Shown: positions 1 through 26,640 of the stretch, piece after piece
Layout of the letters: each line of letters starts with the position of its first letter
Numbering within the stretch: the stretch's first letter is position 1
IMG/VR virus record: IMGVR_UViG_3300024518_002419
Span: 1-26,640 of that record
DNA: 26,640 bases
Origin: a virus
Reading direction: 5' to 3' (one strand)
Made by a program: the position numbers and the translations under genes
Notes under the pieces: model-generated
The model's database searches: none
What the model was told of the DNA's origin: nothing
What the model saw: the letters and a program-made list of their open reading frames with translations, nothing else

Positions 1-1013
1 CAGAAGCCCTCGAGAAACTCTCCGATGCCGGCCGGGTCATCCCCGGGCCGCACCCTGCGCGAGCTCGGTGACTCCTCTCCCTCGATGATCCCAAACTCCT
101 CGGCCGCAAGCCTTGCTGCGGTGCGGTGCCCGACTTCCGGGCGATCACGAAAGATCTCCTCGGCCCGTGCTGCAATCTGTAATGCTTGGCGCCGCTCTTG
201 CACGGTGTCGAGCTGGAAAGTGAGCGCGCCAGTTGCATCATCCCGTGAAAACCGGGTGTTAAATATTCCCGCAACAGCGTTCGCAATCGCGTTTGAGTCA
301 GCACTCTTGAGCTCGCGGCCACCATCGGCGCCACCACCCGCCCCGGATCCTTTTGTCGGCCTGGGCGTCTTCACGGCGCCCACATTCTCACTGCCCAGCA
401 CTCTGCCGGTCCGTGGGTCGGTGCGAACGGCTAGCGTTTGCGTCGAGCCTGGTGTGCCACCGCCACCGGTCAGAAAGCTCACATCCGGCCGGTTGGCAAT
501 CGCTTGTGCGTCGCGCCGCTTGATTGCCTCCGTTGCGTTGATAGTGAGCGCGGTCATGACGTCACCGAACTGTGATAGCGTCTCCGGGTCCGCATCGGCC
601 GCCGGTAAACCGTCTTCGGTAAGGTGTGGGTTTCGGCGCAATACAGCGGTGCGCAGAACTGACCACTTGCTCGGGTCTGCCTGCACTGCGATACCGGCAC
701 GCGCGAGGTCCTCGTAAGTATCATCGAGCTGCTCACGAGACACGCTCAACGCCTTGGCTTGTGCGTCCATGAATGCCTCCGCCTTGGCAGGGTCGATCAC
801 AAGCATTTGCCTGGCTGCTTGCTGGTCCCCACCCAAAGCGCGCTCACGCAAGCCCGCCAACTGTGTGGCCTGATTGCGTGCGGTCGTGGCGGCCTGTTGC
901 TGAGCATCGAACTGCTGGCGTCTCAGCGCACGGGTTTCTCGAGACGCATTGATCGCCTCGGCCTGTCCAAGCGCACGGCCGACGTTTGGAAATTGGACGT
1001 TGAACTCAGGCAT
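1..1013 (-). CDS. Putative DNA ejection (injection) protein, partial, runs off left edge
   Basis: The frame is open from an ATG at 1013 to the window edge, so only the first 337 or so residues are visible. The protein begins MPEFNVQFPNVGRALGQAE. It is rich in Ala, Gln, Arg and Glu, with a helical Gln/Ala stretch near residues 30-70 and a Gly-rich linker near residues 225-235. I infer that it is one of the P22-type ejection proteins (gp20/gp16 class), which leave the virion with the DNA and form a conduit across the cell envelope. The inference rests on its position directly after the gp7-like gene and on its low-complexity helical composition, not on a residue signature. Its ATG shares one base with the upstream stop (TGATG), and a GGAGG-like ribosome site lies just upstream. 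Confidence 0.6.
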   Translation of the reverse strand, partial: MPEFNVQFPNVGRALGQAEAINASRETRALRRQQFDAQQQAATTARNQATQLAGLRERALGGDQQAARQMLVIDPAKAEAFMDAQAKALSVSREQLDDTYEDLARAGIAVQADPSKWSVLRTAVLRRNPHLTEDGLPAADADPETLSQFGDVMTALTINATEAIKRRDAQAIANRPDVSFLTGGGGTPGSTQTLAVRTDPRTGRVLGSENVGAVKTPRPTKGSGAGGGADGGRELKSADSNAIANAVAGIFNTRFSRDDATGALTFQLDTVQERRQALQIAARAEEIFRDRPEVGHRTAARLAAEEFGIIEGEESPSSRRVRPGDDPAGIGEFLEGF

Positions 1014-1753
1014 CAGATTCCTCCAGAAGGAATACCGGGATTGATTGGAACTCCTGCGCCACTCGGCCTAAGAGCGTTCAATAGGATTTGATTGTTGATG
1101 CCGCTCGAGATCGCGCCGGTCAGTGCATTGGTTGCGTTGATTGTGCCGCCCGCTCTCGCGTTAGCTGCGTTCAGGATTCCACCGGCCGCGGCGTTTCCTG
1201 CGCCAATCGCCGTGTTGGCTGCCCCCTGGCCAAACTGGGCCGCAGCCGCATTGCCTTGGGCTATCGATGACTCGCCGATACCGGCAAGACGCGCGAGACG
1301 GTTAAAGCGGTTCCCCTGCCCCACCTGGAAGCGGTTAAATGCGTTACCAAATTCCTGGCTTGCCAGGCCTTGATTGAACCGCAGCGCCCCCTTGATGGCA
1401 CGCCCAGAGTCCTCAATCGGACCAAGCGAGCGCTCGATGGCCTGCTCGCCCTGCTCGCGCCTGAACTCAAAACCTGGGTCGGCCTCAAAATCGGCCATCG
1501 TGAACGGCCGGGTGAGCTCCCCCCTGGCTGCAAATAACTCTTTGAGCGCGGCGGTTCCGATTGCGCGGCTCGGAGCCAAATCCTTGCGAATGAGGTTGAA
1601 CGTCTGGCGCTGGAAGTTTAGCGACCGGATAGATGCCCGATCCTGAACGCGGCTCGCGGACCTCGCGCCTTTTTCCTGGGCATCGGCCGCGGACTTCGCG
1701 CCAAACAGCCCAATAACACCGCTTGCAATCGATCCAATCAATCCCAGTGACAT
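1013..1753 (-). CDS. P22 gp7-like DNA transfer / ejection protein
   Basis: This 246-aa protein is close in size to P22 gp7 (229 aa), a minor virion protein ejected with the DNA. It has a Gly/Ala hydrophobic N-terminus (residues 3-18), a charged helix, and then segments I recognise from this phage family: FEADPGFEFRREQG (89-102), ASQEFGNAFNRF (131-142) and NRFNRLARLAGIG (148-160). The C-terminal third is a Gly/Ala/Asn-rich repeat-like tail. It sits in the expected place, after the gp10-like tail gene and before the next ejection protein, with a one-base overlap to the latter. Function is inferred from the family and gene order. Confidence 0.78.
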   Translation of the reverse strand: MSLGLIGSIASGVIGLFGAKSAADAQEKGARSASRVQDRASIRSLNFQRQTFNLIRKDLAPSRAIGTAALKELFAARGELTRPFTMADFEADPGFEFRREQGEQAIERSLGPIEDSGRAIKGALRFNQGLASQEFGNAFNRFQVGQGNRFNRLARLAGIGESSIAQGNAAAAQFGQGAANTAIGAGNAAAGGILNAANARAGGTINATNALTGAISSGINNQILLNALRPSGAGVPINPGIPSGGI

Positions 1754-1756
1754 AAC

Positions 1757-2137
1757 CTAGTACCTCAGCACGCTAACACGATAAGTGGCCGACACCGGGT
1801 TGATGGGCGCCCCCGTAGGGTTGACGAGGCGAACCGTAACAACCCCCGCAGCCGACACGAAGCCCGTGACACTCAGATTAGCTTCTAATCCGCCAGGCGG
1901 CCCAACTACCACCGGGTCGTTAACCTCTGCTCTCGCAACCGAGATTGTGAGCTCTGCATCCGCGCCGGCTGAGATTGACGGAAAATCGAGCGTAGCTGTG
2001 GCCGAGTTAATGCCTAGAAGCTGGATGAGCGATTGCCAGCTCTGTGTGACCTTATCGAACCAGTGAACCCAAGAGCCGTCACCAAGCCCAACCCTCAGAG
2101 GTGGTACGGCAAGATCGTCAACGCGCTCAGTGGTCAC
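1757..2137 (-). CDS. Small beta-rich virion-region protein, unknown
   Basis: This 126-aa protein starts at a GTG that overlaps the end of the gp10-like gene by four bases. The N-terminal third has amphipathic, Trp-containing sequence (WVHWFDKVTQSWQSLIQLLG). The rest reads as alternating beta strands with a late segment VTVRLVNPTGAPINPVSATY. From memory, small proteins with a strand pattern of this type (VxVxLxNxTGxxxxxxxGTxRVxV) often lie between tail accessory and ejection genes in podoviruses. A virion decoration or tail-tip role is possible, but no function is established here. Confidence 0.6.
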   Translation of the reverse strand: MTTERVDDLAVPPLRVGLGDGSWVHWFDKVTQSWQSLIQLLGINSATATLDFPSISAGADAELTISVARAEVNDPVVVGPPGGLEANLSVTGFVSAAGVVTVRLVNPTGAPINPVSATYRVSVLRY

Positions 2138-3570
2138 GCTGCTTGCCCTCTGGCGGCCGTCGAGCGGGCCACCTCGAGATTCATGCCGATCACAACACGC
2201 TTAACAGGGTCCGACACCGACAACTGATAAACGCGGTCACGCGAGCGGCCAAGCCGGGGCCATCTGGCACGGCGCCGGTATTCACCAATCTTGCCCATCG
2301 CGCGCCAGATCTCAGCGCTCCACGTGAAACCTCCGTCGTTTGAGAACCGCAGCATCGCTTGAGGGTCGGAGCCCTGACCGCTGTCGAGCCCCACTCCGCC
2401 CTCGAAATCGAGCTCGAGCGATACGTGCGACAGCCGCTCTCCTGAGTCGTGGATATGCTGCCCGATGATGAGTCCGCGGATAATTGCCCCGTTGTCGGTA
2501 AACTCATCGGCCCTGATCTTGTAAAGTTTGCCGGTGGAATGGTCGCTGACGATATTTTCACCAAAGGCCGATTGATGCAGGTTCGATAGATGCCGCTCGC
2601 CCGCGGTACCACTCGAGCGCTCGTGCCACTCTTTCGAGCTGGAGTCGAAAGCCCATGTCTTGCCGGCGGTCGGAAAGCTGATCACGAAGAAGATGTGCCC
2701 TTCCTGGCCATACGAGTACGCAACTGCATCATCAACGTTCGCGTATGTTTTCCATGTCGCTTCAACTTGATCGGTAGAAAACCGCACCGGCTGAAATCCG
2801 TTGATACGTATTGCCTGGAGCGCCCCGTCTTCGTGCTTGCGCCCAAGGAAACCAATCGAATCGTCAAACTGGGTGAGAGACGATTGCGCCGCTAGCCCCC
2901 AAGCAATGTGGGTGCCCCCGAGGCGGGCAAATGGAAAGTCAGCATTTCCTGTCTTGCTCCACACCTCGATGCTGCGTTCGCCCATAAGCCAGAGTTCGCC
3001 ATGATCGCCGATGAGATTCGAGATAGGGTCTGGCTGCTGGTTGGCCGAATCGAAGTCCAGCGGATCCCATGCAAGGCCGTCATTCAGCGCAGATATGAAA
3101 AACTTTTCAGTAGCCGAATCGAACACGATGAAGAACCCGTCGAGGTGGGTCACCGCTGCCGGGCTGAGCGCCGTGAAATCAGGGTCGGAGATAGTTACAA
3201 ATACATCCGTGTCCTTGTTGTAGATGTACCCATCGGTGCCATCGACAATCATCAGTTGCGTGCCATTGTCCGCGCTTGAGACGAAGCCCGAGGTTGTGTT
3301 TAAGGTGCCCTTGGCGGTGTCGACTCCGGCCGCGTCAATCGACGACAATGCCCCGCGAAAAACTGAATAAAGCTTGCCACCGAACTCGTGCAGGACGCGG
3401 GAAGCGAACGCCCCATAATCGCCCAGCAACGACAGGCCAGGCGTCCCATAGAGCGCCACCACGCTCTTGCCGTTCTGGTCAAGCTCAGGGAAGAAATTGA
3501 CGAGCTGCTCGGTGTCGACCGCCATAGACTTGCCCTTGTGCGAGCCGGTGGCAAAGGGAAGTAGCGGCAT
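2134..3570 (-). CDS. P22 gp10-like packaged-DNA stabilisation / tail accessory protein
   Basis: At 478 aa this is very close to P22 gp10 (472 aa), which joins the tail machine after gp4 and helps to close the head after packaging. The N-terminus MPLLPFATGSHKGKSMAVDTE leads to a segment with NFFPELDQNGKSVVALYGTPG, typical of this family. Repeated beta strands with Trp and Asp turns follow, consistent with the propeller-like fold known for gp10 proteins. A good ribosome site (AAGGA, seven bases before the ATG) is present. It lies between the gp4-like gene and the ejection genes, as in P22. Family membership is strongly supported; the structural role comes from the family. Confidence 0.85.
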   Translation of the reverse strand: MPLLPFATGSHKGKSMAVDTEQLVNFFPELDQNGKSVVALYGTPGLSLLGDYGAFASRVLHEFGGKLYSVFRGALSSIDAAGVDTAKGTLNTTSGFVSSADNGTQLMIVDGTDGYIYNKDTDVFVTISDPDFTALSPAAVTHLDGFFIVFDSATEKFFISALNDGLAWDPLDFDSANQQPDPISNLIGDHGELWLMGERSIEVWSKTGNADFPFARLGGTHIAWGLAAQSSLTQFDDSIGFLGRKHEDGALQAIRINGFQPVRFSTDQVEATWKTYANVDDAVAYSYGQEGHIFFVISFPTAGKTWAFDSSSKEWHERSSGTAGERHLSNLHQSAFGENIVSDHSTGKLYKIRADEFTDNGAIIRGLIIGQHIHDSGERLSHVSLELDFEGGVGLDSGQGSDPQAMLRFSNDGGFTWSAEIWRAMGKIGEYRRRARWPRLGRSRDRVYQLSVSDPVKRVVIGMNLEVARSTAARGQAA

Positions 3571-3573
3571 GGT

Positions 3574-3975
3574 TTATCCTTGGCTGATGTCGTAATCCGA
3601 GCGGTTGTTCTGGAAGTCCAGCAACCCCGGCTCAAACTTCACATCAACGAGGTTGAAATAGTAAGTCTTCAAAAGCCTGAGCCCTCGACGCGCCTCACGT
3701 ATCGTGATCGCCGAGGGCTGAGCCTCGAACAGCGGGGCGATGCGCTCGGCCAGATTGGTGATAATCGCCTGCTCATGATCTGGCGGAAGTAGAAATGTGT
3801 CACCCAAGGCAAGGTCAGTGTGCTCGATTCTGATTCCTTCGAGCGACCATGCCTTGACCATCCGGTTAAGCGCAGTCAAGACCTCCTGAGCATCATCAGC
3901 GTTCATCGGCTCGCCGGCCGCAAGCTCGCCGAGCTCTCGCAGCGCTGCCTCAACCAAGTCGCGAGCGGTGCTCAC
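3574..3975 (-). CDS. P22 gp4-like tail accessory factor (portal adaptor)
   Basis: This 133-aa protein is shorter than P22 gp4 (166 aa) but has the family's features. It begins with STARDLVEAALRELGELAAGE, followed by the helix DDAQEVLTALNRMVKAWSLEG. Next come a DHEQAIITNLAERIAPLFE segment and a C-terminal helix ending in LDFQNNRSDYDISQG. Proteins of this family bind below the portal ring and begin tail assembly. P22 gp4 also has muramidase activity, which cannot be judged here. It starts with a GTG overlapping the upstream gene by four bases and ends three bases before the gp10-like start. Confidence 0.82.
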   Translation of the reverse strand: MSTARDLVEAALRELGELAAGEPMNADDAQEVLTALNRMVKAWSLEGIRIEHTDLALGDTFLLPPDHEQAIITNLAERIAPLFEAQPSAITIREARRGLRLLKTYYFNLVDVKFEPGLLDFQNNRSDYDISQG

Positions 3976-4280
3976 TTGCTCTCGTCGCGGTCAACCGTTT
4001 CCGCGTGCTCTGCCTGCTTCTCGGCACGGAATGCTTTTGACCACTTCTTCGGGCTATCAACGTACCCATCAGGCATTTCGCCGTCGTACACGATCTTGCC
4101 CATAGGGCAATCCTTCTCGTGAAACACCCACATTGGCGGGTGCGGGGGCGGTTTCGCGGTATCCCCCTCGATCTCCGCTAAACGCTCCTCGGCCAGGCGC
4201 GCACGCTCCTCGGCCTCGGCGTGCCGGGCCTCAAGCTCATCGAGACGCTCAGATAAGTCAGTGCCGCTCAAATCTGCCAT
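3972..4280 (-). CDS. Small coiled-coil phage protein, unknown
   Basis: This protein is 102 aa long. Residues 8-40 form a strongly charged Glu/Arg/Ala coiled coil, then a Pro-rich hinge (KPPPHPP) leads to a compact C-terminal segment containing WVFHEKDCPMGKIVYDG. I recall similar small proteins beside coat genes in other phages, but none with a known function. I chose the ATG at 4280 because AAGGAG lies seven bases upstream; the in-frame GTG at 4286 would leave only one base of spacing. It is the first gene after the coat protein and the hairpin at 4299-4324, so it may be translated from a processed or attenuated transcript. Confidence 0.65.
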   Translation of the reverse strand: MADLSGTDLSERLDELEARHAEAEERARLAEERLAEIEGDTAKPPPHPPMWVFHEKDCPMGKIVYDGEMPDGYVDSPKKWSKAFRAEKQAEHAETVDRDESK

Positions 4281-4298
4281 ATCCACTCTCCTTGAAGT

Positions 4299-4324
4299 AT
4301 CGGGGCGGCGCTAACCGCCCCGAT
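4299..4324. terminator. Perfect 10-bp stem hairpin between coat gene and downstream gene
   Basis: The arms ATCGGGGCGG and CCGCCCCGAT pair perfectly around a six-base loop (CGCTAA). The hairpin lies 21 bases past the coat-protein stop in the leftward direction. No U-run follows on either strand, so it is not a textbook intrinsic terminator. It could be a partial terminator, or a 3'-end stabiliser that raises coat mRNA over downstream genes. Confidence 0.6.
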
Positions 4325-4345
4325 TGATCTACGCACTTACGCGCT

Positions 4346-5599
4346 TTACGTGTTGACAGCCCAATACCGCGCGGCGAGCTCGGGATAGATTGTTTTCCAC
4401 CCGTAGAGCACATCGAGACGGCACTTTTGCTGATCAGAGCTGATGTCGTAATCCTTGATCAGCCTGATGCTGAAGCCTTCGTGATTCACCCGTGCGCTAA
4501 AGCTCACCCCATCGGGGATCTCGAGCGGGCGCATGGCAAGGGAGAAAGCATCTTTGTGGAATGCCATGTTTTGCACGTAGTCGGTGACGGTCGCACCGCG
4601 CTCCGTGATGGCGGCGTTATCCGCAGGCACCGCGCTCACAGTCTGGTATGGGCCAGAAGTGATGATCGGGGGCGATATGGTCAACGTTGCCGGCCCGGTG
4701 CTCGCACCAGAGTTGGCATCTGCGGTCACAACGAAATCCTGAAGGAATCCAGAATCTTGCTTGCTCACCGGGTTAACGTGGTTTACACCCGCGATTGTGA
4801 ACACATCACCGGCCACCGTTATTGGAGATAGCGAGTTAGTCCAGCCATCCGTCAACAGCGTTTGGGTCCAGGTGTTCTTGGAGGATAAATAGGTAACATT
4901 CTGCGACGCACCATTGACCAGCGGGGTGCCGGTCAAAACGCCATTGGTGTGAACCTTGGTGTTCTGGTCCATGCCAAACGCAAAGCCCGCTATGTTGCCG
5001 AGCTTGCCGCGGGTGAATGCAGACTTGACCATGCCCTGTTGAAACAGAGTGGTCTGAGCGGATGCCATATCCCAGAATGCGCCAGGGTTACCCACCCACA
5101 CGCGGTCTATCGGCCCGGCACCCATGTTGCTCGGAGGCACCGCCATGTTGTCGAGCCGCTTGGATGCGACGGCCAGATCGGCAAAAGAGTTGGGTACGGT
5201 GAACGAGCCATCAGCCGAGACCGATGAATAAACATTCTTATACTCATCGAGCCCATCCGCATCGATCTTGTTCGCCAAAGCGATCATCGCCGGGCGGATA
5301 TAGCGGGCGGAAAACTCTTCAATTGTGGTCGTGAGATCCTTGGAAGTGAAGATGATAGGAACATGCTTCTGAGTTACCGCCGTGAAGGTGAAATTCGCCT
5401 CCTCGGTGTCACCGGTTCCAAGCGTTGCGCCATCGGTGACGTCGTAACGGTTGGGCCTGCGAACTCGGACAGACTCGCCATTCTTGGCGAAATCATCCTC
5501 GAAATTGCGATGGACGTTGTTGCCCATCACAAGATGGTTTTGCATTTGCAGCATCGCTTCCTTAACGATGATGTCTGGAGTGATTAGCGCAGTTGCCAC
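4346..5599 (-). CDS. Major capsid protein, P22 coat (gp5) type
   Basis: This 417-aa protein is close to the 430 aa of P22 coat protein, which forms the icosahedral shell with an HK97 core plus an inserted domain. The N-terminus MATALITPDIIVKEAMLQMQ, a following segment GESVRVRRPNRYDV, and VPIIFTSKDLTTTIEEFS (about residues 78-95) match the P22-coat family pattern. The C-terminal DISSDQQKCRLDVLYGWKTI is also typical. The start is a GTG with CGAGGA eight bases upstream. It follows the scaffold gene by 29 bases, and a strong hairpin stands just after its stop. The central Gly/Ser/Thr/Asn-rich region (about 215-330) probably holds the inserted domain, judged by position only. Confidence 0.9.
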   Translation of the reverse strand: MATALITPDIIVKEAMLQMQNHLVMGNNVHRNFEDDFAKNGESVRVRRPNRYDVTDGATLGTGDTEEANFTFTAVTQKHVPIIFTSKDLTTTIEEFSARYIRPAMIALANKIDADGLDEYKNVYSSVSADGSFTVPNSFADLAVASKRLDNMAVPPSNMGAGPIDRVWVGNPGAFWDMASAQTTLFQQGMVKSAFTRGKLGNIAGFAFGMDQNTKVHTNGVLTGTPLVNGASQNVTYLSSKNTWTQTLLTDGWTNSLSPITVAGDVFTIAGVNHVNPVSKQDSGFLQDFVVTADANSGASTGPATLTISPPIITSGPYQTVSAVPADNAAITERGATVTDYVQNMAFHKDAFSLAMRPLEIPDGVSFSARVNHEGFSIRLIKDYDISSDQQKCRLDVLYGWKTIYPELAARYWAVNT

Positions 5600-5628
5600 T
5601 TTAGTATCCTCGGGTTAGAGAGTCCTCT

Positions 5629-6588
5629 TTACCCGTACCTCTCCTCTTCTTGGCGCCTGCGGATCCGGTTGTACGTCGCCTGGTCAACTTTGTTCAGGTC
5701 CGTTTCGGCAGCGCTAGCGCCTGGGCCGCCCGAGTCGAGCGGCTGGATGGGTTCGGGGGTCTGGGAAAGCTTCGGGGCCGGCTTTGTTTCTCCGTTCCCA
5801 CCTTGCTTGGCCGAGTCGTTGAGGATGTGCTCGATCTTACCTATCTCACGGGCGGCCGAAAGCTCGCTATCGAGTCCGCAAATGCGGGTCGATTCCTTCG
5901 GGTTCTTGCCGAGCCAGTAAAGCACCTCGGCACCGTTGTCAGATTCCAAGATCGTCCTGACCATCACGTCGGATACGTCGAGGTTCACCGCATAGGCCAC
6001 AGCCGCAAAATCATCGTGCTGCGTGGTCGCTTGCTCCACCTGTTCGGTCCAATGCTCCGGGGCCTCCTCCCTGGCTTGAGTGGACTCGCTTGACTCGCTT
6101 GACTCGCGTTCTCCGGTATCCGGGGTCTTCGCGGTGCGTTTGCGTTCTTCGATCTTCCAGTCCGCCAGGGCATCGGCCCATTCCTCATCGCTGTTGAAGT
6201 CTTCGGCCTTTGGCATCGGGTCGGGGGCCGCGGAGGTGCGTTCCAGCACTTCATTGGCGCCCTCTAGATGCGCAATGCGTCGGTTTGCTTCCTCTAGCTC
6301 GAGAGCCATGCGCTCCAGCTTCCGGGTTCTCCGTGCCGCCCTACTGGGCGCCGCTGCTTCTTCGGGCGGGGCGGGTTCCTCGGACTCTTGCGTTTCGCTC
6401 TCGTCTTGCATTTGGCTCTCTTCCGCGGGGGCCTCCGCGCTCTCCTGCTCAGGCGCCGCGTCGATAGTCACCGCTTCACCGCTCCGATGGCGCACATAGT
6501 CTTCCTGGCTTAGGGCGCCAAGCTGCTCGGCGGTAAGTACCTGCGGTTCTTTCTCTTCGGTCATCTGAGTTACTTCTTCGTCTGCCAT
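5629..6588 (-). CDS. Scaffolding protein, P22 gp8-like by position and composition
   Basis: The product is about 319 aa (P22 scaffold is 303 aa). It is extremely rich in Glu, Ala, Pro, Gln and Ser, with several predicted helices, a Ser/Glu repeat near the middle and a basic C-terminal end (NRIRRRQEEERYG). This resembles the basic C-terminal helices by which P22 scaffold binds coat subunits. It lies between portal and coat genes, the standard place for scaffold. The frame extends upstream to a GTG at 6615, but the ATG at 6588 (MADEEVTQ) has GGAG nine bases before it and fits better. The role is inferred from place and composition, since scaffolds diverge rapidly. Confidence 0.75.
   Translation of the reverse strand: MADEEVTQMTEEKEPQVLTAEQLGALSQEDYVRHRSGEAVTIDAAPEQESAEAPAEESQMQDESETQESEEPAPPEEAAAPSRAARRTRKLERMALELEEANRRIAHLEGANEVLERTSAAPDPMPKAEDFNSDEEWADALADWKIEERKRTAKTPDTGERESSESSESTQAREEAPEHWTEQVEQATTQHDDFAAVAYAVNLDVSDVMVRTILESDNGAEVLYWLGKNPKESTRICGLDSELSAAREIGKIEHILNDSAKQGGNGETKPAPKLSQTPEPIQPLDSGGPGASAAETDLNKVDQATYNRIRRRQEEERYG
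6083..6107 (-). repeat. 9-bp tandem repeat in scaffold gene
   Basis: The unit gactcgctt (plus strand) occurs about 2.8 times without interruption. On the coding strand it encodes a Glu-Ser-Ser repeat. This is an in-frame microsatellite that could change copy number without breaking the gene. Confidence 0.7.
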
Positions 6589-6620
6589 TTCCCGTGTCTC
6601 CAGTCGGGCCATCACGTACC

Positions 6621-6645
6621 GCCCACAATGGGCGAGGATTCCTCG
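6621..6645 (-). promoter_or_regulatory. Two abutting small hairpins upstream of scaffold gene
   Basis: In the short spacer between the portal stop and the scaffold start, two inverted repeats meet end to end: GCCCA-CAA-TGGGC (6621-6633) and CGAGGA-T-TCCTCG (6633-6645). They could shape translation of the scaffold or an mRNA processing site. No terminator U-run is present. Function is not shown. Confidence 0.35.
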
Positions 6646-6655
6646 ACACGCCTAC

Positions 6656-8746
6656 TTACTGCAATACTCCTGCCTGCGGTTCAGGGGCGGGCTGTCCTTG
6701 CCCTGCCTCCGTTTGATTCTCCTGAATCATCTGGGCGATCTCACTTTCGATTATCGCCCTGATGGCCACTAGGTCTATACCTGCCTGCTGTGCCTTGTCA
6801 AACAGCGAAACCAGCGCCTCGAGCTCCTTGGTCTCGGCCGCGGCTACCTTGGCCTCCGCTGTGGCGAGCTTAGCCTCGCCCTCGACCTGGGCGATCTTCT
6901 CTTCCTGGCTAGGCGGCTTAGGTTCCTGCGGCTCCTCGCCGGCGTCTCCCTCCTGGAGCTCTGGAGGCAGCATCTTACGAAGCCGCTCGGCCACCTTGTC
7001 GGCAAGCGGCCAATCCATTGACTGCATCAAGAGATCGCGAATCATCGGCGCCGCGGCCGGGTCGACACCAAGATAATCGATCATCGAGTCGACCGCCTCG
7101 GCGCGCTGCGTGGCGTGTGATGGGCCGGTGCTGACCAGCACATCGAAACGTCCAGCGCTTAAATCGTGCAGCATCACTCGCTCGCCTGTCTGCTCATCGG
7201 TGACGGTCTGATTGACTCTCACAAAGTCCTCGGTGTCATCACTGAATCGAATCCGCACCACCCGCTCGGAATCGTATACCCGGGGAATCATATCGACCAA
7301 GATTTCGCCGGCATAGCGTATTGCCTTGCCGATGTTATCGATGAATACGAACGAACTGATGTCAGCCGTCGATTGCCGGGCGCGGATAGCCTTGCCGCTG
7401 GTCTCACGTGCATCGGCGCCGAGCGATGGCGGGAAAAATCCAGTCGTCGCGTTGATGTCTGAATCCGCTACCAGCATCTCTTGAGCCCATCCGGGTGATG
7501 GGAGCGGCGGCGTTGCGCGTTGCGGTGCACCCAACCCCTCGACCGGCGTATAGGGCAGAAACGCTGCGTTAGAGATGTTTGCCTCGTTCCATGCCTTCTC
7601 GTGCTCGGCTATCTGGTCAATCGCTGCGATATATGGCGCTTTGGGCTGTAGGGCAATCCCCTCGACGTGAGCCGAGCGCGCATAGTTGTACGAACGTTGC
7701 GCATCCTTGGCATGGCGAATCACCCCGCGCTTAATCACAACCCCGTCGACGTTGAGCTCTTTACCGCTCACCTCGATTATCGGAATGAACTTGCACGGAA
7801 ACTCAACCGGCCCTCGGATAACCTGGGCGCCGGCCAACAAAAACCACTCAACCTTTGAGCCTTCCACCTCACGGCTCTTGACGAGATCGACGCCGGACGC
7901 TTGTAACTCCTCGACCACTTTCTTGGTCTCGTCGTTAAGCGTGTATACAGCTCCGTTACTGAACAGCCCCACAGTTTTCTTGATCGGTACACGCCGAAAA
8001 TACTCGGCCACCAAAACGTTGGAGTCTTTCCACCACCCCTCCCACTGGACTCCCGCATCGCGATCACCCGCGAAGTCCGATATGGGGTCGGCGCCTGGAT
8101 AGCGGTTGGCAAACTCGTCCTTGTCAACCCATCGTGTGACGAAGCCAAAATTTGCGTCTCGCTTGTCCTGCTCCATCGCGTCAGGATCGAGGTATACGGT
8201 GAAAGCGTTTCTAATCCGTTTGATACGGATTACCTGATCGAATACGTCATCATCGACATAGTTGGTGATGATGCGAAAATACCCGAAACCGTGCTCGGCG
8301 CTATGCTGTCCGGCATGATCATAGGCTGAGTCTGCGTTTGATTGGCGCTCGATGTCACGAATCAGCCCTTCATAGACCTGGCTCATCTTGTATCGATTGC
8401 GGCCGATGCTCTCGATGTCTTTCCCGCCAGCCGAGCTGGCGTCGGTAGGGGATACTGAGATCGAGTTACGGTTCTGGCGCTGCGCCCCGATAACCTGATC
8501 GACGTGAGACGGGAGCTTGTTTATCGTCAACATCGGACGGTCTTTGCGAGCGGTCTTGGCCTCTGGCGACCACTGGTCCTCGCCATCGAGAAATTTCACA
8601 TCCTCCATGGCCCGGTCACGGTTGACCTTCTCGGCATCACAGCAACGACGGAACCGGTCGCGTGCCTCGGTGAGTACGTCGCTCTCCTCAGTTGATGCGT
8701 CAAACTGATTCGCCGGCTGGATTTCGATTGGGCCAAAGTCTGCCAT
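6656..8746 (-). CDS. Portal protein, P22 gp1 type
   Basis: At 696 aa this is close to P22 portal (725 aa), the dodecameric ring through which DNA enters and leaves the head. N-terminal segments RPMLTINKLPSHVDQVIGAQ and RQNRNSISVSP are typical of P22-type portals. They are followed by FDQVIRIKRIRNAFTVYLDP and, in the middle, INATTGFFPPSLGADARETS and KAIRARQSTADISSFVFIDN. The C-terminal 120 residues are a Glu/Ala/Lys-rich helix, as expected for the barrel region. Its ATG overlaps the terminase stop (TGATG), so the two are translationally coupled. Confidence 0.9.
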   Translation of the reverse strand: MADFGPIEIQPANQFDASTEESDVLTEARDRFRRCCDAEKVNRDRAMEDVKFLDGEDQWSPEAKTARKDRPMLTINKLPSHVDQVIGAQRQNRNSISVSPTDASSAGGKDIESIGRNRYKMSQVYEGLIRDIERQSNADSAYDHAGQHSAEHGFGYFRIITNYVDDDVFDQVIRIKRIRNAFTVYLDPDAMEQDKRDANFGFVTRWVDKDEFANRYPGADPISDFAGDRDAGVQWEGWWKDSNVLVAEYFRRVPIKKTVGLFSNGAVYTLNDETKKVVEELQASGVDLVKSREVEGSKVEWFLLAGAQVIRGPVEFPCKFIPIIEVSGKELNVDGVVIKRGVIRHAKDAQRSYNYARSAHVEGIALQPKAPYIAAIDQIAEHEKAWNEANISNAAFLPYTPVEGLGAPQRATPPLPSPGWAQEMLVADSDINATTGFFPPSLGADARETSGKAIRARQSTADISSFVFIDNIGKAIRYAGEILVDMIPRVYDSERVVRIRFSDDTEDFVRVNQTVTDEQTGERVMLHDLSAGRFDVLVSTGPSHATQRAEAVDSMIDYLGVDPAAAPMIRDLLMQSMDWPLADKVAERLRKMLPPELQEGDAGEEPQEPKPPSQEEKIAQVEGEAKLATAEAKVAAAETKELEALVSLFDKAQQAGIDLVAIRAIIESEIAQMIQENQTEAGQGQPAPEPQAGVLQ

Positions 8747-10077
8747 CAGTGTGACATCCAGTCACCGCCCGAGCTGTCGGCGGCCTCAATGGCGGGGGGT
8801 TGCTTGCGGTCCCTGAGTCGCTTCTTGTCGCTCACGGCAAAGTAGCGAAACGAGCTCGCGCCGCCCTCGCTCCAATCGTGGTCCGGATCTTGCATCCAGC
8901 GCTGCTCCGTCTCGTCGTACTCTCTATGATAGTGCCAAAGCGCGTTGAGTCCATCCTCGCACTTTTTCTCATCGAAGCATGTGAGCGCGATTTGCGTCTT
9001 TGTGACGTCGATTCCCTCTTTTAGGGAGAGCTTGGGCGCCATGTGAAACTTGATCCCCAATGCCCTCGCCCGCTTGGTCCGTGTCTCGCCTGAGCCGTAC
9101 TCGCGATGGCCAATGTCATGCCCGGCAGTATGAGAGCCGTACACATACGGCTTGTTGAGCACCATTTTGGCGAGCTCGGGAAGTCCGGCGTCGGTAGTCT
9201 CTTCGTAGTCTATTGCGTGGTACTGGCTGCCGTGGCGTTGGATGAACCAGATCCCGTTTTCGTCTCGAATCCCGATGTCCCAGAATGTGTGTACTGGGCG
9301 ATCAGGATCCCATGGGAACTGACCGATCCGATCATCGCGTGTGGCATCCACTAGATACTTGCCGTAGTAACTGCCTTCGTTTGGAGAATCGAACGAGCAG
9401 TAATACTCCTGATCGATGAGCTCGTCCGATACGCCTGCTGCGCGCTCCTCTTCGATATCTTTTTTCGTGAATACGGCGGTATCGTCCACCGTCAGGATTT
9501 CAAAGAACCACTTAGGATTCTTCTTGGCCATGTCGGCCATCTTCTTGCCGTGGTTCGGTCCTCTAGGGGTGTATGGGAATATCGCCCAGCCGCCATTTTC
9601 TCGCAGTATCGGGGCCAGATATTTCCATGAGCTGGGATTCGTTAGCGACCATTCCGAGAACACGATCCCGCGTGTGTTACCGCCGACGAGCGTGTTGAAA
9701 TTGTCTGCCCCACACGCATACCAGTACGAGCCGAACCAGTCTATTCGCATTTCGGAGTTGTTCGTTCCTTGGCGGTACTGCGGCGGGAATGCCTGGTCAA
9801 TCATGCGGCGGCCTTTCTTGTCGATACCATACCAGAGCAGCTTTCGTGCCTGCGTCGCCTTGGGAAACATGTGCAGATACGTGCCGCGCTTTTGCGCAGC
9901 CTCCCCGGCCGTCCAATTTATGGCGGCCGAATCCTTGCCGGCGCGGCGGTGCCATACGATACAAGCCCGCTTCTCCTCGGAGCCACCCGTGTCCATGTAC
10001 TCGAGAAATGGAACCTGGTGCGCCCGCGGTTTCCAGTCATTGGGCAAAGTGAGGAATTTTTGGGCCGGCGCACTCAC
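8746..10077 (-). CDS. Terminase large subunit (packaging ATPase-nuclease)
   Basis: This 443-aa protein carries the expected packaging motor motifs. A Walker A-type WHRRAGKDS lies at residues 42-50 and a Walker B-like GIVFSEW at 137-143. The nuclease domain begins around HTFWDIGIRDENG, with Asp267 as a likely metal ligand. It drives DNA into the prohead through the portal and cuts concatemers. It starts with a GTG overlapping the small-subunit stop by four bases and ends overlapping the portal ATG, so terS-terL-portal form one coupled unit. It is somewhat shorter than P22 gp2 (499 aa), but both ATPase and nuclease parts are present. Confidence 0.9.
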   Translation of the reverse strand: MSAPAQKFLTLPNDWKPRAHQVPFLEYMDTGGSEEKRACIVWHRRAGKDSAAINWTAGEAAQKRGTYLHMFPKATQARKLLWYGIDKKGRRMIDQAFPPQYRQGTNNSEMRIDWFGSYWYACGADNFNTLVGGNTRGIVFSEWSLTNPSSWKYLAPILRENGGWAIFPYTPRGPNHGKKMADMAKKNPKWFFEILTVDDTAVFTKKDIEEERAAGVSDELIDQEYYCSFDSPNEGSYYGKYLVDATRDDRIGQFPWDPDRPVHTFWDIGIRDENGIWFIQRHGSQYHAIDYEETTDAGLPELAKMVLNKPYVYGSHTAGHDIGHREYGSGETRTKRARALGIKFHMAPKLSLKEGIDVTKTQIALTCFDEKKCEDGLNALWHYHREYDETEQRWMQDPDHDWSEGGASSFRYFAVSDKKRLRDRKQPPAIEAADSSGGDWMSH

Positions 10078-10412
10078 TTCTTTGGCTCCGCCTTCTTCTT
10101 GGAGTAATCCATCCGCCTGATCACAAGCGGCGCATCTGCGTCACCGCTGTGCTCGTGGCGGTCCTTTTGCCCTAGTATTTGCTTGCCAAGCCAGACAAGC
10201 ATTGCCGGATTCCCGGCCTTGGCAGCTATCCACTGCATTCTGCGAAGCGAGAACTTAGCATTCTCACGTCCTCGCTCCATCTGTGGCTTGCAGTGGCGTT
10301 GCAGCGACCGTGCAGAGCATTTGAGCATAGCCGCGATCTCGGCGGTGGTTGCCCCTATGCTCGCGAGATTTTCGACGAGCTCCTTATCGCACTTGAACTT
10401 TGGCGTTGCCAC
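10074..10412 (-). CDS. Probable terminase small subunit (HTH protein)
   Basis: This 112-aa protein has a helix-turn-helix-like segment at about residues 14-40 (ENLASIGATTAEIAAMLKCS, then ARSLQRHC). A second conserved stretch follows (RRMQWIAAKAGNPAMLVWLG, near residues 58-77), and the tail is basic (KKKAEPKK). Proteins with this build often precede large terminases and bind the packaging site. It is directly upstream of and coupled to the large subunit. The start is a GTG with only a weak ribosome site, three bases after the preceding stop, so coupling is likely. Annotation as small terminase is by context plus fold pattern. Confidence 0.72.
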   Translation of the reverse strand: MATPKFKCDKELVENLASIGATTAEIAAMLKCSARSLQRHCKPQMERGRENAKFSLRRMQWIAAKAGNPAMLVWLGKQILGQKDRHEHSGDADAPLVIRRMDYSKKKAEPKK

Positions 10413-10414
10413 GG

Positions 10415-10645
10415 CTACGTCGCTTCTTCAAGCGCGCTCACTTTGGCCTGTATCGCCTCGATTGTGACGGCTTTTTGCTCGGCGGGCGGGAATTGATGGT
10501 GAATGCGTTTCCCATCTACTATCACGGTAACCCAATTGAGTCCGCTCACTTCGTCTCTAACGGCCCTGTGTACGCGCACACCGTTCCCAAGCAGCGCTTG
10601 GAGAGAACGCCTTAGCTTGTAGTCAGGGGCGCCTGTGTGGCCCAT
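10415..10645 (-). CDS. Small phage protein, unknown
   Basis: This 76-aa protein starts MGHTGAPDYKLRRSLQALLG and continues with a beta-like segment LNWVTVIVDGKRIHHQF and a C-terminal helix. No motif was recognised. It is coupled to the upstream gene by a TGATG overlap and ends three bases before the small terminase start. Its place in the packaging operon suggests a role in packaging or head-fibre assembly, but nothing in the sequence proves it. Confidence 0.55.
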   Translation of the reverse strand: MGHTGAPDYKLRRSLQALLGNGVRVHRAVRDEVSGLNWVTVIVDGKRIHHQFPPAEQKAVTIEAIQAKVSALEEAT

Positions 10646-10944
10646 CAGTGAGCCACCGGGCTATCGACGATCTCCTGTTGTATGACCACCTCTAGGATCT
10701 CGGCGGATGTGACGGTGGTCACCTTGTGGGAAACGTCGTATAAGCCTGGACTGCCAGTAAGCACGGCTTGCGTTTTCTTCGAGCCAGCAAGGATTGTCTC
10801 GCCCGTGATGGTAAGTCCGGTGGATTTCACCGAGAGAGACGCGGCGGCGATGGTGTCGCCTTTGAGTGCAAACGTCCAATCGACATCACGCACCCGTGTC
10901 TCGTGCTCGAGCATCTTTGGCCAGCAGGCGGGGTAAGTTTCCAT
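10645..10944 (-). CDS. Ig-like fibre-tail adaptor-type protein
   Basis: This 99-aa protein has an N-terminal segment WPKMLEHETRVRDVDWTFAL followed by GDTIAAASLSVKSTGLTITG. It ends in beta strands up to YDVSHKVTTVTSAEILEVVI. The order (aspartate, Trp, GDTI, GL-x-I, then Y-x-V-x-x-x-VTT) resembles small Ig-fold proteins that attach fibres to phage tails, often annotated as fibre-tail adaptor proteins. The assignment is from memory of that pattern. It lies at the downstream end of a run of fibre-like genes, consistent with a connector role. Confidence 0.55.
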   Translation of the reverse strand: METYPACWPKMLEHETRVRDVDWTFALKGDTIAAASLSVKSTGLTITGETILAGSKKTQAVLTGSPGLYDVSHKVTTVTSAEILEVVIQQEIVDSPVAH

Positions 10945-11570
10945 TATCTAAGCGCTCTCACGGTTGTGGTGTCGGCTTTCGCCTTGACGGTTGAGTCATC
11001 GGCTAGCGCGAATACAACTTCGCCAACGAGCTCATCAACGACAAATGTGACGTCAAACGTGGGCGTCCCGATTACTGCTCCAGCGCTAGTGACCAACACA
11101 GAAGCGGGGACAGTTACCGTTATCGTCTCGTTCGCAGTGATGTCATACGCGACCGCCGCGGTCAAGGTGATGGTGACTAGCGTATCACTGGTGCGAACGA
11201 CTGAGCCGACTACCTCCTTGTCGCGCACCTCGTTGTTCCATCCGAGCACCTCGGCTTGCGCGCTATCGAGCCCATCGATAATCGCTTGACGCTCGGCGTC
11301 AAACGTCGCGCCAGCCGCGACCCATGTATCGTTGGTGAGCTCTATGGTTATCTGCTCGCCGCCAGCGACTATCTGGGCCTCGGTGAACCCTCCGGTAATT
11401 GCAGCCGTAGCTGGAGGTGCCGCAAGGGCGATGCCTGAGTAAGCCCAGGCCATCTGGGCGCGTTGAGCCGCCGTATCCGCATCGGACCCGTCCGGCTGGG
11501 GGAAAAGCGCAAGCCACGGATGCAGTAGCCCTGCGGCCGATGAGCGCTTGTCTTGTGTGTCAACGGCCAC
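10944..11570 (-). CDS. Virion-associated protein with Ig-like region
   Basis: At 208 aa, the N-terminus (MAVDTQDKRSSAAGLLHPWL then FPQPDGSD, ending AYSGIAL) resembles a short leader common in phage genes of the fibre/decoration group. Residues 60-190 are alternating Thr/Val strands (VGSVVRTSDTLVTITLTAA, ITVTVPASVLVTSAG) typical of Ig-like or bacterial surface-type domains. No catalytic motif was seen. It begins at a GTG directly after the stop of the fibre-like gene upstream and shares one base with the next gene. A structural or carbohydrate-contact role is inferred. Confidence 0.55.
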   Translation of the reverse strand: MAVDTQDKRSSAAGLLHPWLALFPQPDGSDADTAAQRAQMAWAYSGIALAAPPATAAITGGFTEAQIVAGGEQITIELTNDTWVAAGATFDAERQAIIDGLDSAQAEVLGWNNEVRDKEVVGSVVRTSDTLVTITLTAAVAYDITANETITVTVPASVLVTSAGAVIGTPTFDVTFVVDELVGEVVFALADDSTVKAKADTTTVRALR

Positions 11571-12758
11571 TTATGGCCCCGTCGCGATTTCACCCCGGGT
11601 GAATGTGGTGGCGTCGTCAGAGATTGTGGATTTATGGTCCACCACCGCCCCAGCGTCGTCATAAACCGATATCTGTGTGGCGGTAGTCTCGATCTTGTTG
11701 CGCAGGAACTTGTATAAATAGTCGACCTTGGTCGCCATATCCGGGTTGACCGGTGGTGCGCCTTGAGCGGGCTCACCCCGGGCGTTGTCAAGAAGCGCCA
11801 AAATCGAATCAGCAACAGCGTCGGTCAGCTCAAGCTGGCCAATGATGTCGTCAGTAATCAACTCATTGGTATCAGCAAAAATATCAGACAGATGCTTACC
11901 TGCGCTGTCGGCAGTTAAATGGCCTGCGATCAGCTCATCCCAGATCAGATCCACCGCTGCGGCTGTCAACGTCATTGCATCACCGGCTTTGCTCGGCGCA
12001 TATAGCCCTTGTGCTGTGGCTAGCGTGACGCCATCGGTGCCTGTGAGGATGTCCAAATCCGCCTGCGCGGTAGCAATTAACCCAGGGACGTTATCGACTT
12101 GCAATTCGTTGGTGTCAGCTTCAATCGCATCGATACTCGCTTGTGTCGCCGTTAGCAGGTTGACGCCGCTCACACCGGTGATGATATCAAGATCTGCTTG
12201 CGCAGTTGCGATCAGCCCTGGCACGTTATCGACCTGTAGCTCGTTGGTGTCCGCGACGATAAGGACCGTTTCCGCCTTCAAAGCGATAATGTCCGCCGCA
12301 ATATCAACCCCGGCGGCATTGGTGATTACAGCCGCAGTTATCGCCGCTATCTCTGTATCCAAGAAATCATCGACCGTATCGATCAGAGTCTTTAGTGCCG
12401 AAAGACCATCGGTTGCGTTGGCCAGGTCTTTGGCTGCCGCGCTCTTATCGAGCGTGAACGTACCGACCACCTCACCTATTACCGAAGTCCCTCCAACTGT
12501 CCCCGCGTCCATGACAGCCGCGTAGCTCCCGCCTGCGTTGAATCCCGAGGCGGCGGTAGCGGTTATCGTAATCACGTTGAACCCGGCGTGCCCATTGAGG
12601 CTAGCCGTCAACGTTTCAGCGGTCACGATTGGGGTGGCAGTCGCGTCCTCGTAAATGTCCACCACTCCAGAAACCAAGGCAGTCGGCACGCCATCTGAGA
12701 ATTGCCGAGTAGTGAAATACAGATACACAGTATCTTCTAGTTGCCAGTCAGCACTCAC
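11571..12758 (-). CDS. Fibre-like protein with 45-aa internal repeat
   Basis: This 395-aa protein begins with a beta-rich domain (about residues 1-105). It is followed by a long Ala/Asp/Leu/Ile-rich helical region with repeated DTNELQVDNVPGLIATAQAD segments spaced exactly 45 residues apart. The C-terminal part contains KVDYLYKFLRNKIETTAT and a short beta domain with TFTRGEIATGP. Such long low-complexity heptad-like repeats followed by a small beta tip are common in phage fibre or tip proteins. It starts with a GTG overlapping the upstream LamG-type gene by four bases. Fibre function is inferred from composition and neighbours. Confidence 0.6.
   Translation of the reverse strand: MSADWQLEDTVYLYFTTRQFSDGVPTALVSGVVDIYEDATATPIVTAETLTASLNGHAGFNVITITATAASGFNAGGSYAAVMDAGTVGGTSVIGEVVGTFTLDKSAAAKDLANATDGLSALKTLIDTVDDFLDTEIAAITAAVITNAAGVDIAADIIALKAETVLIVADTNELQVDNVPGLIATAQADLDIITGVSGVNLLTATQASIDAIEADTNELQVDNVPGLIATAQADLDILTGTDGVTLATAQGLYAPSKAGDAMTLTAAAVDLIWDELIAGHLTADSAGKHLSDIFADTNELITDDIIGQLELTDAVADSILALLDNARGEPAQGAPPVNPDMATKVDYLYKFLRNKIETTATQISVYDDAGAVVDHKSTISDDATTFTRGEIATGP
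12049..12255 (-). repeat. 135-bp spaced coding repeat (45-aa period) in fibre-like gene
   Basis: Two copies of a segment encoding DTNELQVDNVPGLIATAQAD plus flanks lie 135 bp apart. The protein copies are almost identical, but the codons differ at many third positions. The duplication is therefore old and kept at protein level rather than a recent slip. Confidence 0.7.
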
Positions 12759-13651
12759 GCCGCCAATCCTCCGCCTTGCCCTGCGATTCCACCTTTACCC
12801 ACAAGCCCGCCACCGCCAACAAGGCTGGACATGACTCGCCCGCCAGCCGGCGCTGCTTGCTCGATCACACCAGATGTCACGATCCATCGCCGCAACATCC
12901 CAGGATAACCGCGCTGACTTAGCTCGATGTATTCCTGAAATTCCGTCTCAGTCCAGACAGCACCCCGCATGCACCGGAAATCATCTATCTCGCCATCGAA
13001 AAATACAGGTGAAGCACGGTTATCTTTACCAACCTTAAAGCCGAGCGTAGGGTGATTCATCTGACCAAGAGGGGTTGTATCAGTGGTTTTGGTTGTGTTG
13101 ACGTCCACGCCATCGATATACAGCAGCAGCGTACCCGCGTCCCAAGTCATGCCGACATGACGCCAAAGCCCGTTGTTGAAAGTCACACCGGTTCGATAAT
13201 CCTTGCGACCCCCTGCGGTTGTATCAACCCATTGCCTAAGCTTTCCGCCTGTGTAAAGTTCTAAGGCTAGCGCACTTTTACTTACAATCTCAAAATCCCC
13301 AAACAACATACCGCGCCCGGTTGACGTGGTACGCACCCAGCAGCAATACGTGAACGAATCAGCCGCATCGAACGCAAACGGCCCGCCATAATCGTAGCTG
13401 GCAAAATCATTCGAGCCGTCATAACGCAGACTGCCCCAGCGCTCACGAGTGTTGGTTTCCCAGGACAGAGAGCGAGACATGAGGCTATCGAGAGTGAGGT
13501 CTCTACGCTTGGCCAGATCCTTCAGTACATCACCACCCTGGAAATGCGGCACGGTTAAAAGCCACGCCACGCAATCCCGGTTAAGGTGATGCGTCCAGTC
13601 GATTGGGTTCTGCCAATCAACGGACAGGTATGAGCGTTCGAACGGTCCCAT
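12755..13651 (-). CDS. LamG/concanavalin-like domain virion protein
   Basis: This 298-aa protein has a lectin-type beta sandwich at about residues 75-230, seen in SLRYDGSNDFASYD, FTYCCWVRTTSTGRGMLFGD, GLWRHVGMTWDAGTLLLYID and FFDGEIDDFRCM. This order matches LamG/concanavalin A-like domains, which bind sugars or surface proteins. The N-terminal 70 residues are a separate charged segment, and the last 35 are Gly-rich (LVGGGGLVGKGGIAGQGGG). Its place among fibre-like genes suggests host-surface contact or decoration of the virion. The fold call is good; ligand and location are inferred. Confidence 0.7.
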   Translation of the reverse strand: MGPFERSYLSVDWQNPIDWTHHLNRDCVAWLLTVPHFQGGDVLKDLAKRRDLTLDSLMSRSLSWETNTRERWGSLRYDGSNDFASYDYGGPFAFDAADSFTYCCWVRTTSTGRGMLFGDFEIVSKSALALELYTGGKLRQWVDTTAGGRKDYRTGVTFNNGLWRHVGMTWDAGTLLLYIDGVDVNTTKTTDTTPLGQMNHPTLGFKVGKDNRASPVFFDGEIDDFRCMRGAVWTETEFQEYIELSQRGYPGMLRRWIVTSGVIEQAAPAGGRVMSSLVGGGGLVGKGGIAGQGGGLAA

Positions 13652-14223
13652 TAGTCGATAATCACGTTTGTGATCGGCTCAAGAACGAAGTGTGTTTCAA
13701 CGTCATCGCTGTGAAACCCAGCACCACTCTCATTCTTGACGATTAGAATCCCATAGCGCGTGGGTGGAACATAGATTCCAATGAATCCGGTTTGAACTGC
13801 CGTGGTAATGTCATTCGAGCAGATGAAATTCCCAATTTTCACACAAAGCTTTACCAGTTCACTCAGTGTGCCTATACCTGACGGTGCCGCTGCATCTACT
13901 CCGTCTATGTTCTGGGGGTTGCCATTGGCGGCAGTAGAGATAGGGCTCGGCGCAATATAGAATTCAACTACCTCCCCAATGGTCGGAGTAGCTGCAAATT
14001 CAATCGAACCCATCAGTGCATAGGCCGCAGCTCTTGATGCCCCAAGGTCAAACTTAGCGCTTTCCCTGGCCGCAGCATCAGCAAGCGAAGCCGTGGCTAT
14101 CTGGACATCGGTGCCGGCTACCTCTAGGCTTGTCTTGGCAGCACCACCAACAAAATCTCCAGCATGGTCGCCAAAGACGAGTTGCGTACCGACCTGCAAT
14201 ACTTGAGTATCTGGGAGTGCCAT
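13651..14223 (-). CDS. Virion-region protein, unknown, beta-rich
   Basis: This 190-aa protein begins MALPDTQVLQVGTQLVFGDH and is largely beta-strand and Ala/Thr-rich, including RAAAYALMGSIEFAATPTIG and GFIGIYVPPTRYGILIVKNE. No known motif was recognised. One-base overlaps with both neighbours tie it to the fibre-like gene run. The composition suits a structural subunit, for example a trimeric tip or decoration protein, but this is inference only. Confidence 0.5.
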   Translation of the reverse strand: MALPDTQVLQVGTQLVFGDHAGDFVGGAAKTSLEVAGTDVQIATASLADAAARESAKFDLGASRAAAYALMGSIEFAATPTIGEVVEFYIAPSPISTAANGNPQNIDGVDAAAPSGIGTLSELVKLCVKIGNFICSNDITTAVQTGFIGIYVPPTRYGILIVKNESGAGFHSDDVETHFVLEPITNVIID

Positions 14224-14747
14224 TAGCTTCGAGCCTCCAAAATGTGCCCGGGCTTAACGAACCCTATCGACTCCTGAAGCGCAATAGACGTCAGTCCCTC
14301 GCTAAATCCCCCGAGCGTGGCCTTGATGCCCCCGTCGATACAGTTGCACCCGCTACCAAGCGCCAGGTCATCGAAAATGCGAGACCACTTTGTGTCCGTG
14401 ACCGGGATAGTGATTGCGCCTTTGCTCTCGTCGAGCGCAGCAATAAATGTACGGGCAGATGTCACATGGTCATCCGTCAATGTCACCGCTGACCCGCCAC
14501 CACCGAAAGGCACACTACTCCCCACATCCCGAGAAGCGACATAGGCGATAGCGCCATAAACCGGCCGAGTGCGAAACTTCTCGGTGTAGCAAAAATTCCG
14601 CATAGCCTCGACGTCCGGCAGTTGGGAATTGTCCGCGATGTTGAGCGCGTTGAACTCTGCTGCCGCCAATTTTGCGTCAGGGGCATAGGTGCCAGTTACC
14701 GGATGGTGGAGCAGCAACTGCGCAATGATTTTATCGATATCTGCCAC
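14223..14747 (-). CDS. Virion-region protein, unknown
   Basis: This 174-aa protein starts MADIDKIIAQLLLHHPVTG. An Ala/Asn-rich helical part (about 25-65, LAAAEFNALNIADNSQLPDV) is followed by a more mixed C-terminal half that contains GSGCNCIDGGIK. I recall similarly sized phage proteins with an LNA-x-NI segment in tail or fibre clusters, of unknown role. It shares its first and last bases with adjacent reading frames and belongs to the same coupled run. Confidence 0.5.
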   Translation of the reverse strand: MADIDKIIAQLLLHHPVTGTYAPDAKLAAAEFNALNIADNSQLPDVEAMRNFCYTEKFRTRPVYGAIAYVASRDVGSSVPFGGGGSAVTLTDDHVTSARTFIAALDESKGAITIPVTDTKWSRIFDDLALGSGCNCIDGGIKATLGGFSEGLTSIALQESIGFVKPGHILEARS

Positions 14748-16139
14748 TTACTTAAGCCTCCAAATAGATATCACGGGCGGTTGGTCATACTTGCGGTCGA
14801 AGTTCGACTTCGCGTGAATCAGATACAACAACCCGTCACGGTACATCCCACCGAGCGGCATGCGAGCGCGGACGGTGCCTAACTTGCCCTCGAACTCCAG
14901 CCCCGGATGAAATTCGCCATGCGAGGCGACCGGGACCGCGTTCGCCGCAATCTCTCCGCGCATTGCTCGGCGGATGTCGGCAAGCTTGAACGACCAGAAC
15001 CACATGCTTGTGGGACCTGTCGAGACGTACCCGGGCGGTAAACGACCACCGGTCCGGTCCTCATATTTCAGACGCAATCGTTCCTTACGCTCAGGGTCGG
15101 TGATCTTATTGGTAGTCCACCATCGGTAAATGATTGCGTCGTCGCCGTATCCGGTGTGACTGCCCACCACCATGTACGTGTCGTCAACGATAAAGCCGAC
15201 CGCGCCGTGGCTCATGTGGTTCCATAAGTCATTCGTACCAGCCTGGTTGTACGCATCCCCGAACGTGCGCTGGAACGGGCTAGACATCAGCCTTCGCGCC
15301 GGCGCCGGCTCACCTGTATCGAGGTCGGTCGGGTCGATAGACCATGCGCTCGGTCCCCAGGAGAAACGGCTCACAATCGGCTGGCTCGATGTGCCACCCA
15401 AGAGCATCGGGCCAAACTCTTCTTGCAGCGCAAGCGGAACTTCGACCACCCAGCTATGAGCTCGGTCCTTGCTCGCTACGTCAGAGAAGTGGCGGAACTC
15501 CAGCGTCTCAGCGTCGAATGTTGCCACGTTGTCGACGTGGCTAAGCTCCCCACCACCGTCGTACCAGCCTCGGATGTGGGCGTGGATGTGGTCGCCGTGC
15601 GCGAATACGAAGCCAACACGATTCCCGCTACCTCCCGGCGTGGGCTTATGAGCGCCGCCTTTGGCTCCTGCATAACGAGCCACGGGCATATCGACGACAA
15701 CCTTTGAACCATTCTCGGTCACACCGGGCCAGGTGAATTTTCCGATCCCCGTGCCTGCGCCAGTGAGGTAGAGCGTATCCCCCACAACATCCATGCCACC
15801 CTGCGGCTCGGCATATTTTCCGCCTGGCCATCTATCCTTGCCGTTTTCATCCCGCCCGCCCCACGGAGGTGTGGCAATGGCTACGCCGCCCGCATATTCA
15901 AAATCGGCGGCAGTGACCACATCACCAGAAGGTTCCTCCGGTGGTAGCGGCGGTGCTGGCCCGACAATCGGGGGAGGAGGGTCGGGCACTACCACCACCG
16001 GAGGAATTGGGGACGCATGCAGCAATTGCAACGCATCCACCTCGGATTCGAGCGCCTCGATGCGCTCGGCTACAGGATCATGCGCCCATGTGACTGTGGA
16101 CAGTAGTGCTAAAACCAATGTCATCGCCAAACGGTTCAT
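14748..16139 (-). CDS. Secreted (Sec signal) stalked protein, propeller-like, unknown
   Basis: This 464-aa protein begins with a clear Sec-type signal peptide: MNRLAM, a hydrophobic core TLVLALLSTVTW, and probable cleavage after Ala19. Residues 22-42 form a heptad coiled coil (AERIEALESEVDALQLL). Residues 44-70 are Pro-rich (a stalk), and the remaining 390 residues are a beta-rich domain with recurring Trp/Gly turns and a GGMYRDGLLYLIHAK strand near the end. The frame runs on upstream, but I chose the ATG at 16139 because GGAG lies eight bases before it and it overlaps the preceding stop (ATGA). A signal peptide is unusual for a virion protein, so the product is probably exported from the infected cell or placed in the periplasm. 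No enzyme motif was seen. Confidence 0.65.
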   Translation of the reverse strand: MNRLAMTLVLALLSTVTWAHDPVAERIEALESEVDALQLLHASPIPPVVVVPDPPPPIVGPAPPLPPEEPSGDVVTAADFEYAGGVAIATPPWGGRDENGKDRWPGGKYAEPQGGMDVVGDTLYLTGAGTGIGKFTWPGVTENGSKVVVDMPVARYAGAKGGAHKPTPGGSGNRVGFVFAHGDHIHAHIRGWYDGGGELSHVDNVATFDAETLEFRHFSDVASKDRAHSWVVEVPLALQEEFGPMLLGGTSSQPIVSRFSWGPSAWSIDPTDLDTGEPAPARRLMSSPFQRTFGDAYNQAGTNDLWNHMSHGAVGFIVDDTYMVVGSHTGYGDDAIIYRWWTTNKITDPERKERLRLKYEDRTGGRLPPGYVSTGPTSMWFWSFKLADIRRAMRGEIAANAVPVASHGEFHPGLEFEGKLGTVRARMPLGGMYRDGLLYLIHAKSNFDRKYDQPPVISIWRLK

Positions 16140-16549
16140 CGGTACCACTCCAAAAGCATAAACGTCGCAGCGAATAGCCCACCCAGAATCGCGAGCATCC
16201 CCACCCACGGCATGACCTCATCACGCGCCCGACGATACGCAGAGCACGCTTTCAAGCACCCCGCAACCACCGCGAGCTGGAGCGCAGTTGCAACGATGGA
16301 TCCCGTCATCGAGTTGTACCACTCATGAGGGACAACACCAGCACGACGCAACACGTAAAACGCGGACATAGCGAGAAGGGCCACCAGAAAAACCAGCAGC
16401 GCGGACGGGAATGAGCCCCAGGGCATTGAGCGTCGCAGCTCGCGGGTACGCAGCCACCACGGAGCATAGAGATACAGGGCAGATAGCAGCGCCGCGCCAG
16501 AGGTAACCAGTCCAGCAGCCACCAAATGTGAGCCGATATCACTTCCCAT
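16136..16549 (-). CDS. Four-helix membrane protein, holin-like candidate
   Basis: This 137-aa protein has four hydrophobic helices at about residues 9-29, 47-67, 82-101 and 113-133, joined by short Arg-rich loops (RTRELRRS, YRRARDE). No known family was recognised. Small polytopic membrane proteins next to a one-TM protein and upstream of a secreted protein fit a lysis or envelope-modifying cassette, so holin is one possibility. Holins usually have one to three helices, though four occur. It overlaps the 54-aa gene upstream by 11 bases and the secreted-protein gene downstream by four. Confidence 0.55.
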   Translation of the reverse strand: MGSDIGSHLVAAGLVTSGAALLSALYLYAPWWLRTRELRRSMPWGSFPSALLVFLVALLAMSAFYVLRRAGVVPHEWYNSMTGSIVATALQLAVVAGCLKACSAYRRARDEVMPWVGMLAILGGLFAATFMLLEWYR

Positions 16550-16703
16550 TTCGCTTAATCGCTCTCGCGCTCTCCATCAGCCCGTCAAACGCCTCGAGTA
16601 TCTCTCTGTCGCGGTCCTCGCTTCGACGGGCGAATGCCACCCGCGAGCCCCGGCCCTTGCGCCGGTCTAGTAGCGGTAGCACCCGCCTACACCAGCCGAT
16701 CAC
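16539..16703 (-). CDS. Small basic ORF (54 aa) coupled between membrane genes
   Basis: This short gene starts at a GTG that overlaps the stop of the one-TM gene (GTGA), with AAGGA six bases before it. The product is strongly basic at the N-terminus (RRVLPLLDRRKGRGSRVAF) and helical at the C-terminus (DREILEAFDGLMESARAI). No family was recognised. The same frame could be read from a GTG at 16925, but that longer version would cover the one-TM gene and has an implausible N-terminus, so the coupled start is preferred. Confidence 0.45.
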   Translation of the reverse strand: MIGWCRRVLPLLDRRKGRGSRVAFARRSEDRDREILEAFDGLMESARAIKRNGK

Positions 16704-16918
16704 CGCCGTTCCTTCGTCACACTGTCGAGCGACTCTTTCAGGGTTTTCAGGGCATGAATTAGCCGCTCCTTCAACACCGCGTCCTGGATGTCGCGCTGAT
16801 GCGTGTGCATCGCGATCCGGTATATCCACCATGCCTCGACCACCACGCACCACCCGAGCAGAGCGATTAGCAGTAAGGGATATCCGCCGAGCTCCCATGC
16901 GCGTGTTAGCGACTCCAC
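16700..16918 (-). CDS. One-TM small membrane protein (72 aa)
   Basis: The start is a GTG at 16918. A single hydrophobic helix spans about residues 12-35 (GYPLLLIALLGWCVVVEAWW), followed by a long amphipathic cytoplasmic-type helix (LKERLIHALKTLKESLDSVT). This one-TM plus coil layout recalls inner-membrane spanins or holin partners, but without family-level similarity I leave it as unknown. It opens the three-gene membrane cassette. The ribosome site is weak. Confidence 0.55.
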   Translation of the reverse strand: MESLTRAWELGGYPLLLIALLGWCVVVEAWWIYRIAMHTHQRDIQDAVLKERLIHALKTLKESLDSVTKERR

Positions 16919-16982
16919 GACTCACGATTCATGCAATCTATCCGAGTGCTATGTCTGCTCTCAGGGTAGACGATTATCGGAG

Positions 16983-17349
16983 TTAGGCGGTAGCTTCACC
17001 CGTGATTAGCTCGAGCTGCTCGCCTATGCCTAGCGCTGCGCGGCAAAAGGCTATCTGGTCATCGAGCTTGGCGAGTCGCTCCTCGTCCAGCGAAGTGTTG
17101 GCGTCTCCAGTGCCTTGTATGCCGCATCCAGGGCGCCGAGCTTGATGCGGCAGCCTTGACCTTGTGGCGTGCTTCCTTGCGCTCAGCCTTTAGGCCATCG
17201 ATCTGGACATCAAGATGATACATTTGCGTGCAGCGCTCGGCGACGAGCGCTTGATTGTCTGGATTGTTCCGGCTCTCGATGCCGTCATCGTCCAGCGAGT
17301 CGTTGGTCTCGCCTGTGCCTTGCAACGGTGTCACGTTTGTTTCTTTCAT
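16983..17349 (-). pseudogene. Coiled-coil gene broken by two single-base frameshifts
   Basis: An ORF starts well (AGGAG six bases before the ATG at 17349) and encodes 96 aa to a stop at 17059. Its last 30 residues look like out-of-frame sequence. Two -1 changes of frame restore a sensible helical protein: KAERKEARHKVKAAA, then IKLGALDAAYKALE, then GTGDANTSLDEERLAKLDD, ending GEQLELITGEATA at a stop at 16983. No start codon opens the last frame. This suggests two one-base deletions in a helical protein gene of roughly 120 aa, real or from assembly error. The function is unknown. A 32-bp imperfect repeat (17086-17117 and 17291-17322, 25 of 32 identical) links its two ends. Confidence 0.55.
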
Positions 17350-17361
17350 GGTTCTCTCCTA

Positions 17362-18549
17362 TCACTCAGTCAATCTTCGATGCAGCACCGTAAAAGCCAC
17401 CGCTGCCTGCAACGGCACGACGCCATTACCGGTGAGTCTAAGTCGGTCCATCCTGGCTCCCATCCCATTAGCCACTCGACAAAGCGCGGGTTCAAGCGTC
17501 GGGTCGGCTTCGAGGACTTCGCGCCATCGGTCGAGCTCGTTGGGTCCGGGCGGCCACTGGAGTCCCCCGTCATTACGGCATCGGTCAGACTCACGCCCTG
17601 ATGCACCTTTGACCCCGGAGCATTCCTGCTCCCTCCCGCTTTCGAGTCGCCCGATGTCGGCGTCGGCCAATTCTCCGCGTCCTCCGTGCGTGGGCTTGGC
17701 CACGTCTTCGTCTGCGCTTCTAGCCCCTCCTGAACTTTCTTCCCGTCGTAGTAAAGGCTGCCCTGCACTCGCTCGGCGTGGTCCGTGCTGCGACCACCAG
17801 TCGGGGCATTCGGGGTTTTCCACAAGCCAACATTTGTTGGGGTCGTGACATCGGTTGGGGTCATAACAGACGGAATAGTATCGGCAGTATTCTTGCGGTC
17901 CTGGGATTTCTTCGCCCCATTCATCAACCAGTGGGTCGTCGCCCACGTCTCCAAGCTTGGCCGCTCCGGGCCGTCCGGGTTCGCCCCTCCCTTGTTTCGC
18001 CCGTAGCTCGTCGCGCTCGGCGTCGGATACTCTCGCGAGAAGGAAGAACCGCTCACGCCTGTGCGGGGCACCCACGCTTGACGCTGGTATACGCTCCCAC
18101 TCCGCATCGAACCCGAGGTCGGCAAGGTCTCCGAGTACTCGTCGCATTGGCCCGTTAGCAAGCAAACCTGAGACGTTCTCAATGAATACGTACCGGGGTC
18201 GAATTTCCCCAATAAGCCGAGCAAACTCTGACCAGAGTCCTGAGCGCTCACCGTCAATACCGGCTCGCTTTCCGGCAACGGACAAGTCCTGGCACGGGAA
18301 TCCGCCAGAGACGATATCCACGAGGCCACGGAACGGTTTACCGTCGAAGGTGGTAACGTCGTCCCACACAGGAGCCCGGTCCAGGGTCTCGTCTTCCATC
18401 CGTGCCACGAGCACGGCCGCCGCGTATGCTTCCCGCTCAACGTAAGCGACAGTTGCCAGGTTTCTGACGGCAATCTTGAGTCCGAGCTCGAGTCCTCCGG
18501 CGCCGGCGAACAGGGCAAGATTGGTGAATGGAGCCACATCTATCGACAT
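17362..18549 (-). CDS. DNA (cytosine-5) methyltransferase, orphan phage type
   Basis: This 395-aa enzyme transfers a methyl group from SAM to cytosine C5. Motif I is LFAGAGGLELGL (13-24). Motif IV is GGFPCQDLS with catalytic Cys86. Motif VI is ENV (124-126), motif VIII is within APHRRERFFLLA, and motif X is GNGVVP near residue 375. The target-recognition region is Gly/Arg/Asp-rich and carries a short CYDPN/CHDPN repeat. No restriction enzyme gene is adjacent, so it probably protects phage DNA or marks it. I chose ATG 18549 because motif I follows closely; the frame extends to 18627, and no start has a strong ribosome site. A second long frame shares almost the whole gene (see the entry at 17370). 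Confidence 0.85.
   Translation of the reverse strand: MSIDVAPFTNLALFAGAGGLELGLKIAVRNLATVAYVEREAYAAAVLVARMEDETLDRAPVWDDVTTFDGKPFRGLVDIVSGGFPCQDLSVAGKRAGIDGERSGLWSEFARLIGEIRPRYVFIENVSGLLANGPMRRVLGDLADLGFDAEWERIPASSVGAPHRRERFFLLARVSDAERDELRAKQGRGEPGRPGAAKLGDVGDDPLVDEWGEEIPGPQEYCRYYSVCYDPNRCHDPNKCWLVENPECPDWWSQHGPRRASAGQPLLRREESSGGARSADEDVAKPTHGGRGELADADIGRLESGREQECSGVKGASGRESDRCRNDGGLQWPPGPNELDRWREVLEADPTLEPALCRVANGMGARMDRLRLTGNGVVPLQAAVAFTVLHRRLTE
17370..18539 (-). CDS. Possible overprinted ORF inside the methyltransferase gene
   Basis: A 389-codon frame, +1 to the methyltransferase, is open from an ATG at 18539 to a stop at 17370. Its N-terminal third looks like a shadow (Ser/Pro/Leu/Arg). 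The rest contains elements I remember from a family found in many phage genomes: DSGQSLLGLLGKFDPGTYSL, RTSQ, TLPTSGSMRSGSVYQ, repeated PTP boxes (EYPTPSATSYG, WPTPTSGDSKAGG) and the C-terminal LNPRFVEWLMGWEPGWTDL. The methyltransferase reads the same last box as EPALCRVANGMGARMDRL, which is also familiar for phage enzymes. It may be a true second product or a family created by mis-framed predictions. No strong ribosome site precedes it. Confidence 0.4.
   Translation of the reverse strand: MWLHSPILPCSPAPEDSSSDSRLPSETWQLSLTLSGKHTRRPCSWHGWKTRPWTGLLCGTTLPPSTVNRSVASWISSLADSRARTCPLPESEPVLTVSAQDSGQSLLGLLGKFDPGTYSLRTSQVCLLTGQCDEYSETLPTSGSMRSGSVYQRQAWVPRTGVSGSSFSREYPTPSATSYGRNKGGANPDGPERPSLETWATTHWLMNGAKKSQDRKNTADTIPSVMTPTDVTTPTNVGLWKTPNAPTGGRSTDHAERVQGSLYYDGKKVQEGLEAQTKTWPSPRTEDAENWPTPTSGDSKAGGSRNAPGSKVHQGVSLTDAVMTGDSSGRPDPTSSTDGAKSSKPTRRLNPRFVEWLMGWEPGWTDLDSPVMASCRCRQRWLLRCCIED
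17835..17870 (-). repeat. 18-bp tandem duplication in methyltransferase variable region
   Basis: The plus strand shows two imperfect adjacent copies of about 18 bp, both containing gttggggtc. In the methyltransferase frame they encode DPNRCH and DPNKCW; in the overlapping frame they encode repeated TPT. It looks like a local slippage duplication in the target-recognition segment. Confidence 0.5.
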
Positions 18550-18641
18550 TCCCAGTATATCCACGCCCATGATGGGCAGTCTGGAGCATAGATGAAATAA
18601 CCGACCTCCAGAAGCCAGTTGAGACAATCGAGCTCGATCAT
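18540..18641 (-). CDS. Small Trp/Cys/Tyr-rich ORF (33 aa) at methyltransferase start
   Basis: A short frame from ATG 18641 encodes MIELDCLNWLLEVGYFIYA then PDCPSWAWIYWEC and stops ten bases inside the methyltransferase gene. The composition (five Trp, three Cys, three Tyr) is unlike the Arg/Ser/Pro-rich shadow frames nearby, so it may be a real small protein filling the gap between the nuclease and methyltransferase genes. The frame is open further upstream, with a GTG at 18677 as an alternative start. Neither start has a clear ribosome site. Confidence 0.4.
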   Translation of the reverse strand: MIELDCLNWLLEVGYFIYAPDCPSWAWIYWECR

Positions 18642-18708
18642 GGCCAAACAGGCTTGCGAGCTTGCCGCGTATGCCACGATCTCGAAGGAGCCTTGCCTTT
18701 GGTATGGG

Positions 18709-19146
18709 TCAAAACGGGACCTCCATGAGCTCCGGCTCGCGCTCCTCGATGATGTACTGTGCATCCTCGACGCTGCGCGCTACACCGGCAACACCGCCGA
18801 ACTGGCGCACCCGGTCGATAAACGCTTGCTGCTCGAGCGTCGGCCGGCCGTCCCACTTCTTGACCTCGATGGCCATGAATCGACCATCCTTCATCTGCCC
18901 AAGGATGTCGGCGCATCCCTTGAACGCGAATCGTATCCATCGCTCGGTGGTCTTGTTGGTCTTCTTTGAGGTGTATTCGGCCTTGGTCGATCCGGTGTTC
19001 ATGCGGTGCGCCCAGGCAACCTTCGGGTGGTGCTTGAGCAGGACGATGATGGCGGCCTGTATCTCGGCCTCGGAGGCGTATGTGGAGTACGGGCCGGTCG
19101 GTGCCGGTGCTTTACCGAACCCCATATCGCGTTGTTTAGATCTCAC
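18709..19146 (-). CDS. VRR-NUC domain nuclease
   Basis: This 145-aa stand-alone VRR-NUC protein belongs to the PD-(D/E)XK superfamily, seen in FAN1-type nucleases and in many phages, where it is thought to act on branched or recombining DNA. SEAEIQAAIIVLLKHHPKVA begins the fold with Glu26 and Glu28. FKGCADILG supplies Asp80, and MAIEVKKWDGRPTLEQQAFI supplies Glu94 and Lys96. The start is a GTG overlapping the stop of the 36-aa membrane peptide gene (GTGA), with GGAG seven bases before it. This fits better than the ATG at 19125 or a longer frame to 19200. It probably serves phage replication or recombination. Confidence 0.8.
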   Translation of the reverse strand: MRSKQRDMGFGKAPAPTGPYSTYASEAEIQAAIIVLLKHHPKVAWAHRMNTGSTKAEYTSKKTNKTTERWIRFAFKGCADILGQMKDGRFMAIEVKKWDGRPTLEQQAFIDRVRQFGGVAGVARSVEDAQYIIEEREPELMEVPF

Positions 19147-19253
19147 CCATAAGCTCCGACAAGGGCTTGCGCTAAAAGGTAGAGCACCATCGCCGCGCAA
19201 CCGAACAAGCCCAGGCAGCCGATGACCGACATGATGGTGCGGAGCATGTTCAT
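19143..19253 (-). CDS. Short hydrophobic membrane peptide (36 aa)
   Basis: The ATG at 19253 opens MNMLRTIMSVIGCLGLFGCA, followed by AMVLYLLAQALVGAYG. It is almost wholly a single transmembrane helix, with a possible lipobox-like LFGC. Its stop overlaps the GTG of the VRR-NUC gene. An 11-codon ORF (MPSGGGLNKMT) preceded by a purine-rich site ends in an ATGA overlap with this start, so translation may pass by reinitiation. No known family was recognised. Confidence 0.45.
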   Translation of the reverse strand: MNMLRTIMSVIGCLGLFGCAAMVLYLLAQALVGAYG

Positions 19254-19311
19254 GTCATTTTGTTTAATCCTCCGCCTGATGGCATTGCCTCTGCTTAGCA
19301 GCGACTAACTG

Positions 19312-19509
19312 CTATGCCTGGCGCCAGTTTCGCTCATGCTCTCGCTGGGCTGCTGCCAAGCACGCCGGGCATGCATCTCGATTACGGTGTGTAACCCACC
19401 CACGAGCCCATGCTAGGGCGATCAGCTCGTAGTGGGACATACCCTCCACTTTCAGCCGAACGTCGCCACACGCATCACACAGGAGCTCTAGGGCGTACTT
19501 CTGAACCAT
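19312..19509 (-). CDS. Small zinc-binding-type protein (two CxxC)
   Basis: This 65-aa protein has two Cys pairs, LLCDACGD (Cys11, Cys14) and DACPACLA (Cys47, Cys50), which could hold one zinc ion. Between them is a helix with HYELIALAWARGWVTHR. Small proteins of this kind are common in phage early regions and may bind nucleic acid or a host protein. The frame extends upstream to 19590, but that part overlaps the ribbon-helix-helix gene and is low in coding character, so ATG 19509 is preferred. The ribosome site is weak. Confidence 0.6.
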   Translation of the reverse strand: MVQKYALELLCDACGDVRLKVEGMSHYELIALAWARGWVTHRNRDACPACLAAAQREHERNWRQA

Positions 19510-19537
19510 ATCTTGGTCTCGTCGAGGAGCATGATCG

Positions 19538-19738
19538 TTATTTGAATGCCATCGACGCGGTGGTCCACTCGTCGATCGCATTGTTTGCAAGCTCGCTGCG
19601 AGATTTGCCTGTCTGCTTCGAGAGCGTGGTTAGCCATTCGTGATTGGCGGCAGAGAGCACCAGTTGACACTTGACGGCGTTTCGGTCCCCATATTTACGG
19701 GGGCGACCGGCGGTATCATTTGGCTCATGTTGGCTCAT
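19538..19738 (-). CDS. Ribbon-helix-helix-like small DNA-binding protein
   Basis: This 66-aa protein has a Gly/Arg/Lys-rich arm (TAGRPRKYGDRNAVKCQLVL), then a strand-helix-helix segment ANHEWLTTLSKQTGKSRSEL followed by ANNAIDEW. This is the layout of Arc/CopG-type repressors. AAAGGA lies six bases before the ATG, and the ATG overlaps the stop of the 40-aa gene upstream. It probably regulates an operon or binds phage DNA; the target is unknown. Confidence 0.6.
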   Translation of the reverse strand: MSQHEPNDTAGRPRKYGDRNAVKCQLVLSAANHEWLTTLSKQTGKSRSELANNAIDEWTTASMAFK

Positions 19739-19857
19739 TTGCTTTCCTTTTCGATGACAATAATCACCTCGGTGGGCGCTTTTTCGGGCGTTTTCACCTC
19801 TTGAGCGGGGACGACGTAGCCGAAGAGCTGTAGTGCTGCGAAGAGTAGAACGTCCAT
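19735..19857 (-). CDS. Small membrane-anchored or exported peptide (40 aa)
   Basis: AGGA stands seven bases before an ATG. The product begins with a hydrophobic segment (MDVLLFAALQLFGYVVPAQE) that could be a signal peptide ending at PAQ or a membrane anchor, then KTPEKAPTEVIIVIEKESK. Its stop overlaps the next ATG (ATGA). It is short but has a ribosome site and coupling on both sides, so I regard it as real. The function is unknown. Confidence 0.55.
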   Translation of the reverse strand: MDVLLFAALQLFGYVVPAQEVKTPEKAPTEVIIVIEKESK

Positions 19858-19897
19858 CGTTATTTCCTGGTCATGGTGGCGTAGCGACTACTCCGCC

Positions 19898-20233
19898 TTA
19901 TCCTTCAGATTCTCTTGTTTCGTGGGTACCTTCGACAGAGAGGCGTTCGCGGTCTTTGGTGCGGTGGTCGAGCCAATGCAATGCTTCTTGCAGCTTGGTG
20001 ATGGCGAGACTATTTTCTCGGCACTTGAACTTCGAGCCCTGATAAAACTCAAGGCGACCGATGGCCGCACTGATAACGCCATCAACGAAAGCACCGTTTG
20101 GCTCAACGCGCCTATCCCCTCGGTTGAGCGGGCCGTTTTGCCAGTCAATCTTGATCCCAGTGCCTAGCACGGCCCCACCCGCGGGATCCCCGCGGTCATC
20201 TACTCGATGAATCTGCCTGATTTCTTGGTTCAT
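19898..20233 (-). CDS. Tad1/Acb2-type hairpin protein, anti-defence nucleotide sponge candidate
   Basis: The protein is 111 aa with GGAG seven bases before the ATG. After a variable N-terminus come a short beta part (GIKIDWQNGPL, PNGAFVDGVISAAIGRLEFY) and a two-helix segment FKCRENSLAITKLQEALHWL then DHRTKDRERLSVEGTHE. From memory this is the Tad1 / Acb2-Tad1 hairpin family, which binds cyclic nucleotide immune signals such as gcADPR. The residues reported for cbTad1 (Phe82, Asn92, Arg109, Arg113) have the same spacing as Tyr64, Asn74, Arg91 and Arg95 here. It would shield the phage from Thoeris- or CBASS-like defence. It lies downstream of the helicase gene in the early leftward operon. The ligand is not known. 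Confidence 0.65.
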   Translation of the reverse strand: MNQEIRQIHRVDDRGDPAGGAVLGTGIKIDWQNGPLNRGDRRVEPNGAFVDGVISAAIGRLEFYQGSKFKCRENSLAITKLQEALHWLDHRTKDRERLSVEGTHETRESEG

Positions 20234-20236
20234 AGT

Positions 20237-20329
20237 TTATCTCCATTTCATCCAGCCAATCGGGGGTAGCTTGAAATCACCCCAGAAGAACCATGCGTAC
20301 TCACTGTTATCGGTGCCTCCGCCAGTCAC
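20237..20329 (-). CDS. Micro-ORF (30 aa), aromatic-rich
   Basis: A GTG overlapping the upstream stop (GTGA) opens MTGGGTDNSEYAWFFWGDFK, followed by LPPIGWMKWR and a stop three bases before the Tad1-like ATG. It is rich in Trp and Phe and exactly fills the gap between two genes. The ribosome site is poor, so it would depend on coupling. No family was recognised. Confidence 0.35.
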   Translation of the reverse strand: MTGGGTDNSEYAWFFWGDFKLPPIGWMKWR

Positions 20330-20544
20330 AAAGCTCGGGCTTTGACCTTATGGCACCAATTGACGAGCTCGGAGAAATTCACGGTCGCCTCGGGGTCACT
20401 GAGCCAAATATTCTCTAGTACGCCAAGAATCGCGGTGCCGGATTTATCGGGTTGTGCCATGCCTTGTCCTCTTGGTGGCTCGGGTGGGGTCGGGTCATAG
20501 GTCTCGACCTCGCTCGGGTGGTACAGGGGGCGCGCGTAGCTCAC
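20326..20544 (-). CDS. Small protein coupled to the helicase gene (72 aa)
   Basis: The start is a GTG at 20544 overlapping the helicase stop, with GGAG five bases before it. An ATG at 20460 with AGAGGA six bases upstream would give a 44-aa form (MAQPDKSGTAILGVLENIWL and on). The first 27 residues are Pro/Glu/Tyr-rich and unstructured. The rest is a compact helical domain (DPEATVNFSELVNWCHKVKA). No family was recognised. The tight link to the helicase suggests a replication accessory role, which is only inference. Confidence 0.5.
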   Translation of the reverse strand: MSYARPLYHPSEVETYDPTPPEPPRGQGMAQPDKSGTAILGVLENIWLSDPEATVNFSELVNWCHKVKARAL

Positions 20545-21743
20545 ACCCGCTCCCCGACAAATGCTCGAGCACCGTCGACGTACAGCGATATCGGCGCGGC
20601 TCGAGCGGGGCCGCCGCGGTTCTTCGCTATCAGCATCTCGTAGGTGTCGGCGGCCGGACCTACGCCGTGCGTCCCGTGGATGAACAGCACCACATCGGCA
20701 TCCTGCTCGATGTTTCCGCACTCGCGCAGGTCGGAAAGCCTCGGCCGGCGCTTCTCCTTTTCGACCTCGCGAGACACCTGGGACAGTGCCAGGATGGGCA
20801 TCTTGAGCTCCATGGCGAGCTGCTTGAGCGTGCGGCTCACCTCGGCGAGCTCATCGAAGCGGTTGCGCCCCTGGGAGCGCACGAGCTGAAGGTAATCCAG
20901 CACCGCAAGCTCGATGCCATGCACGTTTCGCCACTCCACGATGCGCCCGGCGATCTCCGCGAGGCTAGAGCTGCGGTCATCCACCCAGATAGGCCAATCG
21001 GCCTCGGGCTTGGTGTTGGCATAGGCGCGTTCGCCGAGCTCGACATCATCCATCTCGAGCGAGCACAAACCCACCGGGGTGCCGCGGATCCCGGCGCGCA
21101 GCGCAATCTGCCAGGCAAGCGCGGACTTGTATTTGCCGGGCCGCCCACCCAGGACGTAAAGCCTCGGTCCGTAGAGGCCACCGAGGAGGATGTCTAGCCC
21201 GGGGAGAGTGGTCGATACCCCCACAGCGAACCCGTCATTCCTGGCTTTCGCCCTCACCTCTCGAGCACTCATGGTCGCCTCGAGCACCCGCTGGAAACTC
21301 TTGCTCTCACCGCTGCGGGCCACGATGCGCTGTAATCCGCGGATGGTATCGGTGATCGCGTCCGGGTTGAGCGGGAGCGCCTCGAGGGCGTCGTGGAGCA
21401 ATACAGAAGCACGGCGTCGGTTCGAAAGCGAGCGCACAGCCATCGCGTACTTGTCGGCATTGGCGGTCGAACCGACATAGCGCTGGAGCTCTCCCAGGTA
21501 GCCCAAGTCTGCCCCGTCGAGCTCGACCTGGCGTTCAGCGAATCGCTCGTAAATCGAAAAAGCATCGGCGACCATGCCCTGACGGATGTAGCTCGAGCAC
21601 TGGCTGAAAATCTCCCGATGCACCGGTACCGCGAAATCATCGACCTCGAGCTGACCGAGGCGCCAGAACGTCGAATTGTCCGACAGCACGGCACCCAGAA
21701 CTGATTGCTCGGCATCCAGGCTGTAGGGCTCAGTTGAGGGCAT
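20541..21743 (-). CDS. Replicative DNA helicase, DnaB type
   Basis: This 400-aa helicase unwinds DNA at the phage fork. The N-terminal DnaB domain is seen in LDAEQSVLGAVLSDNSTFW (9-27). The RecA-like core has a P-loop-like GRPGKYKSAL (200-209), SLEMDD (228-233), Walker B LAVLDYLQLV (279-288), and then LALSQVSREVEKEKRRPRLS and EQDADVVLFIHG. The P-loop departs from the usual GxxxxGKS because Tyr replaces the second Gly. I chose ATG 21743 over ATG 21749 because GGAGG is six bases upstream of the former and abuts the latter. It overlaps the initiator gene by 14 bases, an O-P like pair. Confidence 0.88.
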   Translation of the reverse strand: MPSTEPYSLDAEQSVLGAVLSDNSTFWRLGQLEVDDFAVPVHREIFSQCSSYIRQGMVADAFSIYERFAERQVELDGADLGYLGELQRYVGSTANADKYAMAVRSLSNRRRASVLLHDALEALPLNPDAITDTIRGLQRIVARSGESKSFQRVLEATMSAREVRAKARNDGFAVGVSTTLPGLDILLGGLYGPRLYVLGGRPGKYKSALAWQIALRAGIRGTPVGLCSLEMDDVELGERAYANTKPEADWPIWVDDRSSSLAEIAGRIVEWRNVHGIELAVLDYLQLVRSQGRNRFDELAEVSRTLKQLAMELKMPILALSQVSREVEKEKRRPRLSDLRECGNIEQDADVVLFIHGTHGVGPAADTYEMLIAKNRGGPARAAPISLYVDGARAFVGERV

Positions 21744-22464
21744 ATTCATCCTCCGGTTTCGAGTCGTCGATTCGCTGCTGTTCGTTCGACATCCAGGCGG
21801 CTATGTGGCGCCGAATTCCTGCCTTGGTTTTCCGTCTGGTGGGATTGCTCAGGTTCCACTCTCGGATCTCTCTCATCTCCTGGTGGATATCTACTCCTGG
21901 AAACGCCTTTGCTAGTTCGACTAGATATTCGCTGGTGACTTTGAAATCATCGCTACCGTTTTTCAGTGGAATCGTGATTTTTTCCAGTTCGAGTGAATCG
22001 CTCGGACAAATGCCTTTATCTACATCTGCATCTGCATCTGCATGTGTGGACATTGGTGGACATTGGTGGACATTGGTGGACACGTCCGGTTTTAATTGCT
22101 CTGCGGCTCGTTGCCGGCGTTTGTCCTCTCGCCACTTACTTCTGCGGTCTTCGTTGCTTTTGATGTCCCGGTACTTCTCGTAATTGACCAGCCGCCAACC
22201 CCAGGGCCTGTGGGTGTCCATCCGCGAGATGCGTCTCCCATCGTTGCCGGCCGTGCGTGAATAGGGGTCATCGGCCTCGAGCACAGAAATCCCTTTCGCG
22301 AGGATGTGGGCCGGGATGCTGGTGCGGGCCGAGATTGCGTCGATTGTCATGTCTACGATGCCGGCAGGGTCTGCCAGAACGATGAGCTGTTGCATGGTGA
22401 CGATTGCCTCCCAGTGACCGAACAAAGTCCCGTCGTACATGGAGTCAAAGATTTTTCCGTACAC
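21730..22464 (-). CDS. Phage replication initiator-like protein (lambda O position)
   Basis: The protein is 244 aa from a GTG. The N-terminal domain (about 1-98) looks winged-helix: MYGKIFDSMYDGTLFGHWEA, ISARTSIPAHILAKGISVLE, ADDPYSRTAGNDGRRI and HRPWGWRLVNYEKYR. A very basic linker follows (SKWREDKRRQRAA, about 109-121), then a repeat-encoded segment (129-149). A C-terminal domain ends with NPTRRKTKAGIRRHIAAWMS (207-226), a pattern I know from phage replication proteins. It precedes the DnaB-like gene, so it probably melts the origin and loads the helicase. Tandem DNA repeats inside the gene may be its binding sites, as in lambda O. The ribosome site is weak. Confidence 0.68.
   Translation of the reverse strand: MYGKIFDSMYDGTLFGHWEAIVTMQQLIVLADPAGIVDMTIDAISARTSIPAHILAKGISVLEADDPYSRTAGNDGRRISRMDTHRPWGWRLVNYEKYRDIKSNEDRRSKWREDKRRQRAAEQLKPDVSTNVHQCPPMSTHADADADVDKGICPSDSLELEKITIPLKNGSDDFKVTSEYLVELAKAFPGVDIHQEMREIREWNLSNPTRRKTKAGIRRHIAAWMSNEQQRIDDSKPEDEYALN
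22023..22080. repeat. Tandem repeats within initiator gene, candidate replication origin
   Basis: On the plus strand, catctg occurs three times in a row (22023-22040) followed by a variant catgtg. After tgga come three exact copies of cattggtgga (22051-22080). The 10-bp unit is not a multiple of three, so each copy encodes different residues; this argues against a protein-level repeat and for a DNA-level one. The first unit encodes Ala-Asp pairs. The position, in the middle of the initiator gene just upstream of the helicase gene, is where lambda keeps its ori iterons. Confidence 0.5.
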
Positions 22465-22485
22465 CCATTTGCGCTCGGGTGGTGA

Positions 22486-22725
22486 CTACGATGCGTTGGG
22501 GCGGCGCGTCAAGAGCTGCGCCTTTTTAATCCGACCTTTGGTTGCTCGCTGGATGGCTTTCCAGTAGCTCGTTTCCCCCGTCCACTCGGTTCGAGGGATC
22601 CCATTTTTCTCCCACTTTCTAACGGCCTGATACGTGACACCGCACAAGATGGCTAGATTCCCGAGTCCGACAATCGTGATAGCTTCGGTGATGGGGTTCG
22701 GTGTGTCATTCAATTGAGCATCCAT
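22486..22725 (-). CDS. Cro/YdaS-like HTH regulator
   Basis: This 79-aa protein has a classic small repressor core: VGLGNLAILCGVTYQAVRKW (19-38) followed by EKNGIPRTEWTGETSYWKAI and QRATKGRIKKAQLL. This is the YdaS/Cro-type order of helix-turn-helix, GIP, ATxGxI. The frame is open to 22803, but ATG 22725 fits the fold. No ribosome site precedes it, and a likely leftward promoter ends only six bases upstream, so the mRNA may be leaderless. It probably represses the divergent promoters and sets early gene timing. It opens the leftward replication operon, as cro does in lambda. Confidence 0.7.
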   Translation of the reverse strand: MDAQLNDTPNPITEAITIVGLGNLAILCGVTYQAVRKWEKNGIPRTEWTGETSYWKAIQRATKGRIKKAQLLTRRPNAS

Positions 22726-22731
22726 CCGACA

Positions 22732-22761
22732 AGGATAGAACCCTGTGCTGCGGTTAGTCAA
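22732..22761 (-). promoter_or_regulatory. Leftward sigma70-type promoter for regulator/replication operon
   Basis: Reading leftward, the -35 box TTGACT (22761-22756) and -10 box TATCCT (22737-22732) are separated by 18 bases. The predicted start falls at or next to the ATG at 22725, giving a leaderless transcript. The -35 is good and the -10 moderate. It overlaps a region of inverted repeats that could be operators. Confidence 0.5.
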
Positions 22762-22782
22762 GCTCGGATGGAGGGCAATTGA

Positions 22783-22839
22783 ATAACTGCAAGTACTTGA
22801 CACGTGTAACCGGGTGTTCTATTTTTCAGTTATGTCAAG
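22783..22839. promoter_or_regulatory. Operator candidates in divergent control region
   Basis: Around the rightward promoter are a perfect palindrome CAAGTACTTG (22790-22799) and an 8-bp palindrome ACACGTGT (22800-22807). There is a 7-bp inverted pair ATAACTG (22783-22789) / CAGTTAT (22827-22833), and a pair CTTGACA (22796-22802) / TGTCAAG (22833-22839). This density of symmetry suggests binding sites for the Cro-like protein. Which of them is bound cannot be told from sequence. Confidence 0.45.
22797..22825 (+). promoter_or_regulatory. Rightward sigma70 promoter for recombination operon
   Basis: A consensus -35 TTGACA (22797-22802) is followed after 17 bases by TATTTT (22820-22825). Transcription would begin near 22832, about 30 bases before the 18-aa leader ORF. 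Two perfect palindromes (CAAGTACTTG and ACACGTGT) overlap or touch the -35 box, so a repressor bound there would block the polymerase. Confidence 0.72.
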
Positions 22840-22861
22840 CCACGGAACGGAAAACGAAACC

Positions 22862-22918
22862 ATGAGCACGAAAATCTACGCACTACTTGAGGGCGTTGAG
22901 CGTAAAGACCATGATTGA
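22862..22918 (+). CDS. 18-aa leader ORF of rightward operon
   Basis: It is the first ATG after the rightward promoter. It encodes MSTKIYALLEGVERKDHD and ends inside the next gene with an 8-base overlap. A weak purine site (GGAAAAC) lies upstream. It may couple or attenuate translation of the 205-aa gene, or be incidental. Confidence 0.35.
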   Translation: MSTKIYALLEGVERKDHD

Positions 22919-23528
22919 CTCGCATTCATGGTCGGACGGAGTTTGGGAAATCCACGCAAAGCGCTACATGCAGTTGGATACGATCTTTAGCCGGTATCCG
23001 TCAATCGGGTATGCCGCGCTAGATCGTACTAACCGCTCGAATCCGGACACGGCCACCTGGATCACTTGCCTGGCATTCAAAATCGATCGCCTCGAGAAAG
23101 GCTTTTACCCGACCGGGCCTGGCTATCCTTACGTCGTGCAGATAGCGTTTCATTGGGAAAATCGAGCGGGCGGGCTCCAGGGCCACCAATTCACTCTCGA
23201 TCCTACAACCGGCCGGGTCTATCCGTGCGCGGTCTTGTGGGAGAAGCCTCACAGAGTGCGGGGGCGGGTTGTTCATGGGCAAGGTCGTATCGGAATACCG
23301 GAGGGCTGGACCAAGCCTCTCGGAAAAGACGACCTGAGCCTATGCCAAGTGCTCTCTTTTTGCATGAACATCACGGGCACTGTCGATTGGAGCGCAACCG
23401 CATACACCAAGGGAGGGGACAACTTACCGCCTGACTGGGGCAAAGACTCGGACACGGATGTCGATGAGTCGTTTATATCCGACGAGGAGATAGGTAAACC
23501 ACACTACTACGTGAGGGCGAAACCATGA
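22911..23528 (+). CDS. First full gene of rightward operon, unknown (205 aa)
   Basis: No family was recognised. The protein begins MIDSHSWSDGVWEIHAKRYM, has a mixed alpha/beta body with many aromatic residues (ERYP-like turns, GFYPTGPGYPYVVQIAFHWE) and a basic middle (EKPHRVRGRVVHGQGRIGIP). It ends in an acidic tail rich in Asp/Glu (KDSDTDVDESFISDEEIGK). ATG 22911 is chosen; a TTG at 22887 is possible. It is coupled to the leader ORF and to the next gene (ATGA). Its place straight after the early promoter fits a host-takeover or anti-defence protein, but that rests only on position. Confidence 0.65.
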   Translation: MIDSHSWSDGVWEIHAKRYMQLDTIFSRYPSIGYAALDRTNRSNPDTATWITCLAFKIDRLEKGFYPTGPGYPYVVQIAFHWENRAGGLQGHQFTLDPTTGRVYPCAVLWEKPHRVRGRVVHGQGRIGIPEGWTKPLGKDDLSLCQVLSFCMNITGTVDWSATAYTKGGDNLPPDWGKDSDTDVDESFISDEEIGKPHYYVRAKP

Positions 23529-23734
23529 CCCCCTACCAAGAAGGCATCGACGCCGCCCGGCACTGGCCCGACTTCATGGCCATCCACGACTGCCCGTATA
23601 TCTACGGGTCCGAAGAAAACATCGACTGGCGCCGTGGCTACCTTGATGGACTTGGCCCGGTCGAAACTGTATGCGCCACGTGCGGAGCGAAGATCTCCGG
23701 CACGTGCTCACTATGCGAGAGGAGCAACATCTAA
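23525..23734 (+). CDS. Small Cys-rich (zinc ribbon-like) protein
   Basis: This 69-aa protein has a helical N-terminal part (MTPYQEGIDAARHWPDFMAI) with a WRRGYLDGLG segment, then a C-terminal knuckle VCATCGAKISGTCSLCERSN with CxxC...CxxC spacing. It could bind one zinc ion and nucleic acid or a protein partner. It starts by ATGA overlap with the preceding gene, with GAGG eight bases upstream, and ends in a TAATG overlap with the next gene. Confidence 0.62.
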   Translation: MTPYQEGIDAARHWPDFMAIHDCPYIYGSEENIDWRRGYLDGLGPVETVCATCGAKISGTCSLCERSNI

Positions 23735-24582
23735 TGGGCGAACTAGCAGTAATCGAAGAACGGGCACTCACGGCGGTCGAGGTCCGGTCCCATGTGAATC
23801 TCATTCAAGAGGTTATGAGCCGCGTTATGAAGGAGGAGACACACTATGGAGTCATCCCCGGGACGAAGAAACCCTCGCTCTGGAAAGCAGGCTCAGAGGT
23901 GCTCTTGACAACATTCCGTATCGCGGTTGACCCAGAGATTGAAGACTTGAGCACGCACGATGAGATCCGATATCGCCTGCGGGTACACGGTGTTCACCAA
24001 GGAACCGGGGTGCGCGTGGGGACCGGTGTCGGCGAATGCTCGAGCAACGAGGAAAAATACAAATGGCGCCGAGCTATCTGCCCCGAAGAGTGGGCGGCAA
24101 CGGACGAGGCGCGAAGACGAGTGAAGTATGGTCGGGCTAAGCGCGGAAGTAGCGGCCCGGGGTTTTACACCGAGCAGCAGGTACGGACCGACCCAGCGGA
24201 TCAGGCCAACACGATCTTGAAGATGGCCAAGAAGCGCGGCCAGATAGATATGACGCTGACCGCGACCGGGGCATCTGATTGCTTCACACAAGATTTGGAA
24301 GAAATGGAGTCGCAGCGCGAGGCGGAAACCGAGGAGCAACGCCCACCGATCAAAGAGCCCAAGCGCAAGTCGGAGAGCAAGCCAGCGAGCACAACGGCCG
24401 GCACCGTGACCGAGGGCCAGGTCAAGGTAATCCGCGCGAACGCCGAGAAGTGTGGACTAGTCGAGTCTGCCGTGTGCACTCAGTTCCAGGTGGGCCACCT
24501 CGAGGAAATCGACGCATCGGCCATCAACGATGTACTCGAGTGGATTGAGGACAACAACGCTGGGGCGGATGTGCCGCAATGA
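23734..24582 (+). CDS. Putative phage ssDNA-annealing/recombination-type protein
   Basis: The protein is 282 aa. Its core has a pattern I have seen in many phage and plasmid proteins near recombination genes: EETHYGVIPGTKKPSLWKAG (35-54), RVGTGVGECSSNEEKYKWRR (94-113) and DPADQANTILKMAKKRGQID (153-172), then TLTATGASDCFTQDLE. A charged linker (about 190-230) joins a small C-terminal helical domain (EGQVKVIRANAEKCGLVESA). That two-part build, and the exonuclease-like gene next to it, suggest a single-strand annealing or ssDNA-handling role, as in Red beta/exo pairs. The function is inferred. The start at 23734 overlaps the previous stop, with GAGGAG nine bases before. Confidence 0.58.
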   Translation: MGELAVIEERALTAVEVRSHVNLIQEVMSRVMKEETHYGVIPGTKKPSLWKAGSEVLLTTFRIAVDPEIEDLSTHDEIRYRLRVHGVHQGTGVRVGTGVGECSSNEEKYKWRRAICPEEWAATDEARRRVKYGRAKRGSSGPGFYTEQQVRTDPADQANTILKMAKKRGQIDMTLTATGASDCFTQDLEEMESQREAETEEQRPPIKEPKRKSESKPASTTAGTVTEGQVKVIRANAEKCGLVESAVCTQFQVGHLEEIDASAINDVLEWIEDNNAGADVPQ

Positions 24583-24604
24583 AAATCGATCGGGTGGTAA
24601 CCAG

Positions 24605-25195
24605 ATGACCCGCCTCCAATTCAACCGCGAGCCACACACGTACACGTACGACGGCGTGGTCGTACCGAGCGTCACTCAGGTGCTCCCGTCGCCGATTGTC
24701 CCCACCACGCACATGCAATTAGACATGGAGTACGCACGCCAGCGCGGCCAAGCAGTTCACCTGGCCACCGAGCTTTATGATCTGGGAGACCTCGACGAGG
24801 ACAGCATGGATCCTGTAATCGTGCCCTACCTGGACGCCTGGGAGAAATTTCTGATTGACTCTGATTTCCACGTCTCAGACATCGAGGCGCGCGTTTACTC
24901 CGAGCGCAACCGCTACGCCGGGACGCTGGACCGGAGCGGGACAATCAATGGCGGCAAGGCAATCCTCGACATCAAGGCAGTGCATAAGCTATCGCCGACT
25001 ACGGGGCTGCAAACTGCCGCTTACGAAGATGCGTATCGCAAAGACCGGCGATGCAAGCCCGCGCGCCGCTTCGCTGTACAGCTCAAACCTGACGGGGCCT
25101 ATGTCATGCGGGAATACACCGACACGTCCGACCTGTCGGTCTTTCTTTCTTACCTACAAATTCACAACTGGGAGCAAACATATGGAATCGATTAG
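24605..25195 (+). CDS. PD-(D/E)XK nuclease, exonuclease-like
   Basis: This 196-aa protein has the RecB/Cas4-type nuclease order: RGQAVHLATELYD with His52, an Asp/Glu-rich stretch, then SDIEARVY (Glu95). The core follows as YAGTLDRSG (Asp109) and KAILDIKAVHK (Asp122, Lys124), then the QTAAYEDAY box (Gln136). It would degrade DNA ends to give single strands for the partner encoded upstream. GGTGG lies eight bases before the ATG, and its end overlaps the next gene by 14 bases. No iron-sulfur Cys cluster is visible. Confidence 0.75.
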   Translation: MTRLQFNREPHTYTYDGVVVPSVTQVLPSPIVPTTHMQLDMEYARQRGQAVHLATELYDLGDLDEDSMDPVIVPYLDAWEKFLIDSDFHVSDIEARVYSERNRYAGTLDRSGTINGGKAILDIKAVHKLSPTTGLQTAAYEDAYRKDRRCKPARRFAVQLKPDGAYVMREYTDTSDLSVFLSYLQIHNWEQTYGID

Positions 25196-25877
25196 TTTTG
25201 AAATTACTGACGCCGCGAAAGCAGTAGCAGTGCGCTGCCACAACCTGAAAGTGAGCATTGAAGGTATTTTCACAATCTATTCCGCCGAGGGCTACGAGGA
25301 TGCCGCCGAGCGGCTCAAGGCGATCAAGGCAGCCGAGAAAGAGCTCGACCAAGCGCGCAAAGAGATCACGCGCCCAATGGACGAACTCAAGAAGACAGTT
25401 ATGGACTTTTTCCGAACGCCGGCCGAAGACCTGCGCGCCTCGGAGGTGGCGATAAAGCGAGCCATGCAAGTGTGGACACGCGAACAGGAGCGCCTACGCC
25501 GCGACGAGGAAGCACGGCTGCGAGAGATTGCCCGCAAGGAGCAAGCGAAGTTACAGCGCGCCGCGGAGCGAGCAGAGAAGGCAGGCCGGGAAGAGAAAGC
25601 GGCAGCACTCCAGCGCGAAGCCGAGACGGTCTCAATGCCGATAATCGCGCCGAGCACACCCAAGGTTGCGGGGATATCCACGCGCAAGACGTACCGAGCT
25701 AACGTGGTCGACAAGATGGCGCTAATTCGCGCAGTGGCGAATGGACTGGTCCCGACTGCCGCGCTAGACGTCAATCAGAAGTTTTTGAGTAACCAAGCCC
25801 GAGCGCTCAACACGAGCCTGGACTACCCCGGCGTCGAGGTTGTGGAAGACGAGACGATCAGCTCGCGGGCGTCATGA
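25182..25877 (+). CDS. Long coiled-coil protein of recombination operon
   Basis: This 231-aa protein has a GGGAG site seven bases before the ATG. A small N-terminal domain (MESISFEITDAAKAVAVRCH) is followed by a very charged coiled coil (about 45-150, QEKE/ARL heptads such as EEARLREIARKEQAKLQRAA). The C-terminal domain carries RKTYRANVVDKMALIRAVAN and NTSLDYPGVEVVEDE. I recall this C-terminal pattern in phage proteins next to annealing proteins and nucleases, without known function. It may hold the recombination proteins or DNA together. It is frame-overlapped with the nuclease end. Confidence 0.65.
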   Translation: MESISFEITDAAKAVAVRCHNLKVSIEGIFTIYSAEGYEDAAERLKAIKAAEKELDQARKEITRPMDELKKTVMDFFRTPAEDLRASEVAIKRAMQVWTREQERLRRDEEARLREIARKEQAKLQRAAERAEKAGREEKAAALQREAETVSMPIIAPSTPKVAGISTRKTYRANVVDKMALIRAVANGLVPTAALDVNQKFLSNQARALNTSLDYPGVEVVEDETISSRAS

Positions 25878-25974
25878 CTGAAATCACGCGAAGCGTTAAG
25901 GCCCGGGCGCGGAGATCGTGAAGACGGCTGATTCCGGTGCATGCCGGGAAAGACGCCCACGGGCCACTTACTGA
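25874..25974 (+). other. Two coupled micro-ORFs (15 and 18 codons)
   Basis: ATG 25874 overlaps the preceding stop and encodes MTEITRSVKARARRS. Its stop at 25921 overlaps a GTG at 25918 (GGAG close upstream) that encodes MKTADSGACRERRPRATY, ending at 25974, nine bases before the next gene. Both are basic. They may simply carry ribosomes across the gap. Confidence 0.3.
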
Positions 25975-25983
25975 GGGCCCACA

Positions 25984-26166
25984 ATGACAGACAGACCGCC
26001 ACTCACATTCGAGGTCCCGCCCGGCACCCCGTTCACCGAGTGCCGGACGTGCGGCGCCACCATTCAGTGGATCGTGACCAAGCGCCAGAAGCGTATGCCG
26101 GTGGACGTGCCCGAGCGGACAAGCCACTTTGCTACCTGCCCCGATGCCGATAAGTGGAGGAAATGA
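25984..26166 (+). CDS. Small zinc-ribbon-like phage protein (60 aa)
   Basis: GAGGG lies seven bases before the ATG. The chain has CRTCGATIQWIVTKRQKRMP followed by VDVPERTSHFATCPDADKW. It carries one CxxC pair, then His and Cys near the end, a pattern common in small phage zinc proteins (C-x-x-C ... SHF-x-x-C). A nucleic acid or adaptor role is likely but unspecified. Its stop overlaps the next ATG (TGATG). Confidence 0.62.
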   Translation: MTDRPPLTFEVPPGTPFTECRTCGATIQWIVTKRQKRMPVDVPERTSHFATCPDADKWRK

Positions 26167-26339
26167 TGCCTATGACCACCACAACCACTCTTACGGCAGT
26201 GTGTGACGAGTGCGGGCACCAGCAGGACTGGCAGGCGAGGGAAGCTCAGGAGTGCTTCGAGCGCGCAGCTAATGATGGATGGAGACTGTCTCAGGGGGCA
26301 GTATTATGCCCGGTATGCGCTAAGGACGAAGAACGATGA
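26166..26339 (+). CDS. Small Cys4 zinc-binding-type protein (57 aa)
   Basis: AVCDECGHQQDW and AVLCPVCAKDEE give two CxxC pairs about 32 residues apart, with a helix WQAREAQECFERAANDGWRL between. I chose the ATG at 26166, with GGAGG five or more bases upstream, over the in-frame GTG at 26154. It has the same layout as the zinc protein at 19312-19509, although the sequences differ. It ends by ATGA overlap with the next micro-ORF. Confidence 0.6.
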   Translation: MPMTTTTTLTAVCDECGHQQDWQAREAQECFERAANDGWRLSQGAVLCPVCAKDEER

Positions 26340-26419
26340 GCACAACCGACATTGCAATTATCTGCATCGTGGTGGCGTTTATCACGCACCTCATCTGGCA
26401 TGTATCGGAGCGAATATGA
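26336..26419 (+). CDS. 27-aa single-TM peptide
   Basis: ATG 26336 overlaps the previous stop. MSTTDIAIICIVVAFITHLI then WHVSERI is one clean transmembrane helix. Its stop overlaps the next ATG (ATGA). The start lacks a separate strong ribosome site, so translation probably depends on coupling. Confidence 0.45.
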   Translation: MSTTDIAIICIVVAFITHLIWHVSERI

Positions 26420-26481
26420 TGGACACACCACGAAAAAAGTTTGACCACCTAGCCGGTAAACCCTTCGAGGAGATTGAGTGA
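26416..26481 (+). CDS. 21-aa micro-ORF, basic N-terminus
   Basis: GGAG lies five bases before ATG 26416. The product MMDTPRKKFDHLAGKPFEEI ends with Glu. It is very short but has a good ribosome site and coupling on both sides. Confidence 0.4.
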   Translation: MMDTPRKKFDHLAGKPFEEIE

Positions 26482-26571
26482 ATGTTTGCGAAGTCCGGGA
26501 ATCTATCTTGGTCAGTTATCAGGCATCGCTGGGCAGTCCAGCATGCTGAAGAGGAAAAAGGTAATGGGTGA
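26482..26571 (+). CDS. 29-aa micro-ORF
   Basis: The ATG directly follows the previous stop. MFAKSGNLSWSVIRHRWAVQ continues with a Glu/Lys tail (HAEEEKGNG). It overlaps the next gene by eight bases. The function is unknown. Confidence 0.4.
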   Translation: MFAKSGNLSWSVIRHRWAVQHAEEEKGNG

Positions 26572-26640
26572 TAGAGCAATAGTTCAATTTGAAAATTATT
26601 GGAAAGAACTTAGTCCTGCTGTCTACCTTCATTGGGGCGG
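26564..26640 (+). CDS. Partial gene at right edge, SPAVYLHWGG-type protein
   Basis: Only 25 codons are seen: MGDRAIVQFENYWKELSPAV then YLHWGG. I recall small phage and plasmid proteins that start MxxRAxxxF and contain SPAVYLHWGG; their function is unknown. An AAGG site is close to the ATG. The base composition here is more AT-rich than in the neighbours. Confidence 0.55.
   Translation, partial: MGDRAIVQFENYWKELSPAVYLHWG

Follow-up and report, generated by a model that had tools for sequence, protein, structure and literature searches.

Two described systems come closest to the locus studied here, namely M.EcoHK31I, which recognises YGGCCR, and M.AquI, which recognises CYCGRG; M.EaeI is similar to M.EcoHK31I. 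The small polypeptide (beta) of M.EcoHK31I, attributed to work of Lee, Kam and Shaw from 1995, is said to lie internally within the large gene, nested in its +1 frame, and reportedly comprises about 176 aa. Both polypeptides of this enzyme are required for activity: the large one carries motifs I-VIII and X together with the predicted target-recognition domain (TRD), while the small one has just motif IX (PMC3404938). M.AquI is a natural split C5-methyltransferase consisting of a polypeptide with motifs I-VIII and another with TRD and motif IX, and the complementation of C5-methyltransferase fragments in trans is well documented (PMC3404938).

Here, we investigate two overlapping frames from a stretch of viral DNA of 26,640 nt (the window), which is part of a P22-like, podovirus-type phage. 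The respective features are listed in Table 1. We interpret the locus as a single gene that encodes both subunits of an m5C DNA methyltransferase in overlapping frames and assign this reading a probability of about 0.82, where translation, heterodimer formation, activity and biological role are inferred. Its basis is given by open frames, selection on both of them, conserved paired starts and the homology of the C-terminal half of beta to the part of single-chain enzymes between motifs VIII and X; data on translation, binding or methylation are lacking for alpha and beta. Elsewhere in the window, we find P22-like head genes (DNA ejection, head closure, coat, scaffold and portal) and a DnaB-like helicase (1013-8746 and 20541-21749, - strand). 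The gene adjoining the methylase (18709-19200, - strand) encodes a VRR-NUC domain nuclease (PF08774, E=4.9e-7).

Table 1. Coordinates of the two overlapping frames and their features within the window.
Feature	Position	Strand	Remark
alpha subunit gene	17362..18549	-	C5-methyltransferase catalytic subunit, 395 aa, motifs I-VIII and X, motif IX absent; subunit role inferred
alpha motif I, LALFAGAGGLELG	18481..18519	-	
alpha motif IV, GGFPCQD, catalytic Cys	18286..18306	-	invariant in alignment A2
alpha motif VI, FIENV	18172..18186	-	
alpha motif VIII, RRERFFLLA	18034..18060	-	
alpha motif X, LTGNGVVP	17413..17436	-	GNG invariant in A2
beta subunit gene, +1 frame	17370..18539	-	389 aa, target-recognition/motif IX subunit; subunit role inferred
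beta start region MWLHSP	18522..18539	-	family signature start-(x)-W-[LIV]-[YFH]-[VIL]-P
beta PTP-box region	17646..18029	-	candidate target-recognition region
beta YPTP box (YPTPSATS)	18006-18029	-	
beta MTPT box (MTPTDVTTPTN)	17832-17864	-	
beta WKTP box	17802-17822	-	
beta WPSP box (WPSPRTED)	17679-17702	-	
beta WPTP box (WPTPTSGD)	17646-17669	-	
beta motif IX, LNPRFVEWLMGWEPGWTDL	17439..17495	-	overlaps alpha pre-motif-X segment

The alpha frame matches phrog_363 of the PHROGs (E=6e-66) and PF00145 of Pfam (E=3.5e-35), where the latter match is confined to residues 11-180, i.e., up to motif VIII. The match of the alpha family profile to solved C5-methyltransferases (e.g., M.HhaI and M.HaeIII) ends at about position 178 and thereby also extends through motif VIII. 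An initial annotation of this DNA had described a complete C5-methyltransferase with motifs I, IV, VI, VIII and X. All of these motifs are present and in order, including PCQ of motif IV and ENV of motif VI. The completeness has to be revised: since the alpha chain has neither motif IX nor the target-recognition region, both of which are located in the +1 frame, the enzyme frame represents an incomplete C5-methyltransferase. Between motifs VIII and X, alpha shows low conservation and is broken by stops in some relatives, and its motif X lies directly downstream of the DNA that encodes motif IX of beta.

The beta frame begins 10 nt downstream of the alpha ATG and terminates 8 nt short of the alpha end. 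We recover what had been noticed about it beforehand, i.e., a +1 frame open for 389 codons that contains multiple PTP boxes (five are located) and a C-terminal motif, identified as LNPRFVEWLMGWEPGWTDL; the DNA of the latter reads EPALCRVANGMGARMDRLRLTGNGVVP in the alpha frame, which had been pointed out as a familiar motif as well. Beta is conserved among 67 aligned relatives, where its residues W240, T242, P243, W291 and P294 are nearly invariant. Beta matches phrog_1008 (E=4.9e-29) and phrog_27243 (E=3.4e-8), as do 56/56 of its aligned relatives. Both are existing phage families annotated as unknown function or DNA methyltransferase, and the overlap with the methylase frame is missing from their descriptions. 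No Pfam match was obtained for beta alone, comparison of its sequence with solved structures gave only spurious matches (mostly to MS2 coat protein), and a plasmid search with beta found nothing. The AlphaFold model of beta alone has a mean pLDDT of 53 and exceeds 90 solely in the motif IX helix. That is, the model is poor, such that the fold remains unproven and the model is unfit for a fold search. Beta may need alpha for folding.

To assess the openness of the +1 frame, we permuted synonymous codons within alpha, which preserves both the alpha protein and its codon usage. On average, 7.7 stops are found in the +1 frame of permuted sequences, and only 1/20,000 permutations is free of stops (P=5e-5). 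Searching with beta identified 195 viral relatives, of which 80 with about 25-50% identity were retrieved. In nearly all of the latter, no stop interrupts the +1 frame between the methyltransferase start and the end of FVEWLMGW, and alpha usually reaches motif X. Within 82 divergent loci, we observe 0 stops in the +1 frame vs. 274 expected from codon permutation; the +2 frame of the same loci shows 926 stops vs. 1020 expected. The zero count is partly ascertained, since the +1 open stretch was chosen around the motif. As an independent check, bacterial genomes were scanned with the pattern VEWLMGW alone and hits were confirmed by tblastn against beta. Here, 78/80 loci keep the +1 frame open from the start of the methyltransferase, and alpha passes motif IX in 69/80. 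Respective taxa comprise Alphaproteobacteria, Myxococcus, Burkholderia, Chloroflexi, Verrucomicrobia and others. Thus, an interruption of the +1 frame in relatives, which would have refuted the proposed dual coding, is not what is observed. The doubly coded gene is found in well over 100 distantly related phages and prophages. Single-chain enzymes show 3-8 +1 stops in the matching N-terminal region, and in split or internally nested relatives the +1 frame opens only part-way in.

The starts of alpha and beta are 4-10 nt apart in most loci, and their stops are usually within about 30 nt of each other. Where alpha passes motif IX, the stop offset has a median of 14 nt (10th-90th percentile -29 to +16). 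A beta start codon is present in 75/77 relatives (60 ATG, 11 GTG, 4 TTG), while the alpha residues at this place are variable. The subsequent Trp2 of beta is fixed (66/66), and alpha varies there among V/M/L and A/D/G/V. An overlap of the alpha start with the beta ATG in the form of (G/T/A)TGAATG occurs in 56/133 loci, and the frequency of Shine-Dalgarno-like words is highest 13 nt upstream of beta.

These observations bear on two other ways in which beta could be produced. It might be made only as a frameshift fusion, i.e., translation starts in alpha and shifts to +1 near motif VIII such that motifs I-VIII of alpha are joined to TRD and motif IX of beta. This would fit single-chain relatives, in which the beta-homologous segment is fused to motifs I-VIII, as well as several loci where alpha ends just past motif VIII. 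However, such a fusion needs the downstream +1 half alone, yet nearly all loci from the genome scan are open from the methyltransferase start and ATG, GTG or TTG is kept at the beta start. Furthermore, the product would be without motif X, which is in frame 0. We consider a fusion unlikely. To the same degree, we doubt that beta of the window is produced from an internal start near motifs VI-VIII with an open but untranslated N half. Internal opening of the +1 frame is indeed seen for other loci (L138, L139 and L145-L152) and is annotated for KIEL007_53 of Paenibacillus phage Kiel007. For the class of the window, however, the N half has only 4 stop-containing columns vs. 73 expected, the signature of start and Trp is conserved, and synonymous divergence is reduced. 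One of the nested-type methylases (L145, 1480-2600) shows alternating Thr/His codons (THTHTHTHTHT) in its N-terminal part, which is a possible slippage-prone repeat.

The interval between motifs VIII and X is the expected place of the target-recognition domain and motif IX. In DillTech15 gp66, a single-chain mycobacteriophage methylase, and other single-chain relatives, PTP boxes and FPEWMMGWPAGW are found within this interval in the enzyme frame; that is, the segment equivalent to motif IX of beta sits in frame. DillTech15 gp66 shares motif order, PTP boxes and FPEWMMGWPAGW as motif IX with the window, but encodes everything in one frame and has many stops in +1. Based on HHalign, positions 215-351 of beta align with positions 245-407 of single-chain methyltransferases (probability 97.8%, E=8e-13). 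The predicted structure of a single-chain relative (L103) is a C5-methyltransferase with pTM 0.72 that matches M.HhaI and M.HaeIII over the full length. Given that beta aligns with the single-chain VIII-X region including PTP boxes and motif IX, it carries what alpha lacks. Beta could nevertheless be a real protein other than a subunit of the window's methylase, e.g., an overprinted DNA-binding protein or inhibitor, and the absence of both a Pfam match and a confident fold for beta alone leaves room for that. Against it stand the HHalign result, the presence of motif IX in beta while missing from alpha, and that beta never occurs without the N-terminal region of a methyltransferase just upstream (80 genome loci). 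We rate this even lower than the fusion or an internal start.

The initial annotation had also argued that, if both frames are under selection, the locus is a long overprinted gene pair possibly recurring in many phage methyltransferases, and had suggested studying synonymous-site constraint among homologues. We performed respective comparisons. For the region from motif VIII to IX, 20 pairs show 0.355 changes per codon at alpha position 1, i.e., the wobble position of beta, vs. 0.271 at alpha position 3 (position 2 of beta). This order is the opposite of that of an ordinary gene. We also compared the divergence of fourfold sites for the 11 close pairs with comparable flanking genes. Here, flanks show a value of 0.389 and the alpha N half only 0.165, where the latter is below the flanks in 11/11 pairs (Wilcoxon p=0.001). 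Within VIII-IX, fourfold divergence is 0.109 in the alpha frame with an alpha identity of just 0.625, and 0.331 in the beta frame with an identity of 0.754. Phage recombination can affect such comparisons with flanking genes. The flanking-gene control for single-chain enzymes was limited to 3 pairs, so within-gene controls were used instead: the fourfold ratio of N half to recognition region is 0.78 for single-chain enzymes, 0.98 where beta starts internally, and about 0.5 for the class of the window.

Constraint on the beta frame is also visible at the level of individual residues. FVEWLMGW is invariant in 67/67 rows, while its wobble positions are free in the beta frame. Motif IX varies synonymously in this frame (GAG/GAA, GTC/GTG/GTA, CTG/CTC/CTA/TTG, GGN, CCN), and the alpha amino acids change correspondingly. 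Likewise, the Trp, Pro and motif IX residues of beta are fixed where the overlapping alpha residues are variable. In six loci (L033, L082, L083, L177, L178, L180) the alpha frame stops just past motif VIII while the +1 frame is still open. Two of these were read out (L033 and L178) and show several stops within the alpha linker with motif X surviving downstream. As both loci retain an intact ORF with motif X downstream of the stops, the respective enzyme may consist of three pieces.

Not all tests were informative. When codon pairs were permuted jointly, the N half showed no more +1 identity than the null model; the test is weak because position 3 of alpha is position 2 of beta. Plain position-3 rates show no clear difference to mycobacteriophage controls, which we attribute to the strong codon bias of mycobacteriophage genomes, and are not relied on. 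A per-site codon-choice test was discarded, since high z-scores were obtained for +1, +2 and controls alike.

Both frames are under purifying selection, which is clear for the C-terminal half, while support for the N half is weaker and comes from stops, starts and synonymous constraint. That the C-terminal half of beta (PTP boxes, motif IX) is coding is established by several independent signals. Its N-terminal half is very probably translated, given that stops are avoided and the start is conserved. Residues W2, P6, L57, P64 and W74 of this half are conserved beyond the needs of alpha, and it may partly be a leader owing its existence to the initiation of beta next to alpha. That is, selection acts over most of the length and the pair recurs in phages and prophages, as anticipated for a long overprinted pair; codon-position rates, fourfold sites and fixed beta residues are at odds with the relaxed selection on the +1 frame that would have spoken against it. 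We therefore hardly grant any room to a mere shadow frame, kept open and conserved through alpha conservation and codon bias only: parts of the +1 N half (e.g., SETLPTSGSMRSG) do mirror motifs VI-VIII, also in single-chain methyltransferases without beta, and the permutation test finds no excess +1 identity there, but neither the absence of stops over 82 loci nor the +1 stops in the same region of single-chain enzymes fit a shadow, nor do beta residues fixed where alpha varies, beta being open where alpha has stops, or VIII-IX wobble following the beta frame.

Within the favoured two-subunit reading, alpha would be the catalytic subunit with AdoMet binding, Cys nucleophile and motif X, and its part between VIII and X would merely form a fast-drifting linker. 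Beta would supply the target-recognition region and motif IX. Both would be translated from their paired starts and assemble in trans into one active enzyme. How this arrangement evolved can only be inferred. Starting from a single-chain enzyme encoded entirely in one frame, frame changes flanking the recognition segment may have placed the segment in +1 without moving motif X out of frame 0, and selection may then have favoured translation of beta from a start beside that of alpha. Since relatives of all four kinds are available (single-chain, split, internally nested, and overlapped over the full length), the transition is traceable. Whether catalytic and specificity subunits overlap over about their whole length (about 390 codons each) with one initiation region, possibly a fixed stoichiometry and an own function of the beta N half is a question on which we see the odds as even. 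Concerning its role, no restriction gene was recognised among the examined ORFs of the P22-like phage window, which is why we infer that the enzyme is probably an orphan phage methylase protecting phage DNA from host restriction.

To our knowledge, few long gene pairs on one strand overlap from one end to the other, and the reality of the second frame is what is usually questioned. In the present case, the domain absent from the first frame is precisely what the second provides. Annotation is inconsistent, i.e., records of Acidovorax phage Alfacinha and a Synechococcus phage provide one frame and Paenibacillus phages two. Phage methylases annotated from one frame may therefore be half enzymes, such that assays of activity or specificity could be misleading if only one frame is cloned. 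Comparing coordinates and translations, Alfacinha gp46 and the CDS of Synechococcus phage Ssp-JY39 are the beta frame. In three loci (L006 646-1761, L002 1501-2667, L259 1379-2107), the beta frame alone is annotated (as hypothetical protein or cytosine-specific methyltransferase) and alpha is unannotated. For Kiel007 (L256), GenBank lists nested DNA-cytosine methyltransferase ORFs at 726-1796 and 928-1632 in frames 0 and +1, and many P. larvae phages show the same double annotation. KIEL007_53 resembles beta in being nested in +1 within the first methylase and ending with NPDWVECLMGFPIGWTD; it differs by its internal start and length of 234 aa, and is an annotation only, without experimental support. 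In two loci (L080, L092), apparent single-base frame changes shift motif IX or X between frames, which are probably sequence errors or recent frameshifts.

Finally, we relate the locus to the known two-polypeptide systems. An m5C methylase of Paracoccus, Pyei1_p05, with a 2.0 kb gene and homologues shown to be active, was set aside. As in M.AquI, the C5-methyltransferase of the window is split between a polypeptide with motifs I-VIII and one with TRD and motif IX. In M.AquI, however, motif X is with motif IX on the small subunit, while it is in the alpha frame of the window. An M.AquI-like layout is seen in three relatives, i.e., EagleEye gp89/gp88 (L005), L222 and L246, where alpha ends after motif VIII and a +1 ORF holds the recognition region with motifs IX and X; in L222 and L246, this frame is already open at the methyltransferase start. 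With M.EcoHK31I, the window shares a large polypeptide with motifs I-VIII and X and motif IX on a second polypeptide, whose gene, reportedly also for M.EcoHK31I, lies within that of the first in +1. The predicted TRD of M.EcoHK31I is in the large subunit, whereas the whole VIII-IX region of the window is selected in beta and drifts in alpha. Furthermore, M.EcoHK31I beta is said to be internal and less than half as long, in contrast to the beta frame of the window, which starts and stops beside alpha. Finally, M.EcoHK31I is from a bacterial restriction system, while the gene of the window is from phages and prophages. We found no description of a full-length overlap in the open-licence literature. 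The principle is already known from M.EcoHK31I; new are the full-length overlap with paired starts, the location of both recognition region and motif IX in beta, and the breadth among phages.
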